64,000 nucleotides of DNA, from assembly GCF_900199215.1 (NCBI RefSeq), contig NZ_FZQA01000008.1, positions 1-64,000 on the forward strand. Direction: 5' to 3'. Source of the stretch: Amphiplicatus metriothermophilus. GTDB taxonomy: Bacteria > Pseudomonadota > Alphaproteobacteria > Caulobacterales > Parvularculaceae. The notes under the pieces were generated by a model, which was not told where the DNA came from, did no database searches, and saw nothing but the letters and a program-made list of their open reading frames with translations. This document shows positions 1 to 64,000 of the stretch, one piece after another. Every line of letters begins with the position of its first letter. Position 1 is the stretch's first letter. Position numbers and translations under genes: made by a program.

Positions 1-10
1 GGGGGGGGGG

Positions 11-133
11 CGGTCCCGGGTCTGCATCGCACCGCTGCGCGCTGCGCCGCATCCGGGACGACGACGGAGCGGGCCGGGAGCGGTCCCGGGTCTGCATTGC
101 ACCGCTGCGCGCTGCAATGCGCCCGGGACGACG
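11..133. repeat. Tandem pair of REP-like hairpin repeats
   Basis: Two 53-bp copies (11-63 and 81-133) match at about 47 of 53 positions and start 70 bp apart. Each opens with GGTCCCGGGTCTGCAT and closes with CCGGGACGACG, so each copy folds on itself. The second copy is the better hairpin: GTCCCGGG pairs with CCCGGGAC and GCATTGCA with TGCAATGC. They lie in the intergenic space before mutL. The form is that of intergenic palindromic (REP-type) repeats. No other full copy was noticed in this window. Confidence 0.6.
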
Positions 134-218
134 GGCGCGGATCGGCGCGGCGCGCTTCTTTTCCCCGCTTCGCGTCGCCCGCTTCTCCCCCCGGCGCGAC
201 ATGGCCTAAGCTCGTCCC

Positions 219-2108
219 ATGTCGAATCGCGCCGCCGCCCAAGCCGCCGCCCCTGTCATCCGCCGTCTGCCGCCGGCGGCCGTCAACCGCATCGCGGCGG
301 GCGAGGTGATCGAGCGCCCCGCCGCGGCGGTCAAGGAGCTCGTCGAGAACAGCCTCGACGCGGGGGCGCGGCGCGTCGACATCGAGATCCGCGACGGCGG
401 CAAGACGGAAATCGTCGTCGCCGACGACGGCGTCGGGATGGGCCCGGACGATCTTCTCCTCGCGGTGGAGCGGCACGCGACCTCGAAGCTCGCGCCCGCC
501 GCCGACGGCGAGTACGACCTGACGAACATCGCCACCATGGGCTTTCGCGGCGAGGCGCTGCCGTCGATCGGGGCGGCGGCGCGCCTCGACATCACGAGCC
601 GGGCGCGCGGCGCGCGTGAGGCGTGGCGATTGTCCGTGCACGGCGGCGCTGTGGACGGACCGGCGCCGGCCGCCTTTTCCGGACACGGAACGCGCGTCGA
701 GGCGCGCGATCTGTTCTACGCCACGCCGGCCCGGCTGAAGTTTCTAAAATCCGCCCGAGCCGAGGCTGGCGCCGTCGCCGAAATCGCGCGCCGGCTCGCC
801 ATGGCCTTTCCCGCGACCGCCTTTTCGCTCGTCTCCGAAGGGCGCAGGGTCTTCGCCCTCCCCGCGGAAAGCGACGACGCGGAAGGCCGCCTGAGGCGGC
901 TCGGCGCGATCATGGGCCGGGAGTTCGAGGAGAACGCCCTGCCCATCGACGCCGCGCGCGAGGGCGTGCGGCTTTCGGGCTTCGCGGGCCTGCCGACCTT
1001 CAATCGCGGCCTGCCCGACAAGCAGTTTCTGTTCGTGAACGGACGGCCGGTGCGCGACAGGCTGATCGTCGGCGCGGTGAGGGGCGCCTACGCCGATTTC
1101 CTCGCCCGCGACCGCCACCCCGTCGTCGCGCTGTTTCTCGAAACCCCGCCCGAGCTCGTCGACGTCAACGTCCATCCGGCGAAGACGGAAGTGCGCTTCC
1201 GCGACCCGGGGATGGTCCGCGGCCTCATCGTCGGGGCGCTGCGTCATGCGCTCGCCGAGGCCGGCCATCGCGCGGCGACGACGACCGCGGCGTTCGCGCT
1301 GGGCCGGCTGCGCGCGGGCGGCGGCCCGTCGCGAGCCTACGCGCCGATCCGGCCGGGCCTGTCTCCAGCGGCGGCGCCCAACCCCTTCGCGCCGCATGCG
1401 GAGGATTCTGCCGCGGCGCCCGGCGGCCTCGGCGATCGCGCGCGCGCCTTCGCCCCGGCGCTGGCGGGAACCGACGCGCCCGGCGCGCGCGCCGATATCG
1501 CCGCGGGGGACGGCGCCGCGGCCCGGCGATTTCCCCTCGGCGCGGCGCGCGCCCAGCTTCACGAGACCTATATCGTCGCCCAGACCGAAGACGGGCTCGT
1601 CATCGTCGACCAGCACGCCGCCCATGAGCGGCTCGTCTATGAGAAGATGAAGGCCGCGCTCGCCGCAGGCGCGGTCCCGCGCCAGGGCCTTCTGATTCCC
1701 GAGATCGTCGAGCTCGAACCCGACGAGGCCGAGCGCGTCGCGGCGCGGGCCGAGGAGTTCGCCGAGCTCGGGCTCGTGCTCGAACGCTTCGGCGAGGACG
1801 CGGTCGTCGTGCGCGAAATTCCGGCGCTTCTCGGCCAGGCCGATATCTCCGCGCTGGTGCGCCGGCTCGCCGACGATCTCGCCGAACTCGGCGACGGCCT
1901 GGCGCTCAGGGAGCGGCTTGAAGAGGTGTGTTCGGCGATGGCATGCCGCGGCTCGGTGCGCGCCGGGCGCCGGCTCACGGTCGAGGAGATGAACGCGCTC
2001 CTGCGCCAGATGGAGGCCACGCCCCATTCCGGCCAGTGCAATCACGGCCGGCCGACCTATGTCGAGCTGAAGCTCGCCGACATCGAACGCCTGTTCGGCC
2101 GGCGCTGA
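219..2108 (+). CDS. mutL: DNA mismatch repair protein MutL
   Basis: MutL links mismatch recognition by MutS to strand removal. The N-terminal GHKL ATPase is clear: ENSLDAG (about residues 43-49), DDGVGM (69-74) and TMGFRGEAL (106-114). After a Pro/Ala-rich linker (about 360-430) comes the C-terminal dimerisation domain. This contains [12 protein letters not shown] (from about residue 464), which fits the DQHA(x)2E(x)4E metal-binding motif of nicking MutLs, and later ACRGS and CNHGRP. Strand discrimination is therefore probably by MutL nicking rather than by MutH and Dam methylation. Length (629 aa) is normal. The ribosome binding site before the ATG is weak. Confidence 0.97.
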
Positions 2109-2146
2109 GGGGACCGGCCGCGAAGGGCGGTTGACGGGCGCGAAAT

Positions 2147-2166
2147 ATGTAACCAGTATGGTACAT
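2147..2166. promoter_or_regulatory. Operator-like near-palindrome upstream of secreted-protein gene
   Basis: ATGTAACC and GGTACAT are near-inverted halves around AGTAT, in an AT-rich pocket 23 bp before the next gene. A TTGACG at 2131 could be the -35 element. The form resembles TetR-family operators, but no regulator gene is adjacent. Confidence 0.3.
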
Positions 2167-2188
2167 TAGAAAGCGCGGGAGGAACATC

Positions 2189-2746
2189 ATGCGACGGCGG
2201 ATTCTTGCGGCGGCCCTTATGGGGCTGTGGACGGCGGGGGCGGGCGCGGCGGCGGGCGGCGAGCCTTCGAAGACGGCGGTCGCGGCCTATGAGCCGATGG
2301 CGCCGTTCGCGCCGCTCGCCGGTTCGGCCTGGCGCGGGGAGGGCGCGGGTCCGGACGGCGCGCCGATCGTCGACACGGTCGTCTACGACTTCATTCTGGA
2401 AGGGCGCGCCCTGCAATCGACCCATCGGCTGGCCGACGGAAGCTATGGGGGGCGCACCATCATCTTCTACGATGAAGGCGCGAAGGAATACGTCTTCCAC
2501 TATTTCACGACGGCGGGCTTTCATACGACGGGAACGGTGAGGCTCGAGGAGGACGGCTTCGAGGCCGTCGAGACAGTGCACGGCCACGAGACGATCGCGC
2601 AGGTGCGCGCGCGCGCGACCATCGGCGAGGATGCGCTCACGGTCGATTCTCTCTATGTAGACAGGAACGGGGTCGAGAAGCCGGGCCGGACCATGACCTA
2701 TCGCCGGCTCGACGCGAGACCGAAACTGTTCGCAGACGGAGAATAA
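2189..2746 (+). CDS. Secreted DUF1579-like hypothetical protein
   Basis: A 185-aa protein with a Sec-type signal peptide (Arg-rich start, hydrophobic core to about residue 20, likely cut after an Ala-rich stretch). The mature part alternates short strands rich in Gly, Thr and aromatic residues ([39 protein letters not shown]). This recalls the beta-barrel DUF1579 group, but the match is by general look only. A GGGAGGA site precedes the ATG, and a palindrome upstream suggests its own promoter. The nitroreductase start lies 4 bases beyond its stop, so the two are probably cotranscribed. Function unknown. Confidence 0.75.
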
Positions 2747-2750
2747 GATC

Positions 2751-3434
2751 TTGCTGCAGCCGGAGTTCGTCCCGCTCGCCGCGCTCGGCGATTACGTCGC
2801 GCGCGCGGACGAGGAGATGCGCGCCCGCGCGCGCGCCTTTTTCGAGGAGATCCGGCGCCGCCACACGGTGCGCGAGTTCTCGCCCGAGCCCGTGCCGCGC
2901 GACGTCGTCGAGACCTGCATCGCCGCGGCCGGGCGCGCCCCGTCCGGCGCCAACCAGCAGCCCTGGCGTTTCGTGCTGGTGGGCGATCGCGAGATCAAAC
3001 GGAAGATCCGCGCCGCCGCCGAGGCGGAGGAGCGCGCCTTCTACGCCGGCAAGGCTTCGCCCGAATGGCTCGACGCGCTCGCGCCGCTCGGCACCGACGA
3101 GGTCAAGCCCTATCTCGAGATCGCGCCGTGGCTGATCGCCGTCTTCGCCGAGCGCCGCAACGCGGCGGCGACGGGCCGCGAGCAGAAGACCTATTACATG
3201 AACGAGAGCGTCGGCATCGCGACCGGCTTTCTCATCGCCGCGCTGCATCACGCGGGGCTCGCCACGCTCACCCACACGCCGAATCCGATGGCGTTTTTAA
3301 GCGAGATTCTCGACCGTCCGCCCTCGGAGAAACCCTACATGCTGATCGTCGCAGGCCGGCCGGCGGCGAACGCGCAGGTCCCCAAACATGCGCTGAAGAA
3401 GAAAGCGCTCGAGGACATTCTGCGCGTCGTCTGA
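2751..3434 (+). CDS. Nitroreductase-family flavoprotein, iodotyrosine-deiodinase-like
   Basis: FMN-dependent oxidoreductase of 227 aa with a TTG start. Flavin-binding signatures are [14 protein letters not shown] (about 38-51) and [12 protein letters not shown] (about 64-75), followed by a helix [19 protein letters not shown]. The C-terminal part (THTPNPM, then [17 protein letters not shown] and a final KKALEDIL) resembles the iodotyrosine deiodinase/BluB side of the superfamily more than NfsA or NfsB. The natural substrate cannot be told from sequence. It follows the secreted protein by 4 bp and converges on zapA. Confidence 0.85.
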
Positions 3435-3443
3435 CGGCCGCGC

Positions 3444-3773
3444 TCAGCCCTCGGCCGCGCGCCGGGCGAGGGCTTCGACCCGGTCGGCGGCCTCTTCGAG
3501 CGCGCGCCGCGCCGCGCCGGCGCTTTCGGGATCGAGCGGGGCGCCGGCGGCCTCGAGATCGGCGAGGCGCTTGCGCGTCTCGAACAGCTCGTCGCACACG
3601 GTGAGCGCGGCGAGCAGCATCAGCCGCGCGTCGCCGATCTGGCCCAGCTCGCCCGACAGGCGCGTCACATGGCGGTCGAAATAGTTGGCGAGCTGCTGCA
3701 GGCGCTGCTCCTGGCCGTCGTCGCAGGTGACCTTGTAGAGGCGCCCGTTGATCGCGATGTCCGCCTGCGCCAT
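3444..3773 (-). CDS. zapA: Cell division protein ZapA
   Basis: A 109-aa protein with the ZapA pattern. A short N-terminal beta domain (AINGRLYKVTCDDGQEQRLQ) leads into a helix (LANYFDRHV) and then the MLLAALTVCDELF core helix and a charged coiled-coil tail. ZapA tetramers cross-link FtsZ filaments at the Z-ring. Its stop is 9 bp from the end of the nitroreductase gene, so the two converge. The DUF4164-type gene lies 3 bp upstream on the same strand, an association common in alphaproteobacteria. No 6S RNA was recognised next to it. Confidence 0.93.
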   Translation of the reverse strand: MAQADIAINGRLYKVTCDDGQEQRLQQLANYFDRHVTRLSGELGQIGDARLMLLAALTVCDELFETRKRLADLEAAGAPLDPESAGAARRALEEAADRVEALARRAAEG

Positions 3774-3776
3774 GGA

Positions 3777-4025
3777 TCACGCCTCGTTCGCTTGAGCGCC
3801 GGCCGCGCCGTCGGCTTCGTCGAGAATGGCGCGCAGCTCCGCGATCACGCCGGCGATGGCTTCCGAGGCGGCCTCCGCGCGCGCCCGCGCGGCGCGCGAC
3901 TGGCGGCGGGCGGCCTCTGCGAACTCGCCCTGAAGGGCGAGATTGTGAAGGCGCTGGGCGAGCGCGTCTTCCAGCGCCTCGACGGCGCCGGAGAGCCGCG
4001 CGGCCGCGTCTTCAAAGGTCGACAT
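3777..4025 (-). CDS. DUF4164-type small coiled-coil protein
   Basis: An 82-aa, almost wholly helical protein with heptad-like spacing of Leu, Ala and Ile and no membrane segment. It is the first gene of a two-gene unit with zapA. Small coiled-coil proteins of the DUF4164 type occupy this position in many alphaproteobacteria. A role together with ZapA in cell division is inferred from position only. Confidence 0.75.
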   Translation of the reverse strand: MSTFEDAAARLSGAVEALEDALAQRLHNLALQGEFAEAARRQSRAARARAEAASEAIAGVIAELRAILDEADGAAGAQANEA

Positions 4026-4219
4026 GGGATCGCGTCTCCTCGACTGCGGCGCGGCCAGTTTGGCGAGCGCCGCGGCGTCTGTCCAGAAAGGGCGGATTCA
4101 TCCTTTAGTCAGGATGCGTTGTCGGTTAGGAGCGCTCTCTTGACCCTCCGGCGCCTGCGAGGCATGAAGCGCCGCGAGAAAGCCGCATCGCGATCCATCC
4201 CGCCCAGATCGAGGTTCGA

Positions 4220-6223
4220 ATGGCCGACACCGCCCGCGCCGGGACTGCGCCCGCCGATCCCGCCCTTTTCGCCGGCATGGCCAACGCCATCCGCGCGCTC
4301 GCCATGGACGCGGTGGAGCAGGCGAAATCCGGCCATCCCGGCATGCCGATGGGCATGGCCGACGTCGCGACGACGCTGTTCGCGCGGTTCATGAAGCTCG
4401 ACGCCGCCGCGCCGGACTGGCCCGACCGCGACCGCTTCATCCTGTCGGCCGGCCACGGCTCGATGTTGATCTACGCCCTCGGCTGGCTCCTCGGCTATGA
4501 GGGAATGGACCTCGACCAGATCCGGAACTTCCGCCAGCTCGGGTTCAAGACCGCCGGCCATCCCGAATACGGCCACGCCCCGCTCGTGGAGACGACGACC
4601 GGCCCGCTCGGCCAGGGGCTCGCCAACGCCGTCGGGATGGCGATCGCCGAGGCCCATCTCGCCGCCCGCTTCGGCGAAGACCTCGTCGACCACTACACCT
4701 ATGTGATCGCGGGCGACGGCTGCCTGATGGAAGGGATCAGCCACGAGGCGATCGCCCTCGCCGGGCATCTGAAGCTCCGTAAGCTGATCGTTCTGTTCGA
4801 CGACAACCGGATTTCGATCGACGGGCCGACCGCGCTCGCCGACTCGACCGACCAGCTTCAGCGCTTCGCCGCCTCGGGCTGGGCGACGGCGCGGGTCGAC
4901 GGCCATGACCCGGAAGCGGTCGCGCGCGCCCTCGAGGCCGCGCGGGAAAGCGACCGGCCGAGCCTCATCGCCTGCCGCACCGTCATCGGCCGCGGCGCTC
5001 CGAAGAAGGGCGGCACGGCGGCCGCGCACGGCGCGCCCCTGGGCGCGGAGGAGATCGCGGCCGCGCGCGAAGCGCTGGGCTGGCCGCATCCGCCGTTCGA
5101 GATTCCGGACGACATTCTCGCCGCCTGGCGCGAAGCCGGCCGGCGCGGGCGCGCCGCGCGCGAAGCCTGGCGCGCGCGTCTCGACGCCTCCCCGCAAAAG
5201 GACGCGTTCGAGGCCGCGCTCAAGGGCGACTACGCCGAAACGCTGGCCGGGGCGATCCGCGAGTACAAGAAGGTTCTCGCTGAAAATCCGCCCAAGGTCG
5301 CCACGCGCAAGGCTTCGGAAATGGCTCTCGAGGTCGTCAATGCGGCGATCCCCGACACGGTGGGCGGCTCGGCGGACCTGACGGGCTCGAACAACACCAA
5401 GACCAAGGGTCTTGATGTTCTGAGCGCGGAGAATTACGCCGGCCGCTACCTCCATTACGGCGTGCGCGAGCACGCCATGGCCGCGGCGATGAACGGCATG
5501 GCGCTGCATGGCGGCGTCGTTCCCTATGGCGGCACGTTCCTCGTCTTCTCCGACTATTGCCGGCCGGCGATCCGTCTCGCCGCGCTGATGGGCCAGCGCG
5601 TCGTTTTCGTCATGACCCACGACTCGATCGGACTCGGCGAGGACGGTCCGACCCATCAGCCGGTCGAGCATCTCGCCGCCCTGCGCGCGATTCCCAATCT
5701 CAAGGTGTTTCGTCCGGCCGACGCGGTGGAGACGGCCGAATGCTGGGAGCTCGCGCTGGCGAGCCGCGACGGGCCGAGCGTCATCGCGCTCACCCGCCAG
5801 AATCTCGCGCCCGCCCGGCTCGCCCATGAGGACGAGAACCGCTGCGCGCGCGGCGCCTATGCGATCGCGGAAGAGGCGGACCCGGACGTGGTGCTGATCG
5901 CCACGGGCTCGGAGGTCGAGATCGCCCTCGCAGCGCGCGAGAAGCTCGCCCAAGGCAAAATCCGCGCCCGCGTCGTCTCCGCGCCGAGCTTCGAGCTGTT
6001 CCGTCTGCAGCCGGAGAAATACCGCGCCAGGCTGCTCGGCAAGGCGCCGCGCGTCGGCGTGGAGGCGGCGGTCCGTCAGGGGTGGGATCTGTTCCTGCGC
6101 CGCAAGGACGCCTTCGTCGGCATGACCGGCTTCGGCGCGTCGGGCAAGGGGCCGGACCTTTACGCGCATTTCGGGATCGCTGCAGACGCGGTCGCGAAGG
6201 CTGCAAAGAAGCTGATCGATTAG
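4220..6223 (+). CDS. tkt: Transketolase
   Basis: TPP-dependent transketolase (667 aa, normal length) moving two-carbon units between sugar phosphates in the pentose phosphate pathway. Visible motifs are [13 protein letters not shown] near residue 37, GHPEYG, the TPP/Mg site [13 protein letters not shown], and in the pyrimidine domain [19 protein letters not shown] and [13 protein letters not shown]. It opens a five-gene run with gap 10 bp downstream. A GAGG sits just before the ATG. The gap of about 190 bp upstream separates it from the divergent zapA unit and should hold promoters for both directions. Confidence 0.97.
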
Positions 6224-6233
6224 GAGAAGGACG

Positions 6234-7241
6234 ATGACCGTAAGAGTCGCAATCAACGGGTTCGGGCGCATCGGGCGTCTGGCGCTGCGCTCGATGATCG
6301 AGCATGACCGGCAGGGGATCGAGGTCGTCGCCATCAACGATCTCGGGCCTGTCGAGACCAACGCGCATCTCTTGCAATACGACTCCGTACACGGACGCTT
6401 CCCGCAGGAAGTCAAGACGACCGCCGACAGCATCGACGCCGGTCGCGGGCCGATCAAGGTCTTCGCCGAGCGCGATCCGGCGAAGCTGCCGTGGAAGGAT
6501 CTCGGCGTCGACATCGTCTTCGAATGCACGGGCGTCTTCACCGACCGGGAAAAGGCGGCGCTTCATCTCGACGCCGGCGCCAGGCGGGTGCTGGTCTCCG
6601 CCCCTTCCAAAGGCGCGGACAAGACCATCGTCTACAAGGTCAACCACAGCGCGCTGACGAAGGACGATCTCGTCGTCTCGAACGGCTCGTGCACGACCAA
6701 CTGCCTCGCGCCGGTCGCGAAGGTTCTCAACGACGCGGTCGGGATCGACTACGGCTACATGACGACGGTGCATTCCTACACCGGCGACCAGCCGACGCTC
6801 GACACGCTGCACAAGGATCTTTACCGCGCGCGCGCGGCGGCCATGTCGATGATCCCGACCTCGACCGGCGCGGCCAAGGCGCTCGGCCTCGTCCTGCCCG
6901 AGCTGCAGGGCAAGCTCGACGGCTCGTCGATCCGCGTGCCCACGCCGAACGTCTCCGTCATCGACCTCGTCTTTACGGCGTCGCGCGAGACCGCGGTCGA
7001 GGAGGTCAACGGCGCGGTGATCGAGGCCGCCGACGGGCCGATGAAGGGCGTGCTCGCCTACACCGACAAGCCGCTGGTCTCGTCGGACTTCAACCACAAT
7101 CCCCATTCCTCGACCTTCGCGCTCGCGCAGACGCAGATCATCAAGGGCCGGCTCGTGCGGGTGCTGGCCTGGTACGACAACGAATGGGGCTTCTCCACGC
7201 GCATGGCCGACGTCGCGCTCGAGATGGCCAAACACCTCTGA
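6234..7241 (+). CDS. gap: Glyceraldehyde-3-phosphate dehydrogenase, type I
   Basis: A 335-aa type I GAPDH making 1,3-bisphosphoglycerate. The Rossmann motif INGFGRIGRLALR lies at residues 7-19, with Asp36 in a position that favours NAD+. The catalytic Cys153 is in GSCTTNCLAP (usually ASCTTN). TVHSYTGDQPTLD, SSDFNHNPHSSTFA and WYDNEWGFSTRM follow. An AGGAGAAGG site lies before the start. It is second in the tkt-gap-lipoprotein-pgk-fba operon. Confidence 0.97.
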   Translation: MTVRVAINGFGRIGRLALRSMIEHDRQGIEVVAINDLGPVETNAHLLQYDSVHGRFPQEVKTTADSIDAGRGPIKVFAERDPAKLPWKDLGVDIVFECTGVFTDREKAALHLDAGARRVLVSAPSKGADKTIVYKVNHSALTKDDLVVSNGSCTTNCLAPVAKVLNDAVGIDYGYMTTVHSYTGDQPTLDTLHKDLYRARAAAMSMIPTSTGAAKALGLVLPELQGKLDGSSIRVPTPNVSVIDLVFTASRETAVEEVNGAVIEAADGPMKGVLAYTDKPLVSSDFNHNPHSSTFALAQTQIIKGRLVRVLAWYDNEWGFSTRMADVALEMAKHL

Positions 7242-7254
7242 GGAGCCGCACTCC

Positions 7255-7743
7255 ATGGGCGGGGGACGGGCCAAGACGGGGCGAATGCGGCGCGCGATCG
7301 CCGCGCTCGCCCTGGCCGCCGGCGCGAGCCTTTCGGCCTGCGACGGCGAGCCGGACGCCCGGAATCAGCCCCTGGAGCCCGCGGTCGAGCCCGGTCCGGG
7401 GGCGCAAGACGGCGAGCGGCCGACGGCGCATCAGCCGGTTTACATCGGCGTGTGGGCGGCGGAGCCCGCGCTTTGCGGCGTCGCCCCCGGCTCGGCCGAT
7501 CCGTCGCCCGTCGCCTTCACGGCGGACGCCTTCATCGGCTATGAGAACCGCTGCCGCATCGCGAACGCGCAAGAAGGGACCGAAGGCGGCTACCGGCTCG
7601 ATCTTCTCTGCGAGGGCGAAGCCGCGCCCTACGCCGAGACCGTCGATGTCGATGTGGGCGGCGACATGCTGCGGCTGAGCCGCGCGGACGGGCAGGAGAC
7701 GGTTTTCGTCCGCTGTCCCGCCGACGATCGGAAGGAGCGATGA
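7255..7743 (+). CDS. Small lipoprotein embedded in the glycolytic operon
   Basis: A 162-aa protein with a lipoprotein signal: an Arg-rich start, a hydrophobic Ala/Leu stretch and a Cys in LSAC (about residue 29). The mature part has several Cys (ALCGV, NRCRI, LLCEG, VRCPA), suggesting disulphides and periplasmic exposure. Its TGA overlaps the pgk ATG as ATGA, so translation is coupled to pgk. An internal ATG at residue 11 is an alternative start nearer the signal peptide. No family recognised. Its tight position between gap and pgk is the only functional hint. Confidence 0.8.
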
Positions 7744-8960
7744 TGGCGCGCTATCGCACGCTTGACGATTTCGACGTGGCCGACAAGCGCGTTCTGGTGC
7801 GCGTCGATTTCAACGTCCCCATGAAGAAGGGCGAGGTGACCGACGCGACGCGCATCGAGCGGGCGCTCCCCACCATCAAGGAGCTCTCCAAGCGCGGCGC
7901 CAAGGTGATCCTGCTGTCCCACTACGGGCGGCCCGACGGCGCGCCGAATCCGGAGTATTCCCTGCGTCCCGTGGCGAAAAAGCTCGGCGCGCTGCTCGGC
8001 GGGCCTGTGGAGTTCGCTTCCGACTGCGTCGGCGAGCCGGCGCGCCGGACGGCCGCGCGCCTCATCGGCGGCGACGTGGCGCTGTTCGAAAACACGCGCT
8101 TTCACGCCGGCGAGGAGAAGAACGACCCCGACTTCGTGAAGGCGCTCGCCGAGAACGGCGATCTCTACGTCAACGACGCCTTTTCCGCGGCCCATCGCGC
8201 CCACGCCTCGACCGAGGGGCTGGCGCGCGTTCTGCCGGCGGCGGCCGGCCGGGCGATGCAGCGCGAGCTCGATTACCTCGCCGCGGCGCTGTCGAACCCG
8301 GAGCGCCCCATGATCGCCGTGGTGGGCGGGGCCAAGGTTTCGAGCAAGCTCGACCTTCTCCTCAATCTCATCGGCAAGGCGGACGCGCTCGTCGTCGGCG
8401 GCGGCATGGCCAACACCTTCCTGTTCGCCAAGGGGCTCTCCGTCGGCAAATCGCTGTGCGAGCCGGGCCTCGCGGACACGGCGCGGGAGATCATGGCGCA
8501 GGCGGCGGAAAAGGGATGCGAGCTCGTCCTGCCCGTCGACGCGGTGGTCGCGAAAAAATTCGAGGCCGGCGCGCCGAGCGAGGTTGTCGCCGTCGATGCG
8601 GTCAGACCCGACGACATGATCCTCGATCTCGGGCCGGAAAGCGTCGATCTGATCGCCGCGAAGATCGAGGCCGCCAAAACGCTCGTGTGGAACGGACCGC
8701 TCGGCGCGTTCGAGATCGCGCCCTTCGACACGGCGACGGTGGAGGCCGCGCGCTTCGCGGCCCGGCGCGTGAAGGAGGCCGGTCTCGTCGCGGTCGCGGG
8801 CGGGGGAGACACCGTCGCCGCTCTCAACCACGCGCAGGCCGCGGACGACTTCACCTACGTTTCGACCGCCGGCGGCGCCTTTCTCGAATGGCTGGAAGGC
8901 AAGACGCTGCCGGGCGTTAAAGCGCTGGAAGCGAACGAAGACAAAGGGGACGAGCAATGA
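7740..8960 (+). CDS. pgk: Phosphoglycerate kinase
   Basis: A 406-aa phosphoglycerate kinase producing ATP from 1,3-bisphosphoglycerate. The N-terminal signature [18 protein letters not shown], the substrate loop [32 protein letters not shown] in the hinge region and the C-terminal [10 protein letters not shown] are all present. GGAAGGAGCG provides the ribosome site. The start could be either of two ATGs in tandem; the first gives the ATGA overlap. Its stop overlaps the fba start by 4 bases (ATGA). Confidence 0.97.
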
Positions 8961-9997
8961 ACCTCGACGCGCTCAACAAGATCGCGCTCGCCATGATGAC
9001 CCCTGGCAAGGGAATTCTGGCGGCGGATGAATCCTCAGGCACCATCAAGAAGCGTTTCGAGTCCATCGGCGTCGAGTCGACGGAGGAGAACCGCCGGGAC
9101 TACCGCGAGATGCTCTTCCGCACCGAAGAGGCGATGAAGGAATACATCTCCGGCGTCATCCTGTTCGACGAGACGATCCGCCAGAACGCGAAGGACGGAA
9201 CGCCGCTCGTGAGGCTGATCGAGCAGGCCGGCGCCGTCCCGGGAATCAAGGTCGACAAGGGCGCGAAGGATCTTCCCTTCGCGCCGGGCGAGAAGATCAC
9301 CGAAGGCCTCGACGGGCTGCGCGACCGGCTGAAGGAGTATTACGGGCTCGGCGCGCGCTTCGCGAAATGGCGCGCCGTCATCGACATCGGCCGCGGCGGC
9401 GACCGCGCGATTCCTTCCGTCTGCTGCATAAAGACGAACGCGCACGCGCTCGCCCGCTACGCCGCGCTCTGCCAGGAGGCGGACATCGTGCCGATCGTCG
9501 AGCCGGAAGTGCTGATGGACGGCGATCACGACATCGACCGCTGCTACGAGGTCACCGAATACGTGCTGCGCGCGGTCTTCGCCGAGCTCTACGACCAGCG
9601 CGTGGCGCTCGAAGGAACGATCCTCAAGCCCAACATGGTCGTGCCCGGCAAGAAATGCCCCAAGCAGGCGGGCGTTTCGGAAGTCGCCGAAAAGACGGTG
9701 AAATGCTTCCGCGCCGCCGTGCCGGCGGCCGTGCCGGGGATCGTGTTCCTGTCGGGCGGCCAGTCCGACGAGGAGGCGACGGCGCACCTCAACGCCATGA
9801 ACGCGCAATATGCGGACTGGCTGCCCTGGCCCCTGTCCTTCTCTTACGGGCGCGCGCTGCAGGCCGCCCCGCTCAAGGCCTGGGCCGGCAAGGCCGAGAA
9901 TGTCCCCGCCGCGCAGAAAGCCTTCGCCCACCGGGCCCGCATGAACGGCCTCGCCCAGCGCGGCGAGTGGTCCGACGGACTCGAAGAGGCGGCGTAA
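8957..9997 (+). CDS. fba: Fructose-bisphosphate aldolase, class I
   Basis: A 346-aa class I (Schiff-base) aldolase. [17 protein letters not shown] near the N terminus, DKGAKDLPF, and [16 protein letters not shown] with the expected Schiff-base lysine are clear. [17 protein letters not shown] and [10 protein letters not shown] complete the barrel. It is last in the operon and is coupled to pgk by ATGA. It is the metal-independent type rather than the class II enzyme that many bacteria place here. Its final 154 bp are overlapped on the other strand by a possible small lipoprotein gene. Confidence 0.96.
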
Positions 9998-10140
9998 AGC
10001 CGGCCGGACGGTTCCGCCGTCCTCCCGGCGATGGGATCGAAGGGGCGGTCGCCGGCGGGGTCGCAGCCGGCGAGGGCGAGCGCAAAAAGCGCGACGGCGA
10101 CGGACGCCGCCGGGGCGCGGGCCGCTGGGGATCGACGCAT
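9844..10140 (-). CDS. Possible small lipoprotein, antisense to the fba end
   Basis: A 98-aa reading frame. It begins with an Arg-rich tip, a hydrophobic core VAVALFALALAGC and a lipobox Cys at residue 26. A GGGAGGA ribosome site lies 8 bases before the ATG. These features favour a real start of translation. Against it, the second half is antisense to the fba C terminus and of low complexity, so the true product could be shorter or the frame decayed. Confidence 0.4.
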   Translation of the reverse strand: MRRSPAARAPAASVAVALFALALAGCDPAGDRPFDPIAGRTAEPSGRLYAASSSPSDHSPRWARPFMRARWAKAFCAAGTFSALPAQALSGAACSARP

Positions 10141-10303
10141 GACGCTGTCCTCCCGGCGCCATTCTATCCGAAGGCGGCGGCGATGCGAAATTTCCCCTCC
10201 CGCCCCCCCTCCCGCCCTTGACGCGGGCCGGCCGCGTACCGACATTTATTTTTGGTAAACCGGTCAGTGTAAGACTTGCCGCCGCCGCTCCGGAGATGTC
10301 GTC

Positions 10304-11158
10304 ATGATGGCCGCCGAACACGCCAGCGCGACGCAAACCGTTCCCCCCGAAAAGATCGAGTGGATCGGGGGCTGTCCGACGCCGCCGGCCCCGCCGGTGC
10401 GCCCGCTGCACGCGCTCGTCTCCGTCGTCAAGCTCGTCCTCAACAAGGAAGACACCCGTCAGGTGTTCGAAGCCGTCGCCGCCCTGTCCGGCCGGGCCGG
10501 CAAGCGCACGTTCAGGCGGTTCGTCGCCACGCCGTACGGGCGCAGGGTCGTGAGCGAGCCAGTGAAGCTCGAGGAAATCCTTTCCGACCGCGAAAGGCTG
10601 CGCGCCATGCCGGAAGGCAGCTTCGGGCGCGCCTATCTCGCCTTCATGGAAGGGGAGAATCTGACGCCCGAAGGGCTCATCGATTCCGCCGCCGAAGCGG
10701 GCATCGACTTCCGCGGCGATACGCAGTTCCCGGAATATCGCCGCCTGTTCCTGCATCTCGACGTCAGCCACGACCTCTGGCACGTGCTCACCGGCTACGG
10801 GCGCGATGCGCTGGGCGAGTTGTGCAATCTGTGCTTCACCCGCGCCCAGACGCGCAATCCGGGCTTCCGGCTCATCATCTGGATCGGGCTTCTCGCCATG
10901 AAGCTCGAACGGCCCGGCCAGCCTTTCTGGCGTGCGGCGAACGAAGCCCGCCGCATGGGGCTTGAGGCCGAATGGATTCCCGCCCAGGATGTCGAGGCGC
11001 TGCTGCCGCTGCCGCTCGGGGAAGTCCGCCGCAGGCTGAACATCCTGGCGCCGACGGTCTACAATGCGATCCCCGAAGAGGTGAAGCGCGATCTCCTCAA
11101 GCCGAAGGTCAAGAAGACCCAGGCCCAGCGCGAAGCCGAAGCCGCGATGGCGGGGTAA
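10304..11158 (+). CDS. Coq4 family protein
   Basis: A 284-aa homologue of Coq4, the metal-binding ubiquinone biosynthesis factor recently linked to oxidative decarboxylation of the quinone ring. The diagnostic HDxxH-x11-E metal site is intact as HDLWHVLTGYGRDALGE (about residues 153-169). The surrounding helical region (FRRFVATPYGRRV, LYLAFMEG-like segment, PEYRRLFLHLDVSH) fits the family. The last 25 residues are charged and probably flexible. It stands alone, with an AT-rich promoter pocket (TTTATTTTTGGTAAACC) about 60 bp before the ATG. Confidence 0.85.
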   Translation: MMAAEHASATQTVPPEKIEWIGGCPTPPAPPVRPLHALVSVVKLVLNKEDTRQVFEAVAALSGRAGKRTFRRFVATPYGRRVVSEPVKLEEILSDRERLRAMPEGSFGRAYLAFMEGENLTPEGLIDSAAEAGIDFRGDTQFPEYRRLFLHLDVSHDLWHVLTGYGRDALGELCNLCFTRAQTRNPGFRLIIWIGLLAMKLERPGQPFWRAANEARRMGLEAEWIPAQDVEALLPLPLGEVRRRLNILAPTVYNAIPEEVKRDLLKPKVKKTQAQREAEAAMAG

Positions 11159-11161
11159 GAT

Positions 11162-11250
11162 TCAGGTTTTGGGTTTCAGGTTTTAGGGCTTAAGGGTAGG
11201 CCGCGCCGTTCGTCGCCGCCCGAAACCCAACACCTAAAACCTAAGCCCTG
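11162..11250. repeat. AT-rich inverted repeat between coq4-like gene and thiE
   Basis: One flank holds repeated GGTTTTGGG / GGTTTTAGGG words and the other holds CCCAACACC / CCTAAAACC words in inverted sense. AGGGCTTA (11185-11192) pairs with TAAGCCCT (11242-11249). The composition is far lower in GC than the surroundings. It may act as a loose terminator or be an intergenic repeat. No clean T-run follows. Confidence 0.4.
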
Positions 11251-11256
11251 AGCATT

Positions 11257-11928
11257 ATGTCCTGCCGCCTTTATCTCGTCACGCCGCCGCGCATCGCCGA
11301 TCTCGCCCGGTTCGCCGCGGATTTCGAGGCCGCGCTCGACGCCGGCGACGTCGCCTGCGCGCAGCTCCGCCTCAAGGACCGCGACGGAACGCCGGCGCCT
11401 GACGAGGAAATCCTGCGCGCGGCGGCGGCGCTCCTGCCCCTGGCGCGGGCGCGCGAGACCGCGTTTCTCGTCAACGACCGGCCGGACCTCGCGAAAAAGG
11501 CGGGCGCCGACGGCGTTCATGTCGGCCAGCAGGACGCGGCCTGCAGGGACGCCCGCGCGCTTCTGGGGCCTGACGCCATCATCGGCGTGACCTGCCACGA
11601 CTCGAAGCACCTCGCCATGATCGCCGGCGAGGAGGGCGCCGATTACGTCGCCTTCGGCGCGTTCTTCCCGACGGATACGAAAGAGGCGCCGACCCGCGCC
11701 GATCCCGCGCTCATCGAATGGTGGGCCTACGCCACGACGCTTCCTTGCGTCGCCATCGGCGGGATCACGCCGGAGAATTGCGGCGTCCTGGCGCGCGCCG
11801 GGGCGGATTATCTCGCCGTCTGCGGCGCCGTATGGAATGATCCCGACGGTCCGGCGGCGGCCGTGCGCCGGTTCGAGGCTGCGATCCGCGCCGCGCAGGA
11901 AGCCCCGCCCGCTGGAATCAGCGGATAA
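11257..11928 (+). CDS. thiE: Thiamine phosphate synthase
   Basis: A 223-aa TIM barrel joining HMP-pyrophosphate and thiazole phosphate to give thiamine monophosphate. Typical elements are [44 protein letters not shown] and [11 protein letters not shown], followed by [13 protein letters not shown]. The HVGQxD and GGI phosphate-binding loops are complete. It is apart from thiC and thiD, which lie elsewhere in the window. No TPP aptamer was seen before it. Confidence 0.93.
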
Positions 11929-11935
11929 GAAGACT

Positions 11936-12958
11936 ATGGCCGCTCGCCCCATGTCGCCCGCGCTGACGCTTCTGGCCGCCGCGCTGCTCGCCGCCGCGCC
12001 CGCCCTTCCGGCGCGCGCCGAGGCGCCGACGGTCGCCGCCGCCTTCGAGCGGATGGTCGCGGGCGATTACGCTGCGGCCCGCGCGTTGGCCGAGCCGCTC
12101 GCCGAAGCCGGCGACCGCGACGCGCAGCATCTGCTCGGCTATCTCGAAGAAAAGGGCCTCGGCGGGCCTAAAAATCTCGAGCGCGCGCTCGACCTTTATT
12201 TCAGGGCCGCGAGCGCCGGCAGCGCGGACGCGCAGTTCGCGCTCGGCGAGCTCGCCTTTTACGGGGACGGCGTGAAGCAGGACTCGGCGCGCGCCGCGCA
12301 ATGGTACGCGCTCGCCGCCGACAACGGCCATCCGCCGGCGCAGGTCCGCCTGGGACTCCTTCTGATGAGCGGCGACGGCCTCGCGCGCGATCCCGTTCGC
12401 GCCGCCGACCTGTTCGAGGCGGCGGCCGAAGCCGGCGAGGCCGCGGGCCGGTTTTATCTGGGCGCGGCCTACCTTTCCGGCGACGGCCGCAGGCAGGATT
12501 TCCGCAAGGCCAAGGAGCATCTTCTTGTCGCCGCCGGGCAGGGCCATCCGGAGGCGCAATTCGATCTCGCGCTGATCCTCGGCGGGGACCTCGCCGGCCC
12601 GCCCGACCCCGCGGGGGCCGCCCGCTGGATGCGCGCCGCGGCGGAAGCGGGCCTTCCCGAAGCGGCGGTCGCGTATGGGCTTCTCATCCATGACGGCCGG
12701 GCGGGAGAGACCGACGACAGCCCCGCCGACTGGTTCGAGCGCGCGGCCGAAGCGGGCGACCCGCAGGGGCGGTTCCTTTACGCCGTCGCGCTGGCGGAGG
12801 GCGACGGGCGGGCGCGCGATCCGGTCGCCGCCCTGCAATGGGTCGACCGGGCGCTGCTCGGCGCGGCGGAGATGAGTCCGGAGCTGCGCGCCAGCGCCGA
12901 AGCCCTGCGCGCCCGGCTTGCGGCGGAGATTTCCGGGCGTTCCGACCTGCGGCCCTGA
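11936..12958 (+). CDS. Secreted Sel1-repeat protein
   Basis: A 340-aa protein starting 7 bp after thiE, with a signal peptide (MSPALTLLAAALLAAAP, cut near ARA-EAP) and then about seven Sel1-like repeats of 36 residues. Repeat cores include AQHLLGYLEEKGLG, AQFALGELAFYGDGV, AQVRLGLLLMSGDGL and GRFYLGAAYLSGDGR. Such alpha-solenoids act as periplasmic protein-binding scaffolds. The partner is not shown here. Frame continues upstream, but the chosen ATG directly precedes the signal peptide. Confidence 0.85.
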   Translation: MAARPMSPALTLLAAALLAAAPALPARAEAPTVAAAFERMVAGDYAAARALAEPLAEAGDRDAQHLLGYLEEKGLGGPKNLERALDLYFRAASAGSADAQFALGELAFYGDGVKQDSARAAQWYALAADNGHPPAQVRLGLLLMSGDGLARDPVRAADLFEAAAEAGEAAGRFYLGAAYLSGDGRRQDFRKAKEHLLVAAGQGHPEAQFDLALILGGDLAGPPDPAGAARWMRAAAEAGLPEAAVAYGLLIHDGRAGETDDSPADWFERAAEAGDPQGRFLYAVALAEGDGRARDPVAALQWVDRALLGAAEMSPELRASAEALRARLAAEISGRSDLRP

Positions 12959-13009
12959 TGAAAAATTCCCGTTTCGTTCTCTCGCGAAGCGGGCCATGCT
13001 TGACGGCGC

Positions 13010-13534
13010 ATGACCATGAGCGCGCGCATTCGCATTCTGGGGCTTGATCCGGGCTCGGCCGTCACGGGCTGGGGCGTCATCGACTGCGACGGCCCGCGGC
13101 TGTCCTTCGTCGCCGCCGGCGCGGCGCGCGCGCCGCGCGGCGAAAGCGCGGCCGGCCGGCTCGCCTGCATCTTCGCCGCCCTGCGCGCCGTGATCGAGAC
13201 GCACCGGCCCGACGAGGTCGCGGTGGAAGAGACCTTCGTCAACGCCAGCCCGCGCGACGCGCTGGTTCTGGGCCAGGCTCGCGGCGTCGCGCTGCTCGCG
13301 CCGGCGCTCGCCGGGCTCGAGATCGCCGAATACGCGACCAACCGCATCAAGAAGGCGGTCGTGGGCCAGGGCCACGCCGCCAAGGCTCAGGTGCAGGCGA
13401 TGGTGCGCGCGCTTCTGCCGGCGGCGGGGGCGCAGCCGGCGGACGCGGCCGACGCGCTCGCCGCGGCCATCTGTCATGCCCACTGGCGCGGCGCGCGCCG
13501 CCTCGCCCGCACGGTCATGGAGGCGCAGGCGTGA
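13010..13534 (+). CDS. ruvC: Holliday junction resolvase RuvC
   Basis: A 174-aa RNase-H-fold nuclease that cuts Holliday junctions. The acidic active-site set is visible: Asp in [14 protein letters not shown], Glu in VAVEETFVN and the C-terminal Asp pair in [15 protein letters not shown]. It heads the ruv operon. Its TGA overlaps the GTG start of ruvA as GTGA. A second ATG two codons downstream is an equal start candidate. Confidence 0.96.
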
Positions 13535-14160
13535 TCGGGCGTTTGAGGGGAACCGTGGCGGCGGTGTTCGAGGACGGCGCGCTCATCGACGTCGGCGGCG
13601 TCGGTTACGAGGTGCACGCTCACGCGCGGCTGCTGCACAGGCTCGCTGCGGGCGAGGCGGCGACGCTCAGCGTCGAGACGGTCGTGCGCGAGGACATGAT
13701 CCGGCTTTACGCCTTCGAAAGCGAGGCCGAGCGCCAGGCCTTCCGCCTGCTGCAGGGCGTGCAGGGGGTCGGCGCGCGCCATGCGCTCGCGGTGCTCGCC
13801 GTTCTGCCGCCGGACGATCTTTATGACGCCGTCGCGGCGCAGGACGCCGGCGTCGTGGCGCGCGCGCACGGCGTCGGCAAAAAGCTCGCCCAGCGCATCG
13901 TCAGCGAATTGCAATCGAAGCTCGGCGCGCTCGCCGGAACCGGGCGCGGCTTCGCCGTCGTCGCGCGTTTTCCCGCCGCGGCGAGAAGCGACGCCGGCGC
14001 GCCCGACAGCCGCGCCGACGCGGTCTCGGCGCTCGCCAATCTCGGCTATGACGGCGTCGCCGCGCGCCGCGCCGTCGCCCTCGCCGCCGAGTGTCTCGGC
14101 GAGCAGGCGGGCGTCGAAGATCTCATCAAGGGCGCGCTGAAGGAGCTCGCAGCGGCGTGA
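13531..14160 (+). CDS. ruvA: Holliday junction branch-migration protein RuvA
   Basis: A 209-aa RuvA with a GTG start. The N-terminal OB fold ([27 protein letters not shown]), two HhH motifs ([14 protein letters not shown] and [16 protein letters not shown]) and the C-terminal RuvB-binding domain ([21 protein letters not shown]) are present. Its TGA overlaps a GTG that starts a broken copy of ruvB, which points to an original ruvA-ruvB 4-base overlap. Confidence 0.96.
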
Positions 14161-14201
14161 CGCCCGAACCCGCCCATAAGGACGACCGCCTGATCGACGC
14201 G
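14157..14201 (+). pseudogene. ruvB: Vestigial 5' end of ruvB left beside ruvA
   Basis: From GTG overlapping the ruvA stop (GTGA) the frame reads [22 protein letters not shown] is exactly the N-terminal segment of the intact ruvB, encoded by the same 22 bases (14178-14199 and 14909-14930). After it the sequence runs into hairpin repeat and the match stops. The other junctions of this operon (ruvC-ruvA, ruvB-FAH, FAH-ybgC) are 4-base overlaps. This fragment is best read as the original ruvB start, cut off by an insertion. Confidence 0.7.
14178..14199 (+). repeat. 22-bp direct repeat, left copy (ruvB codons)
   Basis: Identical to 14909-14930, 731 bp away. It encodes KDDRLID in both places and brackets the DUF559 element. 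It is 11 bp from the left inverted end of that element. Confidence 0.85.
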
Positions 14202-14210
14202 CTTTGCTGT

Positions 14211-14254
14211 TCCCCTCTCCCGCGTTGCGGGAGAGGGGTTAGGGGTGAGGGTGG
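14211..14254. repeat. Left inverted end of DUF559 element
   Basis: It contains a hairpin with perfect 12-bp arms, CCCCTCTCCCGC (14212-14223) and GCGGGAGAGGGG (14227-14238), with a GTT loop. A tail TTAGGGGTGAGGGTGG follows. It is the inverse of 14820-14863. Confidence 0.85.
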
Positions 14255-14308
14255 CGGCGCTGTGTTTTTGCACGCAGTTTACGTCGTCATGCGAGGCCGG
14301 TTTCCCTC

Positions 14309-14364
14309 GCGCCCGGTTCTCTCCCCTCTCCCGCCGGGGCGGGAGAGGGGAGAGAACCGGGCGC
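14309..14364. repeat. Perfect palindrome with 26-bp arms and a 4-base loop
   Basis: The left arm (14309-14334) begins GCGCCCGGTTCTCTCC and the right arm (14339-14364) is its exact reverse complement around CGGG. The inner core is the CCCTCTCCCGC word also found in both ends of the element, so all three hairpins belong to one repeat family. Confidence 0.9.
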
Positions 14365-14464
14365 GCCGTTTCGCCTTGAATGCTTCGCCATGCTCCCGGC
14401 CCCGGCGCGCAAGCGAGAGCGAAGACGTCAGCGCGGCGTCGCATCGAACGACGATGGGGCGGTC

Positions 14465-14809
14465 ATGAATCCGCGTCCGAATACCCGGGTCGCGCGTCGT
14501 TTCCGCAAGAACGCCAATGCGCCGGAGCGACGGGCGTGGGAGTCGCTGCGCTCCCTTCGCGCGCAAGGTTTTCCGGTGCGCCGTCAACATCCGATAGGTC
14601 CGTTCATCGTCGACTTCGCGATCGTCAAGGCGAAGCTGGTCATTGAGATAGACGGCGGCGTTCGCCGCCTTTCGTCCGTCTCGGAAAAAGACGCCGTTCG
14701 CGAGCAGGCGATCAGGGGACAGGGCTGGCGGCTCTTGCACGTTCCCGCCGCGACTGCGATGAGCCGGGATCATCTTCTCGCGCTGGTTCAGAAAGAGCTT
14801 GGGCTTTGA
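14465..14809 (+). CDS. DUF559 endonuclease-like protein
   Basis: A 114-aa protein of the DUF559 family, related in fold to Vsr/PD-(D/E)XK nucleases. The core is RRQHPIGPFIVDFAIVKAKL then VIEIDGG: the Asp of VDF and the E-x-D of IEIDG occupy the expected catalytic places. The segment EQAIRGQGWRLLHVPA matches the family C-terminal strand. The usual His after DGG is replaced by VRR, so activity is uncertain. An upstream in-frame ATG exists, but homology starts near RRFRKNANAPERRAWE. It sits inside the palindrome-bounded element. Confidence 0.8.
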   Translation: MNPRPNTRVARRFRKNANAPERRAWESLRSLRAQGFPVRRQHPIGPFIVDFAIVKAKLVIEIDGGVRRLSSVSEKDAVREQAIRGQGWRLLHVPAATAMSRDHLLALVQKELGL

Positions 14810-14819
14810 TGCGACGAAT

Positions 14820-14863
14820 CCACCCTCACCCCCGGCCCCTCTCCCGCAAGACGGGAGAGGGGA
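14820..14863. repeat. Right inverted end of DUF559 element
   Basis: It begins CCACCCTCACCCCC and holds a hairpin with 11-bp arms CCCCTCTCCCG (14836-14846) and CGGGAGAGGGG (14852-14862). Five positions differ from the inverse of the left end. It starts 10 bp after the DUF559 stop. Confidence 0.85.
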
Positions 14864-14890
14864 GAACGCGCGGCGTTTGGGGAGGCCCTC

Positions 14891-15933
<1,043 letters not shown>

Positions 15934-15937
<4 letters not shown>

Positions 15938-17094
15938 CGGGGCTCGCCGACGCGCTGCCCGCCGACCATGAAGCGGCGATTCTGGTCGGGCGCGTGTGGC
16001 GGCGGGACGCCGGCGGGCCGTCGCCCGCGCTCTTCCGGGACGGGACGGTCTTCGATCTCTCGGCGCTCGCGCCGACGACGAGCCTTCTGTTCGAGATCGA
16101 CGACCTGCCGGCGCGCCTGCGGGAAGGGTCTTTCGACGCGCTTGGCGGCCTCGACGAAATCGGCCCGCCGGGCGCGGATGCAGACCTGACGCTTCTGGCG
16201 CCCTGCGATCTTCAGGCGGTGAAGGCGTGCGGCGTCACCTTTGCGGCGAGCCTGATCGAGCGGGTGATCGAGGAGCGCGCCGGCGGGGATCCGGCGAAGG
16301 CCGACGCGATCCGCAGCCGCCTCGCCGCGCATGTGGGCGCGAGCCTCGAAGGCGTGCGCCCCGGCTCCGGGGCCGCCGCCCGGCTCAAACAGGCGCTGAC
16401 GGCCGAGGGCCTGTGGTCGCAATATCTCGAAGTCGGGATCGGTCCCGACGCGGAGATTTTCACCAAGGCCCAGCCGATGTCCGCGGTCGGCTGGGGCGCG
16501 CCCGTCGGGGTTCATCCGGCCTCGTCTTGGAGCAATCCCGAGCCGGAGATCGCGCTGGCGGCGAATTCGAAGGGGCGCGCCGTCGGAGCGAGCCTCGGCA
16601 ACGACGTGAACCTGCGCGATTTCGAGGGGCGCAGCGCGCTTCTGCTCGGCAAGGCCAAGGACAACAACGCCTCCTGCGCCGTCGGGCCGTTCGTCCGGCT
16701 TTTCGACGACGATTTCGCCATGGCGGACGTCGAGCAGGCGGTCGTGCGCCTGGAAATCGAGGGGCGCGACGGCTTTTCGCTCGCCGCCGAAAGCCGCATG
16801 AGCGAGATCAGCCGCCCGCCCGCCGCGCTGCTCGCGCAGACGATCAACGAGAACCATCAGTATCCGGACGGGCTGATGCTGTTTCTGGGCACGATGTTCG
16901 CGCCGGTCGAGGATCGCGGCGAAAAGGGGCGCGGCTTCACCCATCGCGAGGGCGACCGGGTCGTCGTCTCCTCGCCCCGTCTCGGCGCGCTCGTCAATGT
17001 CGTGACGACGAGCGACCGCGCGCCGCCCTGGACTTTCGGCGCCGGCGCGCTGATGAAGAATCTCGCCGCGCGCGGGCTCCTCGGGAATTCATGA
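15934..17094 (+). CDS. Fumarylacetoacetate hydrolase (FAH) family protein
   Basis: A 386-aa protein with a GTG start overlapping the ruvB stop. The C-terminal half carries FAH-fold features: [50 protein letters not shown]. These hold the metal-binding Glu and Asp residues typical of C-C-bond hydrolases acting on 2-oxo acids. The N-terminal ~150 residues are an extra region seen in longer family members. The stop overlaps ybgC (ATGA). Its place between ruv and tol genes gives no clue to substrate. Confidence 0.85.
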
Positions 17095-17531
17095 CCGACT
17101 TCGCCGTCGCCATCCGCGTCTATTACGAGGACACCGACTTTTCGGGCGTCGTCTATCACGCGCGTTATCTGCATTTCTTCGAGCGCGGGCGCACCGAGGC
17201 GCTGCGCGCGTGCGGGGTCCGTCATTGCGAGCTTTTGCAGCGGGCCGAGCCGCTGGTCTTCGCGGTTCGGAAAATGACGGTCGAATGGCTTGCGCCGGCG
17301 CGCATCGACGATCTGATCGAAGTGCGCACGCGGTTCGTCGAGACGCGCGGCGCGCGCTTTCTGCTCGAGCAGGAAATCCGCCGCGAGGGGCGGCTTCTCG
17401 CCCGCGCCGACGTGGAGGCCGCCTGCATGAACCGGGACGGCCGGCCGCGCCGCCTTCCGGCGGACGTCGCCGGGCGGCTCGCTGCTCGCGTCCGCGACGA
17501 AACATCGAGGGCGCGCTCAACCGGCGATTAA
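17091..17531 (+). CDS. ybgC: Tol-Pal-associated acyl-CoA thioesterase YbgC
   Basis: A 146-aa hotdog-fold thioesterase. The family signature YYEDTDFSGVVYHARYLHFFERGRTE includes the catalytic Asp (DTD) and the HxxY segment. It leads the tol-pal cluster, as is usual in proteobacteria. Its ATG overlaps the FAH stop (ATGA). A gap of 261 bp separates it from tolQ. Confidence 0.93.
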   Translation: MTDFAVAIRVYYEDTDFSGVVYHARYLHFFERGRTEALRACGVRHCELLQRAEPLVFAVRKMTVEWLAPARIDDLIEVRTRFVETRGARFLLEQEIRREGRLLARADVEAACMNRDGRPRRLPADVAGRLAARVRDETSRARSTGD

Positions 17532-17792
17532 AAATCCGACAGGCGCGCGTCGCTTTCGCCGCGCCGGCCGCGATTCGGCCAAATTGTATGGGCATCTGCG
17601 CGGCGAACAGGTTACAAGATCGCATGCGGCGGTGTTATTGGACGGCGCAGGGCGGCGCTTGCGCCGCGAGTCCAGGGTCGAAGGAAGACCAGGGTCGAGG
17701 GAAGCAACGAGGCCGTCACGCCGGCCGCCTAATATATTCGGCAATTCCGTCAGCGGCCCGCCGGCGCGGGCAGGTGCAGGGGATCGTAAACT

Positions 17793-18511
<719 letters not shown>

Positions 18512-18512
<1 letters not shown>

Positions 18513-18955
18513 TGGCTGCAGGCGTCGTCCAGACCGGAACAAGCAACGGCCGGCACCGTCCGGGCCGGCCGCGGCCGATGGCGGAGATCAACGTCACGCC
18601 CTTCGTCGACGTCATGCTGGTGCTGCTGATCGTGTTCATGGTCGCCGCGCCGCTGCTGACCGTCGGCGTCGCCGTCGACCTGCCGGAGACCGCCGCCCAG
18701 CCGATCCCGGATCAGGGCGAGCCGCTCACCGTCACGGTCGCCGCGGACGGGACCATTTATCTGCAGGAGACGCCGGTGGAGCTCGAAAATCTGGTGCCGC
18801 GGCTCAACGCCATCGCCACGGCCGGCTATGAACAGCGGATCTACATTCGCGGCGACCAGTCGCGCTCTTACGGCGAGGTGGTCCGCGTCATGGGCCGCAT
18901 CAACGCCGCGGGCTATCGCCAAATCGGCCTCGTCACCGATCCAGAGTTGAACTAG
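18512..18955 (+). CDS. tolR: Tol-Pal protein TolR
   Basis: A 147-aa ExbD/TolR protein. One membrane segment carries the ion-path Asp (PFVDVMLVLLIVFMVAAPLL, about residues 30-49). The periplasmic domain (VDLPETAAQPIPDQGEPLTVTV) ends with RGDQSRSYGEVVRVM and AGYRQIGLVTD. It follows tolQ directly. Confidence 0.96.
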
Positions 18956-18982
18956 CGCGACGGGGAGGCGCCGCGGGAGCCC

Positions 18983-19849
18983 ATGCGTTTCGGCCTCTTC
19001 GCTTCGATCCTGCTGCATCTCGCGGTCGCGGGCCTCGCCTTCCTGTCGCTGCCCGAGAGCTGGCGCACGCGGATCGTGAGCGAGCCTGTAGTGCCGATCG
19101 AGCTGATCTCCGAAGCGGAGCTGGCGGAGCTGACCAGCGCGCCCGCGGCGCGTCCCGAGCCGGAGCCCGAACCGGAGCCCGAACCGGAGCCTGAACCCGA
19201 ACCTGAACCCGAACCCGCGCCGCCGGCGGCGGCGGAGGTCAGGCCCGAGCCGGCGCCCGCGCCGCCGCCGCGAGTCGCCGCCGCCGAACCCGAGCCCGAA
19301 CCGAAGCCGGTCGAGCCGGAGCCGGAACCGGAACCTCAGCCGAAGCCCGAGCCGCCCAAGCCGCAGCCCAAGCCGAAACCGAAAGACGAGGAAATCGATC
19401 TCGACCGCCTCGCGGCGCTGGTCGACAAGGCGCGCGACCGGCAAGCCGCTCCCGCGCAGGCGCCGGCCGAAACCGCTCAGCAGGCGGACAGACCGCAGGC
19501 CCGCGTCGGCCCCGGCGACCGTCTGACGGCCAGCGACCGCGCGAAGATGAAAGCCGCCGTCGCGCGCTGCTGGAACGTCACCGCGCTCGCCGGCGCGCCG
19601 GAGGCGAACAAGCTCATCGTGACCGTCGAATTCGAGCTCAAGCGCGACGGCACGCTGGCCGGCCAGCCGCGCGTGGCGAACGCGACCCAGATCGCCCTTT
19701 CCGGCAACCGGTTCTGGCGGGCGGCGGAGCAGACGGCGCTGCGCGCCATAATTTCGTGCCAGCCCTATGATTTCCTGCCGCAGGAACGCTATGACGACTG
19801 GAAAGCGTGGGCGATCAATTTCGACCCCAGCGAGATGGCCGGATATTAA
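18983..19849 (+). CDS. tolA: TolA-like protein
   Basis: A 288-aa TolA-type protein: one N-terminal membrane anchor ([21 protein letters not shown]), a long proline-rich spacer of Glu-Pro and Lys-Pro repeats (about residues 55-145), and a C-terminal domain ([11 protein letters not shown]...[11 protein letters not shown]) with two Cys that fits the TolA/TonB C fold. The Glu-Pro spacer replaces the Ala/Lys-rich helix of enterobacterial TolA. A GGGAG site precedes the ATG. Confidence 0.9.
19157..19386 (+). repeat. Degenerate hexanucleotide tract coding for Glu-Pro repeats
   Basis: Repeated units close to GAGCCCGAACCG run through the tolA spacer, with a break of Ala/Pro-rich sequence in the middle. 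Slippage here could change the periplasmic reach of TolA. Confidence 0.7.
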
Positions 19850-19885
19850 TTCTTTCAGGGGCGCGAACCGCCGGAAAGCGAGACG

Positions 19886-21226
19886 ATGAGCAAGACCTTC
19901 AGACTGCTTTTGAGCCTTGTCGCCTTACTCGCGGCTGCGGCCGCGCCGTTCGCCGCTTCGGCGCGGGTGCGCATCGACGTCACGCAGGGCAATATCGAGC
20001 CGATGCCGATCGCCGTGCCGGATTTCATCGCGACCAGCGCGCCGATGAGCGATCTTGCGCGCGACATCACCGACGTCGTCAAGGCCGATCTCGACCGCTC
20101 GGGCCTGTTCGCGGTGATTGATCCGCGCGCCTATATCGAGAATCTCGAATCGGTGAACGTGCGCCCGCGCTTTCCGGACTGGCGCCTCATCAACGCGCAG
20201 GTGCTGGTCGTCGCCGAAACCCGCGATCTCGCCGACGGACGCATCGAAGTCGCCACGCGCGTCTGGGACGTGTACGCCGGCGAGCAGCTCGGCGCGGTCG
20301 CTTTCAAGACGCCTGCGGACAATTGGCGCCGAGCCGCCCACAAGGTCGCCGATTTCGTCTATAAGTCGCTCACCGGCGAGGACGGCTATTTCGACACCCG
20401 CGTCGTATTCGTCCATGAAACGGGACCGAAGGACAATCGCGTCAAGCGCCTGATGATCATGGATCAGGACGGCGCCAATCCCACCTTCCTGACCGACGGG
20501 CTGAGCTATCAGGCGCTGACCCCGCGTTTCTCTCCGACCCAGCAGCAGATCACCTATATGGCCCTGTTCCAGAATCGTCCGGGCCAGGTCTATCTGTTCA
20601 ACATCGAGACGGGCGAACAGGAGCAGCTCGGATCGTTCCGGGGCATGACCTTCGCGCCGCGCTTCACGCCGGACGGCGCGCGCGTGCTCATGTCCATGGA
20701 ACGGGGCGGCAATTCCGACGTATTCATGATGGATCTGGCCACGCGTCGACTTACGCGGCTTACGGACAATCCCGCCATCGACGTGTCGCCCTCGATGTCG
20801 CCCGACGGCCGGCGAATCGCTTTCGCGTCCGACCGCGGCGGCTCGCAGCAGATCTATGTGATGAACGCCGACGGATCGAACCAGCGCCGGATCACCTTCG
20901 GAGAAGGGCGCTATCAGACGCCCGTGTGGAGCCCGCGCGGCGACCTCATCGCCTTCACGCGGCAATATCAGGGCCGATTCTACATCGGCGTGATTCGCCC
21001 TGACGGGACGGGCGAGCGCCTGTTGACCGAGAGCTATCTCGACGAAGGGCCGACCTGGGCCCCGAACGGCCGGGTCATCATGTTCTACCGTCAGACCCCG
21101 ACCAATCGCGACGGCTCGGGCGGGACGAGCGCGCTCTGGTCGATCGACCTAACGGGCCAGAATCTGCGCCGAATCCCCACGCCGGGCGACGCCTCGGATC
21201 CCGCCTGGTCCCCGCTTCTGCCGTGA
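19886..21226 (+). CDS. tolB: Tol-Pal periplasmic protein TolB
   Basis: A 446-aa periplasmic protein with a signal peptide (RLLLSLVALLAAAAAPFAASA), an N-terminal alpha/beta domain (about 25-160) and a C-terminal six-bladed beta-propeller. The propeller repeats include TPRFSPTQQQITY, APRFTPDGARVLMS, SPSMSPDGRRIAFASDRGG and TPVWSPRGDLIAFT. It relays energy from TolQRA to Pal. A gap of about 250 bp follows before pal. Confidence 0.97.
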   Translation: MSKTFRLLLSLVALLAAAAAPFAASARVRIDVTQGNIEPMPIAVPDFIATSAPMSDLARDITDVVKADLDRSGLFAVIDPRAYIENLESVNVRPRFPDWRLINAQVLVVAETRDLADGRIEVATRVWDVYAGEQLGAVAFKTPADNWRRAAHKVADFVYKSLTGEDGYFDTRVVFVHETGPKDNRVKRLMIMDQDGANPTFLTDGLSYQALTPRFSPTQQQITYMALFQNRPGQVYLFNIETGEQEQLGSFRGMTFAPRFTPDGARVLMSMERGGNSDVFMMDLATRRLTRLTDNPAIDVSPSMSPDGRRIAFASDRGGSQQIYVMNADGSNQRRITFGEGRYQTPVWSPRGDLIAFTRQYQGRFYIGVIRPDGTGERLLTESYLDEGPTWAPNGRVIMFYRQTPTNRDGSGGTSALWSIDLTGQNLRRIPTPGDASDPAWSPLLP

Positions 21227-21324
21227 GGGAAGAAGGATGGAGAACCCGCAACCGAAAATTCATTAGGGCGCCGGAACGGCTTTGCTTGCGCGCGTCAACG
21301 GACGCCGCTACTTTTCAGCCATTG

Positions 21325-21344
21325 GTTAAACTTTGACGTTTAAC
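21325..21344. promoter_or_regulatory. GTTAAAC-N6-GTTTAAC inverted repeat upstream of pal
   Basis: A perfect 7-bp inverted repeat with a 6-bp centre, overlapping a TTGACG that could be a -35 hexamer. It lies about 135 bp before pal. The right half, TTTGACGTTTAAC, is repeated exactly 23 bp upstream of dnaA (56134-56146). Confidence 0.4.
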
Positions 21345-21478
21345 TGATAGGCGATCGTAAAGGGCCCGATTATAAGTTGTAGCGCGCCCGGCGATCGCGA
21401 GGCGCAGGGTCAATTCGAGGGGCTCAAAGCGGGGGCGCTCGCAAAGCCCGAAGATGGCAAGGTGGAGCAGGGAAGATC

Positions 21479-21991
21479 ATGAAGTTCGATACCGTCGTCA
21501 AAGTCGCCAGCGCCGCCAGCGCGCTGATTTTGCTTTCGGCATGCGCCAGCAGCTCGGGTCCGGACGTCGCGGCGACGGATACGGGCGCGGCGACGACCGC
21601 GCCGGCCCCGTCGGGCCCGGCGCCGGGCAGCCAGGCCGATCTCGAACAATCGGCCGGACATCGCGTTTTCTTCGCCTACGATCAGTACACGCTGACGCCG
21701 CAGGCGCAGGCCACGCTCGCCCGTCAGGCCGCGTGGCTCAAGCAGTACCCCAATGTGCGCATTCTGATCGCCGGCAACTGCGACGAACGCGGCACGCGCG
21801 AGTACAACCTTGCGCTGGGCGCCCGCCGGGCGGAGGCTGCGCGCGCCTATCTCGTCAGCCTCGGCGTCGACGGCTCGCGCATCACCACGGTCTCCTACGG
21901 CAAGGAGCGCCCGATCGATCCGCGCTCGACCGAGGAAGCCTGGTCGCTCAACCGCAACGCGACGACCACCATCACGGGCGTGAGCTCGTAA
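21479..21991 (+). CDS. pal: Peptidoglycan-associated lipoprotein Pal
   Basis: A 170-aa outer-membrane lipoprotein. The lipobox LLSAC puts the acylated Cys at about residue 21. After a Thr/Ala/Pro linker comes the OmpA-like peptidoglycan-binding domain: HRVFFAYDQYTLTPQAQATL, IAGNCDERGTREYNLALGARRA and ITTVSYGKERP, with the Asp and Arg that hold meso-DAP. It has a GGAG site and its own upstream region. Confidence 0.97.
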   Translation: MKFDTVVKVASAASALILLSACASSSGPDVAATDTGAATTAPAPSGPAPGSQADLEQSAGHRVFFAYDQYTLTPQAQATLARQAAWLKQYPNVRILIAGNCDERGTREYNLALGARRAEAARAYLVSLGVDGSRITTVSYGKERPIDPRSTEEAWSLNRNATTTITGVSS

Positions 21992-22029
21992 GCGGCGCGC
22001 AGCTTTAAGGCGAATTTCGCCGTCGACAG

Positions 22030-22065
22030 CGCCGGCCCCGGCGTCGAACCGGGGTCGGCGTTTTT
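22030..22065 (+). terminator. Terminator after pal
   Basis: A GC-rich hairpin, CGCCGGCCCCGG paired with CCGGGGTCGGCG with one weak pair, is followed by five T residues. Confidence 0.7.
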
Positions 22066-22241
22066 CGTCGCGGCGGGCGTCGTCGTCGGGTCCCCGCCAC
22101 GGTTTCGTCGCAGAAGGCGGGTATCGCCGAGCGGTGACTCGCGGCGGCGTTTGCCGTTAGAGTGCGCCCTCGCGCCGACCGTCCCATGGCGGCGACAAGG
22201 CCGTCCGGCGCTAGAGGATGCGCAAAAGAAAGAGCGACATC

Positions 22242-23036
22242 ATGCGTGGAAAGATCTCCGTTCTGCTGGCTTCCGGCGTTCTGGCCATGGCGGGCGCGTG
22301 CGCTTCCGGCCCCGCCGCGGCGCAATCGACGAAGGAAAGGCTGACGGCGCTCGAGCAGGCCGTGGCCGATCTCCAGGCGCGCGCGCCGGCCGCCGCCGAC
22401 ACTTCGGTCAGGCTCGGCCAGCTCCAGGAGCAGATTCAGGAGCTCACCGGCCGCATTGAGGAGCTGTCCTATGAGCTCGAGCGAACCCAGGCCCGGCTCG
22501 ACGCCGTGAGCGCGGCGCTGGCGGGCGGCGCGGAAGGCGCCGACGGGGCGGCGGCGACGGGCGGGCCGGTCGCGCTCGGACCCGGCGGCGATCCGATCGC
22601 CGAGCGCATCGCCGAGGCGAGCGGCGAGGAGTCCGACGTCGCCCTGCCGTTCGATCCCGACGAGGCGTTCAGTTACGCGTCGGGCTTTCTGCTGCGCGGC
22701 GATTACGCCCGCGCGGAGGAGGCGTTCGAGCTTTACCTGGAAGCGTTTCCCAATCATCCGCGCACGGCGGATGCGCAGTTCCGCCTCGGCGAGATTTATC
22801 TGGCGACAGGCAAGAACGCCGACGCGGCGGACGCCTTCATCGCGCATATCAAGAAATATCCGAACGATTCGCGCGCGGCCGAAGCCTATCTGAAGCTCGG
22901 CACGGCCTTTGCGCGCCTCGGCCAGACGGGCGAGGCCTGCCAGGTCTTCAAATCCATGCGCTCGAAATTTCCGAACGCGTCGCAACCCGTGCGCGATCGC
23001 GCCGATCTCGAAATGTCGCGCATCAATTGCCGCTAG
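22242..23036 (+). CDS. cpoB: Cell division coordinator CpoB (YbgF)
   Basis: A 264-aa periplasmic protein. The signal peptide starts at this ATG (MRGKISVLLASGVLAMAG); an ATG 8 codons upstream would add a charged tail, so it is less likely. A coiled-coil segment (RLTALEQAVADLQARAP, then QLQEQIQELTGRIEEL) precedes TPR repeats (YASGFLLRGDYARAEEAF, AQFRLGEIYLATGK, AEAYLKLGTAFARLG). It is the usual last gene of the tol-pal cluster. Confidence 0.93.
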   Translation: MRGKISVLLASGVLAMAGACASGPAAAQSTKERLTALEQAVADLQARAPAAADTSVRLGQLQEQIQELTGRIEELSYELERTQARLDAVSAALAGGAEGADGAAATGGPVALGPGGDPIAERIAEASGEESDVALPFDPDEAFSYASGFLLRGDYARAEEAFELYLEAFPNHPRTADAQFRLGEIYLATGKNADAADAFIAHIKKYPNDSRAAEAYLKLGTAFARLGQTGEACQVFKSMRSKFPNASQPVRDRADLEMSRINCR

Positions 23037-23073
23037 GCGCGATCGGGCGCTGAGGCGAAAAGGCGCCGCTGCG

Positions 23074-24351
23074 ATGCCCGCGCCCCTCGATCTTGATTTT
23101 TTTTGCGCGCGCCTGTCCGCTCTCGGCGCGCCGCGACGGTATATCGTCGCCGTCTCCGGCGGGCCGGATTCGATGACGCTCGCCCGCCTTGCGGCGGCTC
23201 ATCAGCGGAGGGGCGCGGCGCGCGTCCTCGCCGTCACCGTGGATCATGGCCTGCGCCCCGAATCCCGCGCCGAGGCGGCGCAGGCGGGCGACTGGTGCCG
23301 CGCCGCCGGTCTCGACCATCGCATCCTGGTCTGGGAAGGCGAAAAGCCGACGACGGGGCTGCAGCAGGCCGCGCGGCGCGCCCGCTATCGGCTGCTCGCC
23401 GCGCAGGCGGCGGCGAACGGCTTCGAAGCGGTCCTGACCGCCCATACGGCGGACGACCAGGCCGAGACCGTCTTCATGCGGCTCGCGCGCGGCGCAGGCC
23501 CCGCAGGGCTTGCGGGCATGGCGGCGCGTAAGATGATCGCCGCCGGCGCCGCGCCGCCGGTCGCCCTGCTGAGGCCCTTTCTCGACGTCTCCCGCGCGCG
23601 GGCGCGGGCGACGCTCGAAAGCTTCGGCCAGCCGTGGATCGACGATCCGTCTAATGACGATCCGGCTTTCGAGCGGGTGCGCGCCCGCGCGCTGCTCGCC
23701 GCGCTCGAAGAGCAGAATCTCCTGACCGGCGAGGCGCTGCGCCGGACGGCCGCGCGCGCCCGCGCCGCGAGCCTTGCGATGAGGCGGGCGGAGGAAGACG
23801 CGTTCGCCCGCGCGGGCGGATGCTTTTACGCCGGCGGCTGGGCGTCCGTGCGCGCCGAGGCCGCGGCCGAGCCCGGATTCGAGGCGGTCGCGGCGCGCCT
23901 CGTTCGCGCGGTTTCGGGCGGCGATTACGCGCCGTCGCCTGAAGACGCCGCCGCGGCGCTCGCGGCGGCGCGCGCTTCCGGCGCGGCGACCCTGGGCGGG
24001 GCGCTGCTGAAACGGCGCGGCCCGGCGCTTTTCTTCCTGCGCGAGCCGGCGGCCCTGTTGGGCCGGGCCGGCGTCGCGCCGGCGCCGGCCCTCGCGCTGG
24101 CGCCGGGCGGACGGGCGCTGTGGGACGGGCGGTTCATCGCGGAGAACAGCGGCGGCGAAACGGCGCAGGTCGCCGCCCTCGGCCCGGAAGGGCTCGCGGC
24201 GCTGGGTCCGGCCCGGGCTCTGTTCGACGCCCCCGAGGAGGCGCTTCTCGCCGCGCCGGCGGCGCTTTTCCGCGGAAAACCGGGCCTTCGGCTCGTCCCG
24301 CTGGCCGAGGAGCGGTTTTATGACCGCATCTTGCGGTTTCCTGACCCTTGA
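23074..24351 (+). CDS. tilS: tRNA(Ile)-lysidine synthase TilS
   Basis: A 425-aa N-type ATP pyrophosphatase that converts C34 of the CAU-anticodon tRNA-Ile to lysidine. The PP-loop VAVSGGPDSMTLARL lies near residue 25. VDHGLRPESRAEA, GLQQAARRARYRLL and TAHTADDQAETVFMRLARG follow. The start was placed just before the PP-loop domain. The Ala-rich C-terminal domain is weakly conserved, as is common in alphaproteobacterial TilS. It is followed by ftsH, a frequent neighbour. Confidence 0.93.
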   Translation: MPAPLDLDFFCARLSALGAPRRYIVAVSGGPDSMTLARLAAAHQRRGAARVLAVTVDHGLRPESRAEAAQAGDWCRAAGLDHRILVWEGEKPTTGLQQAARRARYRLLAAQAAANGFEAVLTAHTADDQAETVFMRLARGAGPAGLAGMAARKMIAAGAAPPVALLRPFLDVSRARARATLESFGQPWIDDPSNDDPAFERVRARALLAALEEQNLLTGEALRRTAARARAASLAMRRAEEDAFARAGGCFYAGGWASVRAEAAAEPGFEAVAARLVRAVSGGDYAPSPEDAAAALAAARASGAATLGGALLKRRGPALFFLREPAALLGRAGVAPAPALALAPGGRALWDGRFIAENSGGETAQVAALGPEGLAALGPARALFDAPEEALLAAPAALFRGKPGLRLVPLAEERFYDRILRFPDP

Positions 24352-24479
24352 GCCCGCCAGGGCCGGCGCCGGGACGACGCCGTAAAAGCGCGCGCCCCCC
24401 GTGGCGCCCGCCTTTCTTAACCCCTATCTTGTAACAGGATCACACAACCCGCGGGCGCGCCCGCCAGCAGGACCGGTCG

Positions 24480-26405
24480 ATGAACGGACGCAACATTCTC
24501 ATCTGGGGCCTTGTCTTCATCTTTTTCATCATCGCGCTCCAGCTTTTCGAGTTCTCCTCGCCGGGGCCGACGGTCGAGCGGCTGTCCTATTCCCAGTTCG
24601 TCACGCGCATCGACGAAGGCGCGATCCGCCAGGCCGAAATCGACGGAGTCAACGTCAAGGGCGCGCTCGACAACGGCCGCCAGTTCGTCGCCGCGATTCC
24701 GGAAGGGGCCGCGCCCCAGATCGCCGACCGACTGATCGCCGCCGGCGCGGAGACCACGATCACGCCGGTCGAGGAGCTGCCGCTCGCTCTGTCGCTGCTG
24801 TTCAACATCCTGCCCTTCCTCATCTTTCTCGCCTTCATCTTTTTCGTCATGCGCCAGATGCAGGGCGCGGGCGGCAAGGCGATGGGTTTCGGCAAAAGCC
24901 GCGCGAAGCTCCTGACCGAACGGCAGGGCCGCGTGACTTTCGACGACGTCGCGGGCATCGACGAAGCCAAGGAAGAGCTTGAGGAGATCGTCGAGTATCT
25001 CAAGGACCCGATGAAGTTTCAGCGCCTCGGCGGCAAGATTCCGAAAGGCGCGCTGCTCGTCGGCCCGCCGGGAACCGGCAAGACCTTGCTCGCGCGCGCC
25101 ATCGCCGGCGAGGCGAACGTGCCCTTCTTCACGATTTCCGGCTCGGATTTCGTCGAGATGTTCGTCGGCGTCGGCGCTTCGCGCGTGCGCGACATGTTCG
25201 AGCAGGCGAAGAAGAACGCCCCCTGCATCATCTTCATCGACGAGATCGACGCGGTCGGACGCCATCGCGGCGCCGGGCTCGGCGGCGGCAATGACGAGCG
25301 CGAGCAGACCCTCAACCAGCTTCTCGTCGAAATGGACGGCTTCGAGGCGAATGAAGGCATCATCCTCATCGCGGCGACCAACCGGCCGGACGTGCTCGAC
25401 CCGGCGCTCCTGCGCCCCGGCCGCTTCGACCGACAGGTCGTCGTTCCGAACCCGGACGTCGTCGGCCGCGAAAAGATTCTCCAGGTGCACGCCAAGAAGG
25501 TGCCGCTCGCCCCGGACGTCGATCTGCGCACCATCGCGCGCGGCACGCCGGGCTTTTCCGGCGCCGACCTTGCGAACCTGGTCAACGAGGCCGCGCTTCT
25601 GGCCGCGCGCCGCGGCAAGCGCTTCGTGACCGCCAAGGAGTTCGACGACTCCAAGGACAAGGTGCTGATGGGCGCCGAGCGCCGCTCCATGGTGATGACC
25701 GAGGAGGAAAAGATGCTCACCGCCTATCACGAGGCGGGCCATGCGCTGGTCGGGATCACCGTGCCGGGCAACGATCCGGTGCACAAGGCGACAATCATTC
25801 CGCGCGGGCGGGCGCTCGGCATGGTGCAGTACCTGCCGGAACGCGACCGTTATTCGATGACCCTGCAGCAGATGCAGGCGCGCATCGCCATGGCGATGGG
25901 CGGGCGCGTCGCGGAGGAGCTGAAGTTCGGCCGCGAAAAGGTGACGTCCGGCGCCCAGCAGGACATCGAGCACGCCACCAAGATCGCGCGCGCGATGGTG
26001 ACCCAGTACGGACTTTCCGAAAAGCTCGGCCCTATCGCCTATGCCGAAGACGAGGGCGAGGTCTTTCTCGGCCAGTCCATCGCGCGCACCAAGTCGATTT
26101 CTCCGGACACGGCCAAACTGATCGAGGACGAGATCAAGCGCTTCGTCATGGAGGGCTACGAGACCGCCAGGCGCATCCTCACCGAGCGGCGCGACGACTG
26201 GGAGAGGCTCGCCCAGGCGCTGCTCGAATATGAGACGCTGACGGGCGAGGAGATCCAGAAGCTGCTCAAGGGCGAGCCGATCGTGCGCGAGGAGCCGGAG
26301 GATTTCGCCGCGTCCCCGCCGTCCTCCGTGCCGACCACCGGCGCGGGCGCCGACAAGGAGCGCAAAGGCCCCGAAGGCTTCGAGCCGAGCCCGCAGGGGG
26401 CGTGA
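24480..26405 (+). CDS. ftsH: ATP-dependent zinc metalloprotease FtsH
   Basis: A 641-aa membrane-bound AAA+ protease. There are two membrane segments (about 5-22 and 100-122), Walker [18 protein letters not shown], Walker [13 protein letters not shown], the second region of homology ([20 protein letters not shown]) and the zinc site HEAGH in [13 protein letters not shown]. The C-terminal tail ([12 protein letters not shown]...) is disordered. It degrades membrane and short-lived regulators. The upstream 128 bp hold an AT-rich pocket, TTTCTTAACCCC. Confidence 0.97.
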
Positions 26406-26455
26406 GCGGCGAGCGGCGATTAGCGAATGGCCGATAAATATCGCAGCGGCGATTC

Positions 26456-27286
26456 ATGACCACCATTCGCCATCCGCCATCCGCCGTTCGCCCAGTCCGC
26501 ATCATGGGAATCGTCAACGTCACGCCGGATTCCTTCTCCGATGGCGGACGTTATTTTGATGCGCAGGCGGCGATCGCGCACGGCCTGAAGCTCGTCGAAG
26601 AGGGCGCGGATATTCTCGACATCGGCGGGGAGTCGACGCGCCCCGGCGCCGAGCCGGTCGAAGAGGCGGAGGAACGCGCCCGCGTGCTGCCGGTGATCGA
26701 GGCGCTCGCCGCGCGCGCCGGCGTCCCGCTTTCCATCGACACGCGAAAGCCGGCGGTCGCGCGCGCGGCCGTAAAGGCCGGCGCGGCGATCTGGAACGAC
26801 GTCTCGGCTCTGACCTACGCGCCCGACAGTCTCGAGACGGCCGCCGCGCTCGATTGCCGGATCGTCCTGATGCACGCGCAGGGCGATCCCAGAATCATGC
26901 AGAATAATCCGCGTTATGACGATGTCGTGGGCGAGGTGCGCGCGTTTCTAGAGGCGCGCATCGAGGCGTGCCTTGCGGCGGGAATCGACCGGGCCCGCCT
27001 CATCGTCGATCCCGGCATCGGTTTCGGCAAGACGGTCGCCCATAATCTGGCGCTCATCGCGGGGCTCGACCGCATCGCCGGGCTCGGCCGCCCCGTGCTT
27101 CTGGGCGTCTCGCGCAAGCGGTTCATCGCGGCGCTCGACCGCGACGGACCCGCCGACGCGCGCCTCGGCGGCTCTCTCGCCGCCGCGCTCGAAGGCTGGC
27201 GGCGCGGCGCGGCGATCCTGCGCGTCCATGACGTGGCCGCGACGCGCCAGGCCCTCGCGGTCGCGAGAGCCCTTTTTCAGGCCTGA
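26456..27286 (+). CDS. folP: Dihydropteroate synthase
   Basis: A 276-aa TIM barrel condensing pABA with dihydropterin pyrophosphate. MGIVNVTPDSFSDGG, GGESTRPGAEPV, SIDTRKPAVARAAVKAG, IWNDVSAL, DPGIGFGKTVAHN and LLGVSRKRFIA cover the substrate sites. The first 14 residues (TTIRHPPSAVRPVR) are coded by a CATTCGCCATCCGCC-type repeat that continues from the intergenic space, so the start may really be the ATG of MGIVNV. Confidence 0.95.
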   Translation: MTTIRHPPSAVRPVRIMGIVNVTPDSFSDGGRYFDAQAAIAHGLKLVEEGADILDIGGESTRPGAEPVEEAEERARVLPVIEALAARAGVPLSIDTRKPAVARAAVKAGAAIWNDVSALTYAPDSLETAAALDCRIVLMHAQGDPRIMQNNPRYDDVVGEVRAFLEARIEACLAAGIDRARLIVDPGIGFGKTVAHNLALIAGLDRIAGLGRPVLLGVSRKRFIAALDRDGPADARLGGSLAAALEGWRRGAAILRVHDVAATRQALAVARALFQA

Positions 27287-27375
27287 CGCGGCCATGGAAA
27301 AGGCCCGATCCTTGCGTTAAGCCCCTGCTAGCGCCAGACTGATAGGCTCGGCGCGAGCGTGAGGAGAGACCGGCC

Positions 27376-28761
27376 ATGCGCGGGGACGACGAGACGCCGA
27401 AAGCGCCTGTGACGGAACGCAAGATCTTCGGCACCGACGGAGTGCGGGGCCTGGCCAACGCCGGGGCGATGACGCCGGAGCGGATTCTCCGGCTCGGCAT
27501 GGCGGTGGGACGCGTCTTCCGCAACGGCGCCCATCGCCACCGGGTGGTGATCGGCAAGGACACGCGGCTGTCCGGCTACATGATCGAGCCGGCGCTGACG
27601 GCGGGCTTCGCCGCTTCGGGCATGGACGTCTTTCTGCTCGGGCCCCTGCCGACGCCGGCGATGGCGATGCTGACGCGGAGCTTGCGCGCCGATCTCGGCG
27701 TCATGATTTCCGCCTCGCACAATCCGTACCAGGACAATGGCGTCAAGTTCTTCGGGCCGGACGGCTTCAAGCTGTCGGATGAGACTGAGCTCGAAATCGA
27801 ACGCCTTATGGAGGACGGGCCGGAAGCCGGCCTCGCCGCGCCCGCCGATCTCGGCCGCGTGAAGCGCGTCGACGACGCCGGCGCGCGCTATATCGAGTTC
27901 GCCAAGGCGGCCTTTCCGCGCCGGCTCTCGCTCGAGGGCCTGCGCGTCGTCGTCGATTGCGCCAACGGCGCGGCCTACAAGGTGGCGCCCACCGTGTTGT
28001 GGGAGCTTGGCGCGGAGGTCAAGGCGATCGGCGTCGATCCCAACGGCTTCAACATCAACCGCGAGTGCGGCTCGACCGCGACCAAGAAGATGCAGGATGC
28101 GGTGCTTGAATACCGCGCCGACATCGGCGTGGCCCTCGACGGCGACGCGGATCGCGTCATCATCTGCGACGAAAAGGGCCGGATCATCGACGGCGATCAG
28201 ATCCTCGCGCTGATCGCCGATATGTGGAAGGCGCAGGACCGGCTCCGCGGCGGCGGGGTCGTCTCGACCGTGATGGCCAATATGGGCCTTGAGAAATTTC
28301 TCGCCGCGCGGGGGCTTACGCTTGAACGAACCAGGGTCGGCGACCGCTATGTGGTCGAGGCGATGCGCGCGAAGGGCATGAATGTCGGCGGCGAGCCGTC
28401 CGGACACGTCATATTGAGCGATTACGCGACGACGGGCGACGGCCTGGTCACGGCGCTGCAGGCGCTCGCGGCGATGGCGGAGACCGGCAAGCCGGCGAGC
28501 GCGGTCTGCCGCCGGTTCGAGCCGCTGCCCAGCCTGCTCGAAAATCTGCGCTATTGCGGCGGCGACCCTCTGGCGGACCCCGGCGTCAAGGCGGCGATCG
28601 CGGCGGGAGAAGAAAGGCTTGGCCGCGCCGGCCGTCTCGTCATCCGAAAGTCCGGAACCGAGCCGGTCATCCGCGTAATGGGCGAGGCCGACGACGCCGC
28701 GCTTCTCAAGACCGTCGTCGCCGACATCTGCGCGGCGATCGAAAAGGCGGGCGCCGCCTGA
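27376..28761 (+). CDS. glmM: Phosphoglucosamine mutase
   Basis: A 461-aa phosphohexomutase making glucosamine-1-phosphate for peptidoglycan and [14 protein letters not shown] near residue 18, the phospho-Ser loop [12 protein letters not shown] (Ser114), the metal loop DGDADRV, the sugar loop GGEPSGH and the phosphate loop [12 protein letters not shown] are intact. Start supported by GAGGAGA. Linked with folP and ftsH, an order common in proteobacteria. Confidence 0.97.
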
Positions 28762-28893
28762 CGGGACTTCAAGGCTCGTGCGCCCCTCGCCGGCGCATCC
28801 CGGCGAAAACGGGGACGCGCGAGCAGAACGGTTCATTACGAAACAAATCCGGTCAAACGAGAAATTCGGCGCCGGTTGGGATAGAATGCGGCC

Positions 28894-29694
28894 ATGAAAG
28901 GGCGCGTGCTCATCATCGCAGGCTCTGATCCGTCCGGCGGGGCCGGCGTGCAGGCCGACATCAAGACGACGACGGCGCTCGGCGGCTATGCGGCGACGGC
29001 GATCACCTCGATCACCGTGCAGAACACCCTGGGCGTGACGGCCGTTCATCCCGTCCCGCCCTATGTGATCCGCGAGCAGATCCTCGCCGTGCTCGACGAT
29101 ATCGGCGCGGACGCGGTCAAGATCGGCATGATCGGCGAGAAAGACGCCGCGCTCGCGATCGCCGACGCGCTCCGCGAGCGCGCGGACGGGGTCCCCGTCG
29201 TGCTCGATCCGGTGCTGGCGGCGACGACGGGCGGAGCGCTCGCCGCGCCGGAGATGATTCCCGTCCTGATCGAGCGCCTTTTGCCGCTGGCCGCGCTCGT
29301 CACGCCGAACGCCGACGAGGCGGCGGCGCTGACCGGTCTTGAGGTCGTCGGGGAAGACGACCTCGCCGCCGCCGGGCGCGTCCTGCTCAGCCGGGGCGCG
29401 CGCGCCGCGCTCGTCAAGGGCGGTCATCTCAAGGGCGATACGGTGACGGATGTTCTCCTTACGGAAGAAGGCGAGAAAACCTTCCGCAACCCGCGCATTG
29501 AGACCGGCGAGATTCACGGCGGCGGCTGCACGCTCGCTTCGGCCGTCGCGACGGGGCTCGCGCAAGGGGCGACGCTTGAAGCGGCGATCGCCCGCGCCAT
29601 CGCCTATGTGCGCGAAGCCATACGCGCCGCGCCCGGCTTCGGCGGCGGCGCCCAGCCGCTCGGTCACGCTTTCTCCTGCCGATTCGGGGAATGA
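28894..29694 (+). CDS. thiD: Hydroxymethylpyrimidine/phosphomethylpyrimidine kinase
   Basis: A 266-aa ribokinase-fold kinase phosphorylating HMP twice for thiamine synthesis. IIAGSDPSGGAGVQADIKT is the N-terminal substrate region. IKIGMIGEKD-like VKIGMI, VVLDPVLAATTGG, TPNADEAAALTG, ALVKGGHLKGD and GGGCTLASAVATGLAQG (with the catalytic Cys-containing anion hole) complete the fold. A TAGAAT lies 10 bp upstream and may be a -10 box. Confidence 0.94.
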   Translation: MKGRVLIIAGSDPSGGAGVQADIKTTTALGGYAATAITSITVQNTLGVTAVHPVPPYVIREQILAVLDDIGADAVKIGMIGEKDAALAIADALRERADGVPVVLDPVLAATTGGALAAPEMIPVLIERLLPLAALVTPNADEAAALTGLEVVGEDDLAAAGRVLLSRGARAALVKGGHLKGDTVTDVLLTEEGEKTFRNPRIETGEIHGGGCTLASAVATGLAQGATLEAAIARAIAYVREAIRAAPGFGGGAQPLGHAFSCRFGE

Positions 29695-30098
29695 AGAGCG
29701 AGAGACAATCGCGGCGCGGGCGAGGGCCGCCCGCGCCGGATTTGACCGCCACCATCACGAAAGTCGGCTCGATGTCGCAGACGCGCCTCGCCGCGCGCCG
29801 CGTCATGGGCCGATCATCGCGCGCCGGGTCTTTAGACTTCGCATCGAATGCGCTTCAAATTGCAGCGATCGCATTCACCATGATGCATGCGTAAGATCGA
29901 CGCGCGAACGCGGCGCAGCCGTTGGGGCGGCGCAGAAACGCTAAGCCTTCGGCGCAGAATTTTTCGATTGCGCGCGCCTATTTGCGCCCCACATGGTGAA
30001 CGATCGGGCGCGGCTCGTGAAAATTTGAATGAAATTTCGGCGCGCGCCTTTGCAAACCCGCAAAGGTCTGCGCGACAGGCAGGCGAGGAGGCGAAGAG
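29695..30098. other. 404-bp intergenic stretch, no gene seen
   Basis: No frame here has protein-like composition. It has short low-GC words, such as ATTCACCATGATGCATGCG, and a GGAGG just before the PhzF gene. I recognise no RNA gene or terminator. Confidence 0.5.
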
Positions 30099-30986
30099 AT
30101 GCGCAGCTATGCGTTCGAGACCTGGGACGTTTTCACCGACCGTCGCTTCGCCGGCAATCCGCTCGCGGTGGTTACCGACGCGCGCGGACTGTCGGACGAA
30201 GAGATGCAGCTCATCGCGCGCGAGTTCAATCTCGCTGAAACCGCTTTCGTTCTGCCGCCGGACGACCCCGCCCATACGGCGCGGGCGCGGATCTTCACGC
30301 CCGCCTACGAGATGCCTTTCGCCGGCCATCCGACGGTGGGGACGGCGATCGCCATCGCGACGGCGCGCGGTCTCGACGGCCTGCTGCTGCTGGAGCTGAA
30401 GGCCGGCCTTTTCCCCGTCGCGGTCGAGCGCGCCGGCGCGGCGGCGTTCGCAGAGTTCGAAAATCCCAATCCGCCGCGCGAACGCGGTCCCGCGCCGGCG
30501 GTCGGGCTTATCGAAGCCGCGCTGTCCTTGCCGGAGGGCGCGCTTGATCGCGCCGCCCACAAGCCCCGCCGAATCGGGGCGGGCGTCGATTTCGTTTATG
30601 CGCGCGCGAGCCTTGAGGCGGTGCGCGCGGCGCGGCTCGACAACGCCGCCTGGGCGCGGCTCGATCTCGCCGGCGTCGTAGGGGTTCTTCTTTATGCGGA
30701 AGGCGGCGAGGCGGCCGATGCGGCCTATCATGCGCGCATGTTCGCGCCCGATGCGGGCGTCTTCGAGGATCCGGCGACCGGCTCGGCGGCCTGCGCCCTG
30801 CCGGGTCAGATCGCGCTTTCGGGCGCGCTCGCCGACGGCGCCCATGACTGGATCGTCGAGCAGGGATTCGAGATGGGCCGGCCGAGCCGCATCCGCGTGC
30901 GTTTCGAGACGAAGGGCGGCGAGGCCGGTCGGGTGCGCGTCGGCGGCCAGGCGGTTCCCGTGTCGGCCGGTCAGCTCGCGCTCTGA
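30099..30986 (+). CDS. PhzF family isomerase-like protein
   Basis: A 295-aa protein of the PhzF/DAP-epimerase fold. Typical segments are [16 protein letters not shown] near residue 8, the catalytic-Glu region [28 protein letters not shown] and [17 protein letters not shown]. PhzF paralogues isomerise small carboxylic acids; the substrate here is unknown. A strong GGAGG site precedes it. Its end overlaps the convergent transporter gene by 16 bp. Confidence 0.9.
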
Positions 30987-31993
30987 TCCGGGCCGGCGCG
31001 TCTGGCTTCGGCCTTGAGGGCCACGGGGCTGAGCTCGCCGGCGAGCGCCGGGCGCCGGCGCGGTCGGCGTCGGCTCAGCGCCACGCCCGACAGAATCACG
31101 CCGAGCGCCACGAACGCCTGCGGCGCCAGCCGCTCGCCGAACAGAACCGCGCCGAAAAGCACCGCCATGACGGGCACGAGATAGTTCGCAAGCGCCATGA
31201 AGCCCGCGCCGGCGCGCTTGATGAGAATGATGATGATGAGGCCTGCAAGACCCGTCGGTCCGACGCCGAGACCGACGACGCACAAGATGCTCGTCGCCGA
31301 CCAGGCTTCGAGTTCGAGGTCCGTGAAAAACAACACGGGCGTGGTCATGATCGCCGCCCCGAGCGCGGTTCCCGCGGCGAACACACGCGGGCGGATCGCC
31401 GGCGCGCGCCGGGCGATCACGGCCGAAGCGGCGTAGCCGAAGGTGGCGAGAAGCAGGCCGGCCTGCGCGATCATGTCCGACGCGAACACGCCGCGCAGCG
31501 CGCCGGGGCCCAGCAGGATCATCACGCCTGTGAAGCCGAGCGCGAAGCCGGCGAGCTTTCCCGGCGTCAGACGCTCATCGGCGAACAGAGAAGCGAGCGC
31601 CAGGGTCCAGATCGGCATGAAGGCCATGTAGATCCCGGCGAGGCCGCTTTCGACATATTGCTGCGCCCACGGAAAAATGAGGAAAGGCATGGCGTAGCCG
31701 ATCGCGCTGACCGCGAGCATGTAGGCCCACGCCCTGTGCAGGCGCGCGCCTTTGGGCGTGCGGGCGAGCAACGGCGGAAAGCGCCGGCCGGCCAGACGCA
31801 TGACGGCGAACATCAGCGCCGCGCCGACCCACAGCCGTCCGGCGCTGACCGCCGCCGGCGGAATGGTCTCGACCGCGCCGCGGATCATCGCGAAGGACGA
31901 GCCGCCGATGCAGACGAGGACCGTCAGCAGCAGCCAGTCGAACGCCCGCGCCTCCGCGACGGGTCTGGCCATGCGTGTGCGGCGCTGATCCAT
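30971..31993 (-). CDS. DMT-superfamily (EamA) transporter
   Basis: A 340-aa inner-membrane protein with about ten hydrophobic segments arranged as two EamA repeats, for example LLLTVLVCIGGSSFAMIRG, GLAGIYMAFMPIWTLALAS, GLLLATFGYAASAVIA and ALANYLVPVMAVLFGAVLFGE. It likely exports small metabolites. The start was set at the ATG with GGAAGAAAGG just upstream; the frame runs on further but without protein character. The C-terminal 30 residues are basic. Confidence 0.87.
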   Translation of the reverse strand: MDQRRTRMARPVAEARAFDWLLLTVLVCIGGSSFAMIRGAVETIPPAAVSAGRLWVGAALMFAVMRLAGRRFPPLLARTPKGARLHRAWAYMLAVSAIGYAMPFLIFPWAQQYVESGLAGIYMAFMPIWTLALASLFADERLTPGKLAGFALGFTGVMILLGPGALRGVFASDMIAQAGLLLATFGYAASAVIARRAPAIRPRVFAAGTALGAAIMTTPVLFFTDLELEAWSATSILCVVGLGVGPTGLAGLIIIILIKRAGAGFMALANYLVPVMAVLFGAVLFGERLAPQAFVALGVILSGVALSRRRPRRRPALAGELSPVALKAEARRAGPDQSAS

Positions 31994-32238
31994 GCCTTTC
32001 TTCCGCGTTGCGACCCATCGCGCTAGACCACCGCGCGCCAGGCCGGTCAAGCGAGGGATTCTGCGTCTTTCGTCACCTTTTCTTTCAGCCGGATTCATCC
32101 GGGTGCGGAGCGCGATCATCGGCCACGGCGGCCCGTCGCAGCGGCGAAGGCGTTTTCTCTTCTTGCCCCTGCGGAGCAGAATCCGCTCGCGCGGGCATAA
32201 TGTTGCGCTGCAAAAATTCTGATTGACGCCGTCCATGA

Positions 32239-32303
32239 TTTCGGCTGAAAGTCCGCGCGGGCCACCTTTCCCCACCGAAAGGCGACCCATCTGAGAGGAT
32301 GGG
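32239..32303 (+). ncRNA. serC-type RNA leader
   Basis: Two hairpins sit directly before serC. The first is closed by TTTCGG (32239-32244) and CCGAAA (32275-32280). The second is CCCATC-TGAGAG-GATGGG (32286-32303), and its right arm touches the ribosome site of serC. Position, strand and two-hairpin form fit the serC RNA motif known upstream of alphaproteobacterial serC. The assignment is from memory of that motif, not an alignment. Confidence 0.6.
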
Positions 32304-32310
32304 AGACGAC

Positions 32311-33465
32311 ATGACGATCGACAAACCGGCTGCGCGCCCGGCGCGCGCGCATTTTTCATCCGGCCCCTGCGCCAAGCGCCCCGGATGGTCCCCCGAAAAG
32401 CTGAACGCCCCGACGCTCGGCCGCTCGCACCGGGCGAAGGTCGGCAAGGCGCGCCTGAAAGAAGCGATCGAGCGCACGCGCGCGCTGCTCGAAGCGCCGG
32501 ACGAGTTCCGCATCGGCATCGTGCCGGCGTCGGACACCGGCGCGGTGGAAATGGCCATGTGGTCGCTTCTGGGCCCGCGCCCGGTCGATCTGCTCGCCTG
32601 GGAGAGCTTCGGCGAGGGCTGGGTGACGGACGCGGTCAAGCAGCTCAGGCTCGACGCGCGGGTGCTGCGCGCCCCTTACGGAGAACTCCCGGACCTTGCG
32701 CAGGTCGATCCCGCCCATGACGTCGTTTTCACCTGGAACGGGACGACCTCCGGCGTGCGGGTTCCGAACGCCGACTGGATCAGCGCGCAGCGCGAGGGCG
32801 TGGTCATCTGCGATGCGACTTCGGCCGCCTTCGCGCAGCCGCTCGACTGGGCGAAGCTCGATGTGGTCACCTTTTCATGGCAGAAGGCGCTGGGGGGGGA
32901 GGCCGCGCACGGCGTGCTCATCCTCGGGCCGCGCGCGGCGGCGCGCCTTGAAAGCTATACGCCGCCCTGGCCGCTGCCGAAAATCTTCAGGCTGACGAAA
33001 GACGGCAAGCTCGTCGAGGAGATTTTCGAAGGCTCGACCATCAACACGCCTTCCATGCTGTGCGTCGAGGACTATATCGACGCGCTCGAATGGGGCGAGC
33101 GGCTGGGCGGCCTCAAGGCGCTCATGGCGCGCGCCGACGCCAATCTCGCCGTGCTGGAGCGGTGGGTCGCGAAGACCGCCTGGATTGAATTTCTGTGCGC
33201 CGATCCGGCGGCGCGCTCCAACACTTCCGTGTGTCTCAAGATCGTCGATCCGGCTTTCGTCGCGCTCGACGAGGGGGCGCAGCGCGCCTTCGTCAAGAAG
33301 ATGGAGGCGCTGCTCGAAGCCGAAGGCGCGGCCTACGACATCGGCGGCTATCGCGACGCGCCGCCGGGACTGCGCGTCTGGTGTGGGGCGACGGTCGAGA
33401 CGGACGACGTCGAGGCGCTGACGCCCTGGCTCGACTGGGCGTTCGAGGAAGCGAAGAGCGCATAA
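32311..33465 (+). CDS. serC: Phosphoserine aminotransferase
   Basis: A 384-aa PLP enzyme of the alphaproteobacterial SerC branch, second step of serine synthesis. [39 protein letters not shown], the PLP-lysine region [14 protein letters not shown] and [11 protein letters not shown] are present. An ATG 12 bases upstream is in frame, but GGGAGA spaces correctly to this one and the upstream ATG lies inside the leader hairpin. It pairs with serA 97 bp downstream. Confidence 0.95.
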
Positions 33466-33561
33466 CCCGCGGCTGAAAAGGAAGAAAGAGCCGCCGCCGT
33501 TCGCGTTCGCCGCCCCATTCGCCATTTCACCCTTCAACCGCCTCGCCATACGGACAACGAC

Positions 33562-35151
33562 ATGCCCAAAGTTCTCATCTCTGACGCGCTGAGCGAAACC
33601 GCCGTGCAGATCTTCCGCGCGCGCGGCATCGATGTCGAATACGCCCCCGAGCTGGGCAAGGACCGTGACCGGCTGATCGCCGCCATCGGCGAATTCGACG
33701 GCCTGGCCGTGCGCTCCGCGACCAAGGCGAGCGCGCCCGTCATCAAGGCCGGCAAAAACCTGAAAGTGATCGGACGCGCCGGCATCGGCGTCGACAATAT
33801 CGACCTGCCGGCGGCGACGGCGGCCGGCGTGGTGGTGATGAACACGCCCTACGGCAACGCCATCACTACGGCCGAGCACGCCATCGCGCTGATGTTCGCC
33901 CTTGCCCGGCAAATTCCGCAGGCGAATGAATCGACTCACGCCGGCCGGTGGGAGAAGAACCGCTTCATGGGCGTCGAGCTTTACGGCAAGACGCTCGGGA
34001 TCATCGGCTGCGGCAATATCGGCTCCATCGTCGCCGATCGCGCCATCGGCATGAAGATGCACGTCATCGCCTATGATCCGTTCCTGACCGACGGCCGGGC
34101 GGTGGAGCTCGGCGTCGAAAAAGTCGAGCTTGACGAACTTTTGAAACGCGCCGACATCATCTCGCTGCACGCTCCGCTCACCGAGCAGACGCGCAACATT
34201 CTGAGCGCGGAAAACATCGCCCGGACGAAAAAGGGCGTGTTCATCGTCAACTGCGCGCGCGGCGGCCTCATTGACGAAGACGCCCTGAAAGACGCGCTCG
34301 ATTCGGGTCATGTCGCCGGCGCAGGTCTCGACGTCTTTGCGGTCGAGCCGGCCAACGAACATCCCCTGTTCGGGCATGAACGGGTGGTCGCGACGCCGCA
34401 TCTGGGCGCCTCGACCCGCGAGGCTCAGGAGAACGTGGCGATCCAGATCGCCGAGCAGATGGCGGATTTCCTCCTGCGCGGCGCGGTGACCAACGCGCTC
34501 AACATGCCCTCGATCACCGCCGAAGAGGCGCCGAAGCTCAGGCCCTATATCAAGCTGGCGGAGAATCTCGGTCTCTTCGCCGGCCAACTCACCGAGACGA
34601 GCATCCGCGCCATCGAGGTGGTCTACGCCGGCGCCGCCGCCAAGCTCAATACGAGGCCGCTGACGGCGGCGGCCGTCGCGGGCGTGCTCAAGCCGATCCT
34701 CTCGGAGGTCAACGTGGTCAACGCGCCGGTGATCGCCAAGGAGCGCGGCGTCGCCATCGCGGAGACCTATCGCGACGACGCGGAGAACTTCGAAAGCGTC
34801 ATCCGCTTACGGATCGTCACCGAGCGACAGGACCGGGCCGCGGCCGGCGCGCTGTTCGGCGCCACGCCGCGCATCGTCAACATCAAGGGCGTGGAGATGG
34901 AGGCCGGCTTCGCGCCGCACATGCTCTATGTGACAAACGAGGACAAGCCGGGCTTCATCGGCGCGCTCGGCCAGACCTTGGGCGCGGCCGGCGTCAACAT
35001 CGCGACCTTCAATCTCGGCCGCTCCGCCCCGGGCGCGGACGCCATCGCGCTCATCGCCGTCGACGAGCCGGTCAGCGAGGCCGTTCTCGCGCGGGTGCGC
35101 GCCCTGCCGCATGTGAAGCAGGCCAAGCCGCTGACCTTCAACGGCTGGTAG
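33562..35151 (+). CDS. serA: D-3-phosphoglycerate dehydrogenase
   Basis: A 529-aa long-form PGDH, first step of serine synthesis. VIGRAGIGVDNID, the NAD loop GIIGCGNIGSIVADRA, the catalytic Arg in NCARGGLIDEDAL, Glu in DVFAVEPANEHPLF and His in ATPHLGASTREAQ are intact. A C-terminal extension (about 320-450, allosteric substrate-binding type) precedes an ACT domain (MLYVTNEDKPGFIGALGQ), the usual site of serine feedback. Confidence 0.97.
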   Translation: MPKVLISDALSETAVQIFRARGIDVEYAPELGKDRDRLIAAIGEFDGLAVRSATKASAPVIKAGKNLKVIGRAGIGVDNIDLPAATAAGVVVMNTPYGNAITTAEHAIALMFALARQIPQANESTHAGRWEKNRFMGVELYGKTLGIIGCGNIGSIVADRAIGMKMHVIAYDPFLTDGRAVELGVEKVELDELLKRADIISLHAPLTEQTRNILSAENIARTKKGVFIVNCARGGLIDEDALKDALDSGHVAGAGLDVFAVEPANEHPLFGHERVVATPHLGASTREAQENVAIQIAEQMADFLLRGAVTNALNMPSITAEEAPKLRPYIKLAENLGLFAGQLTETSIRAIEVVYAGAAAKLNTRPLTAAAVAGVLKPILSEVNVVNAPVIAKERGVAIAETYRDDAENFESVIRLRIVTERQDRAAAGALFGATPRIVNIKGVEMEAGFAPHMLYVTNEDKPGFIGALGQTLGAAGVNIATFNLGRSAPGADAIALIAVDEPVSEAVLARVRALPHVKQAKPLTFNGW

Positions 35152-35162
35152 GGCCGGGCGGC

Positions 35163-35199
35163 GCGATACCCTGCGAAAGTTGATTTCGTAGGGTATCGC
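35163..35199. terminator. Near-perfect 16-bp-arm hairpin between serA and the oxidase genes
   Basis: GCGATACCCTGCGAAA pairs with TTTCGTAGGGTATCGC with one mismatch around a GTTGA loop. It lies between two converging units, so it may serve both strands. No long T-run on either side. Confidence 0.5.
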
Positions 35200-35211
35200 T
35201 TCCCAGAACGC

Positions 35212-35394
35212 TCATCCTGCGAACAGCAGCGCCCTGAGGCCGTAGGCGAGCGCGGCGGTCGCAACGAGGCCCGCCAGCCATAGCGCGACGAACCAGGCGA
35301 GCTTCTCGCGCAGGGGCCGCGCGCGCCCGTCCTCTTCGCCCTCAGTGATAAGCGGTCTCCGGCGAGGCTTTTCCGCGGAAAATCCAGTAGACAT
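35212..35394 (-). CDS. DUF2474-type small membrane peptide of the bd/CIO oxidase
   Basis: A 60-aa peptide with one membrane helix (LAWFVALWLAGLVATAALAYGLRAL) after a charged head. It follows the oxidase subunit II gene and overlaps its end by 53 bases, which is the position of DUF2474 peptides (CydX analogues) in CIO-type operons. No other in-frame start lies nearer the helix. Likely stabilises the oxidase. Confidence 0.75.
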   Translation of the reverse strand: MSTGFSAEKPRRRPLITEGEEDGRARPLREKLAWFVALWLAGLVATAALAYGLRALLFAG

Positions 35395-36373
35395 AGGCCG
35401 TGTACCCCAGAATGACGGGCAGCAGGACGACGACGCCCGCGAGCATCAGCGCCAGCGCGTTGTCGGCGGCGGCGGCCTGCCAGATCGTGACCTCGAACGG
35501 GACCGCATAGGGAAAGAGCGACACCCCGAGCCCGACGAAGCCGCAGGCGAAAATGACGAGTCCGGCGAGGAAGGGGCGCAGCTCGTATTTTTCGTTCTGC
35601 GCCCAGCGCCACAGAAGGATCGCCGCTGCGGCCGCAAGGAGCGGCAGCGGCGCCAGGCGGATGAATTTCCCCGGCTCGATATGGGTCATCGACGCGCCCC
35701 AGCGCTCGGTGACGAGCGGGTCGAGCGAAAGCGTCGCGAGGCTCACCGCCGCCATCGCCGCGCCCACGCCGATGACGAGCTGGCTCGCCCAGCGCCGCGC
35801 CTTGGCCTGAAGCGCGTCTTCGGTCTTGTAGATGAGCCAGCACGCGCCGAGCAGCGCGTAGCCGGCGGCGAGCGAGACGGCGACGATGAGACTGAACGGC
35901 GTCAGCCAGTCGAAATGCCCGCCGGCGAAGGCGCGCCCTTCGACTGCGATCCCCTGCAGAAAGCCGCCGAGCACGAGGCCCTGCGCAAGCGCGGCGACGA
36001 GCGAGCCGCCGGCGAAAGCCGCGGTCCAGAATTTCCGCCCTCGCCCGGACGGGCCGGCTTTCGCCCGGAATTCGAAGGCGACGCCGCGGAAGATGAGCGC
36101 GACCAGCATGAAGCCGATGGGCAGATACATCGCCGGCATGACGATCGCATAGGCGAGCGGAAAAGCGGCGAGCAGGCCGCCCCCGCCGAGCACCAGCCAG
36201 GTCTCGTTGCCGTCCCAGACCGGCGCGATGGAAGCGGTCATGAGATCGCGCTCCTTCGGCGTCGCGGCGGGAAACAGGATCCCGACGCCGAGATCGAAGC
36301 CGTCGAGCGCCACATAAAGCAGCACGGCCGTCGCGATGAGAATCGCCCAGATGAGAGGAAGGTCGAGGCTCAT
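35342..36373 (-). CDS. cydB: Cytochrome bd-type (CIO) ubiquinol oxidase subunit II
   Basis: A 343-aa CydB/CioB with about eight membrane helices. The family N terminus (LPLIWAILIATAVLLYVALD then GFDLGVGILFP) and PVWDGNETWLVLGGGGLLAAFP are unmistakable. It forms the oxidase with subunit I, 4 bp upstream. The start was set at the ATG directly before this motif. Repressed or induced by oxygen in many species; no regulator is visible here. Confidence 0.95.
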   Translation of the reverse strand: MSLDLPLIWAILIATAVLLYVALDGFDLGVGILFPAATPKERDLMTASIAPVWDGNETWLVLGGGGLLAAFPLAYAIVMPAMYLPIGFMLVALIFRGVAFEFRAKAGPSGRGRKFWTAAFAGGSLVAALAQGLVLGGFLQGIAVEGRAFAGGHFDWLTPFSLIVAVSLAAGYALLGACWLIYKTEDALQAKARRWASQLVIGVGAAMAAVSLATLSLDPLVTERWGASMTHIEPGKFIRLAPLPLLAAAAAILLWRWAQNEKYELRPFLAGLVIFACGFVGLGVSLFPYAVPFEVTIWQAAAADNALALMLAGVVVLLPVILGYTAYVYWIFRGKASPETAYH

Positions 36374-36377
36374 GGCG

Positions 36378-37802
36378 TCACTCCGCTGGCTGAGGGGCGG
36401 GCCGGAGTCCGTCGCCGCCGTCGTCGTCGTCGGAAGAAGCAAGGGGCGTGGCCGGCGCGCGCGGCCCCCGGAGCGCGATCGGCGCGCCTTCCTGCTCCGG
36501 CCCGCGCCTCATGATACGCAGGATGTAAAGCGCCCCTGCGCTGAACACGATGGCGTAAACGACCATGTAGACGAGAAGCGAGGCGCCCACCTGGCCGGCG
36601 CCCACCGGCGAGACCGCGTCGGCGGTGCGCAGCGCGCCGTAGACGACGTAGGGCTGGCGGCCGACCTCCGCCGCCGTCCAGCCGGCCAACACGGCGATGA
36701 AGCCGGACGGGCCCATCAGCACGGCCGCGCGATGAAAGAGCTTCGCGCCGTCGAGTCGGTTCCTGATCCAAAGAACCGCGCCGGCGAGCCCCATGGCGAT
36801 CATCAGCAGGCCGATCGCGACCATGATGCGGAACGACCAGAACACGACGCCGACGGGCGGCCTTTCCTCCGGCGGAAAGGCTTTCAGCCCTTCGAGCTCC
36901 GCCCCCGCGTCGCCGGCGACGACCCAGCTTCCGAGGCCGGGAATTCCGACCTCGAACCGGTTGCGCTCGCTCCGCCCGTCCGGGACGGCGAAAAGGATCG
37001 TAGGCTGACCTTCTTTCGTCTCCCACCAGCCCTCCATGGCGGCGACTTTGGCGGGTTGATATTCATGCGCCACGACGCCGCTTTCATGGCCGATGAGAAG
37101 CTGCGCAGGGGCGAGAACCGCGATCAACAGCACCGCCATGCGCCGCATGACGCGCGCGCCAGGCCCGTCCTCGCCTTTCAGCGCGAGCCAGCCCGCCGCG
37201 CCCAGCACCGCGAAGGCGGTGGTGAGATAGGCCGCCGCCGTCATGTGCAGGAAGCGCGAGGGGAAAGACGGGTTGAAGATCACCGCCATCCAGTCGTTGG
37301 CGATGAACCGCCCGTCCCCGGCGATCTCGTAACCGGCCGGCGTCTGCATCCAGCTGTTGGCGGACAGAATCCAGAAAGCGGAAATCAGCGTGCCGACGGC
37401 CACAGCCAGGGTGGCGATGAAATGCAGCCGGGGTCCGACCCTGTTCCAGCCGAACAGCATCACGCCGAGAAACGAGGCTTCGAGGAAGAACGCCGTCAGC
37501 ACCTCATAGCCGAGCAACGGGCCGATCACGCTGCCCGCCTTGTCGGAGAAGACCGACCAGTTCGTACCGAACTGGTAGCTCATCACCACGCCGGAGACGA
37601 CGCCCATGCCGAAAGCGAGGGCGAAGATTTTCATCCAGTAGAAATAAAGATTCTTGTAGACCTCGCGTTTCGTTTTGAGCCACAGCCCTTCCAGCACGGC
37701 CAGATAGCTTGCGAGCCCGATGGTGAAGCTCGGAAAGATGATGTGAAACGCGATGGTGAAAGCGAATTGCAGACGCGACAGCAGCAGGGCGTCCCATTCC
37801 AT
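36378..37802 (-). CDS. cydA: Cytochrome bd-type (CIO) ubiquinol oxidase subunit I
   Basis: A 474-aa CydA/CioA. It holds the heme ligand His near the N terminus (SRLQFAFTIAFHIIFPSF), GYEVLTAFFLEASFLGVMLFGWNRVG and GWTAAEVGRQPYVVYGALRT. The periplasmic Q loop lacks the long insert of E. coli CydA, so this is the short-loop, cyanide-insensitive (CIO) branch, in line with the DUF2474 partner. It transfers electrons from quinol to oxygen at high affinity without pumping. GGAGAGGAGG precedes the ATG. Confidence 0.95.
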   Translation of the reverse strand: MEWDALLLSRLQFAFTIAFHIIFPSFTIGLASYLAVLEGLWLKTKREVYKNLYFYWMKIFALAFGMGVVSGVVMSYQFGTNWSVFSDKAGSVIGPLLGYEVLTAFFLEASFLGVMLFGWNRVGPRLHFIATLAVAVGTLISAFWILSANSWMQTPAGYEIAGDGRFIANDWMAVIFNPSFPSRFLHMTAAAYLTTAFAVLGAAGWLALKGEDGPGARVMRRMAVLLIAVLAPAQLLIGHESGVVAHEYQPAKVAAMEGWWETKEGQPTILFAVPDGRSERNRFEVGIPGLGSWVVAGDAGAELEGLKAFPPEERPPVGVVFWSFRIMVAIGLLMIAMGLAGAVLWIRNRLDGAKLFHRAAVLMGPSGFIAVLAGWTAAEVGRQPYVVYGALRTADAVSPVGAGQVGASLLVYMVVYAIVFSAGALYILRIMRRGPEQEGAPIALRGPRAPATPLASSDDDDGGDGLRPAPQPAE

Positions 37803-37910
37803 GAACGGTCCTCCTCTCCGGCGTTTGCATCACATATAGCGCCTGTCGGCGCGCATATCTCTTAAAAGTCCGCCTACGCGACAATCGGGCGCGCCGCCGC
37901 GGCGAAATGG

Positions 37911-38423
37911 TCAGTGCGCGCCCGCGGATTTCAGCTTATAGACGCCCGTGAACCATTCCCGCCAGGCGCCGGTTTCGGCGTCGCGCTGCTCGAAGAACTG
38001 ACGCACGTCGCCGTTCTCAAGCGGAGTCCATGTCCCGCGGAACGGCGCCGTGCGACCGTCCCGATAGGCGATCGTCCCTTCAAGGACCATCTCGCCTTTC
38101 GCGTTCAGGCCGCCTTCATAGTCGATGACGAAGCCGGCGCTCACCCAGATCTGGCGCCATTTCTGCGTCGTCGGATCATAATAATTGTAGCTCTGGCCGG
38201 TTCCGCCCCGCGCGCCGGTCCAGCGTTCGACGAGCAGGCAGCCGTCTTCTTCGGCGACGATCGAATTGTCGCCGGCCTTTTCGCCCGCCCTGTTGAAGAC
38301 CTCCCATTCGCCGATCCAGAAGTCGAAGGCGCGATAGGCCTCCTCCGCGCAGGGGCCGGCGGCGGACTGCGCCGCAGCCGGCGCGGCGAGCAGGCACAGG
38401 GCGGCGGCGAAAGCGTTGCGCAT
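37911..38423 (-). CDS. Secreted DUF1579-like protein
   Basis: A 170-aa protein with a signal peptide (AFAAALCLLAAPAAAQS) and the motif FDFWIGEWEVFNRAG, seen in a group of lipocalin-like bacterial secreted proteins. CLLVERWTG, YNYYDPTTQKWRQIW and FEQRDAETGAWREWFTGVY follow. A GGGAGG site supports the start. It is loosely like the protein at 2.2-2.7 kb in size and character. Function unknown. Confidence 0.8.
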   Translation of the reverse strand: MRNAFAAALCLLAAPAAAQSAAGPCAEEAYRAFDFWIGEWEVFNRAGEKAGDNSIVAEEDGCLLVERWTGARGGTGQSYNYYDPTTQKWRQIWVSAGFVIDYEGGLNAKGEMVLEGTIAYRDGRTAPFRGTWTPLENGDVRQFFEQRDAETGAWREWFTGVYKLKSAGAH

Positions 38424-38604
38424 GGGAGCCTCCCCGGTTCGCGCCCGGACGGGCCGGGCGGCCGGTGGAGCATCGCCCGCCCGCCCGGCGGGATCAAGGC
38501 CGCGGACGCGCCGACCAGCGGATTCCTGAAGCGTTTGACTGGGGCCGCGCCGGGGCTAAGGTGCGCCCGGATTCTCCCCAAGACAGGCGGAAGGAGCGGG
38601 AAGC

Positions 38605-39897
38605 ATGGCCGATGTGGCGGTCGTCGGCGCCCAATGGGGCGACGAGGGCAAGGGCAAGATCGTCGACTGGCTGTCGGCCCGCGCCGACGTGGTGGCGCGC
38701 TTTCAGGGCGGCCATAACGCCGGCCACACCCTCGTCATCGACGGGACCACCTACAAACTCTCGCTGCTGCCGTCGGGAATCGTGCGCGCCGGCCGGCTGA
38801 GCGTGATCGGTTCGGGCGTGGTGGTGGACCCCTTCGCCCTGCTCGAGGAGATCGCCCGGCTCGAGTCGCAGGGCGTCAATGTGACGCCCGACAATCTCGC
38901 CGTCGCCGAGAACGCGGCGCTGATCCTGCCGGTCCATCAGGAGCTCGACCGGATGCGCGAGGGCTCGGCCGCGGGCGTGAAGATCGGCACGACCAGGCGC
39001 GGCATCGGCCCGGCCTATGAGGACCGGGCGGGCCGGCGCGCCCTGCGCGCGGGCGATCTTGCGCGGCCCGAAACGCTGGCGGCGAAGGTCGAGAACCTGC
39101 TCGTCCATCACAACGCGCTGCGGCGCGGCTTCGGCGCGCCGGAAGCCGACGCCGGCGCGCTCGTCCGCGCGCTGACGGAAATCGCGCCGAAGATCACGCC
39201 CTTCGTCAAGCCGGTCTGGCGGCTGCTCGACGAGGCGCGCCGGGAGGGCAAGCGCATCCTGTTCGAGGGCGCGCAGGGCGCCCTGCTCGACGTCGATCAC
39301 GGCACCTATCCTTACGTGACCTCGTCGAACACGGTCGCAGGCCACGCCGCGACCGGTTGCGGCCTAGGGCCCCGCGCGGTCGGCTATGTGCTGGGCATCG
39401 TCAAGGCCTATACGACGCGGGTCGGCGAAGGCCCGTTCCCGACCGAGCTGACGGACGAAACCGGTCTTCGCCTCGGCGAGCGCGGCCATGAGTTCGGCAC
39501 GGTCACGGGCCGGAAACGCCGGTGCGGCTGGTTCGACGCCGCGCTCGTGCGCCAGTCGCTGAAGGTGGCCGGCGTGGACGGCGTGGCGCTGACGAAGCTC
39601 GACGTGCTCGACGGTTTCGAGACGCTGAAAGTCGGCGTCGGCTATCGCATCGACGGCGAGCCTTACGACTATCTGCCGGCGGGCGTCGATATGCAGACCA
39701 AGATCGAGCCGATCTATGAAACGGTCGAAGGCTGGTCCGCCTCGACCGCGCGCGCCCGTTCGTGGGCGGAGTTGCCCGCCCAGGCCGTCAAATATGTCCG
39801 CCGACTGGAGGAGTTGATCGAACGGCCGATCGCGCTCGTCTCGACGAGCCCCGAGCGCGAGGACGTCATTTTGATGCGCGATCCGTTTCAGGACTGA
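38605..39897 (+). CDS. purA: Adenylosuccinate synthetase
   Basis: A 430-aa GTP-dependent enzyme forming adenylosuccinate from IMP and Asp. [78 protein letters not shown] and [14 protein letters not shown] contain the GTP, IMP and Asp sites. GGAAGGAGCGG precedes the ATG. Confidence 0.97.
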
Positions 39898-39994
39898 GCC
39901 GCTCTCGCGCGAATGTGACGCCAGACCTGGCGGAAAGGCTGGAAGGCGCATGGCGGTTCGTTAAGTTAGGAGCGCCCGCAGGAAATACGCCGCC

Positions 39995-40462
39995 ATGAAA
40001 TCGCGTCGCTTTCTCTTCGTCCTCTTTGCGGTTCTCGCCGCGGCCGCCGTCGCTTCGGCGTCCGTGGCCGGAAGGAATTCATTATCCAACGCCGCGCGGT
40101 TTGAAGGCGAAGCGACTCTCATCGCCGCGACCTTTTCTTCGGCGTGGTGCGCGGCGTGCAAGATTCTCGAGCCGCGCCTGGCGCGCGTGATTCCGCAATT
40201 CGAGGGCGCGCCGGTGAAATTCGTCGAGTACGATTTCACTTTCGGCGAAAAAGAACGCAATCGCGCCGCCGCGCTTGCGGACGGCGTGAGCGGCGAGGTT
40301 TATGACCGCTTCGCCGGAGCGACCGGGTTCACGCTGCTGATCGACGCGAAAAGCGGCGCCGTCGTCGACATGCTGACCGCCAGTCATTCGCCCAAAGCGA
40401 TGCGCGCGGCGATCGCGCAGGCGCTCGCCCGCGCCGGGCGCGCGCCGTCCGCTTCCCTGTAA
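39995..40462 (+). CDS. Secreted or anchored thioredoxin-like protein
   Basis: A 155-aa protein with an N-terminal hydrophobic segment (FLFVLFAVLAAAAVASA) and a thioredoxin-like fold. The redox motif is WCAAC in TFSSAWCAACKILEPRLARV. The cis-Pro expected later is not obvious: the aligned part reads ATGFTLLIDAKSG. It may act in periplasmic thiol exchange. It stands alone before the TPP aptamers. Confidence 0.8.
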   Translation: MKSRRFLFVLFAVLAAAAVASASVAGRNSLSNAARFEGEATLIAATFSSAWCAACKILEPRLARVIPQFEGAPVKFVEYDFTFGEKERNRAAALADGVSGEVYDRFAGATGFTLLIDAKSGAVVDMLTASHSPKAMRAAIAQALARAGRAPSASL

Positions 40463-40714
40463 AACAACGTATAGGGACGAAACGCCGGAAACGCCTGCGC
40501 GGGCGGGGTTTTCGACTGGTCGCCGTCGGCGCGGATTACACTGATCCGTTTCGCGCGGCGGGGCGCGCGCGCCTGATTCTTCTTGTCTGTCGAGGCTTTT
40601 TGAGGCACGATAGGACAGTTCCGAGGGGCGTCCCGCCTGTCGCCATTGGACGACGGCTCGTGCGACGCGCACCTCTCCGGCCAGCCTTTGGGGGAGTATG
40701 GAGAGCAATGCGCG

Positions 40715-40790
40715 CCAGGGAGCAAGGGCGTAGGGGACTGAGAAGAACCCTTAGAACCTGATCCGGGTCATGCCGGCGCAGGAACGGAAC
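40715..40790 (+). promoter_or_regulatory. TPP riboswitch-like aptamer 1 (divergent)
   Basis: The thi-box core is clear: GGGAGC, then ACTGAGA, AACCCTTAGAACCTGATCC, GGGTCATGCCGGCGCAGGA. The P4/P5 arm (CCTG with CAGG, CCGG with CCGG) is intact. The P3 arm before CTGAGA lacks pairing, and GCGCAGGAAC deviates from the usual GCGTAGGGA. It could be a decayed or divergent copy. No coding gene follows it before the second aptamer. Confidence 0.65.
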
Positions 40791-40882
40791 AGGCCGTTTT
40801 CCTCATCGCGGGATCCCAAGCAATTGCAGCGATGAGGGGAACGGCGATTGCGAGCGCGTTGCGTAAACCGACAGGGAAAGCC

Positions 40883-40943
40883 GAACGCCGCGGGGGAGAG
40901 GCGTAACGGCGTTCTGCATGCGCCGAACCGGCGTCGGGTTTTT
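40883..40943 (+). terminator. Possible switch and terminator hairpins after aptamer 1
   Basis: GAACGCCG (40883-40890) pairs exactly with CGGCGTTC (40907-40914). CGCCG-AAC-CGGCG (40921-40933) is followed by TCGGG and five T (40939-40943). An earlier 9-bp pair, CCTCATCGC/GCGATGAGG (40801-40837), also lies here. Together they could be an expression platform; that is an inference. Confidence 0.35.
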
Positions 40944-41143
40944 CTCCGGTTTATCCGTTATTCGGCCTTCGTTTTTCCGTTTGCGAGCGACGCCCGCTAC
41001 GCCGCGCTTTTCTTCCGTCGTATACGGAACGCAGCCCGACCCTCGGGCGGCCGGACCGCGCAGACCCAGGCCCGCTGGCCTCCGGCGCTCGAACAGCCGG
41101 CCTTGAAGGCGCGGGGCCGATTTGTTACGTGCTAAGGGAGCAT

Positions 41144-41237
41144 TCCGAGGGGCGCGGGAGAGCACCCGCTGAGATCCGGCTGCGGCTGTCGGAGCACCCT
41201 TTGAACCTGATCCGGGTCAGACCGGCGTAGGGACGGA
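41144..41237 (+). promoter_or_regulatory. TPP riboswitch (aptamer 2) upstream of the thiC unit
   Basis: A canonical TPP aptamer. TCCG/CGGA closes P1, GGGG pairs with ACCC in P2, and P3 is GCGGG-AGAGCA-CCCGC followed by TGAGA. An extra stem TCCGGC...GTCGGA, then TTTGAACCTGATCCGGGTC and AGACCGGCGTAGGGACGG complete P4/P5. It lies 77 bp before the gene coupled to thiC, so it should shut the operon down when TPP is high. Confidence 0.9.
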
Positions 41238-41313
41238 GAAGACGTTGATTTCCCCGCGCCAGGAATTCCCGATCGCAGCGGCGGCGCGAAGGCGCGCCGC
41301 GCAGGAGCGAGCC

Positions 41314-43963
<2,650 letters not shown>

Positions 43964-44011
43964 CCGGCCAGTGACTTGTCCGGCCCGCTCATGCTAGGAA
44001 TCGCCGTGACC

Positions 44012-44023
44012 AGGAGGCCTCCT
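44012..44023. promoter_or_regulatory. Palindromic ribosome site AGGAGGCCTCCT before the antitoxin
   Basis: A perfect 12-bp palindrome ends exactly at the ATG of the DUF433 gene and contains its Shine-Dalgarno. It may be an operator for toxin-antitoxin autoregulation or may modulate translation. Confidence 0.4.
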
Positions 44024-44257
44024 ATGAAAGCCGAGATATTCCCGCGCATCACGATAGATCCGGAAGTATGCTTCGGGAAACCGACCATCAGGGGGCTGCG
44101 CGTGCGCGTGAGCGATATTCTCGACATGTTGGCGGCCGGCGCGACTCGCGAGGAAATCCTCAAGGATTTTCCCTATCTCGAAGAGGGCGACATCACGGCG
44201 GCGCTTGCCTACGCCGCCCGCGCGGCCGATAACAAGATCGCCTTTGCAGCGGAATGA
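44024..44257 (+). CDS. DUF433 antitoxin
   Basis: A 77-aa DUF433 protein: ITIDPEVCFGKPTIRGLRV is the hallmark, followed by a helix-turn-helix-like VSDILDMLAAGATREEILKDFPYL. DUF433 proteins pair with PIN-like DUF5615 toxins, and exactly such a gene starts 3 bases downstream. An ATG 16 codons upstream is in frame, but AGGAGG supports this start. Confidence 0.88.
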   Translation: MKAEIFPRITIDPEVCFGKPTIRGLRVRVSDILDMLAAGATREEILKDFPYLEEGDITAALAYAARAADNKIAFAAE

Positions 44258-44260
44258 TCC

Positions 44261-44530
44261 GTGCGCTTCCTGATCGACGCGCAACTGCCGCCGCGCCTTG
44301 CCGACTGGCTTCGTGAAAAGGGCCATGACGCCTTGCATGTGCGCGAGGCGCCGGGGCTTGGGGCCGCCGACAGGGAGATCGTGGCAAGCGCTCGCGCCGG
44401 GAACATGGCCATCGTAACCAAGGACGCCGACTTCCTCGACCTCATCGATTCTTCGCCGCCTCAGCTCCTTTGGGTGCGGACTGGAAACGCTGCAACCACA
44501 GCGCTGCTTGCTCGGTTCGAAGCGCAATAG
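44261..44530 (+). CDS. DUF5615 PIN-like toxin
   Basis: An 89-aa PIN-like nuclease with a GTG start. FLIDAQLPPRLADWLREKGHDA near the start and VTKDADFLDL later carry the conserved acidic residues, and LLWVRTGN is the family C-terminal strand. It forms a toxin-antitoxin module with the DUF433 protein, and probably cleaves RNA. It lies just after thiC on the same strand. Confidence 0.87.
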   Translation: MRFLIDAQLPPRLADWLREKGHDALHVREAPGLGAADREIVASARAGNMAIVTKDADFLDLIDSSPPQLLWVRTGNAATTALLARFEAQ

Positions 44531-44764
44531 GCGGGTGTGCTTGGGGCGCTCGAAGCGGGCGAAGCGGTTGTGGAGATCGAATGAGTTCGATGCGTCGCGC
44601 ACGCGCTCGCCTTTCCCCTTCTGTTCTAGGCTGGGCCGCCTCCCGCGCAGGAGAGGGAGGGACGTTCTACGCTTCTGGCGCGGCGCCCGCGCGCGTCTTT
44701 CGCGGGGCGTGACGGCGCATGGGCGCGTCCGCTATAAGCGGGCGAGCATCGCCGGAAGGACGTC

Positions 44765-45931
44765 ATGCCGCGCTCTCTAAATCCCGTCTTCGCCGAGCGG
44801 CCCGTCACCATCTTCGCCGTCATGTCGGCGCTGGCGAACGAGCACGGCGCGATCAATCTCGGCCAGGGCTTTCCCGACGAAGACGGTCCGCGCGCGCTGC
44901 TCGACGCCGCGGCGCGGTTCGTGGTCGAGGGCCCGAACCAGTACGCGCCGGTGACGGGAATTCCTGAGTTGCGCCAGGCGGTCGCGCGCGCCAACGGGCG
45001 CTTTTACGGCCTCGACGTCGACTGGGAGCGGGAGACCCTCGTCGTTTCGGGCGCGACGGAAGGGCTCGCCGCGTCCTTCCTGGCGTTTCTCCAGCCCGGG
45101 GACGAAGCGATCGTGCTGGCGCCTTTCTATGACTCCTACGCGCCGATGATCGAGGCCGCCGGCGCGCGCGCCCGTCCGATCAACCTCGAACCGCCCGACT
45201 GGCGCCTCGCCGAGGAGGCGCTCGCCGCCGCGATCACGCCGAAGACGAAGCTCATCGCCGTCAATTCGCCGCACAATCCCACAGGCAAGGTGCTCGCCGA
45301 CGACGAGCTGGCGCTTATCGCCGACGTTTGCCGCGCGCACGATCTCATCGCCGTATGCGACGAGGTCTATGAGCATCTCATCTTCGACGGGCGCCCGCAC
45401 CGGCCGCTGATGACGCTGCCCGGCATGCGCGAGCGAACCGTGCGCATCGGCTCGGCCGGCAAGACCTTTTCGCTCACCGGCTGGCGCATCGGCTATGCGA
45501 CGGGTCCGGAGCATCTTATCGCCGGTCTCGTCAAGGCGCATCAGTTCGTCGCCTATACGACGCCGGCGCATCTGCAGCGCGCCGTGGCGCTGGGCCTTGA
45601 TTTCGGCGACGATTATTACGAGCGCTTCGTCGCCGAAATGCAGCAAAAGCGCGACCGGATGCGCGCCGGACTCGAAGCGGCCGGCTTCGACGTTCTGCCC
45701 TGCGAGGGCACCTATTTCATGACCGTCGACATTCGATCGGTCGGCTATGACGGCGACGATATGGCGTTCTGCCGCGAGATCACGCAGAAGGCGAAGGTCG
45801 CCGCCGTGCCGGTCTCGTCCTTCTATCATCCCGCCGCGCCGGGCCCGCGCCGATACGCGCGCTTCTGCTTCTGCAAGAAGGACGACGTCCTGGAAGAGGC
45901 CGCCCGGCGGCTCAAGTCGTATTTCGGTTGA
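44765..45931 (+). CDS. Class I/II PLP aminotransferase (methionine/kynurenine type)
   Basis: A 388-aa fold-type I aminotransferase. INLGQGFPDEDGP, NQYAPVTGIPELRQA, GATEGLAASFLAF, NSPHNPTGKVL, CDEVYEHLIFDG, the PLP lysine in SAGKTFSLTGWRIGYATGP and ARFCFCKKDD resemble the YbdL/kynurenine-aminotransferase group. It may act on methionine or aromatic amino acids; the exact substrate is not visible. GGAAGGA precedes the ATG. Confidence 0.9.
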   Translation: MPRSLNPVFAERPVTIFAVMSALANEHGAINLGQGFPDEDGPRALLDAAARFVVEGPNQYAPVTGIPELRQAVARANGRFYGLDVDWERETLVVSGATEGLAASFLAFLQPGDEAIVLAPFYDSYAPMIEAAGARARPINLEPPDWRLAEEALAAAITPKTKLIAVNSPHNPTGKVLADDELALIADVCRAHDLIAVCDEVYEHLIFDGRPHRPLMTLPGMRERTVRIGSAGKTFSLTGWRIGYATGPEHLIAGLVKAHQFVAYTTPAHLQRAVALGLDFGDDYYERFVAEMQQKRDRMRAGLEAAGFDVLPCEGTYFMTVDIRSVGYDGDDMAFCREITQKAKVAAVPVSSFYHPAAPGPRRYARFCFCKKDDVLEEAARRLKSYFG

Positions 45932-45957
45932 ATGCTGACGAAAGAGGGGAAAGGCCG

Positions 45958-46740
45958 ATGAAAAGTCTCCTGCGCGCCGCCGCGCTCATCGTTTCGCTCT
46001 GCGCCGTCGCGTCGGCGGGCGAACGCGATTGGCCCGAAGGCCGGCGCGCGGCGATCGCGCTCACCTATGACGACGCGCTCGCCTCGCAGCTCGACGTCGC
46101 GCTGCCTCAACTCGATGAAGCCGGGCTCAAGGCGACGTTCTTTCTAAGCCGCCTGTCCGAACCGGCGCGCATTGCGCGCTGGCGCGGGGCGGCCGCCGCC
46201 GGCCACGAGCTCGCCAACCACACGCTGTTTCACCCCTGCGCGCGCGGCGCGTTCGAAATGGCCGACCGCTACAACAACGAGAATTACACGATCGAGACCA
46301 TGCTCGATGAAATCCGCATGATGAACGCCTTCCTTCATGCGATCGACGGGCGCGTGCGGCGAACCTACGCCACGCCCTGCGGCCAGACCGTCGTCGGCGA
46401 CGGCGATTATATCGAAACGCTTCGCGCCTCGGGCCTCGTGACGGCGGCGCGCCATGTCGGCCCCCTGTCAGACGAGCCGGTCGATCCTTTCAACATGCCG
46501 GGCGAATTCTTTCCGGAAACGGTGACGGGCGAGGCGCTGATCGCCTGGGTCGAGCGCGTCGTCGAAAGCGGCGGCTTCGGCGTGATGGGCTTTCACGGCG
46601 TCGGCGGCGATTATCTGCCGGTGACCGCCGAAGCCCATCAGGCGCTCGTCGACTATCTTCGCGCCCATGAGGACGATATTTGGGTCGTTCCCTTCGGGGA
46701 GCTCGTCGATTACCTGACCGAGACCGCGCCGGCCCGATAG
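45958..46740 (+). CDS. Secreted polysaccharide deacetylase
   Basis: A 260-aa NodB-type carbohydrate esterase with a signal peptide (LLRAAALIVSLCAVASA). The catalytic and metal Asp pair is in IALTYDDALASQLD and the metal histidines are in ELANHTLFHPC. GVMGFHGVGGDY is the later His motif. It probably acts on peptidoglycan or an exported glycan. A GGGGAAAGG site sets the start. Confidence 0.88.
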   Translation: MKSLLRAAALIVSLCAVASAGERDWPEGRRAAIALTYDDALASQLDVALPQLDEAGLKATFFLSRLSEPARIARWRGAAAAGHELANHTLFHPCARGAFEMADRYNNENYTIETMLDEIRMMNAFLHAIDGRVRRTYATPCGQTVVGDGDYIETLRASGLVTAARHVGPLSDEPVDPFNMPGEFFPETVTGEALIAWVERVVESGGFGVMGFHGVGGDYLPVTAEAHQALVDYLRAHEDDIWVVPFGELVDYLTETAPAR

Positions 46741-46765
46741 AGCGGCGCGGTCTCGGCGGGATGGG

Positions 46766-47953
46766 TCAGGCCTTGGCCTTCGCGCTCTGCTCGACGGTCC
46801 AGTAGGACACGCAAGGAATCTTCGAGCGGTCGCAGCGGTCGGCGTATTTGCGCGCGATCTCGGTCACCTCGTTCAGAAGGCCGTCCTCGAGCGTGATGGG
46901 ATCGAGGCCGAGACCCAGAAGCCGGCGGTTCTCCACATGGAGATCGTTTTCGTCGGCCTCCTTGCGCGGATTGTCCACATACTGGATTTGCGCGCCGGTC
47001 TTGTCCGCGATCATCCTGGCGAGATCGCGCACGCGGTGCGTTTCCGTCATCTGATTGAGAATGTGCACCCGCTCGCCGTGCTGCGGCGGATTCTCGATGG
47101 CGAGCTGGATGCACTTCACCGTGTCCTGAATATGAATGAAGGCGCGCGTCTGCCCGCCGGTGCCGTGCACGGTGAGCGGGTAGCCGATGGCCGCCTGCAT
47201 CAGGAAGCGGTTGAGCACGGTGCCGTAATCGCCGTCATAGTCGAAACGGTTGATGAGCCGCTCGTCGAGGCGCGTCTCGGCGGTCTGCGTGCCCCAGACG
47301 ATGCCCTGATGCAGGTCGGTGATCTTCAGCCCGTCGTTCTTGTTGTAGAAAGCGAAAAGCAGCTGATCCTGCGTCTTGGTCATGTGATAGATCGAGCCCG
47401 GATTGGCCGGGTAGAGAATCTCCTGCCGGATCTCGCGCCCGTCGTCGGTCTCGATCTTCACCGGCAGATAGCCTTCCGGAATTTTCAGCCCCGCCGTGCC
47501 GTAGCCATAGACGCCCATCGTTCCAAGATGGATGAGATGGGGGTCGACGCCGGCTTCCACAATGGCGGCGAGAATGTTGTTGGTGGCGTTGAGATTGTTG
47601 GAGACGGTGTAGCGCTTGTGCCAGGACGATTTCATCGAATAAGGGGCGGCGCGCTGCTCGCCGAAATGGACGATCGCCTCGGGCCGCTCTTCCTGGATGA
47701 GCCGCAACAGGCGCGCGTAGTTGGCCGCCACGTCGATATTGACGAAGCCGATCTCGCGGCCTGAGATTTCTTTCCAGGCGGCCAGGCGCACGGAGATCGG
47801 CCGGATGGGCGTGAGCGACTCCACCTCCAGCTCGATGTCGATTTTGCGCCGCGATAGGTTGTCGACGATGATGACGTCGTGGCCGAGATTGGAAAGGTGC
47901 AACGAGGTCGGCCAGCCGCAGAATCCGTCGCCGCCGATCACGAGGATCTTCAT
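46766..47953 (-). CDS. sqdB: UDP-sulfoquinovose synthase (SqdB/SQD1)
   Basis: A 395-aa extended SDR enzyme. The NAD motif and family hallmark GGDGFCGWPTSLHLSNLGHD and VDNLSRRKIDIELEVESL are characteristic of SQD1. The catalytic Thr (LGTMGVYGYG) and Tyr-xxx-Lys (YHMTKTQ) follow. It makes the sulfoquinovose head group for sulfolipid SQDG. No sulfolipid glycosyltransferase gene is next to it. GGAGA precedes the ATG. Confidence 0.93.
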   Translation of the reverse strand: MKILVIGGDGFCGWPTSLHLSNLGHDVIIVDNLSRRKIDIELEVESLTPIRPISVRLAAWKEISGREIGFVNIDVAANYARLLRLIQEERPEAIVHFGEQRAAPYSMKSSWHKRYTVSNNLNATNNILAAIVEAGVDPHLIHLGTMGVYGYGTAGLKIPEGYLPVKIETDDGREIRQEILYPANPGSIYHMTKTQDQLLFAFYNKNDGLKITDLHQGIVWGTQTAETRLDERLINRFDYDGDYGTVLNRFLMQAAIGYPLTVHGTGGQTRAFIHIQDTVKCIQLAIENPPQHGERVHILNQMTETHRVRDLARMIADKTGAQIQYVDNPRKEADENDLHVENRRLLGLGLDPITLEDGLLNEVTEIARKYADRCDRSKIPCVSYWTVEQSAKAKA

Positions 47954-48176
47954 GCAATTCTCCGCTTCTTGCGGGCGGCGGCGTCCCCCAGCCGTTCACG
48001 CCCCTGTTACGGCGCTTCTTAAAAGCCCTGCCGCCGGAGAAGCAAGCCTGCCGACCTCCGCGTGACAGGTCCGGATCGGTCCGGGCGGCGGGCTTTCCCG
48101 GCGCACGGGCCTGCGGCGCCCGTCAAAAGAGGGCGCGGATTTCAGGAAATGTGCGGCCGGGTCTCGGGTGCTGGGG

Positions 48177-48252
<76 letters not shown>

Positions 48253-48397
48253 GAACCAGGCGATCGCGAGGAGTTGGGGCCCTCGCGGCGCGCGGGAAAC
48301 TAGCCGCAGGTCCGGACCGATGCAAGTCCCCGCCTGCGGCGCGGAAACGGCGCGAATGCTCTGCTCCCGCGTCGGCCCGCCGCTATTGACCTCCGCT

Positions 48398-48808
48398 TTA
48401 ATCCTCGTCGTCGCCGCTTGAGACGATGCCGGCGACATCGTCATCATCGTCGTCGTCTTCAAGCAGCCCGTCGTCGTCGTCATCGACGTCGATGTCTTCG
48501 AGATCCTCGATATCCTCGAGGTCGTCGTCTTCCGTCTCCTCGTCGTCGAGCGAAGGCTTGCGTTTGGACTTCGCGGCCTTGGCCTCCTTGTCGGCGGTCT
48601 CGAGCGAGGTTTCGGCCGGGACGCCGGCGGTCTTCTCGGTCTCGGCGCCTTCCTCGTCCTCCCGGCGCGGCTTGCGCGGTTTGAGGAGCGCTTCGGGCAC
48701 GAATTCGTGCTTGCATTTCGGGCAATGGGCGGGCGTGCGATTGAGGTCGTAAAAGCGCGCGCCGCATTCCGGACAGTCGCGCTTCACGCCAAGCTCAGGC
48801 TTCGTCAT
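48398..48808 (-). CDS. TIGR02300/FYDLN-type acidic protein
   Basis: A 136-aa protein. The N terminus has a zinc-ribbon-like unit, RDCPECGARFYDLNRTPAHC then PKCKHEF (two CxxC pairs), which fits the alphaproteobacterial FYDLN family. The second half is highly acidic with long Asp/Glu runs, probably disordered. Function unknown. It lies between the tRNA and aroA on the opposite strand; the long frame upstream of its start is only a low-stop shadow of aroA. Confidence 0.88.
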   Translation of the reverse strand: MTKPELGVKRDCPECGARFYDLNRTPAHCPKCKHEFVPEALLKPRKPRREDEEGAETEKTAGVPAETSLETADKEAKAAKSKRKPSLDDEETEDDDLEDIEDLEDIDVDDDDDGLLEDDDDDDDVAGIVSSGDDED

Positions 48809-48961
48809 GGCGGTGGAGTCCCCGAGAGGAATATCGATCGTCGGGCCCCATTGCCACGCGCCAGGGCGCCTGTCAAAAGGTTTGCGCCTCGGCTGTCTGC
48901 GTCGGATTCGCCTGTCGGAGAAGGCCGCGCGAGAACATGCTCGGGCGATGAGGAACGGCGG

Positions 48962-50317
48962 ATGAAGGTTGACAGGGAGAAACCGGCGGGGCCGGCTTCG
49001 GCGCGCCCGTCGGCGGCGCTGAAAGGCGCGGTCGCGGCGCCGGGCGACAAGTCCATTTCGCATCGCGCGCTTATGTTCGGCGCGCTCGCCGAAGGCGAGA
49101 CGATCGTGCGCGGCCTGCTCGAAGGCGACGACGTCTTGCGCACGGCGGCGGCGATGCGCGCCCTGGGCGCCGAGGTCGAGCGCGACGCCGCTCCCGACGG
49201 GCCGCGCTGGCGCGTCGCCGGCGCGCCGTGGCGGGCGCCGGCGCGACCGCTGTATTTCGGCAACGCCGGGACGGGATGCCGCCTCGTCATGGGCGCGGTC
49301 GCAGGCCAAGGAGTCGCGGCTGCGTTCGACGGCGACGCGAGCCTGCGCAGCCGGCCGATGGACCGCATTCTCGCGCCGCTCGCTCTGATGGGCGCGACAG
49401 CGACAAGCCGCGACGGGCGTCTGCCGGTCGAGATCGAAGGCGGCCGGAAACTGCGCGCGATCGACTATGCGCTGCCCAAGGCGTCCGCGCAGATCAAGTC
49501 CGCCGTCCTGCTCGCCGCGCTGGGCGCGCAGGGCGAGACCGCGGTGCGCGAGCCGGAGCCGTGCCGCGACCATACCGAGCGGATGCTCGCCGCCTTCGGA
49601 GCGCAGATCGCCGTCGAGGCTGACGAGACCGGGGGGCGGATCATCCGGCTCGCGGGCGGCCAGCAGCTGCGCGCCGCGACGATGCATGTCCCCGGCGATC
49701 CTTCCTCCGCGGCGTTTCTCGTCGCGGCGGCGCTTGTGACGCCGGGCTCGGAGGTCGTGGTCAGGGAGGTTCTCGTCAATCCGCTGCGCACGGGCTTCTA
49801 CGAGACCCTGCGCGAGATGGGCGCCGATATTTCTTTCGAGAACGAACGCATGGCCGCGGGCGAGCCGGTCGCCGACATCCGCGCGCGCCATTCCATGCTG
49901 AGCGGCGTCGAGGTTCCGGCGCGCCGCGCGCCGTCGATGATCGACGAGTATCCGATCCTGGCCGTCGTCGCCGCCTTCGCCGCGGGCGAGACCCGCATGC
50001 CCGGCGTCGGCGAGCTGCGGGTGAAGGAAAGCGACCGCATCGCCGCCGTCGAAGCGGGGCTTGCGGCGAACGGCGTGGAAACGGCTTCGGGCCCTGACTG
50101 GCTGCGCGTGAGGGGCCGGGACGGCGCGGTTCCGGGTGGCGGGCGCGTCGAGACGCGACATGACCACCGCATCGCCATGAGTTTTCTGGTCATGGGCCTG
50201 GCCGCGCGCGCGGCGGTCGAGATCGACGACGCGGCGATGATCGCAACGAGCTTTCCGAACTTCTTCGCGTTGATGAGGTCGCTCGGCGCGGCGTTCGATG
50301 TCGCGGCGACGGCGTGA
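48962..50317 (+). CDS. aroA: 3-phosphoshikimate 1-carboxyvinyltransferase (EPSP synthase)
   Basis: A 451-aa enzyme of the shikimate pathway. APGDKSISHRALMFGALAEG near the N terminus, LYFGNAGTGCRLVMGAVAGQ (contains the Gly site that affects inhibitor binding), KSAVLLAALGA and ELRVKESDRI are intact. The NAGTGCR with Ala in the loop (rather than Gly) hints at a class II-type, but assignment needs alignment. GAGGAA sets the start. It leads aroA-cmk-rpsA. Confidence 0.95.
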   Translation: MKVDREKPAGPASARPSAALKGAVAAPGDKSISHRALMFGALAEGETIVRGLLEGDDVLRTAAAMRALGAEVERDAAPDGPRWRVAGAPWRAPARPLYFGNAGTGCRLVMGAVAGQGVAAAFDGDASLRSRPMDRILAPLALMGATATSRDGRLPVEIEGGRKLRAIDYALPKASAQIKSAVLLAALGAQGETAVREPEPCRDHTERMLAAFGAQIAVEADETGGRIIRLAGGQQLRAATMHVPGDPSSAAFLVAAALVTPGSEVVVREVLVNPLRTGFYETLREMGADISFENERMAAGEPVADIRARHSMLSGVEVPARRAPSMIDEYPILAVVAAFAAGETRMPGVGELRVKESDRIAAVEAGLAANGVETASGPDWLRVRGRDGAVPGGGRVETRHDHRIAMSFLVMGLAARAAVEIDDAAMIATSFPNFFALMRSLGAAFDVAATA

Positions 50318-50369
50318 GGAAGCTGCGCGCCCTTGAACCGGCAGCTTGCATGGGCGAGGCTGATCGTCC

Positions 50370-51044
50370 ATGGACCGCGCCATGGATCGCAAGTCTTTCG
50401 TCGTCGCGCTCGACGGGCCCGCCGCCTCCGGCAAGGGCACGCTGGGGCGCCTGATCGCGGATCATTACGGCTTCGCCTATCTCGATACGGGCTCGCTCTA
50501 TCGCGGCGTGGCGCGCCGGCTGCTCGACGCCGGCGCCGACCCGGGCGACGAGGCGGCCGCCGCGCGCGCGGCGAAAGAGTTCTCGCTCGATCAGATCGAC
50601 GGCCGCGACATCCGGACCCGCGAGGTGGGGGCGGCGGCCTCGAAGGTCGCGGCGATGCCGTCGGTGCGCGCGGCGCTTCTGGACTTCCAGCGCCGCTTCG
50701 CCGCGAACCCGCCGGGCGGCGCGCGCGGCGCGGTGCTCGACGGGCGCGACATCGGCACGGTGGTGTGCCCCGAGGCGGACGTGAAGTTCTTCGTCGTCGC
50801 CAGCCCTGAGGTGCGCGCCCGCCGGCGCTGGCTGGAGCTGCGCGCGGCGCGGCCGAGCCTCACCGAGCGGGAAGTCTTCGAGGATCTCGCCGAACGCGAC
50901 GCGCGCGATGCGGCCCGCGCCGACGCCCCCATGACGCGCGCTGAAGATGCGGAGTTGCTAGATACGACTCATTTGACTATAGAAGCGGCCTTCGCGGCGG
51001 CGCGCCGCGTCATCGACGGCGTTTTCCAGCGCTGCGAGGGCTGA
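50370..51044 (+). CDS. cmk: Cytidylate kinase
   Basis: A 224-aa CMP/dCMP kinase. The P-loop VALDGPAASGKGTLGRLIA lies near residue 10. YLDTGSLYRGVARR and LDGRDIGTVVCPEADVKFF are nucleotide sites, and RDARDAARADAPM near the end is the lid part. Second ATG (four codons on) is possible. The order aroA-cmk-rpsA is classical. Confidence 0.95.
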   Translation: MDRAMDRKSFVVALDGPAASGKGTLGRLIADHYGFAYLDTGSLYRGVARRLLDAGADPGDEAAAARAAKEFSLDQIDGRDIRTREVGAAASKVAAMPSVRAALLDFQRRFAANPPGGARGAVLDGRDIGTVVCPEADVKFFVVASPEVRARRRWLELRAARPSLTEREVFEDLAERDARDAARADAPMTRAEDAELLDTTHLTIEAAFAAARRVIDGVFQRCEG

Positions 51045-51215
51045 TCTGGGACGAGGCTTCAGCCGCTCCCAAATCCAAGTCGGCTCTCCCGGGCGCACGC
51101 TCGCAAAGGCGAGGGCTTGTCAGACGCAGAGCGCCTGCGTGCTGCGGCCTGCATTTCGCGAACCGCGACCTTCCATCGTTCAACCATTCAACATCCACCA
51201 AGGATCAACCAACCC

Positions 51216-52925
51216 GTGTCTGCCACCGAAACCCTTAACCCCTCCCGCGACGCCTTCGCGGAAATGCTCGAAGCCTCCCTCGTCGACCGCAAGGAATTCG
51301 AGGAGACCGTCGTCAAGGGCGTCGTCACCGCCATCGAAAAGGACGCTGCCGTGGTCGACATCGGCCTCAAGACGGAAGGCCGCGTGCCCCTCAAGGAATT
51401 CGCCCAGGCCGGCAAGCCCGCCGACCTCAAGGTCGGCGACGAGGTCGAGGTCTATGTCGAGCGCGTCGAGAACGCGAACGGCGAGGCCGTCCTCAGCCGC
51501 GAAAAGGCGCGCCGCGAGGAAGCCTGGGAGCGTCTCGAGAAGATGTTCGACAAGGGCGAACGCGTCGAAGGCGTCATCTTCAACCGGGTCAAGGGCGGCT
51601 TCACGGTCGACCTCGGCGGGGCGGTCGCGTTCCTGCCGGGCAGCCAGGTCGACATCCGCCCGGTGCGCGACGCCGGCCCGCTCATGAACATCCCGCAGCC
51701 CTTCCGCATCCTCAAGATGGACAAGCGCCGCGGCAACATCGTCGTCTCGCGCCGCGCCGTGCTGGAGGAGGATCGCGCCGAGCATCGCCAGGAGGTCGTG
51801 CGCGAGATGAACGAGGGCGACGTGCGAGAAGGCGTGGTGAAGAACATCACCGATTACGGCGCCTTCGTGGAGCTGGCGCCGGGCGTGGACGGCCTGCTGC
51901 ATGTCACCGACATGTCTTGGAGCCGCGTCAACCATCCGTCGGAAGTCCTGGGCGTCAACGACACGGTCAAGGTCAAGATCATCAAGATCAACCCGGAGAC
52001 TCACAGGATCTCGCTCGGGATCAAGCAGCTTCAGCCCGATCCGTGGGAAGGAGTGGCCGCCAAGTATCCGGTCGGCGCCAAGTTCAGAGGCCGGGTCACC
52101 AACATCACCGACTACGGCGCGTTCGTGGAGCTGGAGGAAGGCATCGAGGGCCTCGTCCACGTCTCCGAGATGAGCTGGGTGAAGAAGAACGTCCACCCCG
52201 GCAAGGTGGTCTCCACCTCGCAGGAGGTCGAGGTCATGGTCCTCGAAGTCGACGAGAACAAGCGGCGCATCTCGCTGGGCCTCAAGCAGTGCCTCGACAA
52301 TCCCTGGGAGCGCTTCGCCGAAGATCATCCCATCGGCTCGATCATCGAAGGCGAAATCAAGAACATCACCGAGTTCGGCCTGTTCGTCGGCCTCACCGAG
52401 GAGATGGACGGCATGGTCCATCTGTCCGATCTTGACTGGAACCGGCCGGGCGAGGAGGCGATCAAGGACTATCGCAAAGGCCAGGTGGTCAAGGCGAAGG
52501 TCCTCGACGTCGATCCCGAGAAGGAGCGCATCTCGCTCGGCATCAAGCAGGTCGGCTCCGACCCGCTCGACTCGGTGGGCGAGATCAGGAAGGGCGACGA
52601 CGTCACCTGCACCGTCACGGCGATCGAGACCGGCGGGATCGAGGTGCAGGTCGGCGGCGAAGGCGGGCCCAAGGCCTTCATCCGCAAGTCCGACCTGTCG
52701 AAGGACCGCGCCGAGCAGCGGCCTGATCGCTTCGCGGTGGGCGACAAGGTCGATGCCCGGGTGATCAGCTTCGATCGCGTGACGCGTCGCATCGGCCTGT
52801 CGATCAAGGCTCGCGAAGTGGCCGAGGAGAAGGAAGCCGTCGAGCAGTACGGCTCGGCCGACGCCGGCGCCTCGCTCGGCGACATTCTCGGCGCCGCCCT
52901 CAAGGAGCGCGAAAAGAAGGAATAG
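51216..52925 (+). CDS. rpsA: 30S ribosomal protein S1
   Basis: A 569-aa S1 with six S1/OB repeats, for example GVVTAIEKDAAVVDIGLKTE, GVIFNRVKGGFTVDLGGAVA, NITDYGAFVELAPGVDGLLH, NITDYGAFVELEEGIEGLVH and NITEFGLFVGLTEEMDGMVH. GTG start with an AAGGA 11 bases upstream; an earlier in-frame ATG would add 33 residues without S1 character. The length then matches other alphaproteobacterial S1 proteins. It binds mRNA for initiation. Confidence 0.96.
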   Translation: MSATETLNPSRDAFAEMLEASLVDRKEFEETVVKGVVTAIEKDAAVVDIGLKTEGRVPLKEFAQAGKPADLKVGDEVEVYVERVENANGEAVLSREKARREEAWERLEKMFDKGERVEGVIFNRVKGGFTVDLGGAVAFLPGSQVDIRPVRDAGPLMNIPQPFRILKMDKRRGNIVVSRRAVLEEDRAEHRQEVVREMNEGDVREGVVKNITDYGAFVELAPGVDGLLHVTDMSWSRVNHPSEVLGVNDTVKVKIIKINPETHRISLGIKQLQPDPWEGVAAKYPVGAKFRGRVTNITDYGAFVELEEGIEGLVHVSEMSWVKKNVHPGKVVSTSQEVEVMVLEVDENKRRISLGLKQCLDNPWERFAEDHPIGSIIEGEIKNITEFGLFVGLTEEMDGMVHLSDLDWNRPGEEAIKDYRKGQVVKAKVLDVDPEKERISLGIKQVGSDPLDSVGEIRKGDDVTCTVTAIETGGIEVQVGGEGGPKAFIRKSDLSKDRAEQRPDRFAVGDKVDARVISFDRVTRRIGLSIKAREVAEEKEAVEQYGSADAGASLGDILGAALKEREKKE

Positions 52926-52950
52926 GACGCGCCCCGGCGCTGCGCGTTCC

Positions 52951-52979
52951 AAACGCCCCCGCCGCGGCGGGGGCGTTTT
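52951..52979 (+). terminator. Terminator after rpsA
   Basis: AAACGCCCCCGCC and GGCGGGGGCGTTT form a perfect 13-bp inverted repeat with almost no spacer, ending in a T-run. Confidence 0.85.
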
Positions 52980-53067
52980 GCGATGCATGACATGCGCGCT
53001 GATCAAACTATGCTTTGACGGCATGCCGGCTCGCAGCGGGCAAGCATCGTCAGACTGGAGGCTCGCG

Positions 53068-53721
53068 ATGACCATCACCATCACCGCCTTTGAACGGTCG
53101 CCCGATCAAGGCAAGGGTCTGGCGCGCGACATGCCTGTTCGCTGGGCGCTCGAAGAAGTCGGCCAGCCTTACGACGTTCGACTCGTTTCGTTCAGCGAGA
53201 TGAAGGAGCCCGCGCATCGCGCGCTTCATCCCTTCGGACAGATTCCGACCTATGAGGAAGGCGATCTCGTCCTGTTCGAGTCAGGAGCAATCGTGTTGCA
53301 TATCGCCGCGCGCCATGCGGGCCTCTTGCCGGAAGACGCCAATGGCCGGGCGCGCGCAATCGCATGGATGTTCGCCGCGCTCTCCACAGTGGAGCCGACG
53401 ATCGTTCAGCGCGAAGCCGCCATCTATCTGGAGCGCGACAAAATCTGGCACGAGGAGCGCCTGCGTCTCGTCGAGGATCGCATCCGCAACCGGCTGGAGG
53501 AGCTGTCCCGTCGGCTTGGCGACGCCGACTGGCTCGACGGCGCCTTCGGCGCCGGCGATCTGCTGATGGTGCAGGCGCTGCGCAGGCTGCAAGGATCGGG
53601 CATGCTGGAGGAATATCCGAACCTAGCGGGTTACGTCGCCCGCGGCGAGGCGAGGCCCGCCTTCAAACGCGCTTTCGACGCTCAATCGGCGGTTTTCGCC
53701 GGCAAGCCGCCGACCAATTGA
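53068..53721 (+). CDS. Glutathione S-transferase family protein
   Basis: A 217-aa GST with an N-terminal thioredoxin-like domain (ITAFERSPDQGKGLARDMPV, HPFGQIPTYEEGDLVLFESGAIV) including the cis-Pro in IPT and the ESGAI glutathione site. The C-terminal helical domain (DWLDGAFGAGDLLMVQALRR) carries the N-capping Asp. The start is supported by GGAG. Substrate not known. Confidence 0.9.
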   Translation: MTITITAFERSPDQGKGLARDMPVRWALEEVGQPYDVRLVSFSEMKEPAHRALHPFGQIPTYEEGDLVLFESGAIVLHIAARHAGLLPEDANGRARAIAWMFAALSTVEPTIVQREAAIYLERDKIWHEERLRLVEDRIRNRLEELSRRLGDADWLDGAFGAGDLLMVQALRRLQGSGMLEEYPNLAGYVARGEARPAFKRAFDAQSAVFAGKPPTN

Positions 53722-53736
53722 TAGAGGTTTGTTCTG

Positions 53737-54122
53737 TTGCATCTTTCGGCCGTGACCGTCGTCGTTCCGGACTATGACGAGGCGATCGCCTTTATGTAGG
53801 CAGGCTCGGCTTCGAACTGGTCGAGGATGCTCGGCTGTCGGAGACGAAGCGCTGGGTCGTAGTCCGCTCACAGGGCGGGGAGTGCGGATTCCTCCTCGCC
53901 AAAGCCGCATCAGAAGCCCAACGCCGAGCGGTCGGAACCCAGACCGGCGGGCGCGTTTTCCTGTTCCTTTCAACCGATGATTTCGACCGGGATCACAGGG
54001 CCATGATCGGCGCGGGCGTGCGATTTCTTGAGGCGCCCCGTCTTGAGGCTTATGGCAAGGTCCCCGTTTTCGAGGATCCTTTCGGCAATAGATGGGACCT
54101 TATCGAACCGGTTCGCCCGTGA
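53737..54122 (+). pseudogene. Frameshifted VOC/glyoxalase-family gene
   Basis: From a TTG start the frame reads LHLSAVTVVVPDYDEAIAF and then meets a stop (TTT ATG TAG). One base later the frame continues YVGRLGFELVEDARLSETKRW to KVPVFEDPFGNRWDLIEPV and a TGA. A fourth T at 53791-53793 (TTT to TTTT) would restore FYVGRLGF and a full ~128-aa VOC domain. Either a real single-base deletion or a sequencing error in a short homopolymer. Confidence 0.8.
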
Positions 54123-54137
54123 TCATATCTCCAGCCT

Positions 54138-54995
54138 ATGCCCGAGCTGCCTGAGGTCGAAACCGTGCGTCGGGGGCTCGCCCCCTTCATGGTCGGCGCG
54201 CGGATTCGCCGCGTCGAGGCGCGTCGCGCCGACCTGCGCTTTCCGCTGCCCAGAGACTTCGCCGCACGGCTCCAAGGCGCGCGCATCGAAGCGCTCGACC
54301 GGCGCGGCAAATATCTCGTCGCGCCGCTGTCCGCCGGCGAGAGCCTCGTCATGCATCTGGGCATGTCGGGACGCTTCACGGTCGACGGCGGCGACCGGCC
54401 TGACGGGCGCTATTACGCCGCCGGCGCCGATCCGCGTCACGATCACGTCGTGTTCGAGCTCGACGGGCCGGCCGGCCCGGCGCGCGTCGTCTATAACGAT
54501 CCGCGTCGCTTCGGTCTCATGGATCTGGTCCCGTCGGGCGGCCTCGACCGATGCCGGCATTTCGCCGGCATGGGTCCGGAGCCCCTGTCCGACGCATTTG
54601 TCGCGGAGACGTTCAACGCCGCCCTCAAGGCCCGGGCCGCGCCGATCAAGGCCGCGCTGCTCGACCAGCGCATCGTCGCGGGGATCGGCAACATATACGC
54701 CTGCGAGGCGCTGCACCGGGCCGGCGTGTCGCCGCGCCGGGCCGCCAGAAGCGTCGCGGGGGCGCGCGGGATGAGGCTCTGGTCGGCGCTGCGCGCGGTC
54801 CTGCGAGAGGCGATCGAGGCGGGCGGATCGTCCTTGCGCGACTTTGCGGCCTCGGACGGCGCGCTCGGCTATTTCCAGCACCGGTTCAGGGTTTATGACC
54901 GCGAGGGCGCGGCATGCCCTGTCTGCCGCGCGCCGGTGCGGCGGATCGTCCAGTCGGGCCGCTCCACCTTCTATTGCGGGGCCTGCCAGCGCTAG
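54138..54995 (+). CDS. mutM: Formamidopyrimidine-DNA glycosylase MutM (Fpg)
   Basis: A 285-aa base-excision glycosylase/AP lyase for 8-oxoguanine. The catalytic N terminus [13 protein letters not shown], the lysine in [11 protein letters not shown], the helix-two-turn-helix region [15 protein letters not shown] and the C-terminal zinc finger [10 protein letters not shown]...FYCGACQR are present. It precedes rpsT-dnaA, a common alphaproteobacterial order. Confidence 0.97.
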
Positions 54996-55105
54996 CGGCT
55001 CGGGCGCGCGAATCCGCGCGCCGCCGCGTTGACGGGCCGGAACCTCGCCGCTATACACCACGCCTCGCGCCCCGGCGGGGCTCAAGAATTCATCTGTAGG
55101 ATCTT

Positions 55106-55372
55106 ATGGCCAACACCCGTTCCGCCAAGAAGATGGTGCGCAAGATCGCGCGCCGTACGGCGATCAACAAGGCGCGCCGGTCGCGCGTGCGCACCTTCGT
55201 CCGCCAGGTCGAAGAAGCCATCGCCGCCAAGGACAAGAAAGCGGCTGACGAAGCCTTCCGCCTCGCCCAGCCGGAACTGCATCGCGCCGTCGCCAAGGGC
55301 GTGATGAAAAAAGGCGCGGTCGCGCGCAAGCTGTCGCGCCTGTCGGCGCGCATCAAGGCGCTGTCGGCTTAA
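55106..55372 (+). CDS. rpsT: 30S ribosomal protein S20
   Basis: An 88-aa basic helical protein. [20 protein letters not shown] at the N terminus and [20 protein letters not shown] at the C terminus are standard S20. Followed by a strong terminator. Confidence 0.97.
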
Positions 55373-55410
55373 GACCGGACGACGTCATTACCTTTCATTT
55401 TCGTCATGCT

Positions 55411-55435
55411 CGCGCCGCCCTGAGCGGCGCGTTTT
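55411..55435 (+). terminator. Terminator after rpsT
   Basis: CGCGCCGC pairs exactly with GCGGCGCG around a CCTGA loop, followed by TTTT. Confidence 0.85.
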
Positions 55436-55791
55436 CGTCTAGCGCAGCCGCGCGACAAAACTTTCAACAGCCTGTTTGCGCCCGTTGCCATTCGGGTCAT
55501 GAGAGCGCACACTGCGCGTGTTGAAAGACGATGAAGCCAAAACATGGCGGAGGGGCGCACGCGTCATTCGACGCGCCGGCGGCGCATGATTGCGCATCTT
55601 CTTCACAAGGACCGTTTCCAGCTGATGACGGCTCAGGCGCATTCCGTGCCGGACGCACGCAGTGCGGTCCGGCGTTGCGAAAATGCAGCAGTCGCTAAGG
55701 TTTTGATTTTCCTTCCGCAGGGAAAACGCAAGCGGAATTGCATCAAAAAATTGCGTCGTCGCGGCTGTCCGCGCTTGCCTTCACGAAACCG

Positions 55792-55806
55792 TTAAACTAT
55801 CCTTAA
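55792..55806 (+). promoter_or_regulatory. CtrA-like box (TTAA-N7-TTAA)
   Basis: TTAA-ACTATCC-TTAA fits the CtrA consensus half-site spacing exactly. It lies 363 bp upstream of dnaA. In Caulobacter-like bacteria CtrA represses replication initiation and drives cell-cycle promoters. Confidence 0.45.
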
Positions 55807-56168
55807 GACCTCAGACGCGACGTCTACGGATGAACGCGGCGTCGTATTAAGTTTCAGTACGGATTACATGAAGTCGGGGTCCGCAAAACCCGGAACGGTT
55901 TTGCGGAAGCAGCGGGTCGGCGCGTGTTTCGCAAACCAAAAGGCGGGAAAATGGGAAGGGGCGAAATCGGTTCTCACGCGGTGTCTGTTTTCTTGCAAAT
56001 CGCCAATTGCGATCCGGTTCGGATCCTGTATTAGACCTTGGTTCGACGACGCGCTGATAATCGCGCGTTCACGCCAAAAGCTTGACGAAAAAACCTCGCG
56101 CCGAGGCGGCGGCGCGAACGATGGGTTGTTGCGTTTGACGTTTAACGATTCAGCTGGGCAGGATCACG

Positions 56169-57608
56169 ATGAACGAGATGGGCGGCGGAGAAGAATTCTC
56201 GGCTTTCATGAAGCGATTGCAGTTGCGCGTGGGCGGCAATGCGTTTCAGGCTTGGATGTCGGATCTGCGGCTTGAATCGCGCACGCCGGACGCGGTGACT
56301 TTTTCCACGGCGTCGAAAGCGAAATGCGACGTTCTGGTGCAACGCTTCATTCAGCAACTTCAGGACGCCTGGCGGGACGCGGTCGCGCCCGTGCGCCGCA
56401 TCGACGTCGTCACGCGCGAAATGCTTAGCGCCAGCGCGGCGCGCGTCGACGCGCTCGGCCCCGCGGCGGCGGCGGGCGGATCGGCTCGGGCCTACGCCTC
56501 GGCGCCGGCGGCCTCTCGCCGCGCATATTCGACGGCTCCGGCGACCAATGCGCGCCGCGGCGCGGCGGCGCTCGCCGAACTCGTCTCGCCGCTGGATGCG
56601 CGTTGCACTTTCGAACGCTTCGCCGTCGATCCGTCGAACGAACTCGCCTATGCGGCGGCGCGCCAGCTCGTGAATCCCAACGGCGTGCGCGAGATCGTCT
56701 ATATTTACGGACCGAGCGGCGTCGGCAAAACGCACCTGCTGCATGCGATCGGCAACGAATGGGCCGCGACCCGCAATGCGGAAGGCTGCGCTTACCTGAC
56801 CTACAGCAACCTGAAAAACGGCTGCGTCAACGCCATCTTCTCCAATGCGATGCTGGCGCTGCAACAGGCGCTGCTGGCGCAGGGGGTCGTGCTCATCGAC
56901 GACGTGCATCTTCTGGCCAGCTCCGTCCGTACGCAGATGGAAATTCTCAACCTCGTCAACGCTTCCCTCGCCGCCGGGCGGCGTCTGGTGCTGGCGGGCG
57001 AGCTCGCGCCCGCCCGGCTCGTCGAGCGCGGCATCAGCCCGCGCCTCGCCGACAGGCTGAAAGGCGGGCTGTGCGTCGCCATGAGTCCGGGCGGCGAGGC
57101 GCTGCGGTTCGACGTTCTGAAGAAGCGGCTCGACGGCGCGCCCGAGAGATGCGCCATCAGCGACGAGGCGCTCGCCTTCATTGCGCGGCATTTCCCGCAA
57201 AGCATGCGCGAGGCGATCGGCGCGCTCAACCAGCTCCTGCTTGTCTTCGGCCGGCAAGAGGTCACGGTCGACGCGGCGATGGCGGCCGAGGCGCTGCGGG
57301 CGCATCTGCGAGACTGCCGGCGGGAATATACGCTTGACGACGCGGCGGAAGCGTCGGCGAAGGCTTTCGGGATCACGCTCGCCGATCTGAAGGGGCGCGC
57401 CCAGCACCAGAAATATGTGCGCGCGCGCCACGCCTTCGTCTTCGTCGGGCGGGAAGTGCTGAAAGAATCGTTTCCCCGGATCGCCGCCGTGCTCGGCCGC
57501 GACCATTCGACCGCAATGAACGGCTATCAGCGCGCTCTGGCGCTGATCGTGCGGGACAAGAAGTTTCAGGACGGGGTCGAAGCGGTCAAGGCCGCCCTCG
57601 GGGCCTGA
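56169..57608 (+). CDS. dnaA: Chromosomal replication initiator DnaA
   Basis: A 479-aa DnaA. Domain I (FSAFMKRLQLRVGGNAFQAW) is followed by an Ala-rich linker, an AAA+ domain (Walker A GPSGVGKTHLLHAIGNEW, Walker B VVLIDDVHLL) and domain IV with the DNA-binding signature LGRDHSTAMNGYQRAL. It is divergent: VHLLASSVRTQMEIL and the basic loop region KGRAQHQKYVRARH differ from the usual form. AGGA precedes the ATG. Confidence 0.94.
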   Translation: MNEMGGGEEFSAFMKRLQLRVGGNAFQAWMSDLRLESRTPDAVTFSTASKAKCDVLVQRFIQQLQDAWRDAVAPVRRIDVVTREMLSASAARVDALGPAAAAGGSARAYASAPAASRRAYSTAPATNARRGAAALAELVSPLDARCTFERFAVDPSNELAYAAARQLVNPNGVREIVYIYGPSGVGKTHLLHAIGNEWAATRNAEGCAYLTYSNLKNGCVNAIFSNAMLALQQALLAQGVVLIDDVHLLASSVRTQMEILNLVNASLAAGRRLVLAGELAPARLVERGISPRLADRLKGGLCVAMSPGGEALRFDVLKKRLDGAPERCAISDEALAFIARHFPQSMREAIGALNQLLLVFGRQEVTVDAAMAAEALRAHLRDCRREYTLDDAAEASAKAFGITLADLKGRAQHQKYVRARHAFVFVGREVLKESFPRIAAVLGRDHSTAMNGYQRALALIVRDKKFQDGVEAVKAALGA

Positions 57609-57906
57609 CGGCGCGTCGGGGCTGCGCCCGGCCCTGCGCCGCGCCGGCGCCAAAGGGCCCGACGCAGGCGCTAAGCCCGCGAATTTTCGGACGGTTTTTG
57701 CGCGTCCGGGAGCGCCGAATCGCTGGCGTCGGCGGCGCAGTTTCGGCTATATTCAGCGCTGATTTTCCCATGGCGATTCCCGGCGGCGCGGCGCGCGTCC
57801 TACGCCGGCGGATCGCCGAATTTTCACGCGGTCGTTTCGGCGGGCCGGCGCTCCCCAGGCGGGCGCCGTCAGCAGGAGCGCCGCCGACGGAAGAGAGCGG
57901 ATTTCA

Positions 57907-59025
57907 ATGAAGGTCACCATCGAGCGGTCGGCGCTGGTTCGCGCCTTGGGGCATGTGCAAAGCGTGGTCGAGCGGCGCAATACGATCCCGATCCTGTCGA
58001 ACGTGCTATTGCAGGCCGACGGCGGGGCGCTGACGCTGACGGCGACCGACCTCGACATCGAGATCTCGGAATCGGCGCCGGCCGACGTCGCGGTCAAGGG
58101 CGCGGCGACGGCGTCGGCGGTGATGCTCCACGACATCGTGCGCAAGCTGCCGGAAGGCGCGCAGGTGCGCCTGACGCTCGTCGACGACGAGGCGCGGCTG
58201 CAGATCACGGCCGGCCGGTATGAGGGCTCGCTGGCGGTCCTGCCGGACGAGGACTTCCCGACGCTCGCCTCCGACGACATGGACGTGCGGTTTTCCATGC
58301 CGGCGGCGGACCTCGCCCGGCTGTTCGCCAAGGCGCGCTTCGCCATGTCGCAGGAGGAAACTCGCTATTATCTCAACGGCGTCTATCTCCATCCCTACGC
58401 GGATGGCGACGTGAAGCTGTTGCGCGCGGCGGCGACCGACGGCCATCGCCTGGCGCGCCTCGACGCGCCGCTGCCCGCCGGCGCGGAAAAAGCGCCCGGC
58501 GTCATCGTGCCGCGCAAGGCGGTGAGCGAGCTCGCCCGGCTTCTCGACGATGCGGAGGAAACGGTGGAAGTCGCAGTGTCGTCGTCGAAAATCCGGTTCG
58601 GCTTCGGCGCGGGCTATCTCACGTCGAAGCTCATCGACGGAACTTTCCCCGATTACGAGCGCGTCATTCCGAAAACCAATCCCAATGCCCTGCGCGTCGA
58701 CAACAAGGATTTCGCCGCCGCCGTCGACCGGGTCTCGACCGTTTCGGCGGACCGCACGCGCTCGATCAAGCTCGCGCTCGCCGCGGATCGGCTGCGGCTC
58801 ACGGTCAACAATCCGGAAGCCGGCAGCGCGCTGGAAGAGCTTTCCGTCGATTACGACGGCGAGCCGCTCGAGATCGGGTTCAACGCCCGCTATCTGCTCG
58901 ACGTCGCCGCGCAGATCGACGGCGAGACGGCGACATTCCGGCTCGCGGATCCTTCCTCGCCTACCATCATCTGCGACGAGGAAGACGAACGGGCCCTTTA
59001 CGTGCTGATGCCGTTGCGCGTGTAA
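57907..59025 (+). CDS. dnaN: DNA polymerase III beta subunit (sliding clamp)
   Basis: A 372-aa three-domain clamp. MKVTIERSALVRALGHVQSV starts domain 1; RNTIPILSNVLLQ, DLDIEISESAPADV, YYLNGVYLH and the C-terminal YVLMPLRV (client pocket) fit. It lies 298 bp after dnaA, so it may have its own promoter. Confidence 0.97.
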   Translation: MKVTIERSALVRALGHVQSVVERRNTIPILSNVLLQADGGALTLTATDLDIEISESAPADVAVKGAATASAVMLHDIVRKLPEGAQVRLTLVDDEARLQITAGRYEGSLAVLPDEDFPTLASDDMDVRFSMPAADLARLFAKARFAMSQEETRYYLNGVYLHPYADGDVKLLRAAATDGHRLARLDAPLPAGAEKAPGVIVPRKAVSELARLLDDAEETVEVAVSSSKIRFGFGAGYLTSKLIDGTFPDYERVIPKTNPNALRVDNKDFAAAVDRVSTVSADRTRSIKLALAADRLRLTVNNPEAGSALEELSVDYDGEPLEIGFNARYLLDVAAQIDGETATFRLADPSSPTIICDEEDERALYVLMPLRV

Positions 59026-59081
59026 AGACGCGCGGCGTCGCGCGGCCGGCCGCGCGCGCGAGCGAACTAGAGAGACCTGTT

Positions 59082-62721
<3,640 letters not shown>

Positions 62722-62796
62722 TCGCGGCGTCGGGAAAGGCGTCTTTAATATATCAAGGCCTTGACTCTCGCCGTGGGCGTCCTGGTCAGGATTTAC

Positions 62797-62812
62797 AGTC
62801 CATATATAGACT
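62797..62812. promoter_or_regulatory. Operator-like palindrome AGTC-CATATATA-GACT
   Basis: AGTCnATATATnGACT is palindromic except for one pair. It overlaps the AT-rich -10-like TATATA region 45 bp before the antitoxin gene, fitting autoregulation of the toxin-antitoxin operon. Confidence 0.5.
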
Positions 62813-62857
62813 TTCGCCTTGGCGCGGCCTATATTCCCTTCGAAAGGAGGGTCCTTC

Positions 62858-63376
62858 ATGGCCCGGCCCAGGACGAGGACAGCGGCGGCCCCGCCCGCGC
62901 CGCTCGACCCAGCAGGGGCGGATGCGCAGACCCGCCGGCGGCTCAGCGGGCCGGCCTTCCGCACATTTCTCAACATCGCTGAGGAATGGGGACTCGACGA
63001 GGCCCAGCGCCTGCGCGTGCTGGGAATGCCGGGCCGGTCCACCTATTACGCCTGGCGGGAAAAAGCGGCGCGCGGCGCAGGCTTTTCGCTCGGTCTGGAT
63101 GCGCTGTTGCGCCTTTCGGCGGTGTTCGGCGTCTACAAGGCGCTCGCGATCCTGTTTCCTGATCGTGCGACGGCGAAAAAATGGCTGTACGCGGAAAACG
63201 CCGGCCCGCTTTTCGGCGGGCAACGGCCGCTCGACCTGCTTGCGAACGGCACGCAGGAGGGAATCCTGTTGTTGCGCCGCTTCCTCGACGGCTGGCGCGG
63301 GGGAACGGGAAGCCCGTCGGCAGGCGGCGCGTTCGAGCTCTCGTCGCTCGACGAAGACGATATCGTGATCGTCTGA
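62858..63376 (+). CDS. Xre/MbcA/ParS-family antitoxin
   Basis: A 172-aa protein. An Ala/Pro-rich head is followed by an Xre-like region (LSGPAFRTFLNIAEEWGLDE, VLGMPGRSTYYAWREKAARG) and a C-terminal toxin-binding domain (FLYAENAGPLFGGQRPLDLL-like: WLYAENAGPLFGGQRPLDLL). This is the antitoxin partner of RES toxins. GGAGG sets the start; an ATG 13 codons upstream is in frame but badly placed. The toxin follows 6 bp later. Confidence 0.88.
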   Translation: MARPRTRTAAAPPAPLDPAGADAQTRRRLSGPAFRTFLNIAEEWGLDEAQRLRVLGMPGRSTYYAWREKAARGAGFSLGLDALLRLSAVFGVYKALAILFPDRATAKKWLYAENAGPLFGGQRPLDLLANGTQEGILLLRRFLDGWRGGTGSPSAGGAFELSSLDEDDIVIV

Positions 63377-63382
63377 ACGAAG

Positions 63383-64000
63383 ATGGCGCGCATCGATCCT
63401 GTTGTCCGGCCTGTCAGACTCATTCCCACGCGCTACCCGCCCGTTCAGACCTTCGAACATGTTGCGTCTACGGACGATCTCGAAGCGGTGATGGCGCTCG
63501 AAGGCTGGACCAACGACCGGCTGGTGCGCGAAAGGCTGATGCGCCTGCCGCGCGAGCGCTGGGTGTATGGCCGTGCGAACGCCAGCGTCGTAATGGCGAG
63601 CTTCCTGCATGCTCCGCCAGGCGGAGGGCGGTTCACATCGGGCGATCTGCACGCTTGGTACTGCTCCTTCGACGAGCGCACGGCCATTGCGGAGGTCGCG
63701 AGCGGCCTGCGCCGGGAAGCCGTCAACGCCGGCTGGGCGGAAATGCGCGCGCATTTTCGCGCATACGCCGCGCGCCTTGAAGGCGATTATGAAGACCTGC
63801 GCGGCAAGGCGCGCGCGCGCGCCGACGTGCTCGACCCGGCGAATTGGACGGCGAGCCAGGCCTATGGCGAGAAAAGGCGCGCGCAAGGCGTCGCGGGCTT
63901 GATCTATCCCAGCGTGCGGCTCAAGGGCGGGACGAACGCCGTCGCGTTCGATCCGCGCAACGTTCTCGACGTGGCGGTCGCCTCGACTTTCGACATCATC
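63383..64000 (+). CDS. RES-family toxin (partial, cut by window end)
   Basis: The first 206 residues of a RES-domain protein. RPVRLIPTRYPPVQTFEHVA at the N terminus, ANASVVMASFLHAPPGGGRF, WYCSFDERTAIAEVA and GLIYPSVRLKGGTNAVAFDP hold the conserved Arg, Glu and Ser of RES toxins. Family members degrade NAD+. It forms a type II toxin-antitoxin module with the Xre-type gene upstream, just after gyrB. The end is beyond the window. Confidence 0.87.
   Translation, partial: MARIDPVVRPVRLIPTRYPPVQTFEHVASTDDLEAVMALEGWTNDRLVRERLMRLPRERWVYGRANASVVMASFLHAPPGGGRFTSGDLHAWYCSFDERTAIAEVASGLRREAVNAGWAEMRAHFRAYAARLEGDYEDLRGKARARADVLDPANWTASQAYGEKRRAQGVAGLIYPSVRLKGGTNAVAFDPRNVLDVAVASTFDII

Follow-up and report, generated by a model that had tools for sequence, protein, structure and literature searches.

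The first of the two TPP aptamers ahead of the thiC unit of Amphiplicatus metriothermophilus is, by its sequence, a complete type I aptamer without P3a (40618-40790, + strand) and not a relic that lacks P3. Together with the evidence from related genomes, this makes it quite probable that the element is a complete TPP riboswitch with a conserved, branched P3 domain of about 100 nt, which descends from a displaced ancestral thiC leader and works through control of an SD-containing hairpin. All positions refer to the window, i.e., the whole stretch of 64,000 nt that was analysed.

Two TPP aptamers ahead of thiC and the anatomy of the first

The Rfam model RF00059 matched the window at 41138-41250 (+, 73.3 bits), which is the second, ordinary aptamer (type II, with P3a), and at 40680-40799 (49.6 bits, E = 1.3e-8 in a search of 841 bases), which is the first; at E ≤ 0.001 these are exactly the two matches in the whole 3.16-Mb genome. 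The preliminary description of two TPP aptamers before the thiC unit was thus correct, and the covariance-model scan places the first of them above background, its score being under the RF00059 gathering score of 54.3 bits, which is a detection threshold and not an anatomical feature. The gap between the aptamers is 351 nt when taken from the matches of our model R1 (40618-40790 and 41142-41239). Downstream of the second aptamer lie a 253-aa gene (41314-42075, +) and thiC (42068-43963, +; PF01964, E = 1.7e-186); the 253-aa gene has no Pfam or NCBIfam match, its homologue is found 3' of the first RNA in 15 of 34 loci, and by its position it is possibly linked to thiamine. The 5' neighbour of the first RNA is a thioredoxin-like gene (39995-40462, +; PF00085, 23.6 bits, barely above the cut-off), with a homologue upstream of the element in all 34 carriers. 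Elsewhere in the window, a serC leader was matched by Rfam at 32255-32307 (+, 55.7 bits, above the cut-off), and thiC is followed by two small adjoining ORFs (43976-44530, +), which we take to resemble a DUF433/DUF5615 toxin-antitoxin-type pair.

As had been described, no gene is recognised between the two aptamers in the window, where the two ORFs longer than 90 aa (40848-41135, + and 40803-41165, -) gave zero matches in a Pfam search. A small conserved gene behind hairpin A (see below) was looked for in the relatives and rejected, since, by eye, no reading frame stays open throughout the 32 of 34 relatives with an anchor (G020 and G043 being unanchored) and the frames are closed in many of them.

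The first aptamer had been described as lacking a paired P3, and its start had been misplaced; P3 is present, and the true span of 40618-40790 has its 5' strands at 40618-40634. The 5' scaffold runs P1 GUUCCG (40618-40623, +), P2 AGGG (40624-40627, +), GC, P3 GUCCC (40630-40634, +), and the 3' half runs GGGAC (P3), UGAGA, CCCU (P2), P4-P5, CGGRRC (P1). The three 5' strands pair with CGGAAC (40785-40790), CCCU (40748-40751) and GGGAC (40734-40738), respectively, each in 32/32 sequences, and the 3' strand of P3 adjoins the UGAGA pocket (40739-40743), while the P4-P5 arm, the pyrophosphate-sensing side, is placed by the Rfam alignment at 40757-40782 (+). In the 32 sequences the P1-P2-P3 and P4-P5 helices can form round one junction. 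Rfam aligns the 5' half to a different, incorrect segment, from 40680 on, and we consider this misplacement to be the reason why its score stays under the cut-off. The idea of a low-affinity sensor had rested on the missing P3 and loses that footing.

The P3 arm measures 109 nt in the window, 90-142 nt in 32 genomes and 269 and 271 nt in two more, so that in all 34 it exceeds the approx. 60 nt beyond which a P3 counts as long. Most of it is an insert of 99 nt (40635-40733, +) with 19 invariant columns, in which we recognise P3b (40635-40637/40727-40729, +), hairpin H1 (40639-40654, +), P3c (40656-40659/40720-40723, +) and Px with a variable tip (40666-40671/40709-40714, +). Among the conserved pocket and junction bases, GGGACUGAGA is invariant in 32/32, and CCUGAUCC is found in 28/32, with GAACC instead in G019, G022 and G042 and GATAC in G017. 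This scaffold recurs in G050, whose aptamer lacks the insert, with a 5' half identical to the window at 14/14 positions and a 3' half, from UGAGA on, identical at 44/49; three other aptamers reached 10-13/14 and 43/49, so only the 5' half discriminates.

Comparative evidence for the fold and its distribution

Alignment A1 holds 32 sequences, G047 and G048 being left out because their linkers are too long. The nested structure consists of 46 pairs in 10 helices, and 95.2% of its cells are paired, compared with 31-45% in a control in which the partners were slid by 1-3 columns. Changes on both sides were seen in 11 pairs, where shuffles averaged 5.8, and in 35 cells, where they averaged 13.3 (0/500 shuffles as high), and compensatory changes occur in 6/10 helices. 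Cells are paired at 100% for P1, P2 and P3, 95.3% for P4 and 99.2% for P5. The kind of support differs between helices: P1 shows one-sided changes only (a single C to U, and A/G facing an invariant U), in P2 a single A-U pair, that of G026, is compensatory, and H1, P3c, Px and Px2 of the insert all change on both sides. P3b has no both-side changes, and neither it nor P3 has covariation support in the 32 sequences; because the strands of P3 are invariant, its pairing rests on position and on homology of the scaffold. Comparison thus shows that P1-P5 are all formable in the 32 aligned relatives and that helices within the insert covary as well.

For alignment A3 and model R2, 13 of the 25 genus-g6 carriers were picked by hand. 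Taken alone, these 13 sequences gave agreeing counts of both-side changes, with further pair types not beyond those of shuffles (65/500). The unconstrained RNAalifold consensus favours a competing 5' hairpin made with strands of P2 and P3, and in 10 sequences the MFE lay 0.3-8.6 kcal/mol below the enforced consensus fold; the pairs of the competing fold outside H1 are without both-side changes. A switch between the consensus and the competing fold is possible.

Of 62 family genomes, 36 have a TPP match below the cut-off, and 34 of these same 36, and no other of the 62, carry, once each, the block GTTCCGAGGGGCGTCCCGCCTGTCG, about 60-260 nt upstream of the start of the weak match. Over 25 nt the block has no mismatch in 31/34 and one or two in 3, and it was found exactly in 30 stretches of the genome collection, assigned to Marinicaulis, Parvularcula, Parvularculaceae or Alphaproteobacteria; a cultured relative, Marinicaulis flavus, carries it. 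The set of 34 carriers excludes G059 and G061, which are both without the block. Read on the sequence, the block turns out to be the 5' half of the aptamer itself. Since it equals the 5' strands of P1, P2 and P3, we adopted the nested reading, and a reading in which P3 was pseudoknotted and the block stood apart from the aptamer was dropped in favour of this simpler fold.

It could be argued that the block forms a structured RNA in its own right, of the SAH-riboswitch type or another, which stands beside an aptamer without P3, as RNAalifold can fold it alone and its layout presumably resembles the CCGAG..GCG..CUCG of the SAH riboswitch. We regard this as highly improbable, because the P1 strand stays paired in 32/32 despite A/G and C/U exchanges, P2 contains a pair changed on both sides, and an insert-free aptamer has a 5' half equal to the block. 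The SAH riboswitch as a candidate for the block was rejected, with no match at E ≤ 10.

Model R1 was built from the 32 full-length sequences including the window, so its 32 full-length matches among 398 genomes of the order (147-188 bits) are true by construction; among the matches listed, these belong only to genera g1, g5 and g6 of the family. Every other match reached at most 82.3 bits and mostly covered 75-125 nt, the longer ones being G059 (215 nt) and G184 (173 nt). The independent test is given by R2 on the loci of genera g1 and g5, as R2 excludes the window and its genus: full-length elements were found in all five other g1 loci and in the g5 locus (141-179 bits), and the highest score of the 14 sources, 189.5 bits, fell to the window element at 40618-40790 (E = 1.1e-41, with a rough calibration of the E-value). 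Genomes G047 and G048 (genus g7; loci L063 and L057) carry the block, scored lower than the full-length matches with R1 and reached only 56-59 bits with R2, due to their longer arm, which has about 130 nt extra in the tip of the insert; their long linkers matched no Rfam family at E ≤ 1. Overall, the insert is kept in sequence and fold across four genera.

These figures bear on the earlier suggestion of a decaying duplicate, by which the first aptamer would be a degenerating copy of the thiC riboswitch. Its score under the Rfam cut-off and the lack of a gene directly behind it in the window would agree with such decay, whereas none of the 32 full-length R1 scores exceeds that of the window copy (187.9 bits), which also has the best R2 score, and mean pairwise identity, at 33% in the variable linker, reaches 88% for the 5' block and 91% for the 3' half of the aptamer. 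Decay is therefore hardly credible as an explanation.

Other long P3 arms were seen in the order. Loci L059 (G059, 2652-2866) and L058 (G061, 3532-3804), both of genus g9, have long-P3 TPP aptamers with a different, AT-richer insert, within which they share GTGTTATAACAACTAA, and in G059 thiC lies directly 3' of the aptamer. As the inserts of G059 and G061 differ from that of the carriers, long P3 arms seemingly arose more than once here. A long P3 is also found in another family of the order, in the 173-nt TPP aptamer that starts at position 795 of locus L165 (G184) and precedes a 272-aa ORF.

Flanking signals, downstream genes and possible roles

Upstream of the first RNA there is a promoter-like element with conserved spacing (40582-40612, +), which consists of a -35-like CTTG at 40582 and, by eye, CACGATA at 40606-40612. 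CTTG stands at -36 (25 genomes) or -37 (9 genomes) from the aptamer start GUUCCG in 34/34 carriers, against a background of 1.7% of 8-nt slots elsewhere in the same loci. A simple sigma-70 consensus scan gave no promoter at the first RNA, so the promoter reading rests on conservation.

The aptamer is followed by hairpin A (40793-40845, +), a 17-bp stem with an SD-like GAGGGGA in its 3' strand, present by eye in 32/34 genomes (counted at scores of 19-42; G020 and G048, both at 18, are not counted, and G001 is counted by its fold). The window sequence 40793-40860 folds with z = -3.76. In G059 a hairpin in the like place has GAGGAGA in its 3' strand and the ATG of thiC about 10 nt further on, so that the SD of thiC lies inside it, and for this reason hairpin A looks like an SD-hiding platform that comes from a thiC leader. 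An antisequestor formed by the 3' end of the aptamer and the 5' strand of hairpin A is unsupported save in G032-G034 (mean z -0.74; 3/32 at ≤5/100). Two more candidates were rejected: hairpin A as a dispersed repeat, its pattern occurring once each in 6/10 genomes with an extra two-mismatch site in G030, and an intrinsic terminator behind the RNA, found in 15/34 relatives compared with 11.4 expected and so not enriched; the weak terminator-like stem with a T-run at 40920-40944 (+) is likewise doubtful.

The aptamer had also been proposed to be the control region of a lost gene, and the relatives provide a candidate. On the strand of the element and downstream of it, 20/34 carriers have a NAGPA gene (the G041 copy being assigned to PF09992), which demonstrably precedes thiC in 17, while in three (G002, G026, G039) the contig ends first. 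The NAGPA match starts at most 720 nt away in 11 genomes, with a called 111-aa ORF first in G042; in 6 of the 11 the frame is open back to hairpin A, and in 5 it is not. In G018, G026, G032, G034 and G039 the open frame has an ATG or TTG 4-10 nt from the SD. In the window genome neither a NAGPA homologue at E ≤ 1e-6 nor a protein with the Pfam NAGPA domain was found. The proposal is thus supported by the downstream gene in relatives and its absence from the window genome, while a loss of NAGPA, as opposed to its never having been present, is what we infer.

NAGPA is not nearby in 14 carriers, and a homologue at E ≤ 1e-6 was found in 0 of the 12 of these searched whole (G001 and G045 lie outside this search, and G033 is just 83% complete); a search with the Pfam model showed different proteins with a NAGPA domain in G020 and G030, encoded on other contigs. 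The genes behind the element vary. The next gene is convergent in 5/34, namely DsrE-like in G005, G037 and G045, a symporter in G019 and a regulator with TPR in G044 (identified by Pfam in four of the five and by tblastn in G045), and perhaps in G008, where the ORF is doubtful. An outer-membrane barrel comes next in three (G024 by Pfam; G033 and G043 by tblastn), and ahead of the type II aptamer the ORF caller gave nothing in the window, G020, G027 or G030; it was insensitive in G027 and G030, where it missed known genes. So varied a next gene, convergent in some genomes, is hard to reconcile with a simple leader. Two further genomes show other arrangements, which we count in favour of the displaced-leader scenario below: G003 (94% complete; no block and no full-length R1 match) has the type II aptamer, then directly NAGPA, then thiC, and in G011 the type II aptamer and thiC are preceded, at a distance of about 2.5 kb, by a type I aptamer that lacks the insert.

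For the window taken by itself, the short gap and the lack of a recognised gene within it, as well as the missing ORF calls in G020, G027 and G030 (with the above insensitivity for the latter two), would suit a true tandem, in which both aptamers belong to one leader of the 253-aa gene and thiC. We consider this improbable, as the gap exceeds 700 nt in 22 of the 26 relatives with a measured distance (up to 7,061 nt) and contains genes, some of them convergent, and as hairpin A together with the fixed CTTG points to a unit of its own. The word tandem is doubtful for this arrangement, given the distances of up to 7 kb in relatives and the conserved -35-like element of the first aptamer's own.

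We propose the following scenario for a displaced thiC leader. Transcription would start at about 40618 from the RNA's own promoter; when TPP is bound, P1-P5 would lock, and hairpin A would then keep the SD-like strand shut, so that translation from there is off. The first RNA may represent the family's ancestral type I leader of thiC, which would have been displaced upstream when a type II aptamer took over thiC in the clade, and which would have gained the giant conserved, branched P3 domain in one clade. In some relatives the first RNA probably acts in cis on NAGPA or other neighbouring genes. The lineage of the window would have lost NAGPA, and the RNA, still intact, would stand by itself with the thioredoxin-like gene on one side and the thiC operon on the other. 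Both a recent gene loss and a gene-independent role fit this state of the window.

The persistence of the RNA in the 12 searched genomes without NAGPA speaks for some role of its own. It is conceivable, if less probable than not, that the element is a TPP-sensing RNA independent of any gene, possibly trans-acting, with the insert or hairpin A as its working part. It has been kept in 12/12 searched carriers that have NAGPA neither nearby nor as a homologue, it has its own -35-like element and the invariant insert columns, and the R1 scores are no lower with a convergent or uncalled next gene (152-187.9 bits, 9 genomes) than with NAGPA at most 720 nt away (150.2-182.5 bits, 11 genomes; Mann-Whitney p = 0.32, the other 12 scored genomes being unclassed). 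However, no target was found, the terminator that would end such an RNA is not enriched, the five genomes with NAGPA frames open to hairpin A and starts close to the SD look leader-like, and the gene loss could be recent. A stronger form, in which selection has kept a free-standing TPP-sensing RNA in lineages devoid of NAGPA, its P3 insert acting as a novel effector domain, as a site for a protein or as a second sensor, seems rather unlikely to us. The probability we give to a gene-independent RNA overlaps with that given to the displaced thiC leader, since the structure is common to both.

Comparison with known TPP riboswitches

The findings imply that bacterial TPP riboswitches can carry P3 arms of fungal size and that here the arm is a conserved folded domain and not a filler. 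The standard model halved this aptamer and made it seem weak and without P3, and surveys of tandem or orphan riboswitches may misread others in the same way. An intact riboswitch in the 12 searched genomes without NAGPA also makes a role for a gene-less aptamer testable in a cultured relative. In the literature searched, from which subscription journals were mostly absent, we came across neither a bacterial example of a giant conserved P3 domain nor a description of the present RNA.

With the TPP riboswitch (THI element, RF00059) the first RNA shares P1, P2, P3, the UGAGA pocket, the P4-P5 arm with CCUGAUCCGG..CCGGCG and the place near thiC; it differs in its P3 arm of 90-142 nt (32 genomes) or 269 and 271 nt (two genomes), which is filled by the conserved branched domain. 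In fungal long-P3 TPP riboswitches P3 reportedly exceeds the rest of the aptamer, with up to 172 nt, and varies in sequence and length (PMC11683625, PMC5882874), and for the fungal case RF00059 is reported often to yield incomplete matches when P3 is longer than approx. 60 nt (PMC11683625). Unlike those riboswitches, which belong to eukaryotic genes, ours is bacterial and lies between a thioredoxin-like gene and thiC, and its insert is conserved in sequence and fold, so the likeness is one of layout only. The thiC TPP riboswitches of Klebsiella and Serratia are described as having an extended P3, of which a 24-nt extension was moved experimentally (PMC12632268), whereas the insert described here has about 100 nt and is branched.

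With regard to tandem TPP riboswitches, earlier reports give 213 TPP representatives in tandem, with ligand-altered variants noted (PMC9481103), state that several aptamers occur in <1% of such leaders (PMC2258182) and treat contiguous TPP riboswitches with tables for Bacillota (PMC12452182). Our case has in common with these that two TPP aptamers precede thiC. A tandem places two riboswitches within a single leader of one ORF; the window has no recognised gene between its aptamers, while many relatives have genes there. In contrast to such tandems, the two aptamers here differ in subtype (without and with P3a), are often kilobases and genes apart in relatives, and the first one has a hairpin A of its own.
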